DNA of 64,000 bases, from positions 124,001 to 188,000 of the forward strand of contig NZ_MVBC01000010.1 in assembly GCF_002007105.1 (NCBI RefSeq), given 5' to 3'. Within the stretch, counting starts at the first letter, position 1; every line of letters begins with the position of its first letter. The DNA is from Hymenobacter sp. CRA2 (GTDB lineage Bacteria > Bacteroidota > Bacteroidia > Cytophagales > Hymenobacteraceae). This document shows positions 1 to 64,000 of this stretch, in pieces. The notes under the pieces were generated by a model. That model was not told where the DNA came from. It was given only the letters and a program-made list of their open reading frames with translations, and ran no database searches. Position numbers and translations under genes: made by a program.

Positions 1-1202
1 AGGGCGCACGCGCCCTTGACACTTATAACGGCAGGCTTGCCATGATACTGAGCTTGGCGCTGTCCTTCAAAATCTACCTCAATGCTGTTTCCATCAGTCT
101 TGATATGTAGCCGATAGATATGATGCACGATATTGCCCATGTGCAGGTACCAAGCGGCTATCAGCGGTGCTACTTGCTTGAAGGCCGCTTTATCCTGGCC
201 CAGGTAATGATAGAGCCCGACTAACGGCGGTAGGTAGTCGTCCGCCACCCGTTGTTGCAGCATGTAAGGCAAGCTGGCATCAGTGGGTGGCCGCTGGTTG
301 AGCAGCAACAGGTCTGCTTGGAATTGAGCGCGTTTCTCAGGCGTTTGGCCGTTAAAAATGTAGTCCATGCCTTCCGGCCGTTCCCGCACCTCGGCTACCA
401 ACTGCCAGGTTTCGGCCTCTGCTCCCTGGGTTTGGGCACTGAGGTTACGCAAACGGCATGGGTAGAGCTGTTCGTTGAACACGACGCTTGCCAGATTAAT
501 ACGCTGGTGCAGGCTCGCCAAAAACGCCCGTTGTGCTGGCTGGGTAGGCTGCAAGGTCAAATGCACTTCCGTACCACCATCTACCCGGCTGCTTAGCACT
601 TCCACCGTTTCCCAAGAGCCATCATTTTTAACGAGCAAGGCTAGCGGAGCCGCCAACGCGGGCTTTGGCTGGCGGCGCGGTGCGGCAGCCTCGGCTACGG
701 CAGCAGGTGCCGGCGGGCTTTTGTGCGCCGGGGCCAGGGCTACGGCCGCCGGGGCGGCGGCAAACAGCTCATCCACCCGGTCGGCAAGGCGCACCAGCAC
801 CCGGTTTACCTCCCCGTCCGACAGCGTATCAAGGGCCGTATCGGGTGTGTTGATAGCCTGGAACTCGCTCAGAACGCTGCGCCGGAAAAAGCACGTGCTC
901 ACAATGACGGATAGGATGGTTACACCCTCCCGCTGAGCTGCTTCCAGGAGCGGCGGCAACTCGTTGTTGTGAATGAAATCCGAGGCCAGAAAATCGGGGC
1001 TGACCAACAAAATAGCCACTTTGGCTTTGCTTAATGCCTTATCAATCTCTTCCCGCCACCGCTGGCCGCCGCGCAGGTGGGTGTCTTCCCATACCACAAT
1101 GCCGCTCCCGCGCACCAACGGCTTTAGATGGACTTTTACACGGGCAAGCCACCGCTGGTCGGCGTGGCTGTAACTTACAAAGGCGTCGGTACGGGTGGAC
1201 AT
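1..1202 (-). CDS. TIR-domain protein, C-terminus cut by window edge
   Basis: Reverse-strand reading from the ATG at 1200-1202 stays open to base 1 (about 400 codons), so the gene runs off the window. Residues 1-130 form a bacterial TIR domain: a first strand with DAFVSYSHAD, a BB-loop region with VVWEDTHLRGG, and the helix motif SPDFLASDF followed by NEL, where Glu81 sits at the position of the catalytic glutamate of NAD-hydrolysing TIR domains. An Ala/Pro-rich linker (about 145-185) leads to an unrecognised C-terminal domain. By family knowledge such proteins are often NADase effectors of antiphage systems; enzymatic activity is inferred. It is divergent from the winged-helix/HEPN pair at 1467-2757, and the surrounding DNA is less GC-rich than the rest of the window, which suggests a transferred island. 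Confidence 0.85.
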   Translation of the reverse strand, partial: MSTRTDAFVSYSHADQRWLARVKVHLKPLVRGSGIVVWEDTHLRGGQRWREEIDKALSKAKVAILLVSPDFLASDFIHNNELPPLLEAAQREGVTILSVIVSTCFFRRSVLSEFQAINTPDTALDTLSDGEVNRVLVRLADRVDELFAAAPAAVALAPAHKSPPAPAAVAEAAAPRRQPKPALAAPLALLVKNDGSWETVEVLSSRVDGGTEVHLTLQPTQPAQRAFLASLHQRINLASVVFNEQLYPCRLRNLSAQTQGAEAETWQLVAEVRERPEGMDYIFNGQTPEKRAQFQADLLLLNQRPPTDASLPYMLQQRVADDYLPPLVGLYHYLGQDKAAFKQVAPLIAAWYLHMGNIVHHIYRLHIKTDGNSIEVDFEGQRQAQYHGKPAVISVKGACA

Positions 1203-1466
1203 AGGCAGGAGTAAAAGAGAAGCAGAAAGGTAGTTACGGCAGCTGCGTTGCTGGACTTAGCTCGTCTCTAGAAGCCGCCCCTCAAAAGCCCTCTTAGCTT
1301 TCGAAAGTCCTTTAGAAGCTAAATATTGATCAGGCCAACACTTTTAGCATCGAAAATTGTCCAAAAATTTAGACGACACGTTAGCTATTTCCCTGAATGG
1401 GTTAGTGTTTGAGCATCCCACTTCTTTTTAACTCACTACTTCACCAACCCTCTTTATCTGGAACTA

Positions 1467-2222
1467 ATGGCAAAGCAGGACACGAAAGCCAGCAAAGAAA
1501 CTTTCGCTTTACCATCATCCCCTTATGATGAACTAAGCCGCATTATCCAGTCGTACGCCCGCAGAGGCGACAACGTGAGCTTGGCGGATGTCGCCCGTTT
1601 AAGTGGCTTAACTGAAGACACCATCAGCAGAAACAATGCTTTTTTAACCACATCGGGATTAATAGCTGGGGGCAATGCCAAAAGCGCTACCGATTTGGGC
1701 AAACGTTTAGGGCGAGCATTAGAGCACGAACAGGCCGACGACGTGCGCAATTGCCTCGCTGAAATGGTGCAGGCCGTTCCGTTTTTGACTGACTTGCTTT
1801 CACCCGCACGGATGAAGAAGGGCAATACGGAAGCTGAACTAGTCGCACATATCTTATATGTGGCAGACATACCCAGGACCAATACAAAGAAAGTAACCGG
1901 TGCACATGCCGTTGTTCGAATCCTCCTGGAAGCGGGCTTACTTACCGATGACAACGGCACTCTTCGCCTTCAAGCAGGAACGCCCCCGCAAGCCGAACCC
2001 GTCTCAAGCAACGGCCAGGCGCCGCCAGCCGAGCCAGCGCCCCAACCAAGTAACGCTGCCCAACCTACCACGTCGGTGCCTCTTACGACTGCCGCCACCA
2101 CGGCCGGACCCTTTGCTATTGCTATTAATATTCAGTTAGAGTTGCCAGCCTCGACTGATCCAACGGTGTATGAGAACCTTTTCAAGGCGTTGAAAAAGCA
2201 TCTATTGTCGGGCAATGAGTAG
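1467..2222 (+). CDS. Winged-helix protein, probable DNA-binding partner of HEPN gene
   Basis: A 251-residue protein of no named family that I recognise with certainty. Residues 15-80 look like a winged helix: SLADVARLSGLTEDTISR resembles helix-turn-helix, followed by a wing-like segment and TDLGKRLG. Residues 115-170 (VTGAHAVVRILLEAGLL) look like a second winged helix. A Pro/Ala/Gln-rich linker (172-210) follows, then a conserved-looking tail (about 213-247, with INIQLELP and YENLFKALKKHL) that I associate with proteins of defence islands; this last point is memory, not measured. Its stop overlaps the start of the HEPN gene by 8 bases (ATGAGTAG), implying translational coupling. It could be a sensor or an autorepressor. 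Confidence 0.7.
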   Translation: MAKQDTKASKETFALPSSPYDELSRIIQSYARRGDNVSLADVARLSGLTEDTISRNNAFLTTSGLIAGGNAKSATDLGKRLGRALEHEQADDVRNCLAEMVQAVPFLTDLLSPARMKKGNTEAELVAHILYVADIPRTNTKKVTGAHAVVRILLEAGLLTDDNGTLRLQAGTPPQAEPVSSNGQAPPAEPAPQPSNAAQPTTSVPLTTAATTAGPFAIAINIQLELPASTDPTVYENLFKALKKHLLSGNE

Positions 2223-2757
2223 CCAATGGCTTGACTTGGTAGCTCAGTGGCAACAAAAAGCTGCAGCAGCTCAAGAAGAAGCACACCGAGTTTTGGCCGT
2301 TCACGAAGGCGCTGTTAAGTCGCGTGTAATCGTGTTGGAGGATGTGATGCGGAAACTGACCGCATCACCGCTGCCATCGGACGTGCAGGATTATTTTCGG
2401 GAAGCTATAACGTGTTTGGAGCATGATGCTCGCCGGGCGGCTATTGTGCTGTCGTGGGCAGGCTTCTTTTATACCATCTGCGAGAAGCTGTATAGCCAAC
2501 ACGAAGCTGCGTTGCGCATGGCTTACCCCAATTGGCAATTTACTAGTTTTGAGGAGTTAAAAGAGACCTACAACGAGTTTCAATTAATAGAAGCTATGCG
2601 CAAGGTAAGCCTGATTTCAAAGCCTGAAATGCGACAGTTTCAGGGTCTACTGGCTCAACGCAATCAGTGTGCTCATCCAACCCGATATCAACCTAGCATG
2701 AACGAAGCTTTAGGCTTTGTGAGTCAGGTGCTTGATCAAGCTATTCGACACCTTTGA
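2215..2757 (+). CDS. HEPN-like protein with Rx4H motif
   Basis: A 180-residue, mostly helical protein. Near the C-terminus R149-N-Q-C-A-H154 fits the Rx4-6H signature of HEPN domains, which in many toxin and defence systems is the RNase active site; the polar residue after Arg (Asn150) is also typical. Upstream, DVQDYFREAITCLEHDARRA fits the first HEPN helices. The gene overlaps the preceding winged-helix gene by 8 bases, so both are very likely one unit. HEPN domains may also be catalytically silent scaffolds. RNase activity is inferred from the motif alone; association with the TIR gene rests on proximity only. Confidence 0.75.
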   Translation: MSSQWLDLVAQWQQKAAAAQEEAHRVLAVHEGAVKSRVIVLEDVMRKLTASPLPSDVQDYFREAITCLEHDARRAAIVLSWAGFFYTICEKLYSQHEAALRMAYPNWQFTSFEELKETYNEFQLIEAMRKVSLISKPEMRQFQGLLAQRNQCAHPTRYQPSMNEALGFVSQVLDQAIRHL

Positions 2758-2771
2758 TTTTTGGCACCAGC

Positions 2772-2827
2772 ACCATGTAAGGGATAAGCCCCGACAGCAA
2801 GCAGTCGGGGCTTATCCCTTACATGGT
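2772..2827. terminator. Perfect 24-bp inverted repeat after the HEPN gene
   Basis: Two 24-base arms (2772-2795 and 2804-2827) match perfectly around an 8-base loop. It begins 14 bases after the HEPN stop and lies between convergent genes, so it is probably a terminator, although no clear T-run follows. Confidence 0.7.
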
Positions 2828-2832
2828 AATAG

Positions 2833-2863
2833 AAAATATCCTACAACGAGCGTAGGATATTTT
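2833..2863. terminator. Bidirectional terminator hairpin
   Basis: The arms AAAATATCCTA (2833-2843) and TAGGATATTTT (2853-2863) pair perfectly with A/T tracts on both sides. It serves the HEPN gene (+) and the TolC-type gene (-), which converge here. Confidence 0.8.
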
Positions 2864-2893
2864 GCCTGCCAAAAAATAACCTACCCCCTGCCC

Positions 2894-4429
2894 CTACTCC
2901 GCCGCGGCCGTCAGCAGAGGTTCCTGCCGCTCAAAGTCGTAGAGCGTGAGGGTGCGCAACTGGTAATAAGCCACCCAGCAGGCGCGCAGGGCGGCAATGT
3001 AGGCGCGCTTGGCGCGGTCCTTCTCGCTCTGGGCGATGTTGAGGTCGGTGAGGGTGAGGCGGCCGAACTGGTAGGTAGAGCGCGCAATGTCGTAGCGGCG
3101 CTGGGCCAGCGAATCGGCGCGGCGGGTGAGCAGCAGCTGCTGGCTGAGGGCGCCGAGCTGGGCAGCCTGGCTGCGCACCGACTGCTCGAAGGTCAGCTGC
3201 TCCTGCTCCACGTTCTGCTTGACCTGCTGGCGGGCCAGCTCGGCGGTCTTGACGGTAGCGCGCGTTTTGCCCCAATCCACGATGGGCAGCGAGAAGCCCA
3301 GGCGCACCTGCTGCTGGTCCTTGGGGCTCACGTAGGAATCGGCCAGCTGATCGGCGCTGCTGGCCATGCCAAAGGACGCCGTGAGGTTGGCCTGAAAGCC
3401 GGTGGTGCCTTTGGCCTGGGCCACGTTGCGGTCGGCTTCCAGCAGGCGGCGCTGAAACATCAGCCCCTCGCGGCGGAACTGCCGGGCCTGCGCCAGCGCA
3501 GCCTCGGGGGCCACGCTCAGCTGCGGCGTGGCGGGCGGCACGTTGAGGGCGGCGGCGGGGTCGAGGGCGAGGCCGGTGTAGCCGCTGAGCTGCACGGCGG
3601 CGTTCTGGGCATCCACACCTGCCTGCACTTCGGCCTGCCGGGCGTTGAGCAGGTTCAGCTCCAGTAGCAGCAGGTCGTTTTCGGAGAGGCGGCCGAGGCG
3701 GTGCCGTTCGCGGCCCATGCGCAGCAAGTCCTCGCTGGCGCGCAGGTTCTGGCGGGCCACGTCGGCGTTTACCTGCTGCAGCAGCACGTCGAAGTACAGC
3801 TCCGTGACGCGGCGCGCAATGGTTTCGCGCTCCTCCACGTACTGGCGCTGCGACTCGCGGTAGCGCAGCGGCTCGATGCGCCGGTTCCAGCTCAGCTGGT
3901 TGAAGCCGCCGATGGGCTGCGTCAGCCCGATGGCCACGGGGTTGCTGTTGTAGAGGCGCTGTCCGCCGCCTTCGAAGTTGTCGAAGCGCTGCAGGGTGCT
4001 GCCCACCGAGATTCTGCCGCCCGTCAGCCCGATGCCCTGGCTGAGCGTGGTGGCCACGTACGAGGTATTGATGCGCACGTAGCGGAAGCTGGTGGTGCCG
4101 TCGGGCTGTTGCACGGCCAGGATGGTGCGCGAGTAGTCGGGCAGCACGCCGTTCAGGGCCAGCTGCGGCTTGTAGTCGGCCCGATAGGACCGATACTGCC
4201 AGTAGCTGGTTTCGCGGTTGGTCACCGCCTGCTTGGCCACCGATGACTGCACCAAGGTCAGGTCAATCACCTGCGGCAGCGTCAGGGCCGCCGGGGCGGT
4301 TTTGCCCGGCGCGGGCAGGCTTTGCGCCACCAGCACCTTCGGCGCGAAGAGAAACACCAGCAGCGCTACAATGGCCAGCATCAGCAGCCAGAGCCGTAGC
4401 ACATCGAGGTAAAACGACAGGGTTTTCAT
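2894..4429 (-). CDS. TolC family outer-membrane efflux protein
   Basis: A 511-residue protein in the TolC/OEP family, a trimeric outer-membrane channel of tripartite efflux or type I export systems. I chose the ATG at 4429 (MKTLSFYLDVLRLW) over an upstream in-frame ATG because it puts a hydrophobic export signal (residues 10-35, ending near LVAQ) at the N-terminus. After it come LTLPQVIDLTL, typical of the first OEP helix, and two OEP repeats rich in Gln, Arg and Ala with long coiled-coil helices (RYDIARSTYQFGRLTLTDL in the second). It is transcribed 88 bases downstream of the periplasmic adaptor gene, so both are probably one operon. No inner-membrane pump gene is nearby. Confidence 0.9.
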   Translation of the reverse strand: MKTLSFYLDVLRLWLLMLAIVALLVFLFAPKVLVAQSLPAPGKTAPAALTLPQVIDLTLVQSSVAKQAVTNRETSYWQYRSYRADYKPQLALNGVLPDYSRTILAVQQPDGTTSFRYVRINTSYVATTLSQGIGLTGGRISVGSTLQRFDNFEGGGQRLYNSNPVAIGLTQPIGGFNQLSWNRRIEPLRYRESQRQYVEERETIARRVTELYFDVLLQQVNADVARQNLRASEDLLRMGRERHRLGRLSENDLLLLELNLLNARQAEVQAGVDAQNAAVQLSGYTGLALDPAAALNVPPATPQLSVAPEAALAQARQFRREGLMFQRRLLEADRNVAQAKGTTGFQANLTASFGMASSADQLADSYVSPKDQQQVRLGFSLPIVDWGKTRATVKTAELARQQVKQNVEQEQLTFEQSVRSQAAQLGALSQQLLLTRRADSLAQRRYDIARSTYQFGRLTLTDLNIAQSEKDRAKRAYIAALRACWVAYYQLRTLTLYDFERQEPLLTAAAE

Positions 4430-4517
4430 AACTCGGAAAGGCAGGGCGGAGCGGTAGACGGAAGCGTGCATCGGAAAGCAGGTAGCGCAGGCGCAGAGGG
4501 AAGGAACGGGGAGGGAA

Positions 4518-5765
4518 TTAGCGCTTGATGGTGAGCAGGGGCACTTGCTGGTAGTCCTTCATGTCGCTGATGATCAGTTCGTCGCCGGGGCGCAAGCCGC
4601 TCAGCACCTGCACGTAGTCGAAGTTGGAGTCGCCGAAGCGCACGGTGCGGCGCACGGCCTGGTCATCGTGCAGCACAAACACCTCCTGCTCGCGGCCACC
4701 TTGGTAGTAGGGGCCGTTTTTCACCCGCAGCGTGCCGCGGTGGGCGCGCGTCACCACGTACACGTCGGTGCGCAGGTTGGCGCGCAGGGCGGGGTGGTTG
4801 TTCTGCTCCAGGCGGACGTAGAAAGTCACCACGCCCTTGTCCACGGCCGGGCTGATGGAGCTGATGGTGCCGCGCAGATCGGTACCGCTCAGGCGCACTA
4901 TCACCGCATCGCCCAGGTGCAGGGAGTCGGCGTAGGCATCGGCGATGGTGGCGCGCACCCGGAAGGAGCTCAAATCGGCGACCCGGGCCAGCACCTGGCC
5001 CTGCGTCACGGTCGAGCCAATGTCCTCATTGACCCAGGTAAGCACGCCGGCCTGATCGGCGCTGACGGTGGCCTGGCGCAGCTTGCCGGCCAGCTCACGG
5101 ATGCTGCGGTCCTGCATCTGCACGGTGTAGCCCAGCCCCCGCTCGTCGGCTTGGTTGGACTGCCGCTGGTTTTGCATCTGGCGGCGCACTTTCTGCAGCT
5201 CCAGCTCGGCAATCTTCAGGTTCAGCTCGGCCTGGCGCACGCCTTCCTGGGTGCCCGAGCCGATGCCGAGCAGGTGCTGCTCGTCGCGCAGGGCCGATTG
5301 CAGGCTGCGCACTTTCTCCTGCTGCACCTGCTGCTGGGCTTCCAGGTCGTTGAGGCTGCGCTCCAGGGAGAGTTGCAGCAGGGTGCTCTTGTTACGGTTT
5401 TGCAGCTGCTCGTCCTGCAGCTTGGCCAGGGCCGTGCTGGTCAGCTCCTTATCCAACTCCAGAATGGGCTGGCCCGGCTGCACCTTGTCGCCGGCCGTGA
5501 GCAGCACGCGCCGCACCGTGGACTGGATGGGGCTGGTAACGACGGCTTCGTGGGCTGGAATAACCACGCCGGCAGCGGTCAGCGAGGCTTCCACGTCGCC
5601 AGTTTCCACCACGGCGGTTAGGAGTTCGTCCTGCTTGATGCTAGGCCGCAGTACACTGCGGAAGGCCCATAGCCCGCCGGCCACCAGCAGCAGCACGGCA
5701 GTGGCCAGCAACCAGCGCTGGCGGCGGCGTTTGGCCTGAATAGCGGGCGATATAGCTCTGTCCAT
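4518..5765 (-). CDS. HlyD/MacA-type periplasmic adaptor protein
   Basis: A 415-residue membrane-fusion protein linking an inner-membrane transporter to a TolC-type channel. The start MDRAISPAIQ at 5765 is preferred because residues 15-40 then give a basic segment plus one membrane anchor (WLLATAVLLLVAGGLWAF). Order: anchor, beta-barrel/lipoyl half (ETGDVEASLTAAGVV, PGQPILELD), long coiled-coil hairpin (about 110-230, Gln/Leu/Arg-rich), second lipoyl half (ADQAGVLTWV, GQVLARVADL), then barrel and membrane-proximal domains ending with VLSGLRPGDELIIS. It resembles adaptors of MacB-type ABC pumps. The partner pump is not in the window. The TolC-type gene follows. Confidence 0.88.
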   Translation of the reverse strand: MDRAISPAIQAKRRRQRWLLATAVLLLVAGGLWAFRSVLRPSIKQDELLTAVVETGDVEASLTAAGVVIPAHEAVVTSPIQSTVRRVLLTAGDKVQPGQPILELDKELTSTALAKLQDEQLQNRNKSTLLQLSLERSLNDLEAQQQVQQEKVRSLQSALRDEQHLLGIGSGTQEGVRQAELNLKIAELELQKVRRQMQNQRQSNQADERGLGYTVQMQDRSIRELAGKLRQATVSADQAGVLTWVNEDIGSTVTQGQVLARVADLSSFRVRATIADAYADSLHLGDAVIVRLSGTDLRGTISSISPAVDKGVVTFYVRLEQNNHPALRANLRTDVYVVTRAHRGTLRVKNGPYYQGGREQEVFVLHDDQAVRRTVRFGDSNFDYVQVLSGLRPGDELIISDMKDYQQVPLLTIKR

Positions 5766-6005
5766 TTTCGTTCGGATTGGGGGTCGTTTGGGGAACAAGC
5801 AGCCAAGCCCAATGCCAAAATCATAACCACCATTTTGTCAGACACTTATATTCAACTTATCGTCACTTAGCCCCTAAAATATTGTCCGGATGTGGACACT
5901 GTGTTCGGTTATGCCCGGGCTTTGTCGTACAAGCTTGGTCAACCCAACGGGAAGCATAAAATTTACCTGCGGCCATATGCATCCAGCCACGAGCAAAGCC
6001 GTACA

Positions 6006-6030
6006 TTAGCAAAAAGCTAAATTATTTAGC
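6006..6030 (+). promoter_or_regulatory. Palindrome plus half-site upstream of the Ubl-like gene
   Basis: TTAGC-N5-GCTAA (6006-6020) is a perfect 5-bp-arm palindrome, and TTTAGC repeats at 6025-6030, ten bases before the ATG at 6040. This could be an operator or a translational control site; function is inferred only from symmetry and position. Confidence 0.3.
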
Positions 6031-6039
6031 AAACGCAAC

Positions 6040-6435
6040 ATGAAAACAACGCTGCTGATCCAGGACGAAACGGCCACCGGCGCCGTGCTGCACCGCCTAG
6101 CCTTGGAGCTAACCCACGAAACCATCACCGTGCGCGAGCTGATCGAACAGCGTGTGCGCCAGGAAGTAGCGGCGCATAACCAGCGCAACGACGACGTGTT
6201 CAGTGGCCTCGTGCAGCCCACCGACTCGGAGCGGGTACTCAACGGCTACCGCCTGAAAAAGCAGCACCACATCGACGCGGAAAAGCAGCTTTACCGGGCG
6301 CTGGAGGCCTTTCAGCAGAACGGCTACTTCATCCTGGTGAACGACCGGCAGGTAGAAAGCCTCGACGAGCAGATCTGGCTCGGTCCCGGCGCCACGGCCA
6401 GCTTCGTGAAACTGACTCCGCTGGTTGGCGGCTGA
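6040..6435 (+). CDS. Beta-grasp (ubiquitin/MoaD-like) protein ending in Gly-Gly
   Basis: A 131-residue protein. The N-terminus (KTTLLIQDE, a second strand, then the helix ITVRELIEQRVRQEV) fits strand-strand-helix of a beta-grasp fold. The C-terminus fits the MoaD/ThiS pattern: FILVNDRQVESLD, then WLGPGATASF and a final TPLVGG; E. coli MoaD has VNQ...DHPL...GDEVAFFPP...GG in equivalent order. A 50-residue mostly helical insert (about 48-95) makes it longer than MoaD (81 residues). The exposed diglycine tail suggests adenylation, thiolation or conjugation by an E1-like enzyme, but no E1, E2 or protease gene is nearby. It sits 5 bases before the DUF4132 gene and so forms an operon with it. The fold assignment is mine, by eye. 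Confidence 0.7.
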   Translation: MKTTLLIQDETATGAVLHRLALELTHETITVRELIEQRVRQEVAAHNQRNDDVFSGLVQPTDSERVLNGYRLKKQHHIDAEKQLYRALEAFQQNGYFILVNDRQVESLDEQIWLGPGATASFVKLTPLVGG

Positions 6436-6440
6436 GCCGG

Positions 6441-9086
6441 ATGAGCGCCTGGTCGGAGCTGTGGCAACGCGCGCAGGACGCGGCGGCCCGGCTGTTTGCT
6501 GATGTTTCTCCCAATCCTTCCCCCATGTCCGTTACTGAAAAAGCCCGCTCGTTTGAACAAGCCCTGAACGGCAGCAGCGCCGAAGCCCAGGAAATGCAGC
6601 CCGTGCTCCGGCAGCTGCTGCTCGACATCGAGGAGCGCCAGATGAGCTACTACTCCCTGAAGCTGCTGGAAATACCCACCTACCAGGGCATCCGCGCGCA
6701 GGACGCCGCCTACAAGGGCCGCCTGGTACTGGCCGCGGCGGAGGCCATCCGGTTTTGCCGCGACAATCACGGCGCGGTCGACTACAGCATCCGCAACCTG
6801 TTTGAGGCCCTGCTGCAACAGCTGCTGCGCTCCACTCTGGAGCTAAGCGCGCCCCAATTGCTGCGGCTGCTGGAGCTGTACGGCATCCACTTCCCCGCCA
6901 CCGACAAGGCCGCTGAGGTAGGTCATGCCCTGATTATGGCGCCCGTGCTGCTGACGCTGGGGCAGGTGGAGAAATACCAGAAAAAGCACGGCCCCGACGC
7001 CGCACTGACGCGCTGCCTGCACCAGCTGCTGGCCGCTACCGGGCGCAACGCCAGCGGCTACGGGGTGAGCACGGAGGTCAAGATCCGGCTGAAGCTGCAG
7101 GAACTGCTGGGCACCCACGACGAGGCCGCGCTGCCCGCCGTGCAGTTCGTCGACGGGGACGCCTTCGGCCGCCACCTCAACGAATTCGTGGCCAGCCTGC
7201 CCCCGGCCGATGTCACCACCCGCCCCTGGCTGCAGCTGCTGCAGCTCTGGCAGAAGCCCAGCGGCGCGCAGCCCACGGTCAAGTTTCGCAAGGAAGTCGA
7301 TGCGCTGATAGCCGCCATCGGGCCCGAAGCCGTGCAGGTCCGGACCGGGCAGTGGCTGGAGCTGCTCACCACCCTGCCCGTGGAGGAGCGGCAGCACACT
7401 TTCGGCGTTGAGTGGCACTTCCTGCATGAGCCCAGCCTGCACGTAGCTAAGGGCCTAGTCTGGACCCTGGGCCCCACCGCCGACGCAACCCAGCAGCAAC
7501 TGCTGGCCGACCTCGCGCTAAAGTGCTACCGCAAGGTGCCGGGGCGCGGCCCGCTGGCCGCGAGCCTGGGCAACGCCTGCCTGTCGGCGCTGGCGCAGGG
7601 CGGGCTGCCGGGGGTGGCGCACCTGTCGCGCCTGCGGGCCAAGGTGCGCCAGACCAATACCCAAGAGCTGATCGGCCGCTACATCGAGAAGGCCTCGGCC
7701 GAGCTGGGCGTGACGCCGGCTGAAATCGAGGACATGGCCGTGCCCACCTGCGGCCTCAGCCAGGGCCGCGCCGACTTCGATTACGGCGACTACCACGTGG
7801 TGCTGCAGCTCACCGACGGCAAGGCTGAAGTGAGCTGGCAGAAGGGTGGCAAGGTGCTCAAAAGCGCCCCGGCGGCGCTGAAATCCACTCACGCCGCCGA
7901 GCTGAAGGAGCTGAAAACCGCCCAGACCCAGGCCCAGCAAACCTTCACCACTCAGCGCGACCGGCTCGACCGCAGCTTTGTGGAGGGCCGCCGCCTGCCC
8001 TATGCCTGGTTCCGGCAGTACTACCTGGAGCACGGCCTGCTCAGCCTGCTCACCCAGCGCCTGATCTGGCGCTTCTCCCATCCCGACGGTACCCACCACG
8101 ACGCCCTCTGGCTCGACGAAGCCTGGCGCGACGCCCAGGAGCAGCCCGTGCCCGCCCCCACCGACGAGACGCAGGTGCAGCTCTGGCACCCCGTCCTCTC
8201 CCCTACCGATGAGGTGCTGGCCTGGCGGGCCTTGCTGGAGCGCCGCGAGCTGCGCCAGCCGCTCAAGCAGGCCTTCCGCGAGGTCTACCTGCTCACGCCG
8301 CCCGAGGAGCGCACCCGCACCTACTCCAACCGCATGGCCGCGCATATTCTCAAGCAGCACCAGTTCAACTCGCTGGCCCGGCTGCGCGGCTGGCGCTACG
8401 CGCTGATGGGTGCTTACGACAAAGGCTACGAGTCGGACGCGGCCCAGCTGGCCCTGCCGGCGCACGATTTGCGGGCCGAGTTCTGGGTAAGCGAAGTCAA
8501 CGCCGACAACGCCTTCAACGACACCGGCATCTGGCACTACGTGAGCACCGACCAGCTGCGCTTTACTCACTTGGCTGGCGAGGAAACGCTGCCCCTGACC
8601 GACATTCCGCCGCTGGTTTTCTCCGAAGTCATGCGCGACGTGGACCTGTTCGTCGGCGTGGCCTCGGTGGGCAACGACCCGCTCTGGCGCGACGGCGGCG
8701 GGCTGGTGCAGTACCGTAACTACTGGGAGAGCTACAGCTTCGGGGAACTGTCGGAGGTGGCCAAAAACCGCAAGCTGGCCCTACAGCGCCTGGTGCCGCG
8801 CCTGCGCATTGCCAAGGTCAGCGAAATCCAGGACCGTTTCCTGGTGGTCAAAGGCAAGCTGCGCACCTACAAGATTCACCTCGGCTCGGGCAACATCCTG
8901 ATGGAGCCCAACGACCAGTACCTCTGCATCGTGCCCGACCGCTCGGGCAAGCAGGCCGGCACCGGCGACGTGTTCCTCCCCTTTGAAGGCGACGCCATCC
9001 TGAGCATCATCCTGAGCAAAGCCCTGCTGCTGGCCGACGACGACAAAATCACCGACGAAACCATCACCCGCCAGATCCGGAACTAA
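6441..9086 (+). CDS. DUF4132 protein (MolR/YehI-like)
   Basis: A large cytosolic protein, 881 residues from the ATG at 6441 or 853 from MSVTEKARSF at 6525; the first start lies 5 bases after the Ubl-like gene. The N-terminal two thirds look like helical repeats. The C-terminal third carries the DUF4132 signature: RQPLKQAFREVYLLTPPE near residue 610, then RMAAHILKQHQFNSLARLRGW. DUF4132 is the domain of E. coli MolR/YehI, a protein of unresolved biochemical role; here there is no N-terminal WGR domain, which many relatives have. The tight pairing with a Gly-Gly-ended beta-grasp protein suggests the two act together, perhaps as target or partner. No catalytic motif was recognised. Confidence 0.8.
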   Translation: MSAWSELWQRAQDAAARLFADVSPNPSPMSVTEKARSFEQALNGSSAEAQEMQPVLRQLLLDIEERQMSYYSLKLLEIPTYQGIRAQDAAYKGRLVLAAAEAIRFCRDNHGAVDYSIRNLFEALLQQLLRSTLELSAPQLLRLLELYGIHFPATDKAAEVGHALIMAPVLLTLGQVEKYQKKHGPDAALTRCLHQLLAATGRNASGYGVSTEVKIRLKLQELLGTHDEAALPAVQFVDGDAFGRHLNEFVASLPPADVTTRPWLQLLQLWQKPSGAQPTVKFRKEVDALIAAIGPEAVQVRTGQWLELLTTLPVEERQHTFGVEWHFLHEPSLHVAKGLVWTLGPTADATQQQLLADLALKCYRKVPGRGPLAASLGNACLSALAQGGLPGVAHLSRLRAKVRQTNTQELIGRYIEKASAELGVTPAEIEDMAVPTCGLSQGRADFDYGDYHVVLQLTDGKAEVSWQKGGKVLKSAPAALKSTHAAELKELKTAQTQAQQTFTTQRDRLDRSFVEGRRLPYAWFRQYYLEHGLLSLLTQRLIWRFSHPDGTHHDALWLDEAWRDAQEQPVPAPTDETQVQLWHPVLSPTDEVLAWRALLERRELRQPLKQAFREVYLLTPPEERTRTYSNRMAAHILKQHQFNSLARLRGWRYALMGAYDKGYESDAAQLALPAHDLRAEFWVSEVNADNAFNDTGIWHYVSTDQLRFTHLAGEETLPLTDIPPLVFSEVMRDVDLFVGVASVGNDPLWRDGGGLVQYRNYWESYSFGELSEVAKNRKLALQRLVPRLRIAKVSEIQDRFLVVKGKLRTYKIHLGSGNILMEPNDQYLCIVPDRSGKQAGTGDVFLPFEGDAILSIILSKALLLADDDKITDETITRQIRN

Positions 9087-9138
9087 CGGACTCCGGCTAC
9101 TTGCTGCACGGGCCGCAGCGCTGGCCCCTGCCGAATGC

Positions 9139-9173
9139 AAACCGCCCGCTCAGCCTAGGCCGAGCGGGCGGTT
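9139..9173. terminator. Bidirectional terminator
   Basis: A perfect stem AACCGCCCGCTC / GAGCGGGCGGTT lies between the convergent DUF4132 (+) and PID-CTERM (-) genes. Confidence 0.8.
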
Positions 9174-9192
9174 CCGTGTAAGCCAGATACGA

Positions 9193-9405
9193 CTAGCGGC
9201 GCTTGCGCAGGCGCTTGAGGGCGTAGGCGGCCCCGCCAGCCAGCAGCAGCGAAGCCCCGCCGTCGATGGGCACGGCCGTAGGATCGGGAGGAGTAACCGG
9301 GCCGGGTACGGGGCCACCCGAGCCGGGGCCCTGGGCCGAAGCAGTGTGCATCAGCGCAGTCAGGCCGCAGGTGATGCCGAAGCAGAGTAGAAAGCGACGA
9401 TTCAT
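9193..9405 (-). CDS. Small PID-CTERM sorting-domain protein
   Basis: A 70-residue secreted protein. It has an N-terminal signal (MNRRFLLCFGITCGL to about residue 25), a Gly/Pro-rich spacer, then PIDGG, a hydrophobic stretch (SLLLAGGAAYAL) and a basic end (KRLRKRR). This tripartite tail is the PID-CTERM signal of Bacteroidota, thought to be recognised by a dedicated exosortase; that enzyme is not in the window. Its ATG lies 2 bases after the stop of the kelch/T9SS gene, so the two are co-transcribed. There is almost no mature domain, so it may be a small surface or matrix protein. Confidence 0.8.
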   Translation of the reverse strand: MNRRFLLCFGITCGLTALMHTASAQGPGSGGPVPGPVTPPDPTAVPIDGGASLLLAGGAAYALKRLRKRR

Positions 9406-9407
9406 AA

Positions 9408-12404
9408 TTATTGCACGGTGATTTTGCGGGTGATGGTGCCGGCTTCGGTGCTCAGCTGCAGGGTGTACAACCCGGCGGCCAGGCCAGCGGTAGGCAGGGT
9501 CAGGCGCATTTCGCTGCTGGTCAGCGGTGCGCTGCTGGCGCGCACTACCTGCCCAACGGCGCTAAGCAGGCGTACCTGGGCAGTCTTACCGCGCAGGCCC
9601 GCTGCAGCCACATTCAGCGGAGCGCCGGCCGTGGGGTTGGGGTACACTTGCAGCTCGCCGGCCCAGGTGTTCTTGGTGTTGGCCAGCGGCCGGGCAGCGT
9701 TGAAGTGCAGCACGAAGCGCGTGGTGCTCAGGCCCTGCGGCAGCTGCGCCGCGTAGGCGCCCTGACGCAGGTCGTGCCAGGTGCCGGTTTGCCGGTCTTC
9801 CAGCATAATCTGGTCAGCGGCCGGGAAGTTGATCAGCTGCTCGGGCGTAAACAGGTAGGTACCCGCTACCGGGGCGTTCAGCCCCAGCGGCATAACGAGC
9901 GGCTGGTTGCCGGTCGGCACGCCCTGAATGGCCAGGGCATCAGGCCCGGCCTGCTGGTAGAGCGTGGGCTGCTGGCCGCCGTTGAGCTGCACTTTTAGCG
10001 CGTCGTAGGGCGCATCGAAAGCGGGCGTAGCGCCGGCCTGCTGGTACACGTAGAGGGCATCCTGGCTATTGGCACCGGCTGCACCCTGGCGCTGCAGCGT
10101 CAGTTGCAGCAGCGGACGCGTTTCGGTGGTGGCAGGGCGGCTGTAGGTCGGCTCGGCGTAAGTGGTGAGGCGGGCGGCGTTGGTGAAGCTCACGCTACCC
10201 GAAGCGCCAGCCGACGATACCCGCACGAAGAAGGCCTGGCCCATCGGCAGGAGGTTGTTGGTGCCCACCCCGTTGACGTAGGCCGTGTAGCCGCCGGAGT
10301 AACGGTCGTTGGAGTGGTACACGTAAGCCGCCGCGTCCACGTTGGTGCGCCCCACCAGGTTCCAGTCCACGGGCGCGGGGTATGGATTGCCAATCAGGTG
10401 CCAGCCCGCTTCGGATGCTGCGCCACGCGTCAGGCCAGATCGGGTGATGTTGCCCGTATTCAGCGACGACCCGGTCACCTCAAAGAAGTTGCCGGCCGGC
10501 TCGTTGATGGTGTAGCCAGTCGTGGGCGCTATTACCTGATTGGTAGCAGTCGGGGACTGCCAGCCCTGATCGAAGCTGGCCAGGCTGGTGCTGGCGGCCG
10601 AAACGCGGTTTTCGCTGTAGCCGAAGATGGTCGGGAACGGCGTTACCAGGCCCGGGTTGGCAGCCGAGTTGTAGGCGGCGTTGATCCGGATAGGGCCGGC
10701 ACTATCGGCGGCGGGCAGGCTCGGGAAAACGGCCAGCGTAGCCAGCGTAGCCCCGTTCACGGCCGGCGTCCAGTGGCGGTAGCCGAAGCCCGCATTGCCG
10801 GCCGGAGCGATGTAGCGCTGCACGGTAGCGTTGCCGGACACGGTGCCGCCGTTGTTCACCACCATGCCCGTTCCGATGTAGTTCGACAGGATGAGGAAGC
10901 GCTGCCCGTTGGTGTTCAGCGTGCCCGTCAGCGTCAGCAGGCGCTGAATCTCGGTGCGGCCCGTCAGCGTGGCCCCGGAGGCGCCCACCGTCAGGTTGCG
11001 GAACTGCGTGGGGCTGCTCCCGCCGACGCTCTGCGCGGCAGTGCCGGTCAGCGTCACGGTTGCGTTGCCATTGGCGGCGAAGGTGCCATCGTTGTCGAAG
11101 TCGCCGGCTATGGCCAGGGTAGCGCCGTCGCCCACCGTCAGCGTGGCGCCGGGGTTCACTGTCACGTTGCGCGCCGCGGCCGTGGTGGTGCTCACCACCG
11201 GGTAGCGCGCGAGGCCGCCGGGAATGGTCACGTCGTCGCCCGCCGTGGGCACTACCCCGCCCGACCAATTCGAGGCCACGGCCCAAGCGGTGGAGGTAGC
11301 GCCCGTCCAGGCGTAGCTGTTGGTCACGGTGGTGCGGTACAGCACGTTGCGTTGCGTGCCCACCGTCGAAGACGCCGGCCCGGAGGTACCGGCTACCGTG
11401 TACAAGTCGTTGCCGATGGCTACGGTGCGCGTCTCGCTCAGCGGCAGGGGCAGGCTGGTGCCGGCGCTCCAGGAGTTGGTGCTGGGCGTGTACACGTACA
11501 CCGTAGCAAACATCGGCGTGGCGCCGTTGTAGTAGCTCTCCTTACCCCCTACCACGTACAGCCTGCCGTCGGCCCCGAGGGCCCCGCCGGCTTGGTTGAT
11601 GCCTACCGGCAGCGCCGCCGCCGTGGTCCAGGTATTGGTCATGGCGTTATAGACCAGGTGCGAGGTCAGGGCCGTGTTGCCGCCGTCGGTGCTGTTGGTT
11701 CCGCCGATGATGTGAATCAGCCCCGCCGCATCGGCAATGGCCACGTGGCCGTGCCGCCCGATGGGCATGGGGGCGCCCGTGGTCCAGGAGTTGGTGGAGG
11801 GCGTGTAAATCTGCGTTTGGGTCGAAGCCCCGTTGCCGCCCGCCCAGCCGCCGAACAGGTAAATCTTGCCGTTGGCCGTTACGGCGGCGGATTCCCACAC
11901 GCCCACGGGCAGGCTGGCAATAGCGGTCCAGACGTTGGTGGCCGGGTCGTAGCGGTAAGCCGAGCTGCTGGCCGTGCCGTCGCCCAGGCTGTAAATCAGC
12001 CCACCGGGCCCCACCACCCCCGCAAAGCCCCGGGAGGCATAGGGGTAGTTGGCGCCGGTGCTCCAGGTGTTGGTGGCCACGTTGTAGATTTCCATGCTGG
12101 AAAACTCGCTCGTGCTGCCGTTGAAGTCGCCTACGTAGCCGCCCCAGGCGTAGATCTTGCCGTTCAGGGCCACGGCCGCGTGCTGGCTTCGGCTCTGGCT
12201 CAGGCCGGTCAGCTGATTCCAGGCGGCCAGCGTGCGCGACTGCGGCAGCACGGGAGCCACGGAGCGGGCCATGGAGCGGATAACGGCACCCGGGGCCAGC
12301 TGCCCCGGAATGAGTTGGCGGGTGGTGGGCTGCTGGGCCAGCGCGGGCACGGCAACGGCCTCAACCAGCGTAGCCAGCGCTAGAAAGGGTAAAATCTGCT
12401 TCAT
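9408..12404 (-). CDS. Kelch-repeat protein with T9SS type A sorting domain
   Basis: A 998-residue secreted protein. The signal peptide (MKQILPFLALATLVEAVAVPALAQ) is followed by six or so kelch repeats (about 75-350, with GGYVGD, LFGGWAGG, HIIGGTN, YVVGGKES) forming a beta-propeller. Next is a Gly/Thr/Val-rich parallel beta region (about 365-480, with DDVTIPGG and repeated VTVNPGATLTVGDGA-like turns), a long domain of unknown fold, and a C-terminal type A sorting domain (LQVYPNPTAG to ITRKITVQ). The latter directs export by the type IX system and cleavage or anchoring at the cell surface. It is co-transcribed with the PID-CTERM gene. The ligand is unknown. Confidence 0.85.
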   Translation of the reverse strand: MKQILPFLALATLVEAVAVPALAQQPTTRQLIPGQLAPGAVIRSMARSVAPVLPQSRTLAAWNQLTGLSQSRSQHAAVALNGKIYAWGGYVGDFNGSTSEFSSMEIYNVATNTWSTGANYPYASRGFAGVVGPGGLIYSLGDGTASSSAYRYDPATNVWTAIASLPVGVWESAAVTANGKIYLFGGWAGGNGASTQTQIYTPSTNSWTTGAPMPIGRHGHVAIADAAGLIHIIGGTNSTDGGNTALTSHLVYNAMTNTWTTAAALPVGINQAGGALGADGRLYVVGGKESYYNGATPMFATVYVYTPSTNSWSAGTSLPLPLSETRTVAIGNDLYTVAGTSGPASSTVGTQRNVLYRTTVTNSYAWTGATSTAWAVASNWSGGVVPTAGDDVTIPGGLARYPVVSTTTAAARNVTVNPGATLTVGDGATLAIAGDFDNDGTFAANGNATVTLTGTAAQSVGGSSPTQFRNLTVGASGATLTGRTEIQRLLTLTGTLNTNGQRFLILSNYIGTGMVVNNGGTVSGNATVQRYIAPAGNAGFGYRHWTPAVNGATLATLAVFPSLPAADSAGPIRINAAYNSAANPGLVTPFPTIFGYSENRVSAASTSLASFDQGWQSPTATNQVIAPTTGYTINEPAGNFFEVTGSSLNTGNITRSGLTRGAASEAGWHLIGNPYPAPVDWNLVGRTNVDAAAYVYHSNDRYSGGYTAYVNGVGTNNLLPMGQAFFVRVSSAGASGSVSFTNAARLTTYAEPTYSRPATTETRPLLQLTLQRQGAAGANSQDALYVYQQAGATPAFDAPYDALKVQLNGGQQPTLYQQAGPDALAIQGVPTGNQPLVMPLGLNAPVAGTYLFTPEQLINFPAADQIMLEDRQTGTWHDLRQGAYAAQLPQGLSTTRFVLHFNAARPLANTKNTWAGELQVYPNPTAGAPLNVAAAGLRGKTAQVRLLSAVGQVVRASSAPLTSSEMRLTLPTAGLAAGLYTLQLSTEAGTITRKITVQ

Positions 12405-12597
12405 GCGAAGTTGGATGTAAGAAATAATAACCTGTTTGCGTGGGACGATGAAGTGACTCTTTTAGTGAATATTTCATACCCCGACACAATATTACCACGA
12501 TTCTATTTAAATAATCACACTTAATTGGATATTATCCAGCCAACCCGAACAGTTTTTAGGCCGTGTTCGTGCATCGTCTTACTAGTCATGACACAAA

Positions 12598-12646
12598 AGC
12601 GCCCGATCAGCCCTACCGGCTGTTACGGCGGGGCTGATCGGGCGCT
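12598..12646. terminator. Terminator of the M28 peptidase gene
   Basis: A 16-bp perfect stem (AGCGCCCGATCAGCCC and its complement) lies 32 bases after the peptidase stop on the minus strand. Confidence 0.75.
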
Positions 12647-12677
12647 GCGGAGCCCAATTCGGGGGCTTCGGTCGGGT

Positions 12678-14012
12678 TTACTTGCGTTGGCCCGCGTCCT
12701 GAATGCGGGTAGGCGTGTCGGTACCGCTCACGATGCCGCGGGCACTGATGGCAATAGCCTCGATAACCGCCGTCATGTTCTTCAGGTCCAGGCTTTCCAC
12801 CTCGTCGTCCACGCTGTGGTAGAGCTTATCGGTGGGAATCTGGTCGGTGCTGATGCTGTGGGCGGGCACGCCCAGCCGGGCCAGCGTGGCGTTGTCGGAG
12901 CGGTAAAAGAGCTGCTGCTCGGGGTACGGATCGGGCTCGAACTTAAACGAGCTGCCCTGCAGGTTGCGCTGCAGAATGGGCCCGAAGTCGGACTTGTCGA
13001 AACCCGTGATGAAGGCCGAGCCGGGGCCGAACTTCGAGACCTTGCCGATCATCTCGATGTTGAACATGGCCATTACCTTGGCCGGGTCGAGCTGTTTGGA
13101 GAAATACTGGGAGCCGAAGCCGCCGATTTCTTCGGCCGTGAAAGCCACAAACACCAGCGTGCGGGCGTTCTGCTTGGTTTTCTTGAAGTGCTCGGCCAGG
13201 GCTACCACCGCCGTGGTGCCCGAGGCGTCGTCGTCGGCGCCGTTGGCAATGGAGTCGCCGGCCACGGCGGGCAGGATGCCGATGTGGTCGTAGTGCGCGG
13301 AGAAAACCACCTGCTCGGCGGCTTTGGCCGCGTCGCGGCCGGGCAGCACGCCCACCACGTTGCGAATCTCCAGCTGCTTGATGCTGGTGCTGCCGGTGAG
13401 CTGGTACGGCGTGGCGTCGGTGGGCGTGGCGGCCGTGAGCACGAAGGCGGCGCTGGTCGGCTCCGGTCTTTCGGCGCGGAAGGCGCTGTGCTGCAGCTGC
13501 GCGGCCAGGCGCTTAAACACGGCCGCGTGCGCCGGGTCGATGAGCACCAGCACGTTTTCCTTGGCGCGCATCAGCGGCCCTACTTCCCGGCGAAAATCGG
13601 CCTGCGGGCCGACTACTACCACGCGCGGTGCGCCGGCCTGCCCGCTAGCCCAGCTTACCTGCTCCTGCCCGGAGAGCAGCACCACGTTTTCGCGCGGCAC
13701 GGCGGCCCCGCCTACAGTGGCCTGCAGGGCGGTGGTCTTGATTTCGTAGGCGGGGAACGTCTGCTCGAACGAGGTGAGCCCGGTCAGCGGCTGCAGCCCG
13801 ATGCGCTTGAACTCGCCGGCCAGAAACTGCGCCGCCTCGGGGGCGCCGGTGTTCAGGGCCCGGCCGCGCAGCTTGTCGTCGGCCAGCGTCTTCTCGACGC
13901 GCTCAATCGTCTTGGCGGAAATTTTCGTTTTGGCGGGTTTCGCCGCTTTCTGCTGTGCCGTGGCCACCTGCACGGCACTGGCCAGGGCCAAGCCCAGGAG
14001 AAGTCGTTTCAT
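12678..14012 (-). CDS. M28 family zinc aminopeptidase, exported
   Basis: A 444-residue exported metallopeptidase. The start MKRLLLGLALASAVQVATAQ at 14012 gives a signal peptide; an ATG 13 codons upstream would bury it. The M28 metal ligands are present in order: HYDHIG (His, residue about 250), DDDASGT (Asp bridging the two zincs), AEEIGGFGSQ (catalytic Glu followed by ligand Glu), a later Asp in DKSDFG, and the C-terminal His in LYHSVDDE. A PA-like domain is inserted near 90-200 (VVVVGPQADF). It likely trims peptides in the periplasm or outside the cell. It is monocistronic, with its own terminator. Confidence 0.92.
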   Translation of the reverse strand: MKRLLLGLALASAVQVATAQQKAAKPAKTKISAKTIERVEKTLADDKLRGRALNTGAPEAAQFLAGEFKRIGLQPLTGLTSFEQTFPAYEIKTTALQATVGGAAVPRENVVLLSGQEQVSWASGQAGAPRVVVVGPQADFRREVGPLMRAKENVLVLIDPAHAAVFKRLAAQLQHSAFRAERPEPTSAAFVLTAATPTDATPYQLTGSTSIKQLEIRNVVGVLPGRDAAKAAEQVVFSAHYDHIGILPAVAGDSIANGADDDASGTTAVVALAEHFKKTKQNARTLVFVAFTAEEIGGFGSQYFSKQLDPAKVMAMFNIEMIGKVSKFGPGSAFITGFDKSDFGPILQRNLQGSSFKFEPDPYPEQQLFYRSDNATLARLGVPAHSISTDQIPTDKLYHSVDDEVESLDLKNMTAVIEAIAISARGIVSGTDTPTRIQDAGQRK

Positions 14013-14245
14013 GTGCGCAAAGTAGCGGAACTGCTGCGGAGCGTTGCGCACGTGGAGCTACAGTTTTTGCGCCACGCAGTACCCCAGCTGCGTCAGAAGC
14101 AGTACCCAACGCATGGCTGAGGCGGCTAAAGCAGCAAACCGGGCACGGCGCAAAACCCATTTGGGCTCTACGGCTTATTCTCTACAGGCATGTAGAACAT
14201 GCAAAGGGGCTGCTGCAAGAGCCTTAATTCGCGAACCAGCTGCCG

Positions 14246-14262
14246 GGCTTGTCGTACCTTGG
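14246..14262 (+). promoter_or_regulatory. Candidate Bacteroidota promoter of pncB
   Basis: TACCTTGG at 14255-14262 resembles the -7 box TAnnTTTG of Bacteroidota sigma factor, 24 bases before the ATG at 14286. The -33 TTG element is not clear. Confidence 0.35.
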
Positions 14263-14285
14263 CTCGTCCGCTGTCCTTAGCTCCT

Positions 14286-15770
14286 ATGTCCGACACGCCC
14301 CTCTCCAGCCTCTACCGGCCCTCCCTCACCCTGCTCACCGACCTTTACCAGCTCACCATGGCGTACGGCTACTGGCGGCAGGGCATGCAGGACCGTGAGG
14401 CCGTGTTCCACCTGTACTTCCGTAAGGCGCCGTTCAACGGCGGCTACGCCGTGGCCGCCGGCCTGGCCTACGCCGTCGACTGGCTGGAAAACCTGCGCTT
14501 CTCGGAAGAAGACCTGGCTTACCTTGGCTCCCTGCGCGGCAGCAAGGGCGGCGTGATGTTCGAGCAGGGCTTCCTGGATTATCTGCGCGACCTGCGCTTC
14601 ACCTGCGACGTGGACGCGGTGGCCGAAGGCACGGTGGTGTTCGGCAACGAGCCGCTGATGCGCATCCAGGGCCCGCTGCTGCAGGCCCAGCTGGTGGAAA
14701 CGGCCCTGCTCACGCTCGTGAACTTCCAGACGCTGATTGCCACCAAAGCGGCCCGCATCCGCGAAGCCGTGGGCCCGAATGACCAGATTCTGGAGTTCGG
14801 CCTGCGCCGCGCCCAGGGCTTCGACGGCGGCCTCTCGGCTACCCGCGCCGCCTACCTCGGCGGCGCCGACGGCACCTCGAACGTGCTGGCCGGGCAGCAG
14901 TTTGGCATCCCCGTGCGCGGCACCCACGCCCACAGCTGGGTAATGGCCTTCGAGGGCGAGGAAGAAGCCTTCGACAAGTACGCCGACGCCTTCCCCGACG
15001 ATTCCGTGTTCCTCGTGGATACCTACGACACGCTGGAAGGCGTGCGCAACGCCATCAAAGTAGCCGAGCGCCTGCGTGAGCGGGGCCACGAGCTGGGCGG
15101 CATCCGTCTCGACTCCGGTGACCTGACCTACCTCAGCGTGCAGGCCCGCCAGCTGCTCGACGCGGCCGGCTTCCCCAAGGTGCGCATTGTAGCCAGCAAC
15201 GACTTGGACGAGCAACTCGTCACCGCTCTCAAACTCGAAGGCGCCCGCATCGACACCTGGGGCATCGGCACCAAGCTCGTCACGGCCTACGACCAGCCGG
15301 CACTGGGCGGCGTGTACAAGCTGGCTGCCATGAAAAAGGCGGACAACTCTGGCTGGGACTACACCATCAAGCTTTCCGAGCAACTGGCCAAAACCAGCAT
15401 CCCCGGCATCCTGCAGATCCGGCGCTTCTACCACGACGGCAAACCCGTGGCCGATATGCTCTACAACTCGGCCGAGCCGCTGCCCGAGCAGCTCACCATC
15501 GTGGACCCGCTGGACCCCACGCGCCGCCGCCCGGTGCAAACCACCAAGTACCGGGAGTTGCTGGAGCCGGTGTTCCGTCAGGGTAAGCGCGTGCTGGAGC
15601 TACCCACGCTGGCCGAGAGCCGTCAAAGAGCCCGCGAAGAAGTCACTTCGCTCGACCCGAGTACCCGCCGTTTCCTGAACCCGCACACTTACCCGGTGGG
15701 CCTGGAACGCGGCCTGCACGAGTTCCGCACCCAGCTGATTCTGGAGAAGCGGCCGCAGCGGCCGGCGTAA
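14286..15770 (+). CDS. pncB: Nicotinate phosphoribosyltransferase
   Basis: A 494-residue enzyme that makes nicotinate mononucleotide from nicotinate and PRPP with ATP use, in NAD salvage. The start MSDTPLSSLYRPSL is chosen; an open frame extends 29 codons upstream but is not protein-like. Motifs: LLTDLYQLTMAYGYW (N-terminal signature), EFGLRRAQGFDGG (phosphate and nicotinate loop), GTHAHSWVMAF, IRLDSGDL (the PRPP-side Asp) and ASNDLDE, plus GIGTKLVTAYDQPALGGVYKL. Length and motifs fit the bacterial PncB1/2 group (about 440-490). It is monocistronic, followed by a hairpin terminator. Confidence 0.95.
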   Translation: MSDTPLSSLYRPSLTLLTDLYQLTMAYGYWRQGMQDREAVFHLYFRKAPFNGGYAVAAGLAYAVDWLENLRFSEEDLAYLGSLRGSKGGVMFEQGFLDYLRDLRFTCDVDAVAEGTVVFGNEPLMRIQGPLLQAQLVETALLTLVNFQTLIATKAARIREAVGPNDQILEFGLRRAQGFDGGLSATRAAYLGGADGTSNVLAGQQFGIPVRGTHAHSWVMAFEGEEEAFDKYADAFPDDSVFLVDTYDTLEGVRNAIKVAERLRERGHELGGIRLDSGDLTYLSVQARQLLDAAGFPKVRIVASNDLDEQLVTALKLEGARIDTWGIGTKLVTAYDQPALGGVYKLAAMKKADNSGWDYTIKLSEQLAKTSIPGILQIRRFYHDGKPVADMLYNSAEPLPEQLTIVDPLDPTRRRPVQTTKYRELLEPVFRQGKRVLELPTLAESRQRAREEVTSLDPSTRRFLNPHTYPVGLERGLHEFRTQLILEKRPQRPA

Positions 15771-15796
15771 CATAGCTTATCCACCATAGCCATAAA

Positions 15797-15836
15797 ACGA
15801 GGCCCGCTGAAAACACCCAGAGGGCCTCGTCCTTTT
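15797..15836 (+). terminator. Terminator of pncB
   Basis: The stem AACGAGGCCC / GGGCCTCGT(C) is followed by CCTTTTT, 27 bases after the pncB stop. Confidence 0.8.
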
Positions 15837-15909
15837 TCGGCTCAACAGCGCCAAGCATCTTACGCCGGGCAACTGAACGTCAAATCCTGAACCGATATAG
15901 TACCCTGGT

Positions 15910-16623
15910 TTATGCGACGTTCCAGCCAGCCTTATTGCTGTATGTTTCAAAGCTGACTTGTGAAACATACGGGTACTCTTCGCCCTTCGTCTTCCGCTCG
16001 TATGCCTGCTGGGCCAGGTACAGCACACTCTCGAATTCCATATTTACCGGCCATTCATCCGGATTCGCCAGAACCTGCTCGAAGAACGCCTTTCCATTGA
16101 CGACGACAGCGCAACGGCTGTACAAAAAATCGTCAACCGAAATATAAGGCTGGCCGCCAATATAGGTTTTAGGACCCGGGTAACAGGCATCGGCGTAACG
16201 CTGCCCATCCAGTAAATACAGCTTCTCGGCCAATAGCTCATCAAAGGCGAAAATATCCTCAGCTGGCATAGCTGCCAGGCGCTTTTCGGCGGGGCGCATC
16301 ACGGCTTCGTCGTCGCCAGTTCGCTTCCAGTTGAAGGCCGCAATCAACTCCCAGAACAAGTCCTCATCCATGGGTCGGTATGCGGTTGCCTGCTTAGCCG
16401 GAATAGGCTCGTCGGTTCCTACTTCGCGGTAGCCCTTTTTCAGCTTCTCCTGAATCAGCTTGGCCGCTTCGGCTTCGCAGGTGGCCACGTCCGCCAGCTC
16501 TTTTCGGTTCACGCGCCCATTCGTACCCACTTTGCCGAACGTCACGGTATACGCCGCGCCATTGGTTACGATGTTCCAGAACTTGTTCGATTCGCCTTCT
16601 TGGTTGATGAAGTAACGTTGCAC
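15910..16623 (-). CDS. WGR-DUF4240 protein
   Basis: A 237-residue cytosolic protein. Residues 1-75 are a WGR domain: MQRYFINQEGESNKFWNI, then VTFGKVGTNGRVNRKEL, in which the usual W-G-R appears as F-G-K...G-R, and helix EAEAAKLIQEKLKKGYREV. Residues 85-225 fit DUF4240: DEDLFWELIAAFNW, then AEDIFAFDELLAEKLYLLDG. WGR domains bind nucleic acids or polymer in PARP relatives and occur in MolR proteins. DUF4240 has no known biochemical role. It is separated from purM by a strong palindromic terminator, so it is probably its own unit. The function is unknown. Confidence 0.75.
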   Translation of the reverse strand: MQRYFINQEGESNKFWNIVTNGAAYTVTFGKVGTNGRVNRKELADVATCEAEAAKLIQEKLKKGYREVGTDEPIPAKQATAYRPMDEDLFWELIAAFNWKRTGDDEAVMRPAEKRLAAMPAEDIFAFDELLAEKLYLLDGQRYADACYPGPKTYIGGQPYISVDDFLYSRCAVVVNGKAFFEQVLANPDEWPVNMEFESVLYLAQQAYERKTKGEEYPYVSQVSFETYSNKAGWNVA

Positions 16624-16653
16624 GTCTATCTGCTGAGTAAAATGAGGTCCTTA

Positions 16654-16699
16654 AAAATACCGTGGCCGCTGACTGTACAGTCAGCGGCCACGGTATTTT
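16654..16699. terminator. 46-bp perfect palindrome ending the purine operon
   Basis: Two 23-base arms (AAAATACCGTGGCCGCTGAC...) meet with no spacer at 16676/16677. A-run and T-run flank the stem, so it can terminate either strand. It lies 15 bases after the purM stop. Confidence 0.85.
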
Positions 16700-16714
16700 A
16701 GACGCTTCCGCCCT

Positions 16715-17833
16715 TTAAATTTCGTACTTCAGCTCGCCCGCGCCGACTTTCAGCGTAATCGTGGGCTCACTGATGATACGCCCTGCTACCTGGGCCTGAT
16801 AGCCTTTAGCCGTCAGTTCGGCGGCTACGGCTTCGGCCTGGTCGGCGTCGGTGACGAGCAGCATGCCGTTGCCCATGTTCCAGTACAGGTAAGCGTCGGC
16901 GGGGCTGATGCCGCCCAGCTCGGCCAGCTGGCTCATGGCGGGCAGCGGCGCGAACAGATTATCCAGGTCAGCTCCTACCCCATTTTTCAGCACGCGCTTG
17001 AAGTTATCGGCCACACCGCCGCCGGTGATGTGCGCGGCCGCGTGCAGGGGCAGACTCGCATCGAGGATGGCCGCGACGCCGGGCGCGAAGATGAGCGAGG
17101 GCGCCAGCATCACCTCGCCCCAGGTCTGACCCATCACGTCGGCATCGGCGCCGGTGTAGGGGGCCTTGTGCCAGGCTTCACCGAAGGCTTTGGTGAGCAC
17201 GCGGCGGGCCAGGGAGTAACCGTTGGAGCGGAACGACGGGGAGCGAAGAGCCACCACGGCCTGGCCGGCGCGCACGTTGGCGCCGCTGAGCGGCCGCTCC
17301 AGGCTCGGGTGCAGCACGCCCACGGCGGTAGAGCACCAGTTGAAGTTCATGCGGGCGCCGGGGTAGCCGCCGATGCGGTTGCCCAGCTCGGCAATTTCCC
17401 CGCCCGTCACGGCAATGCTACTGAACTGCGCCGCGTCGTGCAGGCCGCGCATCAGCTCGTCCACCACCTCGTAGTTCAGCGTGTTGACGTCGATGATGTT
17501 CGAGAGGTTGGTCGGGATGAAGCCGGCCACCACCAAATCGTCGGCCACCATGGCAATCAGGTCGTAGCCCAAGGTATCGAAGCGGTCCACGCGCTCGGCC
17601 ACTTCGATTTTAGTACCGATGCCATCGGAACCAATGCCCAGACGCTCCGCTCCGAAGCGAATTTCGTTGGAGAAGCCGCCTTCCAGGTCCTGCGCCGGCT
17701 CCCCGGGCTTACCGGCGCGGGTGGCGAAGGTCTTCTTGGCCCAGTTGTAGGCGTTGCGCGAGGCGGCGTTGCCTTCTTCGATGGAGTAGCCGGCGGTTTC
17801 TTTGAGGCTGGCGGCGGCAGTGGTCTGGCTCAT
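16715..17833 (-). CDS. purM: Phosphoribosylformylglycinamidine cyclo-ligase (AIR synthase)
   Basis: A 372-residue enzyme that closes FGAM to AIR with ATP. The start MSQTTAAASLKETAGYSIEEG at 17833 is used; two codons upstream is another ATG (17839), and a 42-codon extension would include a repeat. Motifs: LGIGSDGIGTK (ATP and Mg loop), MVADDLVVAGFIPTN, VTGGEIAELG, RSNGYSLARRVL and HITGGGVADNF. It is the last gene of the purine operon, separated from purF by a 163-bp palindromic element. It is longer than the E. coli enzyme (345) by an N-terminal segment, as in other Bacteroidota. Confidence 0.93.
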   Translation of the reverse strand: MSQTTAAASLKETAGYSIEEGNAASRNAYNWAKKTFATRAGKPGEPAQDLEGGFSNEIRFGAERLGIGSDGIGTKIEVAERVDRFDTLGYDLIAMVADDLVVAGFIPTNLSNIIDVNTLNYEVVDELMRGLHDAAQFSSIAVTGGEIAELGNRIGGYPGARMNFNWCSTAVGVLHPSLERPLSGANVRAGQAVVALRSPSFRSNGYSLARRVLTKAFGEAWHKAPYTGADADVMGQTWGEVMLAPSLIFAPGVAAILDASLPLHAAAHITGGGVADNFKRVLKNGVGADLDNLFAPLPAMSQLAELGGISPADAYLYWNMGNGMLLVTDADQAEAVAAELTAKGYQAQVAGRIISEPTITLKVGAGELKYEI

Positions 17834-17849
17834 GAGCATGATTGAACGA

Positions 17850-18012
17850 AACTCCCCCTCCTCAGCTGAGGAGGGATGCCCGAAGGGCGGGGTGGTTGAC
17901 AATCGTTGAACGATTATCGAGGCAACGGTTGAGGTTACTATCTGACGCGAGGTCAACCACCCCGGCGTCAGCTAAAGCTGCCGCGTCCCCTCCTCAGATG
18001 AGGAGGGGAGTT
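17850..18012. repeat. Palindromic MITE-like element between purF and purM
   Basis: The outer arms AACTCCCCCTCCTCA (17850-17864) and TGAGGAGGGGAGTT (17999-18012) are inverted; an inner pair GGGGTGGTTGAC / GTCAACCACCCC and a central palindrome ATCGTTGAACGAT (17902-17914) nest inside. It lies wholly between two co-directional purine genes, so it must be transcribed as part of the mRNA, where it could fold. The central core recurs in the purN repeat at 20316. Confidence 0.75.
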
Positions 18013-18019
18013 GGTCGTG

Positions 18020-19522
18020 CTAGTGCTCCGTGGGTGCCGGTGCTTTGGCGCTGACGGAGGTTTCCGTCGGGCGCTCTTCCTTGTTGCGGTGGCTCGTGCG
18101 CTCCTCCTGGATGTGGCGCAGGTACTTGGTCACGTCGCCGGTGGGGTACTTACCCGAGAAGCAGGCGAAGCAGCTGCCGCCGTGGCCTTTATCCTCGCCA
18201 AACAGGTTCTGCAGGTCTTCCAGGGACTGGTAAATCACCTTGTCGGCCTCGATGTAGCGGCAGATTTCCTCCTCGGTGTAGTTGGCCGCAATCAGCTCGG
18301 TGCTCATGGCCATATCGATGCCGTAGATGCAGGGCGAAATGATGGGCGGCGCCGAAGAAATAAAGTACACCTCGGTGGCCCCGGCCTCGCGCAGGATGCG
18401 CACAATGCGCCGCGAGGTGGTGCCGCGCACGATGCTGTCGTCGACCACGGCAATCTTCTTGCCCTCCACGAACTCACGGATGGGGTTGAGCTTCTTCTTG
18501 ACCACGTCCTCTCGGCCGGCCTGGCTGCTCACGATAAAGGAGCGGCCCATGTGGTTGTTTTTCACCAGCGCCCGGCGGTAGGGCACGCCAATGGCTTCGG
18601 CCAGGCCCGAGGCCGAAAAGTAACCCGAGGAGGGCACGTCAATGACCATGTCCGGCTCAATGCCCGACTCGATAACCTTGCGGGCCAGCATCTTGCCCAG
18701 GCGCACCCGCTCGCGGGCCACCAGGCGGCCGTGGATAACGGAGTCTTCGCGGGCGAAGTAGATGTGCTCGAACACGCAGAAGGCCTTGGGCTTATTCGGC
18801 TGGTTCTTGAAGTGCACGTTGAAATCCTTGTCGATAAACACCGCCTGGCCCGGACCGATGTCCTTCACCAGCTCGAAGTCGAGGTAGTCGAAGCAGGTGC
18901 TTTCCGAAGCAAAAGCAAAAACCGGCCCGTCGGGCGTGTCGCGGCGGCCCATGACCAGCGGGCGGATGCCATGCGGGTCGTTGAAGGCCAGCAGGCCGTG
19001 GCCGGCAATAACGGTGATGGTGGCGTAGGCGCCCTTCACCAGCTCCTGCGTGGTTTCCACCGCGTCGAAGATGTCGACCACCGACAGCGCGTCCAGGTTT
19101 TTCAGGCGCAGCTCCGAGGCGAAGGTGTACATGATCAGCTCCAGGTCGTTGCTGGTCTTGGGCAGCACGTGGTACTTCTCGTGCAGGCGCTTGGCGGCCT
19201 GGCGGAAGTTGATGACGTTGCCGTTGTGCACCATGGCCAGCCCGAAGGGGTAGCTGGTGGTGAAGGGCTGGGCCAGCTCGGCGTCGTTGGAGCCCTGCGT
19301 GGTGTAGCGCACGTGCCCGATGCCGATGTTGCCCTTGAGTTTCTTCAGGTGCTTGGGCTTGAACACGTCGTTGATCAGCCCGTTGCCCTTGTGCAGGTGG
19401 AAGTTGCCGTCGAAGGAGGCAATGCCGGCAGCGTCCTGCCCGCGGTGCTGCAGGGCGGTGAGGCCGATTACGATGTCGCCGACGACGTCATCCGGGCCGA
19501 AAAAACCAACGATTCCGCACAT
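18020..19522 (-). CDS. purF: Amidophosphoribosyltransferase
   Basis: A 500-residue enzyme catalysing the first committed purine step, PRPP plus glutamine to phosphoribosylamine. It begins M-CGIVGFFG, so Cys2 becomes the N-terminal nucleophile after Met removal; no propeptide is present. The glutaminase domain (1-230) carries HVRYTTQG and AMVHNGNVINF. The PRTase domain carries the PRPP motif VVDDSIVRGTTSRR. Near the C-terminus GSCFACFSGKYPTGDV is followed by a 35-residue charged, Ala/Pro-rich tail. It lies between purN (upstream) and purM (downstream). Feedback by AMP/GMP is known in the family, not visible here. Confidence 0.95.
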   Translation of the reverse strand: MCGIVGFFGPDDVVGDIVIGLTALQHRGQDAAGIASFDGNFHLHKGNGLINDVFKPKHLKKLKGNIGIGHVRYTTQGSNDAELAQPFTTSYPFGLAMVHNGNVINFRQAAKRLHEKYHVLPKTSNDLELIMYTFASELRLKNLDALSVVDIFDAVETTQELVKGAYATITVIAGHGLLAFNDPHGIRPLVMGRRDTPDGPVFAFASESTCFDYLDFELVKDIGPGQAVFIDKDFNVHFKNQPNKPKAFCVFEHIYFAREDSVIHGRLVARERVRLGKMLARKVIESGIEPDMVIDVPSSGYFSASGLAEAIGVPYRRALVKNNHMGRSFIVSSQAGREDVVKKKLNPIREFVEGKKIAVVDDSIVRGTTSRRIVRILREAGATEVYFISSAPPIISPCIYGIDMAMSTELIAANYTEEEICRYIEADKVIYQSLEDLQNLFGEDKGHGGSCFACFSGKYPTGDVTKYLRHIQEERTSHRNKEERPTETSVSAKAPAPTEH

Positions 19523-19526
19523 ATCG

Positions 19527-19545
19527 AGTTGTCAGTTGTCAGTTG
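19527..19545. repeat. Short tandem repeat AGTTGTC
   Basis: Two and two-thirds copies of a 7-base unit stand just upstream of the purF start. They could affect translation initiation or be slippage-prone; nothing more can be said. Confidence 0.5.
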
Positions 19546-19595
19546 CCGGCGTGCAGGCCGACGGAGCTGGGTGGTGCTAGAGAAGGGAAATGCTG

Positions 19596-20354
19596 CTACT
19601 GCGACGCGGTAGCGGGGGCAGGCGTTTTGGGCAGCTCGCCGCGGATGAGGCGGGCCAGGATATCGGCGTAAAAGCGGTGCTCTACGGCCAGGCCGCGGCG
19701 CTCTACGTCTTCCAGAGTTTCAGCGCCGCGCAGGTCCACGGGCGCCTGGGCCAGCACAGGGCCAGTGTCCAGGCCCTCGTCAACAAGGTGCACGGTGATT
19801 TTCGTTTCGGGCAGGCGGTTTTCCCAGGCCCACTCATAGGCGTGCAGGCCTTGGTGCTGGTGCGTGTCGGCGGGGTGAATGTTCAGGATGCGACCGGCAA
19901 AGGCCCGAATAAACGTCGGCGAGAGGATGCGCATGTAACCGGCCAGCACGATGTAGTCGGGCCGAAACTGCTCCAACTTCGCTACTACGTCCGCGTCGAA
20001 CTCGGCGCGCTTGCGGCCCCTGGAATCGACGCTGGCGGTGGCGTAGCCCAGCTCAGCAGCAGCCTGCAGGCCAGCGGCTTCGGGAATGTTGCTGAATACT
20101 ACGGCTATTTCGGCCAAGCCCTGCAGCACGCCTTCGCGCACTTCGCGGGCCAGGGCCAGCATGTTGGAGCCGCGCCCGGAGAGCAGAATGGCGAGGCGGG
20201 CCTTGCCGGTCGGCGCCGACAATGGTGCCTCACCCCCCGGCCCCCTCTCCGCGGGAGAGGGGGGACCAGACGGCATAGGCGAAGTGGTGCTACGGCTCAA
20301 AGTCGTAGTACCACTATCGTTAAACGATTCGCTCTGGGCTGCGTCAGTCATCAT
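19596..20354 (-). CDS. purN: Phosphoribosylglycinamide formyltransferase (GART)
   Basis: A 252-residue, folate-dependent enzyme that formylates GAR to FGAR. The catalytic core starts near residue 52 (RLAILLSGRGSNM) and has the N-IHP triad site (ILNIHPAD) and the Asp loop (HLVDEGLDTGPV). The ATG shares one base with the purD stop (TAATG). Residues 1-50 are unlike any PurN: they are low-complexity Ser/Pro/Gly-rich and are encoded by a palindromic repeat (20241-20329). No ATG occurs between the repeat and the core, only a TTG near residue 46, so the enzyme probably carries this extra leader. The core length (about 200) is standard. Confidence 0.92.
   Translation of the reverse strand: MMTDAAQSESFNDSGTTTLSRSTTSPMPSGPPSPAERGPGGEAPLSAPTGKARLAILLSGRGSNMLALAREVREGVLQGLAEIAVVFSNIPEAAGLQAAAELGYATASVDSRGRKRAEFDADVVAKLEQFRPDYIVLAGYMRILSPTFIRAFAGRILNIHPADTHQHQGLHAYEWAWENRLPETKITVHLVDEGLDTGPVLAQAPVDLRGAETLEDVERRGLAVEHRFYADILARLIRGELPKTPAPATASQ
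20241..20329. repeat. Palindromic repeat inserted in frame in purN
   Basis: CCCCCTCTCC-GCG-GGAGAGGGGG (20241-20263) and the imperfect inverted pair GTGGTGCTACG / CGTAGTACCAC (20284-20314) are followed by ATCGTTAAACGATT (20316-20329), which matches the core of the purF-purM element apart from its centre. The whole stretch is translated as PurN residues of about 9-38. Confidence 0.7.
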
Positions 20355-21652
20355 TAGTAAGCTTGGCTTACCAGCACCGGCGCGGGGCGCTGGCCGATAT
20401 CGGTGCGGTAATAGGCATCCTGGAAAGTGACTTTTTTCACCTCGGCGTAGGCACGTTCCACGGCTAGTTCCAGATCGGGGCCACCGGCAACTACGGTCAG
20501 CACGCGGCCGCCGCTGGTTACCAGCTGGCCGGCTTCGTTGTGCTTGGTTCCGCCCTGGAACACCAGCGTCGCGGGTGCCACCGCGTCAAGGCCTTCGATG
20601 GCAAAGCCCGTCGGGAACTGCGCGGCCGGGTAGCCGCCCGAGGCCAGCACCACCCCCACGAAAGCGCCCGGTTTGGTGCGCACGCCCACTTCGGCCAGGC
20701 GGCCGTCCAGCGCGGCGGTAATCAGCTCCACCAGGCTGCTGCCCATGGAAGCCAGCAGCACCTGGGCTTCCGGGTCGCCGAGGCGCACGTTGTATTCGAG
20801 CAGCTTGGGGCCGGTGGGCGTGAGCATGATGCCGAAGTAGAGGAAGCCCATGAAAGGCAGCCCTTCGGTGCGCAGGCCGTTCAGGGTCGGCTCGATGATG
20901 ACTTCGCGGATCAGGCTCAGCACGTTGTCGTCGGCGAAGGGCACGGGGCAGTAGGCGCCCATGCCGCCGGTATTCGGGCCCTGGTCGCCGGCGTGCAGCT
21001 GTTTGTGGTCCTGCGAAGGCGGGAGCAGCCGCATGGTCTTGCCGTCGGTGATGCCGATGATGCTGATTTCGGGGCCGGTGAGTTTTTCCTCCACCAAAAA
21101 GGAGTACCACTCGTGGCCGGCCGGGGCCAGCGCCTGCATTTCCCGCAGAGCGGCGTCGAATTCGGCTTCCGACGAGCATACCCACACGCCCTTGCCGGCG
21201 GCCAGGCCGTCGTACTTGAGTACCACGTGGCCGCCTTGTTTGGCCGCGGTAGCGCGGGCCTGCTCCAATTGGTCAGAGCGGAATGTCCAGGCCCGGCCGG
21301 TGGCCACGCCGTGGCGGCGCATGAAGCTTTTCGACCACACCTTGGAGCTTTCCAGCACCGCGGCGGCCTTGCGCGGGCCAAACACCCGGATGTCCGAATC
21401 GGTGAAGTAGTCGGCTACACCGGCGGCCAGCGGCGCCTCGGGGCCCACCACGATGAGCTTCACGTCGTGCTCCTGGCAGAACTGCTGAATGGCCGGAAAG
21501 TCGGTGGCGCTGATGCCGGGCACCGAGCCAGGGATGCCGGCGTTGCCGGGCAGCACGTGCACCTGGGCACCGTCCTGGGTGAGTTTCCAGGTCAGCGCAT
21601 GTTCGCGGGCGCCGCTGCCGAGTAGGACGATATTGGTCTTGGGAGTTGCCAA
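20354..21652 (-). CDS. purD: Phosphoribosylamine-glycine ligase (GARS)
   Basis: A 432-residue ATP-grasp enzyme joining glycine to phosphoribosylamine to form GAR. The N-terminal Rossmann-like part has LLGSGAREHALTW; then VVGPEAPLAAGVADYF. The ATP-grasp part has VLKYDGLAAGKGVWV, and the highly conserved GPNTGGMGAYCP. The metal-binding end is LLEYNVRLGDPEAQVLL. Length fits the family (about 425). The stop TAA shares a base with the purN ATG; upstream, the GNAT-fusion gene ends 33 bases before. It is part of the purine operon. Confidence 0.95.
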   Translation of the reverse strand: MATPKTNIVLLGSGAREHALTWKLTQDGAQVHVLPGNAGIPGSVPGISATDFPAIQQFCQEHDVKLIVVGPEAPLAAGVADYFTDSDIRVFGPRKAAAVLESSKVWSKSFMRRHGVATGRAWTFRSDQLEQARATAAKQGGHVVLKYDGLAAGKGVWVCSSEAEFDAALREMQALAPAGHEWYSFLVEEKLTGPEISIIGITDGKTMRLLPPSQDHKQLHAGDQGPNTGGMGAYCPVPFADDNVLSLIREVIIEPTLNGLRTEGLPFMGFLYFGIMLTPTGPKLLEYNVRLGDPEAQVLLASMGSSLVELITAALDGRLAEVGVRTKPGAFVGVVLASGGYPAAQFPTGFAIEGLDAVAPATLVFQGGTKHNEAGQLVTSGGRVLTVVAGGPDLELAVERAYAEVKKVTFQDAYYRTDIGQRPAPVLVSQAY

Positions 21653-21685
21653 AGGTCGAAAGGAGTTACTAGGGTAAAACAGTCG

Positions 21686-22543
21686 CTAGCTGATATCGTC
21701 AATGGAAATAATAAGCCCGTCGGCCAAGTGGAAAACGGACTTGCCCTGCAGTTGCAGGGTGTCGCCCGGCTGCAGCCCGTTGGGCAGCCCCACAGCTAGC
21801 ACGGCGGTATAATCAATGTCAACTTCGACCCGGCCGGTGGCTACGCGCCAGTCGGTGACGCGCTGCTCCCGCTGCGTGAAGTACTGCGTGGCTTGTTCGG
21901 CCTGCTGTCGGAAAGCGTCCCGGCCGGTGGTCGTCAGGGTTACTTCGCCCGCCGCTATGTTGCGAAACACCACATCCTCGTGCAGCGGCTGCAGCATGCC
22001 GGCCACGTCGAAGCGGTTGTAGGCGTCGAGGTACTGCTGCACAATCTGCTTAGGATCGGCCATGGGGGAATGCATGATATTATCTGTCGCGCCGAGCGGC
22101 TTGCCGAAGCAGGCGGCGTTGTCGCGGCTGGCGTACTTGCCGTAGTTCTCGATGCGCTGGTAACCGTGCTGTTGGTAGAAACGGCAGGCTTCTGTGTTGG
22201 CCACACGGGTTTCCAGCCACAGCTCGGTGTAGCCGGCTTCACGCGCCTTCGCCTCCAGGCCAGCCAGCACCGTGCGACCAATGCCCTGGCCGGGGTGCCT
22301 GGCGTACATGCGCTTCACCTCCCCTACCACGTCGGTAAGCGGCCGCACAGCCCCGCAGCCCACGATTTCGTCACCGGTTTGGGCCAGCAGGAAAATGTGC
22401 CGTTCGTCGTCGGCCCAGCCCTGAAACGAGTCGCGCCCGTCGCCACCGAAGCGCGCCCCGAGTTGCGCCGACAGCTCATCGAGCAGCGGCCGGGCTTCCG
22501 GAGCTTCGGGGTGCGAGGCGACTAGGTGCAGTGGGCGGTTCAT
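21686..22543 (-). CDS. GNAT acetyltransferase fused to SnoaL-like domain
   Basis: A 285-residue fusion. Residues 1-155 are a GNAT domain: VGCGAVRPL, VKRMYARHPGQGIGRTVL (acetyl-CoA pyrophosphate loop, Q/R-x-x-G-x-G/A type), NTEACRFYQQHGYQRI. Residues 160-285 are a SnoaL/NTF2-like cone: PKQIVQQYLDAYNRFDVAGMLQPLHEDVVF, then GRDAFRQQAEQATQYF and a C-terminal strand. Both are common alone; the fusion is unusual in my experience. ATGA overlap with the gene before it shows coupling within the purine operon. Substrates are unknown; it may act on a purine intermediate or be a passenger. The fusion has no stop or frameshift at the junction. Confidence 0.82.
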   Translation of the reverse strand: MNRPLHLVASHPEAPEARPLLDELSAQLGARFGGDGRDSFQGWADDERHIFLLAQTGDEIVGCGAVRPLTDVVGEVKRMYARHPGQGIGRTVLAGLEAKAREAGYTELWLETRVANTEACRFYQQHGYQRIENYGKYASRDNAACFGKPLGATDNIMHSPMADPKQIVQQYLDAYNRFDVAGMLQPLHEDVVFRNIAAGEVTLTTTGRDAFRQQAEQATQYFTQREQRVTDWRVATGRVEVDIDYTAVLAVGLPNGLQPGDTLQLQGKSVFHLADGLIISIDDIS

Positions 22544-22908
22544 GCTTCGTGGATGGTCAGGCTTTGGGCTACCAGGACCAGGTTGTCTTGTTCGTGTGGT
22601 TTGCCAGAGTTGCCGAACGGGTCGAGCGAGAGGTAGTACAGTCCGTTTTCAAGCTTGGTCAGAACGATGTCCGAGTAGTTGTAATTGATGCTGTTGGTGA
22701 AGTCTTCGTCAACAACGGCCCGGACAACACAGCCAAACTCCAGCGTCAACAAACAGCTTTCGTATCTATTCTTTGAAACCCGCTTGCGCACCCGCAGCTG
22801 CACGGAGCCTTTGGAAGCGGCGGACTCGCCGTAGCGCAGGCTCAGTTCGACGGCGCGGATTTCACCGTCATTGAGGGCGTACTGCTGACCTACCGCTTCC
22901 AGATTCAT
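22540..22908 (-). CDS. Unknown 122-residue protein in the purine operon
   Basis: A small soluble protein that I do not recognise. It appears beta-rich with alternating patterns (GSVQLRVRKRVSKN, SCLLTLEFGCVVRAVV) and a central acidic/Asn stretch; there is no signal or membrane segment. It overlaps purC by 4 bases at its start (ATGA at 22905-22908) and the GNAT fusion by 4 bases at its end (22540-22543), so translation is coupled on both sides, which supports a real gene. The GC content of its codons is a little lower than its neighbours', suggesting later arrival. Confidence 0.7.
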   Translation of the reverse strand: MNLEAVGQQYALNDGEIRAVELSLRYGESAASKGSVQLRVRKRVSKNRYESCLLTLEFGCVVRAVVDEDFTNSINYNYSDIVLTKLENGLYYLSLDPFGNSGKPHEQDNLVLVAQSLTIHEA

Positions 22909-23852
22909 CCGTTCAACTGCTCTACCGGAGCGTCCTGCATGAAGCCTTCCTTCACCAGGTTCTGCACCAGGCGGGCGGGCACGTTCACATCGGCTTCGCC
23001 GGCGCCGGCCAGGGGCTGCCCGGTGATGCGCTGGTAGATGTCGAGGTAGCGGCGGCTGGCTTCAGCGGTTACTTCCGGCGTCAGGGCTGTGGGGTACTTG
23101 CCGTCGACTTTGTGGGCAATCAGCCACTGGCGGATGTACTCCTTGTCCATCTGGGCGGCGCCTTCGGGGTTAGCGGCGTAGTCGGCCGCGTCCCAGAAGC
23201 GCGAGGAATCCGGCGTGTGGATTTCGTCGATGAGAATCAGTTCCCCGTTCAGCAGGCCGAACTCGTACTTGGTATCGACCAGGATAATGCCGCGCTCGGC
23301 CATCCACGCCGAGGCGAAGTTGAACAGCCGCAGCGCCACGACGCGCATTTGCTCGTACAGCTCGGCCGATACCCAGCCCTCCGACACAAGGTTTTCCGGG
23401 GTGATTTCGCGGTCCGATTCCTCCTTGGTGGTCGGCGTCACCAGGGGCTCGGCGAAGCGCTGGTGCTTGGTCAGCCCGTCGGGCACCGTTGCGCCCGAGA
23501 AGGTGCGCTGGCCCTGGAGGTAGCCGCGCAGCATGGTGCCGGTGAGGTAGCCGCGCACCACCATTTCCACGCGAATCGGCTCGGCCTCTTTCACCAGCAT
23601 GGCGTTTGGGTCGACCACGCGGATAACGTGGTTGGGCACGATGTCGCGGGTCTTGTCGAACCAGAAATCGGCCAGGCCGTTGAGCACGGCGCCTTTATAA
23701 GGAATGGCGGTTTCCAGCACCGAGTCGAAGGCCGAGAGGCGGTCCGTCACGACGATAAGCCGCTCGCCCGAGGGGATGCGGTACGAGTCGCGGACTTTGC
23801 CGCGGTGCAGCAGTTCCAGCTGGGGCGTGTTGAATTGCGGGAGCGTGTTCAT
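22905..23852 (-). CDS. purC: SAICAR synthetase
   Basis: A 315-residue enzyme that condenses CAIR with aspartate to SAICAR using ATP. Motifs: LLHRGKVRDSYRI (ATP loop), IVVTDRLSAFDSVL, YLTGTMLRGYLQGQ, the aspartate-binding LVSEGWVSAELYEQ region, and DTKYEFGLLNGELILIDEIHTPDSSRFW. The length matches the long, yeast-like form (about 300-310) rather than the 237-residue E. coli form. It lies 21 bases after purQ and overlaps the next gene. The preceding carboxylation enzymes (purE, purK) and purB are not in this window. Confidence 0.95.
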   Translation of the reverse strand: MNTLPQFNTPQLELLHRGKVRDSYRIPSGERLIVVTDRLSAFDSVLETAIPYKGAVLNGLADFWFDKTRDIVPNHVIRVVDPNAMLVKEAEPIRVEMVVRGYLTGTMLRGYLQGQRTFSGATVPDGLTKHQRFAEPLVTPTTKEESDREITPENLVSEGWVSAELYEQMRVVALRLFNFASAWMAERGIILVDTKYEFGLLNGELILIDEIHTPDSSRFWDAADYAANPEGAAQMDKEYIRQWLIAHKVDGKYPTALTPEVTAEASRRYLDIYQRITGQPLAGAGEADVNVPARLVQNLVKEGFMQDAPVEQLNG

Positions 23853-23873
23853 GGCGCTAAGCGTCGGGGGCGG

Positions 23874-24809
23874 CTAGAGAGAAACTTCGTTCGGGGCAGC
23901 TTCGGCGGGCTGCGCGGCGCGGCTCTGGCTGATGTGTTCCACGATGTTGCGGAACAGCTTCAGTCCGTCGCCTTCCTCCAACAGCGTGGGGTCGAGGCGC
24001 TTGCGCCGGGCCCAGTCGGGGTGATTGTAGAGCGAGAGGAAGGCCTCGGGGTGCGGCATCAGGCCGAAGACGTGGCCGGTGGTGTCGGTGAGGCCGGCGC
24101 AGTTCAGCTCGGCGCCGTTGGGGTTGTGCGGGTACAGCTCGGTTTCGCAGCCGGTGGCGTCGCAGTAAGTCAGGCAGTTCAGACCCTCGGCCAAGATGCG
24201 GCTCCTGATCTGCTCGTCGCGGATGACCAGGCGGCCTTCGCCGTGGCGCACGGGCACTTCCAGCGAGGTCAGGCCCTTGAGGAAGGGGGAGCGGTTGTTG
24301 GGGTTCACCGCCAGGCGCACCCACCGGTCTTCGTAGCGGCCCGAGGCGTTGTGGGTCAGCGTCACTTCGCGCTCCTGCTGGCCGGCGAAATCGGGCAAGA
24401 GACCCATTTTCACCAGCATCTGGAAGCCATTGCAGATACCCACCACGTAGCCGCCGGCCTTGATGAAGGCGCCAATTTCCTCCAGCAGCGTGCGGCCCGA
24501 GGGCAGCTTGCGGAAGCGCACCTTGTTGGCCATGACCACGCCCGAGCCCAAATCGTCGCCGAAGGAGAAGCCCCCGGGGAAGTTAAGCACGTCGTAATCG
24601 TGGATGCTGGTCTGCCCGCTAAGTACCTCGTTGAAGTGCACGATGGTAGCCGCGCCGCCCGCCAGCCGGTAGGCGGCGGCCAGCTCTTCCTCGCAGTTGA
24701 TGCCGAAGCCGGTCAGGACCAGGGCGTGCACGCGTTGTTCGTTGTTCGGTTGTTCGGCAGGGGTGCGGCCGGCCATCTGCGTCGTCAGGTTTTCTGCTTG
24801 ATTGCTCAT
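23874..24809 (-). CDS. purQ: FGAM synthase glutaminase subunit
   Basis: A 311-residue class I glutamine amidotransferase that supplies ammonia to PurL. The start MSNQAENLTTQ at 24809 is set by an AGGAGG eight bases upstream; a GTG three codons earlier is less likely. The core begins near residue 25 (RVHALVLTGFGINCEEEL). FPGGFSFGDDLG forms the oxyanion strand, GICNGFQML holds the nucleophile Cys, and MPHPEAFLSLYNHP holds His and Glu. It is longer than B. subtilis PurQ (227) and resembles the C-terminal domain of the large fused PurL. The stop of purL overlaps its ribosome-binding site. Confidence 0.92.
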   Translation of the reverse strand: MSNQAENLTTQMAGRTPAEQPNNEQRVHALVLTGFGINCEEELAAAYRLAGGAATIVHFNEVLSGQTSIHDYDVLNFPGGFSFGDDLGSGVVMANKVRFRKLPSGRTLLEEIGAFIKAGGYVVGICNGFQMLVKMGLLPDFAGQQEREVTLTHNASGRYEDRWVRLAVNPNNRSPFLKGLTSLEVPVRHGEGRLVIRDEQIRSRILAEGLNCLTYCDATGCETELYPHNPNGAELNCAGLTDTTGHVFGLMPHPEAFLSLYNHPDWARRKRLDPTLLEEGDGLKLFRNIVEHISQSRAAQPAEAAPNEVSL

Positions 24810-24817
24810 CGTCTCCA

Positions 24818-24823
24818 CCTCCT
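24818..24823 (-). promoter_or_regulatory. Shine-Dalgarno site of purQ overlapping the purL stop
   Basis: On the minus strand TAGGAGGTGG places AGGAGG across the purL TAG, eight bases before the ATG at 24809. A perfect site is uncommon for Bacteroidota, which mostly initiate without one, so it probably drives re-initiation after purL. Confidence 0.6.
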
Positions 24824-27800
24824 AAGCTTGCAGGGTTAGTTCTTCGCCAGCCATTACGCGGTTCACCGGGCCATTGCTCCAGGCTTCGCGCAGGTCAGCC
24901 GTAGCGGCGTCCACCACGGTTTGGTCTTGGTGACGAATCACCAAGCGGCCGCCGTCCGTCACCACGCCGAGGCGGGTGGCGCGGCCGTTCGTCAAGGCCT
25001 CGAAAGCTACCACGTCTTCCGGGGCCACGGTGGCCACGAAGCGCGAGTGGCTTTCCGAGAACAGCTCCGTGAGGACCGGCAGTTCGCCTTCCAGGGTCAA
25101 TTCTGCGCCGAGGTTGTCGTCGCCGAACAGGCTTTCGGCCACGGCTACGGCCAGGCCGCCGTCGGAAAGGTCGTGGCAGGACAGAATCAGATTCTGCTCG
25201 TGGGCCTCCCCTACTTTCTGGTACAGGTCCTTGGCCTGCTCGGGGCGCACGCGGGGCACGTTCTGGCCCAGTTCGCCGAAGAGGTGGTAGAGCTCCGAGC
25301 CGCCCAGCTCGTCGTAGGTGTCGCCGAGCAGGTAGACCACGTCGCCGGCAGCTTTGAAGTCGGACGTTACGGCGCGGCGCACGTCGGGCATCAGGGCGGT
25401 CATGGAGTAGAGCACCGTGGGCGGCACCGAAATCTTCTGCCCGTCGGCCTTGAAGTCATTTTTCATCGAGTCCTTGCCCGAGGTCAACGGAATGTGGTAG
25501 GCCACGCACATGTCGCGCAGGGCCTCGCAGAGCTGCACCAGGGCGGCCAGCTTCTGCTTGCCGTCGGGGTTGGTGACGGGGTCGTACACCGAGTCGGGCA
25601 CGCAGAAGTTGTCGTTCACCGACCAGAAAATCCCGTCGCCAGGCGTCAGGTTGGGCAGCTTGCCGCCCACCGACACGATCTGGCGCACCGCTTCGTCGAA
25701 GGCGCCGGCCGACATCTGGTAGGGGTCGATGTCGCCGTAGCGCGGCAGGATGCCGTTGCTTACCGCCACGCCTTCCCACGACTCGAAGTTGAACTGCACC
25801 ACGGCCGCGTCCTGCGGGGCCTGGCCGGTGCGGCCCATCAGCGGTTTCACCACCGTGCGGCCTTTCACCTCGTGGTCGTACTGCCGAATCACCGCCTCGC
25901 GGGAGCAGATGTTCAGCGCCCCGAGCAACTTAATCAGCAGGTCCGTCGCGTCGAGCGCAGCGGGCAGCTTGGGCTCGTGCAGGGTCGGCAGCTGCCACTC
26001 GGCCTCCAGCACCTTGCGCGGCACGCCTTCGTGCAGAAACTCCAGCGAGAGGGACGCCACCGGCTGCCCGTCGAAGGTCACGTCCAGGCGGCCGTTGTCG
26101 GTGAACTGCCCAATATCCGACAGCTCCACTTCCATTTCGGCGGCCAGCGCATTCAGCTCGGCCAGCTTCGCGGGCTCCACCACCAGCGTAAACCGCTCCT
26201 GCGACTCGGAGAGAAAAATTTCCCAGGGACGCAGGCCGGGGTACTTCAGCGGCACCTTTTCCAGCTCCACCGTGGCGCCGCCGCTGATGCCAGCTAGCTC
26301 GCCCACCGAGGATGACAAACCGCCCGCGCCATTGTCGGTGCTGCACTTGATCAGGCCGCGGCGAGTCGCCAGCAGCAGGAAGTCCATGGCCAGCTTCTGG
26401 GTAATCGGGGAGCCAATCTGCACGGCCGTGGCCGGCGCGGCTTCGTCCAGCTCGATGCTGCTGAACGTAGCGCCGTGGATGCCGTCCTTGCCCACCCGGC
26501 CGCCAGCCATGATGATACGGTCACCGGCGTCGATTTTCTTTTCCCAGGCGTCCTGGCCGGCCAGCTGCATGGGCAGGACTGCTCCCGTGCCGCAGTACAC
26601 CAGCGGCTTGCCGCGGTAGCGCTCATCAAACACGATGGCCCCGTTCACCGTCGGTACGCCCGACTTGTTGCCGCCGTCCTCGATGCCCTTGCGCACACCC
26701 TCGAACACCCGGCGCGGATGCAATTGGCCCGTCAGCAACGGCCCCGACCAGCTCGGCGGGCCGAAGCAGAGCACGTTGGTATTAAAGAGCAGCCGGGCAC
26801 CGCCGATGCCAGTGGCCAGCGGGTCGCGGTTGTTGCCCAGGATGCCGGTAATGGCTCCGCCGTAGGGGTCGATGGCCGAAGGCGAGTTGTGGGTTTCGAC
26901 CTTCCAGACAAACAACGACTCCTCGTTGATGCGCACCGCGCCGGCGTTGTCCGAAAACACCTTTATCAGCCAGTCGTTGCCGTTGTCGCGCAAGAGTCGG
27001 TCGACTTCGGAAGTCGCGCCTTTGATGTAGGTCTTGAACAGCCCGTCGACTTCCTTTTCCTCGCCCGTGACGGCGTTGCGGTAGCGGATGACGGCCGCAA
27101 ATTCCTTGTGCTTGCAGTGCTCCGACCAGGTTTGGGCCAGGATTTCCAGCTCGCAGTCCGTAGGGTCGGGCGTCAGGCCGGCCTCGGCGCGGCTGATCTG
27201 CGTCTCGGCCGAATAGTAGTAGTCCCGGATGGCCTGCATTTCCTCCAGGTTCAGCGCGTACACGTTTTCCTTCGACAGCTGCAGCAGCTCGGCGTCCGTC
27301 AGGTTTTCCAGGCGGATGGTGTGCGTGGTAGAATCGGCGCCGCCGCCTGGCTGCGGGGTAAAGTCGCGGATACCCTGCGCCGTGTGGCCCACCACGAAGC
27401 GGTTGATGAGTTTGTTGCCCAGCAGCTCTTCGGCCAGGTGGCGCAGGTCTGCTTCCGGCAGCTCCTTTTCCAGCAGGTAGAGGCGCTTGCTGAAGATGTG
27501 CTGGGTGCGCGTGTCCAGCTCGGTGCCGAGGAAGTCCTGCAGCGCGTTCTGGGCCGAGGTACCTTCGTCGTCCGTCACGCCGGGACCTTTGGCTACCAGG
27601 ATGTAGCTCTTGAGCTCCGGGGCCACGGCCCACTGGTCCAGCGCGACGTCGTTCAGCAACGGGTCCTGCAGGCACTGGGCGGCAAAGCTTTCGAGCTGCT
27701 CCGCGGTCAGCGGGTAGCGCACGGTGTACACGGCGCTGGTTTGCACGCGGCCGGTGAGCAAGTGCAGGTGACGCCGGGCGGCCTCGGCCACGCGGGCGCC

Positions 27801-27863
27801 TTCGCCGTCGTGCTGGCCAGGGCGCGGAATCAGTTGGATGGTATGGGAGGCAGTGTTATTCAA
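24822..27863 (-). CDS. purL: FGAM synthase, large synthetase subunit without glutaminase domain
   Basis: A 1013-residue enzyme that converts FGAR to FGAM with ATP and ammonia. The N-terminal 170 residues are PurS-like, then come the linker and AQTWSEHCKHKEF (near residue 245), VETHNSPSAIDPYGGA, GPP(S)WSG and two ATPase halves. The protein stops where, in the roughly 1300-residue fused PurL, the glutaminase would begin; that part is the next gene (purQ). It is thus between the fused large form and the small three-part (PurS/PurL/PurQ) form. It is the first gene of the purine operon; the 92-bp repeat at 27884 lies in its leader. Confidence 0.94.
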   Translation of the reverse strand: MNNTASHTIQLIPRPGQHDGEGARVAEAARRHLHLLTGRVQTSAVYTVRYPLTAEQLESFAAQCLQDPLLNDVALDQWAVAPELKSYILVAKGPGVTDDEGTSAQNALQDFLGTELDTRTQHIFSKRLYLLEKELPEADLRHLAEELLGNKLINRFVVGHTAQGIRDFTPQPGGGADSTTHTIRLENLTDAELLQLSKENVYALNLEEMQAIRDYYYSAETQISRAEAGLTPDPTDCELEILAQTWSEHCKHKEFAAVIRYRNAVTGEEKEVDGLFKTYIKGATSEVDRLLRDNGNDWLIKVFSDNAGAVRINEESLFVWKVETHNSPSAIDPYGGAITGILGNNRDPLATGIGGARLLFNTNVLCFGPPSWSGPLLTGQLHPRRVFEGVRKGIEDGGNKSGVPTVNGAIVFDERYRGKPLVYCGTGAVLPMQLAGQDAWEKKIDAGDRIIMAGGRVGKDGIHGATFSSIELDEAAPATAVQIGSPITQKLAMDFLLLATRRGLIKCSTDNGAGGLSSSVGELAGISGGATVELEKVPLKYPGLRPWEIFLSESQERFTLVVEPAKLAELNALAAEMEVELSDIGQFTDNGRLDVTFDGQPVASLSLEFLHEGVPRKVLEAEWQLPTLHEPKLPAALDATDLLIKLLGALNICSREAVIRQYDHEVKGRTVVKPLMGRTGQAPQDAAVVQFNFESWEGVAVSNGILPRYGDIDPYQMSAGAFDEAVRQIVSVGGKLPNLTPGDGIFWSVNDNFCVPDSVYDPVTNPDGKQKLAALVQLCEALRDMCVAYHIPLTSGKDSMKNDFKADGQKISVPPTVLYSMTALMPDVRRAVTSDFKAAGDVVYLLGDTYDELGGSELYHLFGELGQNVPRVRPEQAKDLYQKVGEAHEQNLILSCHDLSDGGLAVAVAESLFGDDNLGAELTLEGELPVLTELFSESHSRFVATVAPEDVVAFEALTNGRATRLGVVTDGGRLVIRHQDQTVVDAATADLREAWSNGPVNRVMAGEELTLQA

Positions 27864-27883
27864 AGCTCAGAAGGGTAGCAGCA

Positions 27884-27975
27884 TGTAGCGCGAACTTTCA
27901 GTTCGCGTATAGTTGAACGGCGGACGTTCGGGAGCTTGATGTTCTAGTACACGCGAACTAAAAGTTCGCGCTACA
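27884..27975. repeat. 92-bp MITE-like element with hairpin ends
   Basis: The ends TGTAGCGCGAACTTTCAGTT... (27884-27907) and its inverse (27952-27975) match at 23 of 24 positions, and each end is itself a small palindrome (GCGAACT...AGTTCGC). It has no coding capacity. It sits about 20 bases upstream of the purL start, inside the likely purL leader. Confidence 0.8.
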
Positions 27976-27990
27976 AACCCCAAGAATGCG

Positions 27991-28034
27991 GTAAGCCGCC
28001 CCGCGCCCGACAAACGGGCCACGAGGCGGCTTAC
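27991..28034. terminator. Candidate terminator after the pyr genes
   Basis: GTAAGCCGCC (27991-28000) and GGCGGCTTAC (28025-28034) pair perfectly. There is no T-run of note, so the role is uncertain. Confidence 0.45.
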
Positions 28035-28408
28035 AGAATGGTACGGAGCCGGGCTCCGGTCAGAATCAGCAGAGAATACTTCGCAGTTGTCTCCCAGGGG
28101 TTTTTCGAACTCGGCAGCTACGGGTTTTCGCAGCTGCTTTCGTAAGTCGGATATGCCGGCAGAGGATTCGCCGTGCGGCGGCACCGAGGCCGCGCGCAAC
28201 TGCGTCTGGTGTTCGGCTATTCGCTCTTCCGCTTCTCCCCGCGCCACGTCGAGGCGGTGCCCCGCGGCTACGCTGAAGAGCGCGCTGCCGCGCCACATAC
28301 TGTCGAAGTCAGCCAGCGGCTTCTTTCGGGTCAGCGAGGGGTTGGTATGGGAGAGGCTTCGTTGCACTGGGTAGCGAAGGAGATACAAAGGAACGACAAC
28401 CGCCGTCC

Positions 28409-29026
28409 TTACGCAAGCGCCGACACCGCATCGGGCCGACTTCCGGGCTTAACGGCCGGAATACCCTTGGCGCACAGCGGGCAATTTTCCGGCTGGTACG
28501 TCGCGGCTTGAACCGGTAGCAACGCGAAAAGCGGGAAGTCTAGTTCATGTTGGCCGCCGGTTCTGTCGATCAGGCAGGCCACGCCCAGCACTTCCACGCC
28601 CATAGCGCGCAGCACCACAGCTACCTCCAGCGTCGATTTACCGGTCGTCACCACGTCCTCGGCAATGATGACCTTCTGCCCGGGCTCTAAGGTGAAGCCG
28701 CGGCGCAGAGTCATCTTCGTATCGGCGTCGCGCTCGGTGAAGATGCCGGGCACTTGCAGCTGCCGGGCCAGCTCGTAGCTGACCACCACGCCGCCCATGG
28801 CCGGACCCACCACTAGGTCGGGCTGCAGGCCAGCTTCGCGAATCAGATCGGCCAGTACGCCTAAGGCCGGGGCGGCCAGGTCGGGGCGGCGCAGAAAGCG
28901 GGCGCACTGCACGTAGGTATCGGAGTGCAGGCCGGAGGACAGGCGGAAGTGGCCGCTGAGCAGGGCATCTTCGTCGCGCAGCTGCGCCTCAAACTGTTGC
29001 TGAAAGTCGCTCGGAGCGTAGGGCAT
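28409..29026 (-). CDS. pyrE: Orotate phosphoribosyltransferase
   Basis: A 205-residue enzyme making OMP from orotate and PRPP. Motifs: GHFRLSSGLHSDTYVQ (N-terminal substrate loop), LVVGPAMGGVVVSYELAR, ERDADTKMTLRRGF (flexible loop with catalytic Lys/Arg) and the PRPP signature KVIIAEDVVTTGKS. A short Cys-containing tail (CPLCAKGIPAVKPGSR) ends the protein. The start overlaps the end of pyrF by 38 bases, so the genes are coupled. The start MPYAPSDFQQQ is the first good one; a later start would remove the overlap but cut conserved sequence. Confidence 0.95.
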   Translation of the reverse strand: MPYAPSDFQQQFEAQLRDEDALLSGHFRLSSGLHSDTYVQCARFLRRPDLAAPALGVLADLIREAGLQPDLVVGPAMGGVVVSYELARQLQVPGIFTERDADTKMTLRRGFTLEPGQKVIIAEDVVTTGKSTLEVAVVLRAMGVEVLGVACLIDRTGGQHELDFPLFALLPVQAATYQPENCPLCAKGIPAVKPGSRPDAVSALA

Positions 29027-29771
29027 TGATTTGGGAAGTAAGGTCGCGGGCAGCGGCGCCGGCGTCGGCGGCCTGCCAGATGACGCGGGAAGTATTGATG
29101 AGCAAGCCTAGGCCGTCGGACTGCCGGCAGCCGGCCTGCACGGTGGCAGCAAGGTCGCCGCCCTGCGCGCCCACGCCGGGCACCAGAAACCACAACTCGG
29201 GGCAGCGCTGACGTAGGTGGCCCAGCGCGGTGGAGTTGGTGGCGCCCACCACCAGCCCGAGGCCGGGGTGTTCGTGGGTGAGCAGCTGCACCACGTCGGC
29301 CGAATAGTCGCTGACGGTGCCACCCACTACCAACTCCTGATCTTGCCAGGAGTGCGCGGGCTTGTTCGAAGTCTTGGCCAGCACAAACACGGCCTTGCCG
29401 GGCCGGGCGAAGGGCAGAATAGCGTCCTCGCCCATGTAGGGGTTCACCGTCACGCCGTCGGCACCGATGATGTCGTAGGCAAAGGCGGCGTAGCGCTCGG
29501 CGGTGTTGGCAATGTCGCCGAACTTGCCGTCCAGAATCATCGGCACGTCCTGCGGAATCCACTGGCGCAGGCGCTGCAACAGGGCCACGCCGTCGGGGCG
29601 GGCGAGGAAGAAGGCCAGGTTGGGCTTGAAGCCGGCGGCGTATTCGGCCGTCTGCTCCACGACCTGTTGCAGGCGGTATTCCACGTTGTCGCCCGGGGTC
29701 AGTTCAACCGGGTCGAGGCCCACGCACAGCAGGGAGTTGGCCGCTTGGGCGCGAAGAGTTAGCTGTTCCAT
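28989..29771 (-). CDS. pyrF: Orotidine 5'-phosphate decarboxylase, type 2
   Basis: A 260-residue enzyme that decarboxylates OMP to UMP. The catalytic array is seen as LDGKFGDIANT (Lys and the second Asp; the D-x-K-x-x-D pattern). CVGLDP marks the first strand, AGFKPNLAFF the second, and VNPYMGEDAI and FVLAKTSNK are typical of the type 2 subfamily (about 270 residues, longer than the 230-residue E. coli type). It overlaps pyrD upstream by 13 bases and pyrE downstream by 38. Confidence 0.95.
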   Translation of the reverse strand: MEQLTLRAQAANSLLCVGLDPVELTPGDNVEYRLQQVVEQTAEYAAGFKPNLAFFLARPDGVALLQRLRQWIPQDVPMILDGKFGDIANTAERYAAFAYDIIGADGVTVNPYMGEDAILPFARPGKAVFVLAKTSNKPAHSWQDQELVVGGTVSDYSADVVQLLTHEHPGLGLVVGATNSTALGHLRQRCPELWFLVPGVGAQGGDLAATVQAGCRQSDGLGLLINTSRVIWQAADAGAAARDLTSQINALRSERLSATV

Positions 29772-30628
29772 GCGGAAGCGTTGGTTTCAGTCAGCGTAGC
29801 GGTTTTTTCCCACTCGGTAGCCAGGCGCGCCGTGAGGCCCGGCTCCAGCCATTCGCCGGTGGCCACCTGCACGGCCGCGGCGCCGCAGCGCAGGTAGTCG
29901 CGCACGTGCTGGGCGGTGAAGATGCCACCGGTGCCGATGACGGGCAGCGTGATATTCTCGTCGTGGGCCAGCTCGTAGACGCAGCGCAGGGCAATGGGCC
30001 GCAGCGCTTCGCCCGACAACCCGCCGAGCAGCGGCTCCCCGGCGGCGGGCAGGTGCAGGGCTTTCAGGGTATTCGAAGCGGCCAGGGCGGTGGCCCCGCC
30101 TTCCTGGGCAGCCAGGGCCAGGGCGCGCACGTGGTCGGGCCAGGGCGGCAGCTTTACGATGAGCGCGGCGTCGGGGCCCAGCTCGTTGCGCACGGCTTCG
30201 GTGGCCTCGCGCACGAAGCGCGGCGTCAGCTCGAAGCCTTTCTGGGTGGTGGCGCTGCTGATGTATACTTCTACCCCGGCAATCTGACCGGCGGCTTCGC
30301 GGGCCAGAAAGCGGGCGATTTTTCGAAACCCAGGGATGCCGGGAGCGGTGATGCTCACCAGCACCGGCACGTTGTGGCGGCGCAACTGCGGCAAGTGCTC
30401 CTGCACCAGTTGCTCGGCGCCGTCGGTGCGGCGGTCGGTGGTGTTGAGCAGGGAGGCGTCGGCCACTTTGATGATGCCTTCGCTCCGGCTGCCGGGGCGG
30501 GGCTCCATGATGACCGTCTTGGTGAAAATGGCACCGAGATGCTCGTAGCCGAGGCCGTCGGGCAGCTGCCAGGGGGCGGCGGCCAGGCACACGGGGTTTT
30601 GCAGCGTGAGGGAAGGTCCGAGTTGCAT
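29759..30628 (-). CDS. pyrD: Dihydroorotate dehydrogenase-like FMN protein
   Basis: A 289-residue TIM-barrel flavoprotein, expected to oxidise dihydroorotate to orotate. It begins MQLGPSLTLQNPVCLAAAPW with GAIFTKTV, as in the family. The C-terminal FMN phosphate site is GTGGIFTAQHVRDYLRCGA, and SNTLKAL with GGLSGEALRPIAL also fits. Odd: at the place of the catalytic-base loop (N-x-S-C-P-N in class 1 enzymes) it reads YISSATTQKG, without Cys, Pro or Asn, so the base would have to be a Ser or the substrate may differ. Its position before pyrF and pyrE favours the usual role. Confidence 0.82.
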   Translation of the reverse strand: MQLGPSLTLQNPVCLAAAPWQLPDGLGYEHLGAIFTKTVIMEPRPGSRSEGIIKVADASLLNTTDRRTDGAEQLVQEHLPQLRRHNVPVLVSITAPGIPGFRKIARFLAREAAGQIAGVEVYISSATTQKGFELTPRFVREATEAVRNELGPDAALIVKLPPWPDHVRALALAAQEGGATALAASNTLKALHLPAAGEPLLGGLSGEALRPIALRCVYELAHDENITLPVIGTGGIFTAQHVRDYLRCGAAAVQVATGEWLEPGLTARLATEWEKTATLTETNASAWNS

Positions 30629-31671
30629 AGTGGATGGCGGCTATTTGATTCGGGCGGTCAGCCTGCGCAAAGGAAAGAATCCTGGGGTTAGCCAGCGGAA
30701 ACAGCGCGTTCTGCGAAGCTGGCCGAAGCACCTGCGCCGCTGCCACGGACGTCTTTGTGCGCACCAGATTTGCCCGAGTGCTGAGCGGCACAGATGCCTT
30801 GACTGGCCTCGCAGAACGGAACCCACTGCCGTCCTACTGGTTGTTGCCGGGTTCTTTCCTTCGGCGGCGCTGCGGTTCAGGCCGACCGGGAAAAGTGAGA
30901 AAATTGGACCGGCCCCGGGGCAGCGGCCCCGACTGGCGCCGGTCCGCGGCCGGAGCCGCGTAACCGGTGCCCGCCATCAAACCGGCTTTCCGCCGGCGTG
31001 TGGCGCCTGTCGTTGGTACTGGTGACACAAATGGAAACCCTGCTTTATTCCCGGCGCTGGCGTCTTCCCCTGTATCCGACACGAACGGACACAAAAAAAC
31101 CGCTCCGGTAACAACCGGGCGGCCAACGAGAGAAAAACAGGAAAACGAAACGAAACCAACAGCAGGAAACGGGTTTCGACCCCGTTGCAGAACCGGCGGA
31201 GCGGCGGTTCTGCGCTTCATCTTATGCTGGTTCTGGAGAAGCACGTCGCAAAAGTATCCAAGTTACAGAACAGCACAAGCAAGACTTCGGATATTTTTAG
31301 TGTTACGGAAATGTTAACACAGCTTCCCTCTTATATTATCAATGAACGCGTAGTGCGTACAGCTACGCCTGTACATCAATTTGTCAAACAACTAGTTACA
31401 CCTGCTCGACATCTTCGCCATCAGAGTAGCCAGCGCGAATCATATTGGATTTTAGTTTTATCAAGGAAGAAAATGGACAGTTTGCTGAAAATTTGCACCA
31501 ATGAGAAAAATACAAAAACCGTTAGTAACTTTCCTTAGAATTTACGCTGCGCATCAGGTTCGCCTACCTGTTTGTTCATGTTTCGCTAACGAATTCGTAA
31601 CAGACCGCCTGATTACCGGTTAGACCTTTGCACAGCATATTTCCAAGCCTTCACCTTCGCTGTTTTGCGTT
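30629..31671. other. 1-kb intergenic stretch, no gene recognised
   Basis: 30629-30850 is the probable leader and promoter region of pyrDFE. 30880-31200 is very GC-rich with many self-complementary words (for example GGCCCCGGGGCAGCGGCCCC) and could be a structured RNA, but I could not match it to RNase P, tmRNA or SRP RNA. From about 31250 to 31670 the DNA becomes AT-rich, as expected for a promoter of the gene at 31672; GACCTTTG (31623-31630) resembles a -7 box. Open frames here are not protein-like. Confidence 0.5.
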
Positions 31672-32250
31672 ATGAAAAAAATGCTACCGCTGTTCTGGAT
31701 GCTGGTTGCGCTCCTGGCTGGCTTCTCCGCCACCGCGCAGGACAATGCTCCCGTTGAGTACATCGAGCGGGTGCCCACTGAAAGCTACAGCCAGCAGACG
31801 CTGCAGGCCCGCGCCGCCGACTGGGCCGACCAGCACTTTGCCTACGGCCCCAAAACCGACTTTCAATCCAACCCCGCGGCGGGTACGGTCAGTGTGCAGG
31901 GCACCGTCAAGGTGAAGCCCGTGGACGCCAAAGGCCAGGCTCAGGAACGCGCCGCCCGCTTCGTCTTTACCTTTCAGGCCACCGACCAGGGCTACACCTA
32001 CTCCATAGGTCACTTCCGCGTCATTGCCGATCCGGCCAACCTTAATCAGCTCGTGAGCATGGAGGACTACCTCGCCCAGCTCGGCGCCGAGAAGCACAAC
32101 GACAAGACCAAGAACGACAAGCGCGTGCGGGCCCAGGCCAACTCGCTGGCCAGCGAAATTGCCATGAGCTTCCGCTCCTACATGAGTCAGATTCCCTCGG
32201 CCGAAGACGGCAGCGTGGGCCTGCCAGCCTCCGACAGCGCGGGGCACTAA
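31672..32250 (+). CDS. Exported DUF4468-like protein
   Basis: A 192-residue protein with a signal peptide (MKKMLPLFWMLVALLAGFSATAQ). After it YSQQTLQARAADWADQHF, then a beta pattern (GTVSVQGTVKVKP, RFVFTFQATDQGYTYSIGHFRV) fits the DUF4468 (TBP-like fold) arrangement of Bacteroidota envelope proteins; the role of the family is unknown. The C-terminus is Ser/Ala-rich. It is monocistronic, ending in a strong hairpin terminator. The family assignment is by pattern only. Confidence 0.65.
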   Translation: MKKMLPLFWMLVALLAGFSATAQDNAPVEYIERVPTESYSQQTLQARAADWADQHFAYGPKTDFQSNPAAGTVSVQGTVKVKPVDAKGQAQERAARFVFTFQATDQGYTYSIGHFRVIADPANLNQLVSMEDYLAQLGAEKHNDKTKNDKRVRAQANSLASEIAMSFRSYMSQIPSAEDGSVGLPASDSAGH

Positions 32251-32264
32251 CCCGCGCGTCCTGA

Positions 32265-32308
32265 AACGACGAAAGGCCGCTCCCGGGGAGCGGCCTTTCG
32301 TCGTTTTC
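32265..32308. terminator. Bidirectional terminator
   Basis: A long stem AACGACGAAAGGCCGCTCC and its complement, with A/T ends, lies between the convergent DUF4468-like and acyltransferase genes. Confidence 0.85.
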
Positions 32309-32329
32309 GGGCCTAAGCCTCAGTCTGTG

Positions 32330-34123
32330 CTAGCCCTGCACGCGGTCCAGCAAACGGTGCGTGCGCTCGGGCAGTTCGCTGGCATCGAGCACGATGAAGC
32401 CGTCCAGCGAATTGCAAAAGGCCGGGTCCAGGTTAAAGCCGATGAAGCGCGCGTTCAGGCGCACGTACTGGCGCAGCAGCGTAGGAATGCCCAGCCCGCG
32501 CGGCTCGATGCTGGCCACCAACCGGTTGAGCGCTTCCAGGCTGTCGACGCCGGTTTGCAGCACACCCGGTTGCTCGTGGGCATCCAGGGGGCGGTAACGG
32601 TAGCGCTTGCGCGGGCGCACGTGCGCGGCCAGCTCGTGGTCGAAGCAGTGGCGGGTGACGTACTCCAGCATGGCCGCCTTGGAGGCGGGCGCGAAGCGGT
32701 TGCTGATGCTCACCGGCCCGATGAGGTAACGGTATTCGGGGTGGGCACCCAGGTAAGTGGCAATGCCTTTCCAGAGCAGGGCCAGCGGCAGTGGTTGGCG
32801 CTGGTACTCCTCGCGCACGAAAGCCCGGCCCAGCTCCAGCGACTGGCGCAGCAAGGGCTTCAGCTCGCGCCCTAGCCGAAACAACGAATGCAGGTAGAAG
32901 CCCCGGCGCCCGTGCTGGCGCAGAATGGTGCTTCCGGGCCCGATGCGGTACGCGGCCACGAGGCGGCGCGCGGCGCGGTCGTAGAGAAACAGGTGGCGGT
33001 AAAAGTCGTCGTACGCGTCGAGGTCGGTGGGCTGCAGGGTGCCCTCCCCTTCCCGGCGGAACGTCAGCTCGCGCAGGCGGCCGATTTCGCGCAGCACGTG
33101 GGGAATTTCCTTTTTCCGGGCCACGTACACTTCCCACTGCCGACTTTGCACCAGCCGCCGCGAGGGACGCAGCGCCGCCAGATCGGCCTCAATCAGCTCC
33201 ACCCTGGTTTCGGCAATGACCGGGCGCGGCTCCACGGGGGCGTGCACTAGCGGCAGCAACGGGGTGTCGGCCGGAGCCGGGGCCAGGGCGTGTACGCGGG
33301 CCCGCAGGTAAGGCATCTGGGCCGTGGGCGCGAGGCTGTGCAACTCATCGGGTACCACGGCGGCCCCGATGCGCACCTGCACCGTCTGGCCGCGCTTGTT
33401 GAGCAGCTCGGCGGGCAGGCGAGCCGTGCGCAGCAGCGGGTGCACCAGCCCCAACCAGTTGAAGGATTGGCTGTTCTGCCCGCTCACCCACACCGGCAGC
33501 ACCGGCAGCCGCGCCGCCTGAATCAGGCGGCCCGCCGTGGGGTGCCACGCCGATTCTTCCACGGCCCGAAACGGACCGGGGCGGTGGGCAACTTCGCCAG
33601 CCGGGAAGAGCAGCAGCGGTACGTCGTTGTGCAGAAACTGCAGCAGGCGGCGCAGGCCGGGCACGTTGCGCGGGGCATGGCCTGCATCAGGCTGCACCAG
33701 CACGAACTGCTGGTGCAGCTGCGGCAGCAGCGGGGCCAACAGCTCGTTGGCCATGGCGCGCAGCTCGGGGCGCGCCTGCCCCAGCACGTGCAGCAGCACC
33801 AGCCCGTCGAGCATGCCACTGGGGTGATTGGCCACGGCAATGAAGGCGCCGGTGGCGGGCACGCGGCGCAGCTCGGCGGCGTCGTACTCCACCGTTATCT
33901 GCAGCAGGCGCAGAATCTCGGCTACGAATTCCAGTCCGGTTAACTCAGCCGCCTGCTCGTAGAGTCGCTGCAGCTCGCGCAGGCGCGTGAAGCGCTGCAG
34001 CACGGGCCGCAGCGCCGCCCGGGAGCGGGGACCAAAGCCGGAGGGCAAAGGAAGGTTGGCGGAAAGCATATCGAGCAGGGCGAGGGGGCCAGGAGTAGTG
34101 GCCAGGGGCAGTTGTTCAAACAT
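32330..34123 (-). CDS. OlsF-like fusion of PlsC-type and GNAT-type acyltransferases
   Basis: A 597-residue protein, start MFEQLPLATTPGPL at 34123 (a TTG three codons earlier is possible). Residues 60-290 are a PlsC-like lysophospholipid acyltransferase with ANHPSGMLDG (His-x5-Asp form) and LLLFPAGEV. Residues 320-560 are a GNAT/autoinducer-synthase-like acyltransferase (LRELTFRREGEGT, YDRAARRLVAAYRIGPG, GRAFVREEYQRQPLPLALLWKGI). This order matches OlsF, which makes ornithine-type aminolipids by N- and then O-acylation, known from Serratia and Flavobacterium. The amino acid head group here is unknown. It is probably membrane-associated through amphipathic parts; monocistronic. Confidence 0.85.
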   Translation of the reverse strand: MFEQLPLATTPGPLALLDMLSANLPLPSGFGPRSRAALRPVLQRFTRLRELQRLYEQAAELTGLEFVAEILRLLQITVEYDAAELRRVPATGAFIAVANHPSGMLDGLVLLHVLGQARPELRAMANELLAPLLPQLHQQFVLVQPDAGHAPRNVPGLRRLLQFLHNDVPLLLFPAGEVAHRPGPFRAVEESAWHPTAGRLIQAARLPVLPVWVSGQNSQSFNWLGLVHPLLRTARLPAELLNKRGQTVQVRIGAAVVPDELHSLAPTAQMPYLRARVHALAPAPADTPLLPLVHAPVEPRPVIAETRVELIEADLAALRPSRRLVQSRQWEVYVARKKEIPHVLREIGRLRELTFRREGEGTLQPTDLDAYDDFYRHLFLYDRAARRLVAAYRIGPGSTILRQHGRRGFYLHSLFRLGRELKPLLRQSLELGRAFVREEYQRQPLPLALLWKGIATYLGAHPEYRYLIGPVSISNRFAPASKAAMLEYVTRHCFDHELAAHVRPRKRYRYRPLDAHEQPGVLQTGVDSLEALNRLVASIEPRGLGIPTLLRQYVRLNARFIGFNLDPAFCNSLDGFIVLDASELPERTHRLLDRVQG

Positions 34124-34539
34124 CGTCAGCAAACATTAGTCGGGCGTTATGACCCGATTATCATATTGTTATCTGCTGCCAAGTACCTTCTACCGCCGGG
34201 CTTGGGCAAACCAAAACGGCCGCCCATCTGACTTTACAAACTGCCTGTTCGAGGGGTACCAAAACAAAAAACCGCGCCCGGGCGCGGTTCTTCGATTTTC
34301 CCCACTCAAAGGGCGGCGTTACTCACTCACCGAGGCAAAGCTACGGCGCAAAATCAGGCCCTACGTCTCCCAAACGCAGAATGTAACACATTCATAATCT
34401 TGCCCAAACCGCCGTCGCATTCCCGCACTACGAAAACTGGCACGGTTTTGTAAAGTAGCCTAATCACGATGCGCCAACGGACGCGTGAGTAGCTGCATCG
34501 TCCCTCTCTTTCTTCTGAACATTCAACCTCCCCGTGGTC
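34124..34539. other. Divergent intergenic stretch with orphan hairpin
   Basis: The stretch lies between divergent genes and should hold both promoters. AACCGCGCCC/GGGCGCGGTT (34270-34289) is a perfect 20-base palindrome preceded by A5 and looks like a terminator with no gene in front of it; it may be an attenuator or a leftover. The short frames here are not convincing as genes. Confidence 0.5.
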
Positions 34540-35298
34540 ATGCTTACGAACCGCGCCAGCCGCCTTATTGCCTTTTCCGCCGCCCTGCTGCTGGGTACCG
34601 CTGCTACTGCCCAAGCCCAAACCAGCGCCTATTCGCGCACTTACGTCAAGGCCCCGCATACCGCCACGAGCACCGCGGCCAATAAAACCGACGGGGTGCG
34701 CTTCGGCATCCGTGCTGGCCTGAACGTGGCCGACTGGTCGGGCGACGCGGTAAAAGGCGTCGAGAACCTGCTCAACCTCACCGGCGAATCCCTGACTCAC
34801 CAGCAGCGCCCCGGCTTCCACGCCGGTGCCTACGTGAGCCTGCCGCTGGGCCCGCGCTTCACCGTGGAGCCGGGTGTGCAGTACTCCGAAAAAGGCGTGG
34901 TGGTAAGCGGCAAGCTGCCCATCGAGCAGCTCGACTTCCTCAGCGCCAAAGCCACCGCCACGGCCCGCATGGGCTACATCGACGTGCCGGTGCTGCTGAA
35001 GGGCTACCTCACGCCGGGCCTGTACCTGTACGCCGGCCCGCAGCTCTCTTACCTGGCCACGGGCAAAGCCCGCCTGGAAGCCGGCGCCCTGGGCTTCGAT
35101 GTGTACAAGCATGATTTCGACGTGCGCCAGTACTTCCGCGAGCTGGACTTCAGCGTGAGCGGTGGTGCCGGCTACCAGTTCGGCAACGGCCTGGGCCTGA
35201 GCGCCGGCTACGACTACGGCCTCTCGTCGCTGGACAAAAACAACCGCTTCGACGCCCAAAACCGCGTCATCAAGGCGTCGGTGAACTACACCTTCTAA
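34540..35298 (+). CDS. Outer-membrane beta-barrel (PorT/OMP_b-brl_2-like)
   Basis: A 252-residue protein. The ATG at 34540 gives a signal peptide (MLTNRASRLIAFSAALLLGTAATAQAQ); a GTG two codons upstream is possible. The rest alternates amphipathic strands: VRFGIRAGLNVADWSG, FHAGAYVSLPLGPRFTVEPG, IDVPVLLKGYL, LYAGPQLSYLA, and a C-terminal strand ending SVNYTF, whose final Phe is typical of BAM-inserted barrels. It is the porin-family type common in Bacteroidota, of unknown cargo. It shares its pattern with the protein at 49198-49881. Confidence 0.85.
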   Translation: MLTNRASRLIAFSAALLLGTAATAQAQTSAYSRTYVKAPHTATSTAANKTDGVRFGIRAGLNVADWSGDAVKGVENLLNLTGESLTHQQRPGFHAGAYVSLPLGPRFTVEPGVQYSEKGVVVSGKLPIEQLDFLSAKATATARMGYIDVPVLLKGYLTPGLYLYAGPQLSYLATGKARLEAGALGFDVYKHDFDVRQYFRELDFSVSGGAGYQFGNGLGLSAGYDYGLSSLDKNNRFDAQNRVIKASVNYTF

Positions 35299-35364
35299 CG
35301 GAGGTACGCGAATTCCACCACTTGCTCGTTTAAGCGCCCACACTCGCTCACATAAACGCCAATG

Positions 35365-35397
35365 AAAAGGGTGCCCACGCTGTGGGCACCCTTTTTC
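35365..35397. terminator. Terminator hairpin
   Basis: AAAAGGGTGCCCAC...GTGGGCACCCTTTTT lies between the beta-barrel (+) and the nuclease (-), which converge. Confidence 0.85.
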
Positions 35398-35419
35398 GTG
35401 TAGCAGAAGTGGTTCCGGC

Positions 35420-36301
35420 TCAGCTCGTCGGACCGCTGTCCACGCGTGACTCGATGGTGGCCTGCACCGTCGAGGACACGGCCGAGAGGATGTTGTAGCC
35501 CGTGGCCGACTCGATGGCGTCGACGGTGGTGCGGTAGGAGCCCCAGCTGGTGCTGATGGAGTTGGTGTTGGGCATGTTCACGGCAATGACGCGGGTGCTG
35601 CTGGTCACGCGGCTGGCGTCGGAGGAGCCCTGCGGCAGCACCACGATAACCTTCCAGCAGTTGGAGGGCACCGTGATGCGGCCCGCGTCGATGGTCGTCA
35701 CGTAGCCGTTGGAGCCGGTACCGCCGCGGCCGTACGAGCCGGCAATGATGTACAGCTCGCTGCCCTGGTTGACGAGGGTGCGGCAGTAATTTTCGAGGTT
35801 GGCCCAGGTTTGCTGGTTGTTGTTGGGCGCCTGCGGCATCATGTTCGTCATCAGGAACGTGGCCGAGTTATCGGCTACCGAGCCGGTACGGTCGGCCGAG
35901 GGGCAGTTGTGGCCGCGGTCGAAGCCGGAGCCGGAGTAGCTGGTGGAGCCTACCCGGTACCAGCCTGAGGGCAGCGTGGCGTCGGCGGCGAAGTTGTCCT
36001 GCCGCGCCGTGGAGCCCAGCCACGCCGAGCTCAGGTGCCACGATACCCAGTTGGGCTTGCCCTGGTCGCGGTTGTACGAGAGCGTGTACTGGGTTTTGGT
36101 CAGCAGGTAATTCGAGGGGTACGACGTGCTGGCCACGGCCCCGCTGGGGTTGCCCATGGCCAGGTTGGCGTCGCGCGTGGCGTCGGCGCTCTGGCTGACG
36201 ACCTGCAGGTCGTCCGGCTTGATGTCGTCCTGCTTGGCGCAGGATACGATGAAGCTGCCGAGCACCAGCAAGGTGCCCATCCGGAGGAGGGTTGCTTTCA
36301 T
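35420..36301 (-). CDS. DNA/RNA non-specific endonuclease, lipoprotein
   Basis: A 293-residue nuclease of the NucA/NUC1 (beta-beta-alpha metal) family. The start MKATLLRMGTLLVLGSFIVSC at 36301 yields a lipoprotein signal with Cys21. The active site reads DRGHNCPSADR (catalytic His), then TNMMPQAPNNNQQTWANLE, where the metal-binding Asn and the conserved W..LE appear. SELYIIAGSYG and VPSNCWKVIVVL are typical later motifs. It probably degrades environmental nucleic acids or phage DNA at the cell surface. It is monocistronic with a divergent neighbour. Confidence 0.92.
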   Translation of the reverse strand: MKATLLRMGTLLVLGSFIVSCAKQDDIKPDDLQVVSQSADATRDANLAMGNPSGAVASTSYPSNYLLTKTQYTLSYNRDQGKPNWVSWHLSSAWLGSTARQDNFAADATLPSGWYRVGSTSYSGSGFDRGHNCPSADRTGSVADNSATFLMTNMMPQAPNNNQQTWANLENYCRTLVNQGSELYIIAGSYGRGGTGSNGYVTTIDAGRITVPSNCWKVIVVLPQGSSDASRVTSSTRVIAVNMPNTNSISTSWGSYRTTVDAIESATGYNILSAVSSTVQATIESRVDSGPTS

Positions 36302-36827
36302 GAAGCAGGTAGGTGTTTTGGTGGGGAATGGGAAGCAAAATTGGCAACCGCACATTGCGCGGATATTACTCGCGTGTTATGGTCTTGTTACCACGGAGTT
36401 AATAAAAACACTTTCTACGAAATATCCAATAAACATTAATTAAACTAAATATATGGCAGATTGGCTTTTTATTCGAGGCCAATCAATTATCCTTGGGAAA
36501 AGGCAAACGCGTGGTGCGCTAGTCAAAAACACCCGCGGCTGTATTACGCTGTGTATCCACCTTCATATCCGCCCCGCATGAGCTGAAGTATACCTTTTGC
36601 ACTACCCGCCCCGGCGCTGCTTTTCTATTCCCGGCGCCCGATTGCTCTGCCTTCTTACTCTTGCGCCGGCAGCCCGGTGTCCCGCGACGTTGCGGCCTAT
36701 TACCCCGATTTGTTCAGCACTCCGGCCCTGCGCGTGGCAGCTTGCCCGCGGCTGGGTTTATAGCCAGGAGTATTGCTGCGGGGCTGCTTACCCAGTTTGT
36801 GTCTCACCATCCTTTTTCCACCTGCCT
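36302..36827. other. Divergent intergenic stretch with candidate promoter
   Basis: This stretch is AT-rich near 36400-36500. TACCTTTTGC at 36591-36600 resembles the Bacteroidota -7 element for the T9SS cargo gene, leaving a leader of about 220 bases. An open frame extends upstream from 36828 to 36597 but its codons look random. Confidence 0.45.
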
Positions 36828-38549
36828 ATGAAACGTTGGCTACCCTTTTTGTTTTTCTGCCTGGCCTGGGGGCTCGGTCTTGAGCAGGCCCGCGCCTCGC
36901 ACGCCCTCGGCGGCGAACTAACCTACGAGTACATCGGAACGGCCGCTCAGCCCAACCGCTACCGCATCACCTGCCGCTACTTCCGCGACTGTTCGGGCAT
37001 TGCCGCCGAGACGGACCTGCTGCTAACGTGCCGCGTAGGCTCGCCCACTACCTCCTGCACCAACAACGACTCGCGCAACTTTACCACGACGCTGACGCGC
37101 GGCCAGCTTATTTCCGGGTCGCCGTACTGCAGCTCGGTGGCCGGGGCCAACCAGTGCGACAACAACAGCCTCTACCCCAACTACGAAACGGCCCGCTACA
37201 CCGCCGAAGTGACGCTGCCAGGCGCCCCGGAGTGGACGCTGAGCGTGGAAATCAATGCGCGCCCGGTTCTGGAGAATCTTACCAGCCAAAACACCCTGCG
37301 CTTCGAGGCGACCATCAACAACCAGCTCACCCTGGCCAACGGTCAGAACCAACTGGTGACGAACACCTCGCCGCAGTACCAAAACCAGGACGTGCCGGTG
37401 CCGTTCGTGTGCTTTAATCAGCAGAATACGCTCACATTCTCCGCCTTCGAGCCCGACGGCGACTCGTTGGTGTACTCGCTGGAGCGCCCCCTGGAAGGCT
37501 GCAACACTTTTTCGGCCTACGCGCCTACGCAGTACACCGGCCCGATCATCAATTCGCCGGCCTGCGTGACGCAGCTGCCTTCCCCGCTGCCGGCGTATTC
37601 GGCCATTTACCCCATCCAGTCGTTCAACATCACGGGCACGTGCCCGGTGATGCAGGGCACCCCGTATTTCGCCTTCAACCCGCGCCTGGGCAGCATGACG
37701 TTTACCCCGGGCTTCTTCTCCAGCGGCACGGCTTCCAACCAGGGCCGCAACAAGTACGTCATCGTGGGCAAGGTGACGGAGTACCGCAAAATCGGCGGCC
37801 GCTACTACAAAGTGGGCTCGGTGCGCCGCGACATGCTCGTCATCGTGGTGGACTGCGCCGGCAACCAGGTACCGGCCAATCCTGTGAGCCAGCCGGTAGT
37901 GCAAGGCAGCGGCACGGTAGCGGTGTCGAGTGACTCCATTCTGGTGTCGACGCCGGTGGGGCAGATGACCGAAGTAGACCTGCGCTTCTCCGACCCCAAC
38001 GGCACGGACCTGCTGAGCGTGACCTACGTGGAGCCCACCGATGCGGACTACCCGAACATGTACATCAACCTGCTGAACCCGGCCCGCCCCGTGACGCTGC
38101 AGGGCAACGGCACTACCTCGCCAGTACTGAAAATCCGCCTGCGCCCCGACCCCTCGCTGCTGGGCCGCAAATACCGCATTCCGGTGCGGGTGGAAGACAA
38201 TGCCTGCCCCATCAAAGGCGTGCAATACCGCATTCTGGTGCTCAGCGCCACCCGCACAGGCCAGACCACGGCCGTTGCTGCGGGTAAAGGCCGCACCGTG
38301 CTCAGCGGCTACCCCAACCCGTTCACCGACCGCGTGACCTTCAGCCTGCCGCGGCAGAGCGCCGCGGCCAATACCGTGCTGGTGCTCGATCAGCTGGGCC
38401 GCGTGGTCGACCGCCTGCCGGTAGCCGCCGGCGCCTCGCCCGACGCTACGCTCACCTGGGCTCCGGCGGCCTCGGTGCCGGCCGGGGTGTACTCCGTGCG
38501 CTTCGCCGACGGGCGGCACACCGTACGTCTGGTGCGCACCGCGCATTAA
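36828..38549 (+). CDS. Surface protein with T9SS sorting domain
   Basis: A 573-residue secreted protein. MKRWLPFLFFCLAWGLGLEQARA is a signal peptide, followed directly by SHALGGELTYEYIG, a starting motif common in large surface proteins of Cytophagales. There are repeated Cys pairs (ITCRYFRDCSG, TCRVGSPTTSCTNND), EPDGDSLVYSLERPL (cadherin/Ig-like) and LRFSDPNGTDLLSVTYV, suggesting Ig-like folds. A type A sorting domain ends it (LSGYPNPFTDRVTFSLP to HTVRLVRTAH). It should be exported by type IX secretion; the function is unknown, perhaps adhesion or gliding-related. Confidence 0.82.
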   Translation: MKRWLPFLFFCLAWGLGLEQARASHALGGELTYEYIGTAAQPNRYRITCRYFRDCSGIAAETDLLLTCRVGSPTTSCTNNDSRNFTTTLTRGQLISGSPYCSSVAGANQCDNNSLYPNYETARYTAEVTLPGAPEWTLSVEINARPVLENLTSQNTLRFEATINNQLTLANGQNQLVTNTSPQYQNQDVPVPFVCFNQQNTLTFSAFEPDGDSLVYSLERPLEGCNTFSAYAPTQYTGPIINSPACVTQLPSPLPAYSAIYPIQSFNITGTCPVMQGTPYFAFNPRLGSMTFTPGFFSSGTASNQGRNKYVIVGKVTEYRKIGGRYYKVGSVRRDMLVIVVDCAGNQVPANPVSQPVVQGSGTVAVSSDSILVSTPVGQMTEVDLRFSDPNGTDLLSVTYVEPTDADYPNMYINLLNPARPVTLQGNGTTSPVLKIRLRPDPSLLGRKYRIPVRVEDNACPIKGVQYRILVLSATRTGQTTAVAAGKGRTVLSGYPNPFTDRVTFSLPRQSAAANTVLVLDQLGRVVDRLPVAAGASPDATLTWAPAASVPAGVYSVRFADGRHTVRLVRTAH

Positions 38550-38570
38550 CCGTTCTTTTCTCTATACGCA

Positions 38571-38606
38571 ACGCGGCCCCGGCTACTTCGGTAACCGGGG
38601 CCGCGT
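38571..38606. terminator. Bidirectional terminator
   Basis: The stem ACGCGGCCCCGG / CCGGGGCCGCGT lies between two convergent T9SS cargo genes. Confidence 0.85.
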
Positions 38607-38637
38607 TGGCGTTTGGCGGGTGCTGGTCGGCGCAAGC

Positions 38638-40797
38638 TTAGCGCACTACGCTCAGGCGCTGGCTGGCCACGCGCTGGCCCCGGCTGTCGTAGGCCACCAC
38701 CTGGTAGAGGCCGGCCGCCAGGCCGCTCAGCACCAGCTCCCCGGCACTGATATCCTGCCGCCGTACCAGCTGGCCGCGGTCGGTGAACACGCGCACGGTG
38801 ACGGCCTCAGCCCCACCGGTCAGGTACACGGTGGTGGCGTCGGTGGCGGGGTTGGGGTACAGGGCCAGCTGCGCGGTGGCTTTGGGCTGCCAGCGCACGG
38901 CCTGCACGGCCGAGAAAGTGGTGGTGCCGTCCAGGTCTACCTGGCGCAGGCGGTAGTACCACGTGCCGGCCGGCTGACGCAGCAGTTCGGCGTCGTGGGC
39001 GGTGTAACGGCGGGTGTTGGTGCTGTTGCCGGCGGCTTGCACGCGGGCTACGGCTACGTACTGCGCATCAGCGGCCGGAGCCCGCTCCACCACAAAGTGG
39101 CTGCTGTTCTTTTCCTGCGCCGTTTCCCAGTTCAGCTCCGCCCCGCTGGCGGTAGCCTTGGCCGTGAACACGCGCAGCTCCACGGGCAGCGGCGTCGGGG
39201 CTACGATGTTGGTCGGGAAGCTCTGCACCGGGTCGTCGGCGAAGGCGTAGTAAATCTGGGCGTCGCTGAACAGGCCGAGGGTGTTGTTGACTTCTACCTC
39301 CACCCACTCAAAGTCCTGCGTGGTCATGAAGCCGATTTCCTGGCGCCCGCCGCCCAGCAGTCCGGTGCTCAGCAGGCTGCTGCCGCTGGCGCTTTCGAGC
39401 ACGGTGGTGCCATCGGCGCCGTAAGTGCGGATGGTCACGTTGGAGAGCAGGCTCAGGTCGAGCAGGCCGTTGTTGATGCTCATGGCCACCCCGGCGCGGT
39501 TGCCGGCGTTGGCGTCGCCGTTCAGGCGCATCCGCAGGCGGCGCGTTCCGCCTATCAGCGGGAAGTTCATCTGCGCGTAATCCGTCGAGTTTAGGTTGTT
39601 GTCGGCGGCTCGGCTGGGGTTGCTCACGCAGGCGGAGGTGGTGCACGTGCCGGTTACCACGTAGTTGCCGCTGGTCTGGTTGCTGCCAAAGTTGGAGAGT
39701 ACCGGCGTCTGGTCGCGGAAAGCGCGCGGCTCGATGCCGAAGCCGTAGTACACGTTCAAATCGTCGAGCAGGCCCAGCACGCCGGTGCGCTCCAGCTCCA
39801 CGTGGTCGAAGGGCATGGAGGTGGCGAAGCTCACCTGGTAGCGGCCGTCAGCGAGCAGGTTCAGCTGCAGCAGGTTGCCGGCCGCGCCCACTTCCTGCAG
39901 CACGCCGTCTTTGTAGGTCTTGATTTTGAGGGTATTGAGCACGCTGGCATCGAGCACCGAGCCGCTGCCGATGACGAAGCCGGCCTGGTAGCCCGCCGGC
40001 GCCGCGTTTTCCAGCCGCACCTCCAGGTTGGTGGTGCAGCCCACGCCCGTCACGTGCGAAGTAGCGTAGTCCGTCAGGTCAGACGTCACGGCGTTCAGCG
40101 GATTGGCCACGCCCGAGTTCAGGCACAGCAGGCCGCCGCTGGCCGTGGCGGTGTAGTCGCTGGCCGTGGCCGTGCCTAGCCGCGAGAGGTAGCCCGTGGC
40201 GGTAGTTACCACGTTGGCCGGCACGGCGTAGGCGTAGTACACGTCGAGCGTGTTGAGCAGGTTGGCCACGTTCGTCATTTCCACCTCCACCTGATCCAGG
40301 CCGCGGGTAGCAATAAAATCAATGCGCGTGCGGCCATCTATGGCCGTGGCCGTAACGCCGGCGGCGTTGCCCAGCTTGGTTTCCTGCAGCACGCCGCCCG
40401 CGTAGGTGCGCAGCACAATGGCCCCGAGGGCGGCGGCGTTCAGGGTACTGCCGCTGCCCACCACCACACCTACCCGGTAGGTGGCCGGGGCGGTGCCCGT
40501 CAGGGTCAGGCGCAGCGCGGCCCGGTTGCCGACGCCCAGCGTGTTTTGCACCGTCGCATAGTTGGTGAGCACGTTGTCGGCGGCCCGCTCGGGGGTGGCC
40601 ACCCCGCAGCCTACGCACAGCAGCCCGTTTACCTTTACGCTGTAGTGGTCAGGGTTCGACGGTGTCGCAAATTTGGAATAATAAGGCTCGGTGTAGGTCT
40701 GAGCCGCTACTGGCGCGCTTGCCGCCAGTAAGCCCAGCCAAACGCCCGCAAACGCGCTGCGGAGGCTGGTAGAAGACAGTGAGACAAGATGTTTCAT
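38638..40797 (-). CDS. Three-repeat surface protein with T9SS sorting domain
   Basis: A 719-residue secreted protein, start MKHLVSLSSTSLRSAF at 40797 with a signal peptide ending near PVAAQ. It carries three tandem domains of about 170 residues; each opens with a Cys-containing turn and an A-x-(D)-N/D...YA motif (GLLCVGCGV..AADNVLTNYA; GLLCLNSGV..; TTSACVSNPSRAADNNLN), then a strand pair (LRTYAGGVLQE, IKTYKDGVLQE, IRTYGADG) and ends with LDVYYAY, LNVYYGF or IYYAF. I do not know this domain. A type A sorting domain follows (LALYPNPATDATTVYL to RVASQRLSVVR). Confidence 0.8.
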   Translation of the reverse strand: MKHLVSLSSTSLRSAFAGVWLGLLAASAPVAAQTYTEPYYSKFATPSNPDHYSVKVNGLLCVGCGVATPERAADNVLTNYATVQNTLGVGNRAALRLTLTGTAPATYRVGVVVGSGSTLNAAALGAIVLRTYAGGVLQETKLGNAAGVTATAIDGRTRIDFIATRGLDQVEVEMTNVANLLNTLDVYYAYAVPANVVTTATGYLSRLGTATASDYTATASGGLLCLNSGVANPLNAVTSDLTDYATSHVTGVGCTTNLEVRLENAAPAGYQAGFVIGSGSVLDASVLNTLKIKTYKDGVLQEVGAAGNLLQLNLLADGRYQVSFATSMPFDHVELERTGVLGLLDDLNVYYGFGIEPRAFRDQTPVLSNFGSNQTSGNYVVTGTCTTSACVSNPSRAADNNLNSTDYAQMNFPLIGGTRRLRMRLNGDANAGNRAGVAMSINNGLLDLSLLSNVTIRTYGADGTTVLESASGSSLLSTGLLGGGRQEIGFMTTQDFEWVEVEVNNTLGLFSDAQIYYAFADDPVQSFPTNIVAPTPLPVELRVFTAKATASGAELNWETAQEKNSSHFVVERAPAADAQYVAVARVQAAGNSTNTRRYTAHDAELLRQPAGTWYYRLRQVDLDGTTTFSAVQAVRWQPKATAQLALYPNPATDATTVYLTGGAEAVTVRVFTDRGQLVRRQDISAGELVLSGLAAGLYQVVAYDSRGQRVASQRLSVVR

Positions 40798-41117
40798 AAT
40801 TGCACAGGTGGTGAGTATCGGCCGTTGCTGACCGACGCGCTCTGTCGATGCAATTCTGTCGCCGACCGGCCGTGCCACGTATTTTAATTCTGTGCATCAA
40901 TCACTTATAAATATTATTATCTGTTTATATTTTCTAGGCACAGGAAAACCCATCCCAATTTGGGAAAAGTTGTCTTGCCGGAGTTATTGCCCTATACTAG
41001 CAGCACGCGCCTTCTGTACCTATTGCATTGGTTGAAGACAAACTCACCTGGAATCCCTGATTCCTTGCCCGCGGCGTGGTTGTTGACCTGCGCTGTCGGT
41101 AGTTTTTTCCCGCCTCA
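40798..41117. other. Divergent promoter stretch
   Basis: This AT-rich DNA lies between the three-repeat protein (-) and the response regulator (+). CCCAATTTGGG at 40954-40964 is a small palindrome. I see no gene. Confidence 0.4.
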
Positions 41118-42479
41118 ATGCCACTGTTCCCATTTACCATTTTCATCGTCGAGGACAACGCCTGGTATAGTGAGTTACTGGCTCATAAACTCGCGCAGAA
41201 CAGCGACTACGTCGTGCGGCAGTTTACTTCGGGCCGCGAGTGCCTAAAGCACTTGAGCGAGGAAACGCCTAACCTGATAACCCTCGACTACTCCCTGCCC
41301 GACGGCACGGGCGAGCAAGTGCTGGCCCAGCTGCGCGAGCGGCTGCCCGAAGTACCCATCATCGTCATATCAGCCCAGGAAAACGTGAGCACGGCCGTGT
41401 CCATGCTCAAGCAAGGGGCCTACGACTACTTTGTAAAAGACGAGGAAACTGCCGACCGCCTGTGGTTCAGCGCCCTGAAGGTGCGCGAGCAGCAGGAGCT
41501 GCGCCGCGAAAACGCCCGCCTGCGCCAGCAGGTTGGGCAGAAGTTTGACCCCGCCCAGGCCCTCATCGGCTCCAGCACCAAAATTCAGGAGCTGCTCACG
41601 CTCATCGACAAAGCCTCGCGCACCAACATCACCGTTTCGCTGAGTGGCGAGACGGGCACGGGCAAGGAGCTGGTGGCCAAGGCCATTCACTTCAAGTCGA
41701 TGCGGCGCGACCAGCCGTTTGTGGCCCTGAACGTGGCCGCCATTCCGCGCGAGCTGCTCGAAAGCGAGCTGTTCGGGCACGAAAAGGGCGCCTTCTCGGG
41801 CGCGGTGAACCGCCGCGTGGGCCACTTCGAGCAAGCTAACGGCGGCACGCTATTTTTGGATGAAATTGCCGAGCTCGACCCCAACCTGCAAGCCAAGCTG
41901 CTGCGCGCCCTGCAGGAGCGGGAGCTGCTGCGGGTGGGCGGCAGCAAGCCTATTCCGTTCGACGCGCGCCTGATGGTGGCCACGCACCGCGACCTGAGCC
42001 TGGAAGTCAAGGAAGGCCGTTTCCGCCAAGACCTGTACTACCGCATGCTGGGCCTACCCATCGTGCTGCCGCCCCTGCGCGAACGGGGCCACGACGTGAT
42101 GCTGCTCGCCGATGCGTTTCTGCGCGAATTCTGCGCGCAGAACACGCTGCCGCCCCTGCGCTTCTCCGAGCAGGCGCGGCACAAGCTGCTGCAGTACTCC
42201 TTCCCCGGCAACGTGCGCGAGCTAAAGGCCGTGGTGGAGCTGGCAGCCGTGCTGGCCGAGGGCGACGTCATTCAGCCCAAGGACCTGTCCTTGCGCAACG
42301 GCGTGGCCACGGAAAGCGAGCCGACCGGGCAGGAGTCGCTGCGCGAGCAGGTGTCGCGCATCGTGCAGCAGAGCCTCGACGCCAACAACGGAAATATTTT
42401 GCAGGTAGCACACCTTCTGAAAATCGGTAAGTCCACCATTTACCGTATGATTCAGAACAACGAGGTTCGGGTGCGCTAA
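41118..42479 (+). CDS. Sigma-54-dependent response regulator (NtrC class)
   Basis: A 453-residue regulator. Residues 1-125 form a receiver (FIVEDNAWYS, phospho-acceptor Asp57 in TLDYSLPDG, Lys in YFVKDE). Residues 155-385 are an AAA+ domain: Walker A GETGTGKE, the sigma-54 loop GAFSGA in place of the usual GAFTGA, Walker B GTLFLDEIAEL, sensor FRQDLYYRM. The C-terminus is a Fis-like helix-turn-helix (NGNILQVAHLLKIGKSTIYRMI). Phosphorylation by the kinase 33 bases downstream is likely, with activation of sigma-54 promoters. The Ser for Thr in the loop is known to be tolerated in some relatives. Confidence 0.93.
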   Translation: MPLFPFTIFIVEDNAWYSELLAHKLAQNSDYVVRQFTSGRECLKHLSEETPNLITLDYSLPDGTGEQVLAQLRERLPEVPIIVISAQENVSTAVSMLKQGAYDYFVKDEETADRLWFSALKVREQQELRRENARLRQQVGQKFDPAQALIGSSTKIQELLTLIDKASRTNITVSLSGETGTGKELVAKAIHFKSMRRDQPFVALNVAAIPRELLESELFGHEKGAFSGAVNRRVGHFEQANGGTLFLDEIAELDPNLQAKLLRALQERELLRVGGSKPIPFDARLMVATHRDLSLEVKEGRFRQDLYYRMLGLPIVLPPLRERGHDVMLLADAFLREFCAQNTLPPLRFSEQARHKLLQYSFPGNVRELKAVVELAAVLAEGDVIQPKDLSLRNGVATESEPTGQESLREQVSRIVQQSLDANNGNILQVAHLLKIGKSTIYRMIQNNEVRVR

Positions 42480-42512
42480 TGCGCATCGGCGGGCCTTGTG
42501 GCCAGGTGTACT

Positions 42513-46100
<3,588 letters not shown>

Positions 46101-46179
46101 ACGCGGCACCGCAACCCCGACTGCTACCCAACCGCGGTTTTCGCGTATGCAGGCCAAACTCCTTTCTCTCGCCCCCACT

Positions 46180-46605
46180 ATGTTTCCCCTCCGAACCTGG
46201 CTGCTGGCCCTGCTGCTGCTGGTGACGCTGGCCACCGGCTGCGCCCGCCGCCGGCGTGCCAAGGCCGAAACGGCCACCAGCGTACCCACCGAAACCCGTA
46301 CCCCCGAAGACATCCGCCGCGAAAACGTGCGCGACCTGGCCTCTGTCATGGCCGATGAGCTGAAACTGCGCGACGAGCAGACGCTGCGCATCCGCCAGGT
46401 GCTGGCTGCCACCGTGGAGCAGGTCAATGCTGCGCAAACGAAGTTCGGCACCGACCGCGCGGGCCTGACCTCGGCCCTGCGCCGCATCAACAGCACGTCC
46501 GAAGGCCAGCTAAAGCAGATCATGACGCCGGCCCAGTACCAGCTCTACCAGCAACGCAAGCCGCAGATTCAGCAGAAGCTGCGCGAGCAACGAGCCGGCA
46601 ACTAA
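46180..46605 (+). CDS. Small lipoprotein, unknown
   Basis: A 141-residue protein if started at MFPLRTWLLALLLLVTLATGC (46180), which gives a lipoprotein signal with Cys21; an ATG at 46147 would add 11 residues before the signal. After an Arg-rich stretch (ARRRRAK) comes a helical, charged domain (NVRDLASVMADELKLRDEQTLRIRQVL, ALRRINSTSEGQLKQIMTPAQYQLYQQ) resembling Spy/CpxP-like envelope proteins that bind unfolded proteins; the LTPAQ..-type repeat supports this weakly. It ends just before a strong terminator. Confidence 0.7.
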   Translation: MFPLRTWLLALLLLVTLATGCARRRRAKAETATSVPTETRTPEDIRRENVRDLASVMADELKLRDEQTLRIRQVLAATVEQVNAAQTKFGTDRAGLTSALRRINSTSEGQLKQIMTPAQYQLYQQRKPQIQQKLREQRAGN

Positions 46606-46647
46606 GCCGCGCCCGCCAGGCAACCCTAGCCTGCCATTTGGCATCTG

Positions 46648-46690
46648 ACGCCGTGGTACCGCCCTTGCAGGCGGTACCACGGCGTTTTTC
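46648..46690 (+). terminator. Terminator hairpin with T-run
   Basis: ACGCCGTGGTACCGCC / GGCGGTACCACGGCGT is a perfect 16-bp stem followed by TTTTCTTTT. It ends the lipoprotein transcript and rules out the upstream starts of the next gene. Confidence 0.88.
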
Positions 46691-46718
46691 TTTTCTCCTC
46701 ACCCTCACTGCTACGGCC

Positions 46719-47249
46719 ATGCCTAAGTTCCTCTTTCCGCTACTGACCTCGGGCCTGCTGCTCGCGGGTGCTGCCGCCCATGCCCAGGCCAGCGAAGTGC
46801 AAGCCCTCACCAAACGCCTCAACGAGCTGATGCGCGACGAACAAGAGCCCCGCACCGAAGCGGTGGTGTCGTTGGCGGGCTGCGGCGTGCGCGAAACCGT
46901 GCGCAAGTACCGCTCCGCCAATAACCCGACAAGCATGAACGTGTCGGTGAGCAAGAGTAAAGACGGCAGCAGCTGGGGCGTGCGCACCAACGACAAAGTG
47001 GAGTTTGAGCTGAGCCTGGGGCTGGACTGGAGCGAAATCGGGGCGGTGAGCTACCAGGCCCAGCAGCGCGAGAAAGACGGCCGCCGCTACTACGAGCTAA
47101 AGCTGCTGCGCCGCCCCGCCGCCGATGGCAAAACCGCCGGCCTCGACTCCATCGACCTGCCCCTGTACACCCAGAACGAGCAGGAAGTGGCCGCACTGGT
47201 GCGCCGCCTCGGGGCCCTGCGTCGGCAGTGCAGCGGGCAGCGCGGCTAG
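46719..47249 (+). CDS. Exported protein of unknown function
   Basis: A 176-residue protein from the ATG at 46719, just after a terminator. Signal peptide: MPKFLFPLLTSGLLLAGAAAHAQ. The mature part starts with a helix (EVQALTKRLNELMRDEQE) and has one Cys (VSLAGCGVRETVRKYRS), then alternating strands ending with a helix (EQEVAALVRRLGALRRQC). I do not recognise the family. A periplasmic location is likely. The next gene, a thioesterase, starts 80 bases on with its own promoter-like box. Confidence 0.7.
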   Translation: MPKFLFPLLTSGLLLAGAAAHAQASEVQALTKRLNELMRDEQEPRTEAVVSLAGCGVRETVRKYRSANNPTSMNVSVSKSKDGSSWGVRTNDKVEFELSLGLDWSEIGAVSYQAQQREKDGRRYYELKLLRRPAADGKTAGLDSIDLPLYTQNEQEVAALVRRLGALRRQCSGQRG

Positions 47250-47292
47250 GGCCTGGAGCAGGCGCCACCAAACCCGGCAGCGGGCGCCGCCG

Positions 47293-47300
47293 TACCTTGC
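47293..47300 (+). promoter_or_regulatory. Candidate -7 promoter element
   Basis: TACCTTGC, close to TAnnTTTG(C), lies 30 bases before the thioesterase ATG (47330). Confidence 0.4.
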
Positions 47301-47329
47301 GGCCGCATTCTTCCTTTTGCCGCTTCCCT

Positions 47330-47866
47330 ATGAACGCTGCCTCCCTGCCCCGCACGCCCGAGTCCCGGCACCGCATTTTCTTCCAGGACTGCGACCAGCT
47401 CGGCCACCTCAACAACGCCCGCTACCTCGACTACTTCCTCAACGCCCGCGAGGAGCACACCCTCCAGCACTACGCCCTGAACCTGGGCCAGCTGGCCCGC
47501 GAGCAGCGCGCCGCCTGGGTTATCACCAAGCACCACATCAGCTACCTGAAGCCCGCCAACCACGCCGAGCAGGTGCTCATCCGCACCCAGCTGATCCACT
47601 TCGACAACTCGCGCCTGGTGGTGGAGATGCAGATGCTCGACGACGCCGGCCTGCGCCTGAAGTCTCTGCTGTGGTCGGAAATGGCCTACGTGAGCCTGAC
47701 CACCGGCAAGCGCACTGAGCACACCGACGCCGTGATGGACATGCTGGAGCAGCTGGACGTGGACGACATCAACTACGACCCCGACGGCTTCGACGAGCGG
47801 ACCCACGAGCTGCGCCGCCACTTCAAGCAGCTGCGCAAGGCCGCCGGCCACGAGGGCGACGAATAA
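47330..47866 (+). CDS. Acyl-CoA thioesterase, hotdog fold
   Basis: A 178-residue protein (start MNAASLPRTPES, 34 codons into the open frame). It has the 4HBT signature: FFQDCDQLGHLNNARYLDYF, where the Asp before Q/M-x-G-H-x-N-N is the catalytic residue of 4-hydroxybenzoyl-CoA thioesterases, then HHISYLKPANHAEQVLIRT and VEMQMLDDAGLRLKS. A C-terminal tail of 35 residues is acidic and Arg-rich. The substrate is unknown, probably a long- or medium-chain acyl-CoA. It is monocistronic with a hairpin terminator. Confidence 0.88.
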   Translation: MNAASLPRTPESRHRIFFQDCDQLGHLNNARYLDYFLNAREEHTLQHYALNLGQLAREQRAAWVITKHHISYLKPANHAEQVLIRTQLIHFDNSRLVVEMQMLDDAGLRLKSLLWSEMAYVSLTTGKRTEHTDAVMDMLEQLDVDDINYDPDGFDERTHELRRHFKQLRKAAGHEGDE

Positions 47867-47894
47867 CCCCGGCTTCCCGTTTGCCGTTAAGCCC

Positions 47895-47938
47895 AAACCG
47901 GAGCTGCCCCACGCGGGGCGGCTCCGGTTTGCTTTTTT
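47895..47938 (+). terminator. Terminator of the thioesterase gene
   Basis: The stem AAACCGGAGCTGCCCC / GGGGCGGCTCCGGTTT (one mismatch) is followed by GCTTTTTT. Confidence 0.85.
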
Positions 47939-47963
47939 CTACCACACCAAACACCTGACTGAC

Positions 47964-48518
47964 ATGAGCATTTTTGGCACCGACCCGCTCAAGGGCAAGC
48001 GCGTCGCCTTCCTGGCCACCGACGGTTTTGAACAATCCGAACTGGAAAAACCCCTGAAAGCCCTCAAGGACGCCGGCGCCGACGTTGAGGTAGTGTCGCT
48101 GAAGAGCGGCTCCATCAAGGGCTGGGACGAGAAAGACTGGGGCGACAAGGTGAAAGTCGACAAAACCCTGGACGAGGTAAAGCCCGCCGACTACGACGCG
48201 CTGGTGCTGCCCGGCGGGCAGATGAACCCCGACGTGCTGCGCACCGAGCCCAAAGCCGTGGCGTTTGCGGCCGATTTCGTGCGCGCCGGCAAAGTGGTGG
48301 GCGCCATCTGCCACGGCCCCTGGACGCTGGTGGAAGCCGACGTGGTGCGCGGCAAGAAGCTCACCAGCTGGCCGAGCCTGAAGACCGATATCCGGAACGC
48401 CGGCGGCCAGTGGGAAGACGCCACCGTGGTGGTCGACGGCAACCTGATTACCAGCCGCAACCCCGACGATATTCCCGCGTTTAACGAAAAACTAATCGAG
48501 AAGATCGGGGCCCGCTAA
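47964..48518 (+). CDS. DJ-1/PfpI family protein (YhbO type)
   Basis: A 184-residue member of the DJ-1/PfpI superfamily. It opens VAFLATDGFEQSELEKPL (Glu that pairs with the Cys), has DALVLPGGQMNPDVLR, and the nucleophile elbow GAICHGPWTLVEADVV with Cys followed by His. These match YhbO/YajL-like stress proteins reported as chaperones or deglycases; the true reaction is disputed. The C-terminal part ITSRNPDDIPAFNEKLIE is typical. It is cytosolic and monocistronic. Confidence 0.93.
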   Translation: MSIFGTDPLKGKRVAFLATDGFEQSELEKPLKALKDAGADVEVVSLKSGSIKGWDEKDWGDKVKVDKTLDEVKPADYDALVLPGGQMNPDVLRTEPKAVAFAADFVRAGKVVGAICHGPWTLVEADVVRGKKLTSWPSLKTDIRNAGGQWEDATVVVDGNLITSRNPDDIPAFNEKLIEKIGAR

Positions 48519-48547
48519 CGGCCCCCAACGCCTCACTCTGTACCCAG

Positions 48548-48577
48548 CCGCCCGGCCGCCTTCCCGCAGCCGGGCGG
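48548..48577. terminator. Terminator hairpin
   Basis: CCGCCCGG / CCGGGCGG lies between the convergent DJ-1-like and membrane-protein genes. Confidence 0.65.
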
Positions 48578-48599
48578 TTGTGTTTCGGGCGCCCACGGG

Positions 48600-49115
48600 C
48601 TACGGCACCAGCGCCAGCAGCTGGTCCGCGAAGCGGTGATACAGGCCGTAGAGGCCCGCATCGAAGAGCAGCAGGAACGCGCCCTGTACCGCCACCGACT
48701 GCCCAAAGCCCAGCAGCCGCTGCGGGCGCTCATCGGCCTCGGTAGCGGCGGCGCGGGCTCGCAGCCACGCGCCCACTACCAGGTAGGCCACGTCGAGCCC
48801 TACGTTGACCAGCAGCAGCTTCTCAAAATTGTACTGAGCCCGCAGGCTTTCGGCCAGCGTGAAGCCCGTGGCGTGCAGGGGCTGCGCCTGAATGATGCCC
48901 CAGGTAGCCAGGCACGCGTTGATGGCGCCCCAGCCGATGTTCATCTGGTGGAAATAATGCCGCGCCAGCTGGGGCGAAGTGCTTTTGACCAGCCAGCCGC
49001 TCAGCAGCAGGTTCAGCAGCGCCCACGTGCCGAGCACGCCCATGCCCTGCTGGGCCAGCAGTTCGCGGTGGTGGTTGATGGCATCGAGCGTGGTGGTAGC
49101 GGCAGAGTCGAGCAT
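48600..49115 (-). CDS. Four-helix membrane protein (DUF6992-like)
   Basis: A 171-residue integral membrane protein, start MLDSAATTTLDAINHHREL at 49115. Four hydrophobic segments are visible: MGVLGTWALLNLLLSGWLV, WGAINACLATWGIIQA, LLLVNVGLDVAYLVVGAWL and VAVQGAFLLLFDAGLYGLYH. The HQMNIGWGAINACLA motif between the first two resembles the DUF6992 family of Bacteroidota; the role is unknown. It is a single gene between hairpin terminators. Confidence 0.75.
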   Translation of the reverse strand: MLDSAATTTLDAINHHRELLAQQGMGVLGTWALLNLLLSGWLVKSTSPQLARHYFHQMNIGWGAINACLATWGIIQAQPLHATGFTLAESLRAQYNFEKLLLVNVGLDVAYLVVGAWLRARAAATEADERPQRLLGFGQSVAVQGAFLLLFDAGLYGLYHRFADQLLALVP

Positions 49116-49144
49116 GGCGAAAGGTAATGGCCGGGACCAAAAAA

Positions 49145-49170
49145 GAAGCCGGCCCTTTGGGGTCGGCTTC
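49145..49170. terminator. Hairpin upstream of the DUF6992-like gene
   Basis: GAAGCCGGCCC / GGGTCGGCTTC (one wobble) with an A6 run on the left side is placed to end transcription of the minus-strand beta-barrel gene at 49198. Confidence 0.6.
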
Positions 49171-49197
49171 CTGCGGAGCATGAAGGAGTAGTAGCGG

Positions 49198-49881
49198 CTA
49201 TTGCGAGAAGCCGAAGCCTACGTACACCTGAATCAGGCTGTTCTTGATGTTGTTCAGGTGGCCATCCGGCGTGGCCATGCCGTTTTCCATCTTCGGGTCG
49301 TTGTAGATGTTGGCCAGGCTCAGCACGTAGCGGCCGCCCACGCGGGCCGGCCCTACGCGGGCCTCAATGCCGCCCACCGCACCGTAATCCAGCGAGTTGT
49401 AGTTGCGGTCTGAGACGTTTACCTGCTGGCCGTTTTCCTTGGCGTTGACCAGCAGCGACACCTGCGGGCCCACGTGCACGCTCACGTTATCCACGAAGTT
49501 GTATACGAACATCACCGGCACCTGAATGTAGTCGAGGTGCGTGGTGTAGGAGCCGGTGTTGGGGCGGTAAGCCGAGGCCGCCTTGAAGCCCTGACGGCTG
49601 TAAAGTGCCTCTACCTGAATGGAGGTTTGGGGCGAGAAGCCGAACTGCGCGTAGGCCCCGGCGTGGAATGCCTGGCGGTTGGCGTCGTCGGTGTAGTTTT
49701 TTTTGTCGTCTCCGCGGAAGTCCGAGGAGTTCCAGCCGCCCTTGATGCCGAAGCCGTTGTTGCGCGAGTCCGGTGTGGTTTGGTAGTCCGACGATTTGCG
49801 GATGCCTTCGACGCCGCGCTGGGCCAAGGCGCTGCCGCCGCACAGGGCGCACAGCGAAAGAATGAGTGCAATTTTTTTCAT
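49198..49881 (-). CDS. Outer-membrane beta-barrel protein, porin family
   Basis: A 227-residue protein. The start at 49881 (MKKIALILSLCALCGGSALAQ) gives a signal peptide. Strands: NGFGIKGGWNSSDFRG, FHAGAYAQFGFSPQTSIQVEALY, LDYIQVPVMFVYNF, VSVHVGPQVSLLV, VGGRYVLSLANIYN, and a C-terminal IQVYVGFGFSQ. It is of the OMP_b-brl type with the same plan as the protein at 34540-35298. A disordered Asp/Lys-rich loop (DDKKNYTDDANRQ) lies after the second strand. Ligand unknown. Confidence 0.85.
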   Translation of the reverse strand: MKKIALILSLCALCGGSALAQRGVEGIRKSSDYQTTPDSRNNGFGIKGGWNSSDFRGDDKKNYTDDANRQAFHAGAYAQFGFSPQTSIQVEALYSRQGFKAASAYRPNTGSYTTHLDYIQVPVMFVYNFVDNVSVHVGPQVSLLVNAKENGQQVNVSDRNYNSLDYGAVGGIEARVGPARVGGRYVLSLANIYNDPKMENGMATPDGHLNNIKNSLIQVYVGFGFSQ

Positions 49882-50067
49882 GGTGAAAGAGTCAGTAGGG
49901 AGTTTGGCGGACCGCATTAATTACAGCGGCATTAGCAGGGTTCTATACTTGGCAGGCCGTAAGCGGGTTACAGCCAAGCCCGGCAGTTTTAAAAATTTTC
50001 TTGCCGAGCCTCTTGCTACGCATTATATTGCTGGGTTATGTTTGCAGCTTCGAACAACACCCCGTTC

Positions 50068-50142
50068 GGAGCGTTAGCTCAGTTGGTTTAGAGCACCACC
50101 TTGACACGGTGGAGGTCACTGGTTCGAGTCCAGTACGCTTCA
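50068..50142 (+). tRNA. tRNA-Val (GAC)
   Basis: The cloverleaf is complete: acceptor GGAGCGT/ACGCTTC (one G-T), D-arm GCTC-AGTTGGTTTA-GAGC, anticodon stem CCACC/GGTGG with loop TTGACAC (anticodon GAC), T-arm CTGG-TTCGAGT-CCAG. CCA is not encoded. It stands 130 bases from the phage-tail module and could be an integration site. Confidence 0.95.
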
Positions 50143-50147
50143 CGAAA

Positions 50148-50178
50148 AAGCCCCCTCGGTTGCCGAGGGGGCTTTTTT
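50148..50178. terminator. Terminator after tRNA-Val
   Basis: AAGCCCCCTCGG-TTG-CCGAGGGGGCTTTTTT follows the tRNA by five bases and may also end the minus-strand tail operon. Confidence 0.85.
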
Positions 50179-50271
50179 ATTGGAATGGGCTTAATCAAAC
50201 AGCTTCGGTATCAGCCCATTACCACCAGCAATTCCACCCTTACAAATCTGTTATTGAGCAACTTATAGTTT

Positions 50272-51183
50272 TTAAAAACTAACCCACATGCGGAAGGCTA
50301 AAACGGTAAAAGGGGGTCGGTTATCGAACGGCTGGCTGTCACCCTTCTCCTGAATAACGTGGTAATGGTTGCCAGCTGTAGAAGTTGTTTTGGTTACCGT
50401 GGTGTCAAGCGTACGTCTTCTATTACCACCTGCGTCGGTTTCATTTTCTTCCGCGCCGAATCGGTCGGTATAAGTGTGAGTATGAGCACCGGCACTGTCC
50501 ATTAGGTGGGTGTGCTTGGGCATTTGCTCTTCAGTCAGGGTGACTTCTCTGGCTCCGCCTGTCTTACGGGTGGCGTTGTAGTCGCTCCCGAGCGCACCGC
50601 CCGTGCCAAAGCCCACCGGAAATTGTCCCGCCATGTTAGGCGTGTTGTTGTTGCCGTTACAGAGTGCCCAACCATAAGCCGGGGTTCCGTACCTGCCCTT
50701 ACCGGTGCTGTCGTAGTACGGGCCAAAATCAGCCATCAGGCCGATTTCGGCTACTTCGCGCCATTGCCGTTCGCGGGCTTTGTTTACGCGCAGTGCTCCA
50801 TCAGCAGTGACTAGCACTTTTTCCCCGGGGGTGGCCGCGTCGTAGGCGCGGGCTAGCACCACGGCTTCGCCCATCGTGGCTTTACTGCCGCCCGTTTGGT
50901 AGGGACGTTGCTCGGTGGTTTGGTAAGCATCAGCGTATAATTCCTGCGGCAACGTCACGTTGCTTGCCCCGCTGAAGCGCTTGATTTCACCGTCAATGTA
51001 GACAAGCCCAGGGTTGATGTCGTACTGATTATTACCCCGCACACTCACTTCGCAGCCAGCCACCACGCACGCTAGCAAGCCTGTCAGCTGACCATTGACA
51101 GCGTCGTAGATTTCGTCCTGCAGGACGACCAAATCATCACTATTGAGAGGACGTCCACCGTCCAAAAATTCAAGCTGTTTCAT
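50272..51183 (-). CDS. Phage tail collar-type fibre protein
   Basis: A 303-residue tail-tip protein, start MKQLEFLDGGRPLNSDDL at 51183, one base after the stop of the gpI-like gene. The N-terminal half looks like a fibre-attachment segment (VVLQDEIYDAVNGQL). The C-terminal half has the tail-collar pattern: AYGWALCNGNNNTPNMAG, QFPVGFGTG, and MPKHTH...HTHTY...HYH, a metal-binding His series. It ends NRPPFTVLAFRMWV. Probably a receptor-binding tip. The base composition of this and the next five genes is clearly less GC-rich than the rest of the module. Confidence 0.85.
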   Translation of the reverse strand: MKQLEFLDGGRPLNSDDLVVLQDEIYDAVNGQLTGLLACVVAGCEVSVRGNNQYDINPGLVYIDGEIKRFSGASNVTLPQELYADAYQTTEQRPYQTGGSKATMGEAVVLARAYDAATPGEKVLVTADGALRVNKARERQWREVAEIGLMADFGPYYDSTGKGRYGTPAYGWALCNGNNNTPNMAGQFPVGFGTGGALGSDYNATRKTGGAREVTLTEEQMPKHTHLMDSAGAHTHTYTDRFGAEENETDAGGNRRRTLDTTVTKTTSTAGNHYHVIQEKGDSQPFDNRPPFTVLAFRMWVSF

Positions 51184-51184
51184 T

Positions 51185-51727
51185 TTAAACGTACTGAATG
51201 CGGTATTTGACAAGAGCCAGTTTCAGTTGATCAATCCGGGCCTTCAAGGCCGGTTCTTGACCACTGAGAGTAGCAGGACAGCGCACCACAAAGCCAATCA
51301 GGCTGGCCTCTTCCGCTACCGAGTTAAGCACCAGATGCGGCCCGGCTTCGCGGGCTGATTTGATGTTCTTTGGGGACTCGGGCTCCCGAACGAAATTGAT
51401 GTAGACAGGCACCGAAACCGCGTCAGAATTAATGATTCGGATACGGGCTAGTACTGGATCAAACCGGTCGTTCAAGGCACGCTGAAAGGCCAGCGTTTGG
51501 CCGTTGTAGCTCAGTTCGCGCCGGACTGTAGCTTGAAATTCGATGAAGACCTGGTACAGACTGGCTAGTGGTGCCAACAAGCTGTTTAGGTAGGCTAGCA
51601 TCCGGGGCTTCCGCAGTGTGCGAGGCAGCAACCCAGCCACGAGCGTTGGCAGCGCAAAGCGGTAGCGCACGGGTACCTTTACCAGCAGCGAGACCAAGTG
51701 AGGTGGTATTACAACGGGCCTAGCCAT
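51185..51727 (-). CDS. gpI-like baseplate protein (by position)
   Basis: A 180-residue protein from MARPVVIPPHLVSLLV at 51727, overlapping the end of the baseplate J gene by 8 bases. It lacks an obvious motif, but its place after the J protein and before a fibre gene matches P2 gpI, which joins the baseplate to the fibres. Sequence similarity to gpI is not visible to me. Features: a helical N-terminus, SLYQVFIEFQATVRREL, and later strands (SVPVYINFVREPES). Assignment by synteny. Confidence 0.55.
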   Translation of the reverse strand: MARPVVIPPHLVSLLVKVPVRYRFALPTLVAGLLPRTLRKPRMLAYLNSLLAPLASLYQVFIEFQATVRRELSYNGQTLAFQRALNDRFDPVLARIRIINSDAVSVPVYINFVREPESPKNIKSAREAGPHLVLNSVAEEASLIGFVVRCPATLSGQEPALKARIDQLKLALVKYRIQYV

Positions 51728-52541
51728 AAGGGACGAATGAAATGGTGTCGACAAAAAGAGCCAAGGGGTCTTCCACGATGTAGCCTGCCTCGGTTTCGTA
51801 GACGCGCCGAATGTCAGTCAGAGCAGTCGAGCCATGAGCCCGTGCTTGCACGCTGGTTATCAGCAAATCTTTCACACCGGGCACACGCTGAATGGCGTCT
51901 TCTATTCTGGCTTTGAAAACCTGCCCATCAAATTCAAGAGCCAGGAGGTAGTCTTGAACGGCGGCCCTCACGCGCGTCTTAAGTGTGTTCAAATCCTGAA
52001 GCGGGTCGTAATACACTTCCCCTATTACTCTCAAGTAGTCTGGATTTAGTGTAACCACTTCAATCCGAGTTCCAGGATAGCGAATGGCATTTACGTAGCC
52101 GATGACCTGATTTTTCTCCGCAACGGTGAGCGGCTTTAAGCCACCAACCGACAAGGTATCCGCGGTGGCGACCTTGATGTAAAGCTTGCCCGTGCTGACG
52201 TTTTCCTTTGCCGTGGCCTGGCTGACGATTTTGTCCCCGGTAGAGCCGGCCGGGTAGTGGATACCGTCATCATCGACCAGCAGTGTATCACCAGCCTGAA
52301 ATTTCTTCACCTGGTCAGCGTACCACTTGGCGGTACCGGGTTGTGCCCGGGCCAAGGCGGTTTCGACGTCGGCCCGATGCCGGTCGAAGATGGTTTCGTG
52401 TACCCATAAGGCCGCAGCCACCGCGGAAGCAAGCAGCTTGTAGATGGCCACTGCGGAAGGGCTGTTAAGCAGTACAAGCTCGGGCTTGGCCGCAATGGAA
52501 TCCAGAATGGATTGGTAGATGGTTGGAATGGTGCGAGCCAT
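51720..52541 (-). CDS. Baseplate J/gp47-like protein
   Basis: A 273-residue structural protein. The core pattern fits the baseplate J family: a long first half with DDDGIHYPAGSTGDKIVSQA and VGGLKPLTVAEKNQVIGYVN, then VTLNPDYLRVIGEVYYDP, a helix (DLNTLKTRVRAAVQDYLLAL), and RIEDAIQRVPGVKDLLITSVQAR, the usual end of the domain. It should be a wedge protein of the contractile tail baseplate. It overlaps the preceding gene by one base (TAATG). Confidence 0.8.
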   Translation of the reverse strand: MARTIPTIYQSILDSIAAKPELVLLNSPSAVAIYKLLASAVAAALWVHETIFDRHRADVETALARAQPGTAKWYADQVKKFQAGDTLLVDDDGIHYPAGSTGDKIVSQATAKENVSTGKLYIKVATADTLSVGGLKPLTVAEKNQVIGYVNAIRYPGTRIEVVTLNPDYLRVIGEVYYDPLQDLNTLKTRVRAAVQDYLLALEFDGQVFKARIEDAIQRVPGVKDLLITSVQARAHGSTALTDIRRVYETEAGYIVEDPLALFVDTISFVPYG

Positions 52542-53446
52542 TAGGAGAACATATTGAATTGGTCACGGATGAACAGGTCCACATCGTAGGCCACCGACAC
52601 CGATTCGCCACCGAGAATCAGCAGAGTGGACAAGTAGGCTTCAGACGCGGGAATGATGGAACCGTAAGCGTAGCCGCCCAAATAGAGTGGGCCGGAAGAA
52701 GCCGGAAACGCGCCTTTGATGTAGTTCGCGTTTACAATGCACGGGAAGCCGTTGCCCAGCACAATGCATTCCGGGTCGCGGTTGGCCCGAAAGCGGGCAG
52801 CGCACCGGATTTCTTGCCCGACGTAGTTCGGTGTAGCACCTTCGCCACCGTAGGGCAAAATGGATTCGTGGCCTGAATAGTAGTTCGTATGCTGAAAACG
52901 CGGTGCGCCGTATTGCGATGCTACGGCCACATAAGAGGCACTAGGGCCACCGGGCGAGTAGCCCCACCAACACTGGTCAGCCGGAGTGCTGCGGCCCAGG
53001 CTGAAGGCCATATAGGTGGAGCCGACCGGAATATCCGGCACGTAGATTGGCGAAAGCAGAAACTTCAGTTCAGGATGGTTGGCGTAGCCTAGTTGCAGGA
53101 TCGGACCGGGGTACCCATCAAGGCTCACCGCGTCACGCTGCACTGGGTCAATGGAAAACAACTGACTAACCCGGCTACTGTGATTCAGCTTGAAGCCGAA
53201 ACGAGGGTCAAGCCATACCGCGCAATCCTGAAGAACGCCCCGCGTCTTCAGCAGCTTGTAACAGGCATCGACATAGCGCAAATCCAGCCCGATACCCCCA
53301 GCCGCCTGGACACGGGCCTGGTGGGTTATACTTTCCGGCTCCGGTGAGAAAACGGTGCTGGTGCGGTAGCCGGTAAGCTTCGGCAACGCGCCGCCGTTTT
53401 GGCCCTTCAAAGGGGTTTTAAAGATGCTTTGTGCAAGGTAGGACAT
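52541..53446 (-). CDS. Phage tail-tip protein of unknown fold
   Basis: A 301-residue protein, start MSYLAQSIFKTPLKGQNGG at 53446 (a GTG two codons earlier is possible). It is beta-rich, with many Gly, Tyr and Pro (GPILQLGYANHPELKFLLS, YSPGGPSASYVAV, GYAYGSIIPASEAYLSTLLILGG), resembling a lectin-like (concanavalin/LamG) jelly roll of tail proteins; this is a guess from pattern. It lies between the collagen-like fibre and the J protein. Receptor or sugar binding is a plausible role. Confidence 0.55.
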   Translation of the reverse strand: MSYLAQSIFKTPLKGQNGGALPKLTGYRTSTVFSPEPESITHQARVQAAGGIGLDLRYVDACYKLLKTRGVLQDCAVWLDPRFGFKLNHSSRVSQLFSIDPVQRDAVSLDGYPGPILQLGYANHPELKFLLSPIYVPDIPVGSTYMAFSLGRSTPADQCWWGYSPGGPSASYVAVASQYGAPRFQHTNYYSGHESILPYGGEGATPNYVGQEIRCAARFRANRDPECIVLGNGFPCIVNANYIKGAFPASSGPLYLGGYAYGSIIPASEAYLSTLLILGGESVSVAYDVDLFIRDQFNMFS

Positions 53447-53458
53447 GGCCACTTTTCA

Positions 53459-54658
53459 CTACATATTGTGGGTACACTTCATTCTAACCACCTTGTTTCC
53501 AGGCAGGAACTTGATCCAGTAGCCGGGTTGCTGCGGGTCATCAAACGTGGGAAGAATGAAGTACTCTTTCAGGTCGAGGCCGTTGGGAATAGCCGGGCCG
53601 TTCCAGCGGTTTGATGCAGTCCAGTTATTGGGGTTAGCCACGTCGGATTTTGTCTGGGCTGGTATATCCTGCAGGTAAGTTTCCAGCCCAATGCTCCCGT
53701 CGTTTAGGGCTTTTGGCGTGATGTACCTACCATCTTCTACCCCGGCCTGCACTTCGATACCCGTAGCTTTGGCTATCTTATCAAGCTTTAGATTCAGCGC
53801 ATCAGCGGTAGCCTTCACGCTCGGTGCGTTAGACGTGCTGTTGGAGGTGAAGTCCTGCTCCACGTTCACAGCCGCCCCGGTGCTGGCGCTAGTGGGCGGC
53901 GTTCGGTAGGTACCATCGTTGGACAGAAACTTGGTGCCATCCCCGAAACTGGTGAGCGTCACCCCGTTCAAGCTGCCCGACCCGCTAGAGCTACCACCAT
54001 CCGGCGAGGTAAAGCGCAGACGCCAGTTCGTTTGAACGGTGGATAAGTTGCCTTCAGAGATAGGCATGGCGAAAATGGCCGGGCCAAGGCATTCGTAAAT
54101 GGCTACTTTACTGGCGCTGATGGCGTGGAACCAGACATCACCCACCGTGCCATTTTCGGTAGTAGGCGCGTAGGATTCGTAACGGTTTTTGTTACCGATA
54201 ACGCCGTTTGCGCCGTCGGCCCCTTTCAGGCTGGCCAGGAATTGCGCAGCAGAGCCGGTGTTGCCTTGATCAAGCCATATTTGGTAAGCGGATCTTCCGT
54301 CCGCTCCATTAGTCACGGTGTAATCGACGCCCAAAACCGGCGTTTTTCCATCCCGACCGTTTCGACCATCCTTGCCGTTTTGCCCACGCAGCACCACCCG
54401 TAGCCCCCAATCATCGGCTTGCTTTAGGTAAAAGTCGCCATTGGTCAGGTTTAGGTAGGCGTCCCCATTCAGCCCGTCAGCCGGGTTGGGCTCAGCATCT
54501 CCGTGCAGGATGCGCGCGCCCCGTTGAAGTCCCTCCAGGAACGCTACAGCGTCGGCAATACCCCCATAGATGATTCGCAGGTTGGCAGCCGTGTTTTTGC
54601 GGCCGCTGATCAGGTTTATCCCGACCAGATCCAAAATCTTATTAGACCAGTATCCCAT
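53459..54658 (-). CDS. Phage tail fibre with collagen-like stretches
   Basis: A 399-residue structural protein. The N-terminus (MGYWSNKILDLVGINLISG) probably docks to the baseplate. Residues 90-110 have collagen-like G-x-y triplets (GQNGKDGRNGRDGKTP), again at about 120-160 (NGADGRSAYQIW, KGADGANGVIG), separated by the short 'YQIWLDQGNTGS' element common in phage fibres. Then a Gly/Ser-rich linker (GGSSSGSGS), a domain with LKLDKIAKATGIEV, and a C-terminal beta part. It overlaps the LysM gene by one base. Confidence 0.75.
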   Translation of the reverse strand: MGYWSNKILDLVGINLISGRKNTAANLRIIYGGIADAVAFLEGLQRGARILHGDAEPNPADGLNGDAYLNLTNGDFYLKQADDWGLRVVLRGQNGKDGRNGRDGKTPVLGVDYTVTNGADGRSAYQIWLDQGNTGSAAQFLASLKGADGANGVIGNKNRYESYAPTTENGTVGDVWFHAISASKVAIYECLGPAIFAMPISEGNLSTVQTNWRLRFTSPDGGSSSGSGSLNGVTLTSFGDGTKFLSNDGTYRTPPTSASTGAAVNVEQDFTSNSTSNAPSVKATADALNLKLDKIAKATGIEVQAGVEDGRYITPKALNDGSIGLETYLQDIPAQTKSDVANPNNWTASNRWNGPAIPNGLDLKEYFILPTFDDPQQPGYWIKFLPGNKVVRMKCTHNM

Positions 54659-54954
54659 TAGTGAAAGTCTGTTTCTAGGAAATCGTTTGGGCTGAAGTCA
54701 TTCAGCTCATCTTCCTCCGGTGCGGGCGCCAGGAGGTAGTTATCGGTGTTGATCCGCACATTTCTGCTCTTCAGCAGCTTTACCAGTTCCACATCCGCCG
54801 TGTCACTGGCGGGCACCATGAGGAGTTGCCCCGGCACCAGGTCATCGGTAATAGTCAAGCCATTGGTGGCAGCTAGTTCAAATAGGCCATCCACGCAGCC
54901 CATTTCTTGTATCACTATATCGAGCAACGATTGCCCAGCTGACGCTTGAATCAT
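54658..54954 (-). CDS. LysM-like baseplate protein
   Basis: A 98-residue protein with one LysM-like repeat: SLLDIVIQEMGCVDGLFELAA, then NGLTITDDLVPGQLLMVP. The pattern of small LysM proteins next to gp25 and the hub is usual in contractile tails, where they help join hub and tube. The acidic tail (PEEDELNDFSPNDFLETD) is odd. It overlaps gp25 by four bases (ATGA). Base composition changes here: this gene and those after it (toward 50.3 kb) are less GC-rich. Confidence 0.7.
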   Translation of the reverse strand: MIQASAGQSLLDIVIQEMGCVDGLFELAATNGLTITDDLVPGQLLMVPASDTADVELVKLLKSRNVRINTDNYLLAPAPEEDELNDFSPNDFLETDFH

Positions 54955-55256
54955 TTCCGTTCGACGTTAAAAGAGGCCTGAGTAAGGTCATGCACATCCA
55001 TCGCCAGGATTTGGTATCCGTCGCGTTCAAGTTGGATCGTCGCCTCGCGGCTCAGCTCCGAAGCCTGGGCCGGCCCGTACGGAGCCATCAGGTAGCGGGC
55101 AATGCCGATGCCGGCGAGTGGGTCGGCGCGCCAGTCGCCCGGGCGGGTACGCAGCAGCAGGTCCACGTGCTGTGCGTCGGCGGCGTCGATGACAAAGTCG
55201 TTCCGCTCTACGAGCAGGTCGTCGTCGGCATCGAGCAAAAGGTCGAAGGCTTTCAT
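54951..55256 (-). CDS. gp25/gpW-like baseplate wedge protein
   Basis: A 101-residue protein of the gp25/DUF2634-like kind: AFDLLLDADDDLLVERNDFVIDAADAQHV, then LLRTRPGDWRADPLAGIGI, ending in REATIQLERDGYQILAMDV. These are the usual elements of gpW/gp25, which start sheath assembly from the baseplate. It overlaps the small gene before it by four bases and the LysM gene by four bases. Confidence 0.8.
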   Translation of the reverse strand: MKAFDLLLDADDDLLVERNDFVIDAADAQHVDLLLRTRPGDWRADPLAGIGIARYLMAPYGPAQASELSREATIQLERDGYQILAMDVHDLTQASFNVERK

Positions 55257-55447
55257 TGAATGGTTCCGGTTTGGGCAGTGGCGCTGCCGGTGGTCATGAC
55301 TTGGCCGGTGCGCACGTAGGTATCGATGGCCGTGGCCAGCTGGCGGGCCGCATCGGCGCGGGCCTGCTCGGGATTGGTGGTGCGGGCAGCCAGATCGGTG
55401 AAAATGCCGAGGATGGCCGCCTCCAGGCCGGGTTTGTTCAGGGGCAT
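55253..55447 (-). CDS. Small tail-module protein, unknown
   Basis: A 64-residue, helical protein (GLEAAILGIFTDLAARTTNPEQARADAARQLATAIDTYV) with a Thr/Gly/Gln-rich tail. It sits between the spike and gp25 genes with an ATGA overlap, so it is likely translated. I know no function; in similar loci such small genes are near the baseplate and are unnamed. Confidence 0.65.
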   Translation of the reverse strand: MPLNKPGLEAAILGIFTDLAARTTNPEQARADAARQLATAIDTYVRTGQVMTTGSATAQTGTIQ

Positions 55448-55450
55448 GGC

Positions 55451-55873
55451 TTAGGCGCGTAACAGGTTATCGAGGCGGTTTTTCAGGACCGTGAGCGGGG
55501 CCGCGTTCAGCGGCGGTCCGCTTGGGCCCAGGGGCGTGCTCACCGTCAGGCGCAGCAGCTCGTCGAGAAAGTCCCGTGTCCAGGTCAGGAGGTTTTCCCG
55601 TTCGGTGGCCACGCGTAGGTGCGTCACGCGCTCGGCCGAGAGCAGAAAGGCGTCGGTGCGGCGGTTCTCAATCAGGCCCACCAAAACCGGGGAGCCCACG
55701 GCTGGGTACACCCCGCTCAGCAGGGCCACGTCCAGCAGTTCGGCATCGTCGTTGTCGGGCTGCACGTCGCACTCCCGGTCGGCGGGGCGCACGGCCGTTA
55801 CGGTGCCGGCCAGCACGGCTACGGGCAGCATATTGCCCGTTAGTTGTTCGAGGGCTTCTTTGATGCTGCTCAT
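55451..55873 (-). CDS. gpV/gp45-like baseplate spike, OB-fold part
   Basis: A 140-residue protein. Residues 15-75 read like the OB domain of phage spikes: VLAGTVTAVRPADRECDVQPDND, LLDVALLSGVYPAVGSPVLVGLI. A helical tail follows (ENLLTWTRDFLDELLRL). There is no C-terminal beta-helix tip or His-x-His metal site, so it would be a short spike or a spike base. It overlaps the hub gene by four bases. Confidence 0.7.
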   Translation of the reverse strand: MSSIKEALEQLTGNMLPVAVLAGTVTAVRPADRECDVQPDNDDAELLDVALLSGVYPAVGSPVLVGLIENRRTDAFLLSAERVTHLRVATERENLLTWTRDFLDELLRLTVSTPLGPSGPPLNAAPLTVLKNRLDNLLRA

Positions 55874-56868
55874 GGCGTGGCTTTGTCGTTGGTGTCGATT
55901 TGCTCCTTGGGCCCGAGGGTGATGACGCGCCGGCTGCCGCTCACGCCGAAGGACTTGACCACCTTGTTCACGGAGTAATACCCGTCCCGGTCCGTGTAGT
56001 CCGGGTCCTGCACTTGCACCACGTGCCCGTGCTCCACCAGCGGCTCGCCGAATGTGGTGATGGTGCCGCGGTAGCCCGTGAAACGCAGGTGCGCTAGCTC
56101 AGCCTTGCCGCGCTTGATCAGCTCGTCGGCCGGCACGTCGGCGAAGTTGAAGGTGCGCAGCTCCCCGTCCTGGTCGCCGAACTCCTTCACGATGCGCTGG
56201 CGCCCTTTGCCCCGGCTGGCCAGGTGGCTGATGCAGCGCACTTTCAGCCGGATGTTTTCGGCGGCGGTGTACTGCAGGTCGTTGCTGATGACGTTGCGCC
56301 GAAACGCCAGTGTGTGCCTGGGCGCCGTTTTCAGGGCCTGGTACGGGTCGCCGGCCACCAGCACGCCGGCCCGGAAAAAGCAGAACAAGCCGAAGTCCTT
56401 GCGCAGGCGGTCCAGTAGCTGCGCGCCGGTTTCCTGATTGGCCGCGAACCGCCCCAGGTTGGTACTGCCCAGCGTCTGGATGGCGAAGTGCTGGCCGCTT
56501 TGGCTGCGCACGTACTCCAGCAGCTGCTGCAGCGTCACCTGCCGCCAGCTTTTGGTCAGGGGCTTGCGCTTGAGCAGCCACATGTCGTCCTCGCACTGGA
56601 TTTCGCAGGGCGGCCCTTCCTTCACGCCCACCACGTAACCCGTGAATTCGGGGCGTACCGCGCCGTAGCCGTATTCCACCCGTACCCGTGCGCCTACTTT
56701 GATGGCGCCGGGCAGTTGTCCCTGGCGGTTGAGGTTGTGCACGTTGCGCGGCAGCTTGATGGTGCACGTATCGGTCAGCGTCTGCCAGCTGCTTTCGATG
56801 TCGATGGCGTGCACAAAGTCGACCGTCAACTTCTCGTCGAAGGTGATTTTGCAATCCAGGTGTAGCAT
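55870..56868 (-). CDS. Tail hub protein, gpD/gp27-like
   Basis: A 332-residue protein like phage late control gene D (P2) and T4 gp27. Features: DFVHAIDIESSWQTLTDTCTIKLPR, GARVRVEYGYGAVRPEFTGYV, CEDDMWLLKRKPLTKSW, then LGRFAANQETGAQLLDRLRKDFGLFCFF (the tail-lysin-like swivel) and FADVPADELIKRGKAELA, ending with hub-closing strands. It forms a trimer-type ring between tube and spike. It overlaps the spike gene and follows the DUF6046-like gene by one base. Confidence 0.82.
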   Translation of the reverse strand: MLHLDCKITFDEKLTVDFVHAIDIESSWQTLTDTCTIKLPRNVHNLNRQGQLPGAIKVGARVRVEYGYGAVRPEFTGYVVGVKEGPPCEIQCEDDMWLLKRKPLTKSWRQVTLQQLLEYVRSQSGQHFAIQTLGSTNLGRFAANQETGAQLLDRLRKDFGLFCFFRAGVLVAGDPYQALKTAPRHTLAFRRNVISNDLQYTAAENIRLKVRCISHLASRGKGRQRIVKEFGDQDGELRTFNFADVPADELIKRGKAELAHLRFTGYRGTITTFGEPLVEHGHVVQVQDPDYTDRDGYYSVNKVVKSFGVSGSRRVITLGPKEQIDTNDKATP

Positions 56869-56869
56869 A

Positions 56870-57478
56870 TCAGAATTGCAGTTCGGGGGCTTCGTCGGAA
56901 AGGCAGGTCAGCTCGTAGGCTTGCAGGTTGGTGAAGCCCGGCAGCGTGGGCCAGTTCACGGCCTTGATGACCACGTTGTGAATGCCGAAGAGGGCAAACA
57001 GGCGGCCGGTGATGGGCAAGGCCGCGGGCGCGTCGCAAATGCGCTTCAGGGCTTTCACCTCGTCCTCGGGGTAGCGCCGGGCGTAGCGTCCGTTTTTGGG
57101 GTCGGAAGCCAGCACGCCCTTGATGGATATCTGGAAGTCGCCCTGGCTGATGTATTCTTTCACGGTGCCGTCGCGCCCCTGGATTTCCGTCGTCACGATG
57201 ATCTTGTCGCGGTTAATTTCCACGATGGGCTCGTCCAGAATCAGCTGCTGGCCCTGGGGCCCGAGCTGCACCCGCTGAAACACGGGCAGCCCCAACAGCC
57301 CGGTGCCCTCCTGATCGGGCGGCAGCGGCAAGCCGTACAGGTCCTCCCGGCCGCGTTCTTGCAGGTAGCGGGTTTCGGTCTGCCCCAGGTTGTTGTGCGG
57401 CGGTGGGGCGTAGCGCAGCAGCGCGCTGTAGCCGAAAGCCTCGGCCGCCAGGGCGCGTAGATTGACGTTAAACTGCAT
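56870..57478 (-). CDS. DUF6046-like tail protein
   Basis: A 202-residue protein placed between tape measure and hub, like P2 gpU or T4 gp48/gp54-type adaptors. Motifs such as PIVEINRDKIIVTTEIQGRDGTVKEYIS, GDFQISIKGVLAS and YPEDEVKALKRICDAP fit DUF6046, common in Bacteroidota phages. Residues 165-195 (FGIHNVVIKAVNWPTLPGFTNLQAYEL) close a beta sandwich, consistent with a tube-like or adaptor fold. Its role as adaptor is inferred from position. Confidence 0.7.
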   Translation of the reverse strand: MQFNVNLRALAAEAFGYSALLRYAPPPHNNLGQTETRYLQERGREDLYGLPLPPDQEGTGLLGLPVFQRVQLGPQGQQLILDEPIVEINRDKIIVTTEIQGRDGTVKEYISQGDFQISIKGVLASDPKNGRYARRYPEDEVKALKRICDAPAALPITGRLFALFGIHNVVIKAVNWPTLPGFTNLQAYELTCLSDEAPELQF

Positions 57479-57479
57479 G

Positions 57480-59228
57480 TTAGGAAGCGGTGGTCATGGC
57501 GTTGGCGTCGTTGAGCACCGAGAGCAAGGCGGCCTGCACGTAGGCCTTCATTTTCTGGGCGCCCTCCTGCACCGTGGCCGCGTGGATGGTAGTTTGGCCC
57601 AGCTGCTGCACGTTGATGGTGATGTTGGTGTGGCCGCTGGCCGCGGGCGTGGCGCTGCCCCGTCCCTTGGCGTCGGGCAGGCCGATGCTGGCCTTGGGTG
57701 CCGCGGCAGGCTTGGCGCCGGTGGCTGACCACAGCTGATCAGGCTTTTTGATGTCGCCCAGGGAGTTGGCGGGCTTTTGATCGGCCTGGAAGGAAGCCAC
57801 GCCCTGCGCATACCCTTCCTTGGCCTTCTGACTGATGTTCATCAGCTGCGTCACACCTTGGGCCAGCTGCGCCGGATCCATCGTGAAAGCGCCGGCAATG
57901 ACGTTGCCCAAGCCTTTGAATAGCTCCATAGCGCCGAAGGCAAACCCGTAGATGAAGCCACGGAAGCTTTCAAACTTGTTCCAGCAGTACAATACCGCCG
58001 CCCCCAGCGCTACCACGGCAGCCACGATGAGCCCCACCGGATTGAGGTTCATGACGACGTTGAGGATTTCCTGCACCGCTGTCCAGGCCTGAGTCAGCAT
58101 CACGGCACCTTGCAACACGGCCAGAAAGCCGCCGATGGCCACCGCCACGATGCCGATAACGTTGCCCCATTCCTGAATGAACGGCCGGGCCTGATTGATC
58201 AGCTCCAGCAAGCCCCGGACCCAGCCCAACACCTCCACCACGACCGGAATTAGTGCCTCGGAGAGCATACTTTGGGTGGTGCTCCAAGCATTATCAAACC
58301 GTGCCAGATTGGCCGCGGCCGAAGTTTGCGCAGCCGCCAGATCCGGCCCGGCCACCTGCGCCAGCTGCGCCGCAAACCGGGGCAGAAAGTCCTCGGACGA
58401 TACCTGGCCGGCGTCCAGCATCTTCTCGAACTGCTCGCGGCTCACGCCCATGGCGTCGGCGGCGATGTTCAGGGCGTTGGGCAACTGATTACCGATTTCC
58501 CCGCCGAAGTCGGCCATGGACACGGTCCCGTTGCCCACGACTTCGCCCAGCTGCTCGAACAGGGCCTTCACGTCGTCGCCGGGTGCGCCCATCACAGTGG
58601 TAGCGGCGGCCACCTGCTGAAAGATGTCGCGGGTGGCCTGGCCCTGCAGCCAGGTACCGTTCAGCGCCTTTTGCAGCGTGAGGAAGCTTTCTTTGGCCCC
58701 GCCAATGCCGAGCCCCAGCTCATTGCTGGCCTGGTCCAGAAACTGTAGGGTTTTGGTGCCCTCCTGCGCCGAGCCGGCGAGGTAGCTGATGGCTCCGTCC
58801 AGGCCCTGTTGCTCTACCACCTCGCGCACGCCCGAGAGCACCGAATCAAACTTGCCGGGCAAGTCCCAACCTTCCACCGTCTCGTGCAGGTCGAAGGGCT
58901 CTTTGTCCTTCGATTGCGGGAGGCCGCGCAGGGCGCGCTGCGCTTTGCCGATGCCTTTTACATCGATGTTGATGGTTCGTTTTTTCGTCAGGTCGTCGAG
59001 CGTCGTGTTGAGCGCCTCTACCTGTTTGGTAGCATCCGCCACGGCGCTGCCGATGTCGTCGGCCGCGCTTTTGACGTTGCCGGCCAGGGCCTCGAACTGC
59101 GCCGTGGCCCGCCGGGCGGCCGCCGTCAGCTTGCTAAGAGCCGCCGCGCCGGCGTCGCTGGCCTTGCGCAGCGGAACCGTCATCAGGTCCTGAAACTGCA
59201 GCGTGTAGTCAATTATCAGAGTAGCCAT
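57480..59228 (-). CDS. Tail tape measure protein
   Basis: A 582-residue protein, start MATLIIDYTLQFQDLMTVPL at 59228. The N-terminal 150 residues are coiled and Ala/Lys-rich. Then comes a tape-measure domain (SFLTLQKALNGTW, ATTVMGAPGDDVKALFEQLGEVVGNG, SMADFGGEIGNQLPNALN, MGVSREQFEKMLDAG). Membrane-like segments follow (about 360-450: VIGIVAVAIGGFLAVL, LIVAAVVALGAAVLYCW). If about 1.5 angstrom per residue holds, the tail would be short, near 90 nm. It lies between the tail chaperone and the DUF6046-like gene. Confidence 0.87.
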   Translation of the reverse strand: MATLIIDYTLQFQDLMTVPLRKASDAGAAALSKLTAAARRATAQFEALAGNVKSAADDIGSAVADATKQVEALNTTLDDLTKKRTINIDVKGIGKAQRALRGLPQSKDKEPFDLHETVEGWDLPGKFDSVLSGVREVVEQQGLDGAISYLAGSAQEGTKTLQFLDQASNELGLGIGGAKESFLTLQKALNGTWLQGQATRDIFQQVAAATTVMGAPGDDVKALFEQLGEVVGNGTVSMADFGGEIGNQLPNALNIAADAMGVSREQFEKMLDAGQVSSEDFLPRFAAQLAQVAGPDLAAAQTSAAANLARFDNAWSTTQSMLSEALIPVVVEVLGWVRGLLELINQARPFIQEWGNVIGIVAVAIGGFLAVLQGAVMLTQAWTAVQEILNVVMNLNPVGLIVAAVVALGAAVLYCWNKFESFRGFIYGFAFGAMELFKGLGNVIAGAFTMDPAQLAQGVTQLMNISQKAKEGYAQGVASFQADQKPANSLGDIKKPDQLWSATGAKPAAAPKASIGLPDAKGRGSATPAASGHTNITINVQQLGQTTIHAATVQEGAQKMKAYVQAALLSVLNDANAMTTAS

Positions 59229-59275
59229 AGGAGAGAAAGAAAAAGGGGGAGCTTCCGTGCGGCCGCTCCCCCTCG

Positions 59276-59512
59276 TCACGCGGATTGGTGCAGCTGCCGG
59301 TGTAGCCACTGGGCTTGGCCGGCTTTGTCGCACCACACCTCGTCGGAAAGCGTCTCCGGATGTGGAATGTGCAGGTAGTGGCTGATCAGGGCATCGGCTT
59401 TGCGGATGCCGTCTTCGCCGTCCCGTTCATCCACGGGCAGCACGGTTAGAGCTTTTTTAGCGCGCCATCGAGCACTTTCACGGCCTGCACCGACTGCATG
59501 GCGGCGGCGCAA
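59276..59512 (-). CDS. Frameshift extension of the tail chaperone (gpGT-like)
   Basis: This is an open frame in the -1 phase that overlaps the end of the tail-chaperone gene and continues 170 bases past its stop. Read through a slip at A AAA AAG it adds ALTVLPVDERDGEDG, ADALISHYLHIPHPE and WCDKAGQAQWLHRQ to the chaperone's end (about 57 residues). Its own ATG is inside the chaperone gene and has no sign of being used. It corresponds in position to lambda T (of G-T) and P2 E', which bind the tape measure. The coding frame is GC-rich at third positions past the site. Confidence 0.7.
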   Translation of the reverse strand: MRRRHAVGAGRESARWRAKKALTVLPVDERDGEDGIRKADALISHYLHIPHPETLSDEVWCDKAGQAQWLHRQLHQSA

Positions 59513-59763
59513 CGGATTTCGTCGTCGGCCAGCAGGCGCGCATCGGAGCTATCCTGGATGAGCAGGTTTTCGAGCAGAAATTCGCCGGCTTCGAACACCT
59601 GGTGCTGGGCAATCAGCGACATGGAGCGGGCAATGTGGGCGCGTTGCGGCTTGCGCAGGTAGCCCGTCACCTGCCCGCCGCCTTCGGTGTCGACGACAAG
59701 CTGGTAGTGGGCGTCGGCGGGCTTGGGCGCCGCACCGACGGTCGAAATGGTCAGATCAGTCAT
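59446..59763 (-). CDS. Tail assembly chaperone (gpG/gpE-like)
   Basis: A 105-residue protein between tube and tape measure. It opens with a disordered start and a two-strand element (YQLVVDTEGGGQVTGYLRKPQRAHIARSM), then helices (VFEAGEFLLENLLIQD, RLLADDEIRCAAAMQSVQAVKVLDG) and ends ALKKL. Such small proteins coat the tape measure during assembly and are made in two forms by a -1 frameshift near the end; the required slippery site is present at 59452-59458. No sequence identity to gpG is claimed; the assignment is by position, size and frameshift. Confidence 0.75.
   Translation of the reverse strand: MTDLTISTVGAAPKPADAHYQLVVDTEGGGQVTGYLRKPQRAHIARSMSLIAQHQVFEAGEFLLENLLIQDSSDARLLADDEIRCAAAMQSVQAVKVLDGALKKL
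59452..59458 (-). promoter_or_regulatory. A AAA AAG slippery site for -1 frameshifting
   Basis: On the minus strand the zero frame reads GCG CTA AAA AAG CTC TAA; the heptamer A AAA AAG is in the phase needed for a -1 slip and is two codons before the stop. It is the same heptamer as in E. coli dnaX. No stimulatory stem was checked by folding. Confidence 0.75.
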
Positions 59764-59775
59764 GGTTCAGCGGGA

Positions 59776-60195
59776 TTATTTCCACTCGATGTGGGAGATG
59801 ATGAGCTCGTGCTCCACCTGGATGGCCGTGTCGCCCGACTTCACGTCGCGCTTGTTGCCCTTGAACTGGGCGTTCATCAGCTTGTGGGTCACCAGGCGGT
59901 TGGCCGCGTTCTGGTAGCTCACCACGATGGGAAAGGGTGGAATGTCCTGCAGGCGGCCCGAGCCGATGGCCTGCGCCAGGCGCTCCGATTCCTTGGCTTC
60001 CACGGTGATGCTGGCCTTGCACTCGTTTTTGCCGTAGCCGCGGCTGACGGGGAAGATGCCGGCGCCGAAGTTGTCGGTGATTTCCTGCGTGTCTTCGTAG
60101 GAAATGGCCGTGATGCCGAGGATGGTGCGGCCCAGGGCCTGGGCGTTGATGTCGGCCCAGCCGTAAGCCACGCCGTTGATGAGGGGTTGTGCCAT
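59776..60195 (-). CDS. Tail tube protein
   Basis: A 139-residue protein directly after the sheath gene, the usual place of the tube. Pattern: AYGWADINAQALGRTILGITAISYEDTQE, GYGKNECKASITVEAKESERLAQ, then a beta pair, ending IQVEHELIISHIEW. Alternating strands with one helix and about 140 residues match tube subunits of contractile tails (gpFII/Hcp-like). Six copies per ring are expected for the family. It is not similar enough to named families for me to be more exact. Confidence 0.78.
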   Translation of the reverse strand: MAQPLINGVAYGWADINAQALGRTILGITAISYEDTQEITDNFGAGIFPVSRGYGKNECKASITVEAKESERLAQAIGSGRLQDIPPFPIVVSYQNAANRLVTHKLMNAQFKGNKRDVKSGDTAIQVEHELIISHIEWK

Positions 60196-60200
60196 GATGC

Positions 60201-61421
60201 TTAGGCCTGAATGGATTTGGTGAACCCGACGGTGCCTTTGATTTGCCGGGCCGTGCCCACGGGCACGATGGAGAAGTTGATTTCGACGGTGGAGGTGGCC
60301 AGCACGTCCTGGTCGGGGTTGACGTACACGTCTTCGGCCGATATTTCACCGGCGCGGGTCAGATTGGCCTGCAGGGCGGTTTTGCCCTTGGCTTCCAGCT
60401 CGCCCACCAGCTGCGGCTGCAGCTGGCCCTCGGGGGTGAGCAGCAGCGGCCCTTTCAGCCCCGGCAGCAGGGCCTGCCGGATGACGCGGGCAGCCTTGTT
60501 GATGGTGCGCACGTTTTCGATGTAGGCGTAGTCGCTGTCGACTTTGGCGCAGGTGTGCGAGTCGTTCCAGTAGAAGCCATCGAAGCCCGTGTGCTTCACC
60601 GCGAAGACGTAGCCCTTGTCATTAAGCGCGGTGATGTCTCCGTCGGCCAGCGCCGTAATCTTCTGCCCGTTGCAGAGGCCAGCAGCCAGGAACTTGCCGT
60701 CCGAAGCCAGGTTGAACTTGTCGAGCCAGCCGATGTTTTCGTGCACCTGCGCCACCGACAAATCGCCCAGCAGGGTGCCCACCGCGGGCACTGCCGGCCG
60801 CCCCGTTCCGGGCGTATGGTCCGAGCCAATGACCACCGACACGCCTTCGGCTTCGCCGCCGGTCATGTTGCGCAGATTCAGCAAGCCAGCCAACGAGGTG
60901 GCCAACCCATGCCCTCCCAGCAGCACAAACACGGGGCGGTGCTGCTTGAACTCTTCGTCGACCAGCTCGGCCGCTTTGGGGATGGCAGCCACCACGTCGG
61001 CGTTCAGCCCGTCGAGGGTGGTAGCGGTGTAGCCCGCGGCCGAATCCAGGCAGATTCCCAGCTGCTTGATAGCGCCACCGGCATCGAGCAGCAGCTGCTT
61101 GGCGTGGGAGTTGGCATGGTCGGCCATATCGGCCATCGACACGGTGCGAGACACTACGCGCAGCCACAGTACGCCGGCCGGGCTCTGGCGGAAAAACTCC
61201 GAGACGTGGTAGAAGAGCTCAGCGCTGTTGGCGGTGTCGTACACCGCATCGATGCCCAGGTCCTGCAACTGACGCAGGGAACGGATTTCCACGGAGGTGT
61301 TCAGCGGAAGGTCAGTAGTGCCTACGCCTTGGGTTACGAGCCCGCTTACACCGTCTTCGGTGGGGCGCTGACGGCCCAGGCCACCGCGGCCTTTGGTAAT
61401 GATAACGTCTGGCTGTGCCAT
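60201..61421 (-). CDS. Contractile tail sheath protein (DUF2586-like)
   Basis: A 406-residue protein. The start MAQPDVIITKGRGGLGRQRP with PTEDGVSGLVTQG is typical of sheath N-terminal arms; a middle part has LWLRVVSRT, ADVVAAIPKAAELVDEEFK and HRPVFVLLGGHG. The conserved C-terminal domain has KVDSDYAYIENVRTINKAARVIRQALLPGLKGP and VEINFSIVPVGTARQIKGTV, the pattern of sheath subunits whose C-terminal arm links rings. It shows that the tail is contractile. It overlaps the 63-residue gene by one base. Confidence 0.85.
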   Translation of the reverse strand: MAQPDVIITKGRGGLGRQRPTEDGVSGLVTQGVGTTDLPLNTSVEIRSLRQLQDLGIDAVYDTANSAELFYHVSEFFRQSPAGVLWLRVVSRTVSMADMADHANSHAKQLLLDAGGAIKQLGICLDSAAGYTATTLDGLNADVVAAIPKAAELVDEEFKQHRPVFVLLGGHGLATSLAGLLNLRNMTGGEAEGVSVVIGSDHTPGTGRPAVPAVGTLLGDLSVAQVHENIGWLDKFNLASDGKFLAAGLCNGQKITALADGDITALNDKGYVFAVKHTGFDGFYWNDSHTCAKVDSDYAYIENVRTINKAARVIRQALLPGLKGPLLLTPEGQLQPQLVGELEAKGKTALQANLTRAGEISAEDVYVNPDQDVLATSTVEINFSIVPVGTARQIKGTVGFTKSIQA

Positions 61422-61612
61422 TAGTTAAAAGGGTAAGAAATGAGGGTTTGGGTATTGCCGCAGTTGTAGTCCGCCGCGGCCTGGCGGGTGGTGAAGTAGT
61501 TGCCGTCGCCGGTGCCGTAGAGTTCGGTTTTGCCCAGGCTGCGCATCAGCTGCTGGGCCATGGCACGGTCGGCGGCGGTGGGTTTGGGAGGTTTCGCGCG
61601 AGGCGTTTTCAT
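61421..61612 (-). CDS. Small basic protein before the sheath
   Basis: A 63-residue protein, basic at the N-terminus (MKTPRAKPPKPTAADRAMAQQLMRSLGK) and neutral at the end. It is coupled to the sheath gene by TAATG. No family is known to me. The position before the sheath and after the membrane-protein group suggests a tail or regulatory role. Confidence 0.6.
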   Translation of the reverse strand: MKTPRAKPPKPTAADRAMAQQLMRSLGKTELYGTGDGNYFTTRQAAADYNCGNTQTLISYPFN

Positions 61613-61772
61613 GAGGTAAAGAGGGGGTTATGGGTACCGCCAAGCCAGAAAGTCAGGCCAAGGCTTCGCCCTCCAAGCCCTCGGCCAACCTTCGCTCGAT
61701 GGACGGTCGGTGGGGAGCTGCTTGGCGCTTGGGGCGTGGGGACGAAGCGGAATGGGGCCCGGGCTGACCGGC

Positions 61773-62015
61773 TTAGTGGTCGTCGGTGGTGGGGCGGCGG
61801 GCGCGGCTCGCGTCGGCGCAGGTAAACTGAGCCGTGACGGTGATGGTGGTCAGCACCGTAAAGGCGTAGGGCAAGAGCGGCCGCCAAACGGCGGGCACGC
61901 TGTCGGCGTCGGCCTGCAGCACTTTGGTGGTGGCCAGCAGGCCCAGGCACAGCAGCTGTACCCGGCGCCAAAAGGCGGGCGTGGTGGCCCGCAGACGTTG
62001 CCAGAGGGTTTTCAT
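61773..62015 (-). CDS. Holin-like two-helix membrane protein
   Basis: An 80-residue protein, start MKTLWQRLRATTPAFWRRV at 62015. A basic N-terminus is followed by two hydrophobic segments (VQLLCLGLLATTKVLQA and LLPYAFTVLTTITVTAQF) and a polar end (TCADASRARRPTTDDH), the layout of class II holins, which perforate the inner membrane for lysis. It overlaps the lipoprotein-like gene by four bases (ATGA) in a cluster headed by a lysozyme. Sequence family not recognised. Confidence 0.65.
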   Translation of the reverse strand: MKTLWQRLRATTPAFWRRVQLLCLGLLATTKVLQADADSVPAVWRPLLPYAFTVLTTITVTAQFTCADASRARRPTTDDH

Positions 62016-62617
62016 CGGAGGGCGCGTAAGGAGAGGTTGAACAAAGCGTAGCTGCAGACCACGCCTGCCGCGGCACCCGCTACAAATACCCACCACCAGG
62101 GCCAGCCGGCCGGTTGGTACCACGCGTAGTGCGGGGCGGGTGGGCAGGGCCGCAGTTGCTGGCGCACCACCTGCGCCGGGGCCGTGGTGCGCAGAGCTTT
62201 GCGCACGAGCTGCAGTTGGTAGCCGCCGGACTGGTACCACACCCGCCCACGCACGCCCAGCGTGTCGAAGCAAAGCGTATCCAGGGGGACGGGCCGGCTG
62301 TGCACCCACTCCCGCACGCGGCGGGTGGCGGCACGGCGCTGCACGCTGTCGAGCGACACTTCTGCCTGGCGCAGCAGGGAGTCGAGGCGGCGCACGTCGA
62401 GCACATGGCGGGCCGAATCGGCCGGGCTGGGGCGGTACACCACCCGCGCTTCGGCGGCGGGTAGCACCACCGGCACCTGCACCCGCACGGTTTCGGGCAC
62501 CGTCAGCTCAGGGTGCTCGGCCAGCAACTCGGCCACTTGCTGCTGAGGCGTCGGGCGCTCCAGCAAGCGGCAGCCCGTGAGCACCGCCAGCAGTATGAGG
62601 GTATGGGTGGGTTTCAT
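62012..62617 (-). CDS. Lipoprotein-like protein with C-terminal membrane segment
   Basis: A 201-residue protein. The start MKPTHTLILLAVLTGCRLLE at 62617 gives a lipoprotein signal with Cys16. The middle is polar and helical (AEVSLDSVQRRAATRRVREWV). Near the end WWWVFVAGAAAGVVCSYALF is a membrane helix followed by LSLRALR. Such a two-ended anchor (outer-membrane lipid, inner-membrane helix) is what a unimolecular spanin (gp11 type) has, which fuses the two membranes in the last lysis step. The family is not known to me. ATGA overlaps join it to both neighbours. Confidence 0.6.
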   Translation of the reverse strand: MKPTHTLILLAVLTGCRLLERPTPQQQVAELLAEHPELTVPETVRVQVPVVLPAAEARVVYRPSPADSARHVLDVRRLDSLLRQAEVSLDSVQRRAATRRVREWVHSRPVPLDTLCFDTLGVRGRVWYQSGGYQLQLVRKALRTTAPAQVVRQQLRPCPPAPHYAWYQPAGWPWWWVFVAGAAAGVVCSYALFNLSLRALR

Positions 62618-62907
62618 TTGGCGGAGGGTTTGGGAATGCCGAGGGCGCCGCGGATGGCGGCCATGTCTACTTTCACGTCGTTGACGGCCTGCAGCACCTC
62701 TTTCTGGGTCTGGTCCTGGGCGTTGAGGCGCTGGTACACGTCGGCCTTGGTTTCCTTGGCTTCGGCCAGGTGCTGGGCCACGGTGGTTTCGGTATTGGTG
62801 AGGCGGTGCTCGGTGCTGATGGCGTAGCCGAAGGCGCTGGCGCTGAGTAGCATGCAGATGCCAGCGGCCCACTTCACCCAATCCGCCGTTTGCTGTTGCG
62901 TACTCAT
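62614..62907 (-). CDS. Small membrane-anchored coiled-coil protein (lysis cluster)
   Basis: A 97-residue protein, start MSTQQQTADWVKWAAGICML at 62907. One membrane helix (about 10-28, AAGICMLLSASAFGYA) is followed by a long polar coiled coil (TNTETTVAQHLAEAKETKADVYQRLNAQ, QTQKEVLQAVNDVKVDMAAI). It is like XhlA- or i-spanin-type accessory proteins of phage lysis cassettes. It lies 16 bases after the lysozyme gene and overlaps the lipoprotein gene. Confidence 0.6.
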   Translation of the reverse strand: MSTQQQTADWVKWAAGICMLLSASAFGYAISTEHRLTNTETTVAQHLAEAKETKADVYQRLNAQDQTQKEVLQAVNDVKVDMAAIRGALGIPKPSAK

Positions 62908-62923
62908 GCTGCGCGGGCGTTTA

Positions 62924-63439
62924 TCAGGGCGTAAAAAACAGCTTGGCTTCTTGGCGGCGGCGCTTGAGCAGGCCCGCCAGGATGCGCTTTTCGCCGGCCT
63001 CATCCACCAGCCCGTCGCCGTCGTTGTCCACGCCGTCGCGGGTGCCATCGGCCTTGCACCACTGCTCGAAGGCCCAGCGGATTTGGGCTGATGGGCGGCC
63101 GTTGTTCACCAGCCAGATCAGGGAGTTCTTGGTCTTGGCCGACTTGCTGCAGGCTCCGGTGCCCACGTTGAAGCACCACGACACCAAAGCATCGAACTGG
63201 TTCTGGGTGTAGGGCACCCGCAGGGCCGCGGCCACGGCGGCTTCGTAGCGCACCAGGTCTTTGGCCAGCAACTCGGCGGCTTCTTTTTCGGTGAGCACCG
63301 CCTTGCGCAGCGCCGCCTCCGCTTCCTGAATCACGTGGCCGTACCCGATGGTGGGCTGGTAGGCGGCGCAGTAGTACAGGCGGGGCATGAAGGTTTCAAA
63401 CCCTTTGATGAGGCGGATACCGTTGGGGGAAGTTTTCAT
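62924..63439 (-). CDS. Phage-type lysozyme, GH24
   Basis: A 171-residue endolysin of the T4 lysozyme/GH24 group, start MKTSPNGIRLIKGFETFMPRL at 63439. IKGFETF holds the catalytic Glu, then YQPTIGYGHV (Thr-Ile-Gly-x-G-His) and a helical part with FDALVSWCFNVGTGACSKS. Odd: residues of about 138-152 read DGVDNDGDGLVDEAG, a calcium-binding Dx(D/N)xDG loop that T4 lysozyme lacks, possibly making activity calcium-dependent. There is no signal peptide, so it needs a holin; one is predicted in this cluster. It is the first gene of the minus-strand operon. Confidence 0.88.
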   Translation of the reverse strand: MKTSPNGIRLIKGFETFMPRLYYCAAYQPTIGYGHVIQEAEAALRKAVLTEKEAAELLAKDLVRYEAAVAAALRVPYTQNQFDALVSWCFNVGTGACSKSAKTKNSLIWLVNNGRPSAQIRWAFEQWCKADGTRDGVDNDGDGLVDEAGEKRILAGLLKRRRQEAKLFFTP

Positions 63440-63864
63440 AGCAGAAAGGCTGAGTGGAAGAGGAATGGTGAGCGGTTCCCGGTCCGGTGGTGGGCCATCT
63501 GCGGCCGGCCGAAGCGGCGAGCAGTGCAGTGGCGCCGATACCGGGGTGGTTGTGCCGGATTGGTGACCCAAAACTCCTTCCCGGCGGCGCCAACGGCAAA
63601 TCGGCCTCCGTAGTCGTGGGAGATTTTGCCACAACTAATGGCAAAATCTCCCACGACTACCAAAGCAAAATAGGCCAAATGGACGCCTGCAACGCAGATT
63701 TGCAGCAGTTACACCGCCACAGCCTCACGCAAACCGCCGCCGCACCCGGCTAAAACCATTAGCAAGACCAACTCCTGGTCCGGCGGCTACCCAGTGCCCG
63801 GCGTTCCTCACCTTTTTTCGACATCCTTTTCACCCGGCAACAGCCACTTTTTTCTTACCTGTAC
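63440..63864. other. Divergent control region of the tail module
   Basis: The region lies between the lysozyme (-) and the last gene (+), so it should hold both promoters. It includes a perfect 22-bp-arm palindrome (63610-63660). The frames here are not protein-like. Confidence 0.5.
63610..63660. repeat. Perfect 22-bp inverted repeat with 7-base loop
   Basis: The arms GTAGTCGTGGGAGATTTTGC... (63610-63631) and its exact inverse (63639-63660) surround CAACTAA. It stands in the middle of the divergent region and could be an operator, a bidirectional attenuator or an attachment core. Confidence 0.85.
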
Positions 63865-64000
63865 ATGTTACACACCCTTCTCCCCCATTTGGCCGATCAT
63901 CTGCTGGCCGCCGTACCGGCCCTGGCCACCGTGGACCTGGATCGGGCGCAGCTGGACCGCTCCGACCTGCCGACGCCGCTGGCCTACCCCGCCGTGTTCC
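63865..64000 (+). CDS. Phage tail-associated protein, cut by window edge
   Basis: An open reading frame from ATG 63865 reaches the window end (45 codons). It begins MLHTLLPHLADHLLAAVPAL, then ATVDLDRAQLDRSD, with the pattern of small tail-completion/terminator proteins of Bacteroidota prophages (a helix, then a D-x-D/Q strand). It is divergent from the tail operon and is the first of the genes beyond the right edge, which would show whether capsid genes exist. The assignment is a guess from pattern. Confidence 0.5.
   Translation, partial: MLHTLLPHLADHLLAAVPALATVDLDRAQLDRSDLPTPLAYPAVF

Follow-up and report, generated by a model that had tools for sequence, protein, structure and literature searches.

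The locus raises the question of whether a small protein that ends in two glycines, and is encoded directly upstream of a DUF4132 gene, belongs to a ubiquitin-like pathway. It lies in a 64,000-nucleotide stretch of Hymenobacter sp. CRA2 DNA (the window), for which an initial annotation had proposed a new ubiquitin-like or sulfur-carrier module that pairs a ubiquitin-like protein (Ubl) with DUF4132, a family linked by name to molybdate. That proposal stands as regards the predicted fold, the gene linkage, a Gly-Gly end in most members and an E1 gene in seven relatives, and is not supported as regards molybdate. The favoured reading, with a probability of roughly 0.58, is that the Ubl is activated by an E1 and handed to a DUF4132-DUF7737 protein, the pair being the core of a ubiquitin-like pathway. 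Its computed basis consists of a fold prediction, a near-strict gene partnership, E1 operons, conservation of the Gly-Gly end and the joint occurrence of that end with one cysteine, C829.

The gene pair and its predicted structures

The Ubl gene (6040..6435, forward strand) encodes 131 amino acids with a free C-terminal Gly-Gly; its last residues are KLTPLVGG, and the C-terminal end of the reading frame reads ATASFVKLTPLVGG. Both open reading frames lie where they were first placed, and the ATG of the second (6441..9086, forward strand) follows the Ubl stop codon after 5 nt (6436..6440), a gap that is consistent with a single transcript. The second product, an 881-aa protein that is the regular partner of the Ubl, was found by Pfam scanning to contain DUF4132 (PF13569, residues 470-651, E 5e-41) and also DUF7737 (PF24879, residues 774-879, E 3e-40), which had been missed initially; the same scan of the 131-aa Ubl gave nothing significant. 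The scanned neighbours are outer-membrane efflux, HlyD, Kelch, M28 peptidase, NAPRTase and AIRS proteins, and the earlier observation that no E1, JAB or molybdenum cofactor (Moco) gene adjoins the pair is borne out among them.

The AlphaFold (AF2) model of the Ubl (pLDDT 77.7) contains the elements E3-10, E16-24, H31-49, H80-92, E96-100, E111-113 and E119-124, including the strand-strand-helix expected at the N-terminus, with a low-confidence inserted stretch between the two helices. Among the 50 Foldseek matches listed against the PDB, 44 are ubiquitin-like by title, all of them weak (E 0.005-0.023) but concordant, and they include ubiquitin, NEDD8, ISG15, Urm1, 1wgk and chains of molybdopterin synthase; of the latter, the human 84-aa chain 5mpo_B was matched with prob 1.00 and TMt 0.71. 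The small protein is predicted to have the beta-grasp fold that had been proposed, of the MoaD/Urm1 type. Profile searches of 38 Ubl members gave no significant ThiS, MoaD or Urm1 match (Urm1 in 1 of 38, E 0.16), and the best hits to Pfam (E 0.0037, one member) and NCBIfam (E 0.0025, four members) were to unrelated families, as was that of the Ubl profile against PDB sequences (E 0.48). A search of phage records to E 0.01 gave no homologue of the window Ubl, and membership of a known phage-defence system was dropped because PADLOC gave no significant match, being blank for the Ubls and the window DUF4132 protein and returning E 0.32 for a Deinococcus DUF4132 protein. The C-terminal DUF4132-DUF7737 module was modelled by AF2 at pLDDT 83.8; neither the model (Foldseek against the PDB, best E 0.099) nor its profile (against PDB sequences) found a significant match, and for this reason no enzyme class is named for it.

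Partnership, tail and E1 genes in relatives

The pair is present in four phyla. In the set of 55 distinct loci, which covers those read with wide flanks and omits three strong Ubl copies (L007, L011, L013), two duplicates (L060 of L024 and L064 of L020) and three weak matches (L002, L015, L019), the two genes share a strand in 52, with the Ubl first in 48 and the DUF4132 gene first in four; conserved linkage, on which the original proposal depended, is thus supported. Intact Ubls span 127-155 aa. Of 395 genomes in the class, 13 carry DUF7737 and 14 a Ubl, and every one of the 13 has both (Fisher p 2e-23, a value that presumes independent genomes). Two DUF4132-DUF7737 proteins (L066, L071) had no Ubl detected nearby. 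DUF7737 occurs in the DUF4132 proteins scanned beside a Ubl and is absent from YehI and from two Iodobacter and one Burkholderia DUF4132 proteins.

A Gly-Gly end is found in 39 of the 55 loci and in 31 of the 38 homologues aligned, which come from four phyla and are as little as 19% identical to the window protein; this argues against mere chance. Twelve of the 55 Ubls, forming one Bacteroidota group, have instead a G..W tail, in which tryptophan follows a conserved glycine, and four have neither end; in the alignment a single glycine is kept at the matching tail position of the Gly-Gly and W groups. The initial annotation had held that homologues lacking the terminal glycines would count against it: these are conserved in most of the family but, because all 12 W-tailed Ubls keep a DUF4132 partner, are not a family-wide invariant. 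The W-tailed Ubls speak against a universal role in conjugation.

The tail covaries with C829 (codon 8925..8927, forward strand), a residue of DUF7737 in the motif YLCIVP that is proposed as an acceptor cysteine. It is a cysteine in all 38 Gly-Gly loci with an aligned DUF4132 protein and in none of 11 W-tailed loci. Over the whole alignment it is conserved in 41 of 53 DUF4132 rows, including every row whose Ubl ends in Gly-Gly, although one locus (L032) has cysteine at this position and a Ubl that ends in GV. The DUF4132 tree places the joint change on one branch, so the pairing does not count as independent evidence. A catalytic cysteine common to every member was also considered and rejected, as every cysteine falls short of 93% of the 53 rows.

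An E1-like ThiF gene, absent from the window, lies directly 3′ of the DUF4132 gene in seven of the 55 loci, so that the original statement that the pair has no E1 partner holds for the window and not for the family. These seven E1s match PF00899 (E 2e-55 to 1e-66), all have the NLxRQ, DC[ST]DN and [NS]C...G motifs, lack a rhodanese domain, and form no single supported clade (two changes). They adjoin 6 of 39 Gly-Gly-tailed and 0 of 12 W-tailed loci, which is not a strong contrast. Scanning 11 proteins that flank the E1 loci turned up neither E2 nor JAB. In three genomes with the three-gene operon (G580, G592, G690) neither ThiS/MoaD nor MoaE was detected, and no protein in them matches ThiF better than the operonic E1; these genomes argue against the molybdate link. 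The one ThiF-family protein found in the window genome is of MoeB type, carries a rhodanese domain and is encoded on another contig, within the same 16-kb stretch as the genome's own MoaD and MoaE.

The tie between Ubl and DUF4132 over several phyla, together with the E1 gene in some, points to an undescribed ubiquitin-like pathway. In such a pathway the C-terminal Gly-Gly would be adenylated by a ThiF/MoeB-type E1, supplied by the third operon gene in some relatives and probably, in the window organism, in trans by the MoeB-rhodanese protein. The activated Ubl would then pass to DUF4132-DUF7737, probably through C829, and that protein may either attach it to target proteins or draw sulfur or an acyl group from it.

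Known systems and the Deinococcus orthologues

The arrangement resembles MoaD, ThiS and Urm1 with their activators MoeB, ThiF and Uba4 in the predicted beta-grasp fold, the free C-terminal Gly-Gly and the ThiF-family E1. It differs in the greater length of the Ubl, its insert between the helices, the lack of a significant Pfam match, a partner that is DUF4132-DUF7737 rather than MoaE or ThiG, and its presence in genomes where neither MoaE nor ThiS/MoaD was detected. Type 6d of Iyer et al. (2006; PMC1779556) likewise combines a standalone Ubl, an E1-like gene and a conserved, probably enzymatic protein. The operons described there usually carry a JAB domain or neighbour with the E1-like gene, and most types an E2, whereas JAB and E2 are lacking among the 11 flanking proteins scanned here and the third protein is DUF4132-DUF7737.

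Until now only a doubtful link to molybdate has hinted at a function for DUF4132. YehI has the DUF4132 domain in common with the window protein (E 2e-47 for YehI) but not DUF7737, which weakens any transfer of that link to the proteins beside a Ubl. In Escherichia coli, MoxR-type, VWA and SWIM genes follow yehI, and no Ubl is annotated beside it; genes of these three types are absent among the scanned window neighbours. The yehH (molR) gene is a pseudogene in K-12. The Ubl and E1 give DUF4132 a testable chemistry and single out one cysteine.

The orthologues of the window pair in Deinococcus radiodurans are DR_A0165, a Ubl with the tail ALAGG encoded 2 nt before its partner gene, and DR_A0166, a long form of the DUF4132-DUF7737 protein with DUF5724 ahead of DUF4132. 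The drA0165-drA0166 operon is described as a DNA-damage-induced target of DdrO, and DRA0166-V5 as rising with mitomycin C in the wild type but not in an irrE mutant (PMC8533742); an RDRM palindrome lies upstream in all four Deinococcus loci, with two changed bases in one. An E1-Ubl system is thereby tied to the Deinococcus DNA-damage response, and the pathway may act under stress such as DNA damage, induction of this kind being published for Deinococcus only. DR_A0165 is also reported as SEP068184, said to be confined to Deinococcus, with MoaD/SAMP1-type relatives including 5MPO and 1WGK in its authors' structure prediction (PMC9650054).

Competing readings of the pair

The favoured reading may tentatively be taken further, with DUF4132-DUF7737 as a cysteine-dependent Ubl transferase that has a new fold and stands in for both E2 and E3: the E1 would charge the Ubl, C829 would accept it and targets would be modified after DNA damage, while the W-tailed Bacteroidota branch would have given up this chemistry and retained the complex. 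If so, it would be a Ubl-handling enzyme without a significant Foldseek match among solved folds.

A doubtful but serious possibility, which overlaps the favoured reading, is that the E1 makes a C-terminal thiocarboxylate from which DUF4132-DUF7737 inserts sulfur, as in MoaD-MoaE and ThiS-ThiG. The molybdopterin synthase and 1wgk fold matches, the ThiF-family operonic E1s, the rhodanese domain of the window organism's own E1 and the YeeE/YedE and thioredoxin genes near the D. radiodurans pair are in its favour. Against it, the operonic E1s have no rhodanese domain, YeeE/YedE adjoins the pair in only one of four Deinococcus loci viewed, and no neighbour family besides E1 recurs in more than two of the seven E1 loci.

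It is unlikely that the Ubl is instead a non-covalent subunit or cofactor with a docking tail, the Gly-Gly being structural and the operonic E1 serving another step. This would suit the W-tailed Ubls, which retain their partner without Gly-Gly and, in the loci read, without E1, as well as the one tail glycine common to both groups. The published D. radiodurans interactions also fit non-covalent binding, as they come from pull-downs, including one that confirmed Trx1 binding to DR_A0165, and from co-immunoprecipitations with DR_A0165 tagged at either terminus, with 157 proteins common to N- and C-tagged forms. However, a ThiF-type E1 beside Gly-Gly-tailed relatives, three of them without detected MoaD/ThiS, is hard to explain without activation of the tail, and Gly-Gly and C829 co-occur.

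That the Gly-Gly is accidental and the small protein a dedicated chaperone or inhibitor of the DUF4132 protein is improbable: the near-strict pairing, the small size and a DR_A0165 deletion reported to have positive effects on antioxidant activity with the DR_A0166 transcript unchanged (PMC9650054) would agree with it, but the predicted beta-grasp fold, a tail conserved over four phyla and the E1 operons do not. Least credible is a second MoaD for Moco synthesis, with DUF4132 as a molybdate gene, for despite the MolR name and the Moco genes of the window genome, that genome encodes a canonical MoaD and MoaE close to its MoeB-type protein, on a contig other than that of the Ubl gene, and moeA and moeB did not change on DdrO depletion. 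That MoaE was not detected in 5 of 14 Ubl-carrying genomes speaks strongly against this reading; the Ubl was likewise rejected as the organism's MoaD.

The window pair may have an operator of its own. A perfect palindrome, GCTAAAT-T-ATTTAGC (6016..6030), ends 9 nt before the Ubl start; one was observed in the window against 0.06 expected, and an exact 7+1+7 palindrome occupies the equivalent position in three of the four nearest relatives.

The gene pair and its surroundings

The ubiquitin-like protein (Ubl; 131 aa, C-terminus KLTPLVGG), for which no significant Pfam match was found, is encoded by an ORF at 6040-6435 (+). Starting 5 nt after it, an ORF at 6441-9086 (+) encodes an 881-aa protein in which Pfam detects, besides DUF4132, a second domain, DUF7737, at the C-terminus. 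This confirms the initial annotation in placing a DUF4132 gene five bases behind that of a 131-residue Gly-Gly protein. The flanking genes, for an HlyD protein (4518-5798) and a Kelch protein (9408-12404), both lie on the strand opposite to the pair, so the unit in the window comprises two genes. A perfect palindrome, GCTAAATTATTTAGC, is located at 6016-6030, 9 nt 5′ of the Ubl start. The corresponding place in homologous loci L020, L022, and L023 also holds an exact 7+1+7 palindrome, which is degenerate in L021, and TTGCTAA/TTAGCAA-like half-sites are found upstream in several other Hymenobacter loci.

Among other genes in the window, one of the NAPRTase family (14199-15770, +) lies 5 kb from the pair and another is found in locus L110 (10126-11571, +), shortly 3′ of a gene for an E1 (ThiF-family, ubiquitin-activating-type enzyme), which may be coincidence. 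A protein with DUF4240 and WGR, the latter also found in MolR, is encoded at 15910-16623 (-), ∼7 kb away from the DUF4132 gene. A 180-aa protein (2215-2757, +) contains RNQCAHP, which resembles a HEPN nuclease motif, and its gene overlaps by a few bases that of a 251-aa unknown protein (1467-2222); neither has a significant Pfam match.

Distribution and linkage

Searches of overlapping genome sets detected Ubl homologues in 14 of 98 relatives (one of them weak) and, by rank, in 9 of 395 genomes for the phylum, 14 of 395 for the class, 10 of 149 for one family and 1 of 99 for one order. They were also present on 14 genome contigs, among them a Lysobacterales MAG, and plasmid collections yielded records from Nonomuraea, Novosphingobium, Deinococcus, and Bacteroides; the phage records searched contained none. 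The proposed linkage of the two genes was borne out by a neighborhood survey: of 55 distinct loci whose flanks were read, 52 carry DUF4132 in the orientation of the Ubl gene (Ubl first in 48, DUF4132 first in 4) and none has an opposite-strand partner. Those without DUF4132 are L051 (near a contig end), L102 (a diverged copy), and L112 (a broken fragment). In L049 and L055, more than 1 kb separates the two genes. Some lineages show decay of the system, as seen in the Ubl of L102, L112, and L110 (frame broken) and in DUF4132 of L050 and L058, the two of the 52 in which that frame is split or fragmentary.

DUF7737 was detected in 13 of the 395 class genomes, all among the 14 with a Ubl (Fisher p = 2e-23, assuming independent genomes), both counts coming from the same draw as judged by handles and tallies. 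The domain is lacking in Escherichia coli YehI, in two Iodobacter proteins and in one Burkholderia protein. DUF4132-DUF7737 proteins with no Ubl detected nearby are encoded on an Acetobacter plasmid (L066, 6777-9575) and by a second Nonomuraea copy (L071). In the openly accessible, non-preprint literature searched, three papers mention DUF4132 and no mention of DUF7737 was found.

Predicted fold, tail and activating enzyme

An AlphaFold2 model of the Ubl (48 homologues; pLDDT 77.7, pTM 0.67) comprises two strands, a helix, a low-confidence insert, more helices, three further strands, and a loose tail. Of 641 PDB fold matches at E up to 10, 50 were listed, and the titles of 44 of these name ubiquitin, ISG15, NEDD8, SUMO, Urm1 (PDB 1wgk), MoaD-type, or other ubiquitin-like proteins. 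Each listed match is weak singly (E = 0.005 to 0.023), so it is the agreement among them that supports the predicted beta-grasp fold, as the initial annotation had suggested. Chain 5mpo_B (84 aa, human molybdopterin synthase) matched the model with probability 1.00 and a TM-score of 0.71 by target length. For the Deinococcus orthologue, an independent published prediction is reported to have given MoaD-type relatives including 5MPO, 3PO0, and 1WGK (PMC9650054).

Neighboring families were compared all-against-all across loci. Outside the near-identical Hymenobacter surroundings, one further family recurs widely, in seven loci and immediately 3′ of DUF4132; a phage-integrase-like gene recurs in four, and E1 loci L053 and L099 have two other families in common. 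The seven-locus gene invariably encodes a ThiF-family E1 (225-240 aa; E = 2e-55 to 1e-66) with no rhodanese domain, and all seven proteins keep NLxRQ, DC[ST]DN, and the cysteine of [NS]C...G, presumably the MoeB/ThiF catalytic cysteine. In a tree that also includes other ThiF proteins from these genomes, they cluster, yet do not form one supported clade. ThiF, ThiS/MoaD, and MoaE were searched for in 14 genomes with the system, 5 of which had no detected MoaE. In genomes G580, G592, and G690 neither ThiS/MoaD nor MoaE was detected, and the operonic E1 is the best ThiF match. In each of the eight genomes lacking an operonic E1, a ThiF protein with a strong match (E = 4e-64 or better) is encoded at another site and could act on the Ubl in trans, although ThiF proteins are common and their presence argues only weakly for this. 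In the genome of the window, the single ThiF protein carries a rhodanese domain and is encoded in the same stretch as MoaD, MoaE, and a moaA-like ORF (the latter recognized by eye).

The terminal Gly-Gly noted in the initial annotation is conserved in 39 of 55 Ubl C-termini but is not invariant: 12, all from Bacteroidota, have a conserved Gly followed by a terminal W (GAYW, GSYW, GTYW, GRLW, or GGW), and four have other ends (L032, GV; L110, frame-broken; L112, fragment; L102, diverged). Position C829, in DUF7737, is Cys in 38/38 GG loci with an aligned DUF4132 and in L032, L110, and L071, is Ser, Asn, Ala, or His in 11/11 W loci, and is Phe in L066. Long DUF4132 frames (1,655-1,751 aa) accompany 11 of the 12 W-tailed Ubls, the twelfth (L058) having a fragment. 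In a tree midpoint-rooted for drawing only, the Deinococcus DUF4132 proteins group with the long forms (support 100/100), yet have both GG and C829, so that a single branch (98/91) accounts for the change in both features. The reading of this change as a joint loss depends on how widely GG with C829 is spread; as a single event, the pairing is suggestive without being proof. H813 and H583, along with many charged residues, do not vary across the 53 DUF4132 rows; the conserved module (residues 392-881) is modelled with good confidence (pLDDT 83.8), and its best PDB fold match is not significant (E = 0.099).

On the preferred reading, the Ubl tail would be adenylated by the E1 and the activated Ubl received by DUF4132-DUF7737, probably at C829, with either a conjugate or transferred sulfur as the possible end product. 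A purely non-covalent role for the Ubl stays a live alternative because in the W-tailed branch the partnership exists without GG and C829. Operons in which a Ubl and an E1 come with JAB and E2 partners have been described (Iyer et al., 2006; PMC1779556), in a paper whose text does not mention YehI. No description of the three-gene Ubl, DUF4132, E1 arrangement was found in the titles and excerpts of openly accessible, non-preprint literature searched, and WGR, MolR, and ubiquitin together returned, among the excerpts, only unrelated jumbo-phage work.

Deinococcus orthologues and DNA damage

In D. radiodurans strain DRR11 the pair is spaced by 2 nt. It is DR_A0165-DR_A0166, given the published gene order, with DR_A0165 between DR_A0164 (Trx1) and DR_A0166 (PMC9650054), the presence of DUF4132 in DRA0166 (PMC8533742), and the matching position of the DdrO site, which is printed for DRA0165 at -83 (PMC8533742) and was located 82 nt 5′ of the Ubl gene. 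As these papers report, the operon is a DdrO target strongly induced upon DdrO depletion, DRA0166-V5 increases after mitomycin C in wild type and not in an irrE mutant (PMC8533742), and DR_A0165 binds Trx1 and its deletion has positive effects on antioxidant activity (PMC9650054). The latter paper also states that DR_A0165 is present only in Deinococcus and has no upstream RDRM, the DdrO-type palindrome (PMC9650054). Neither statement is borne out: the homologues span four phyla, and the palindrome is found in all four Deinococcus loci (L047, L048, L067, and L068, the last with two bases changed), beginning 73-93 nt before the Ubl start.
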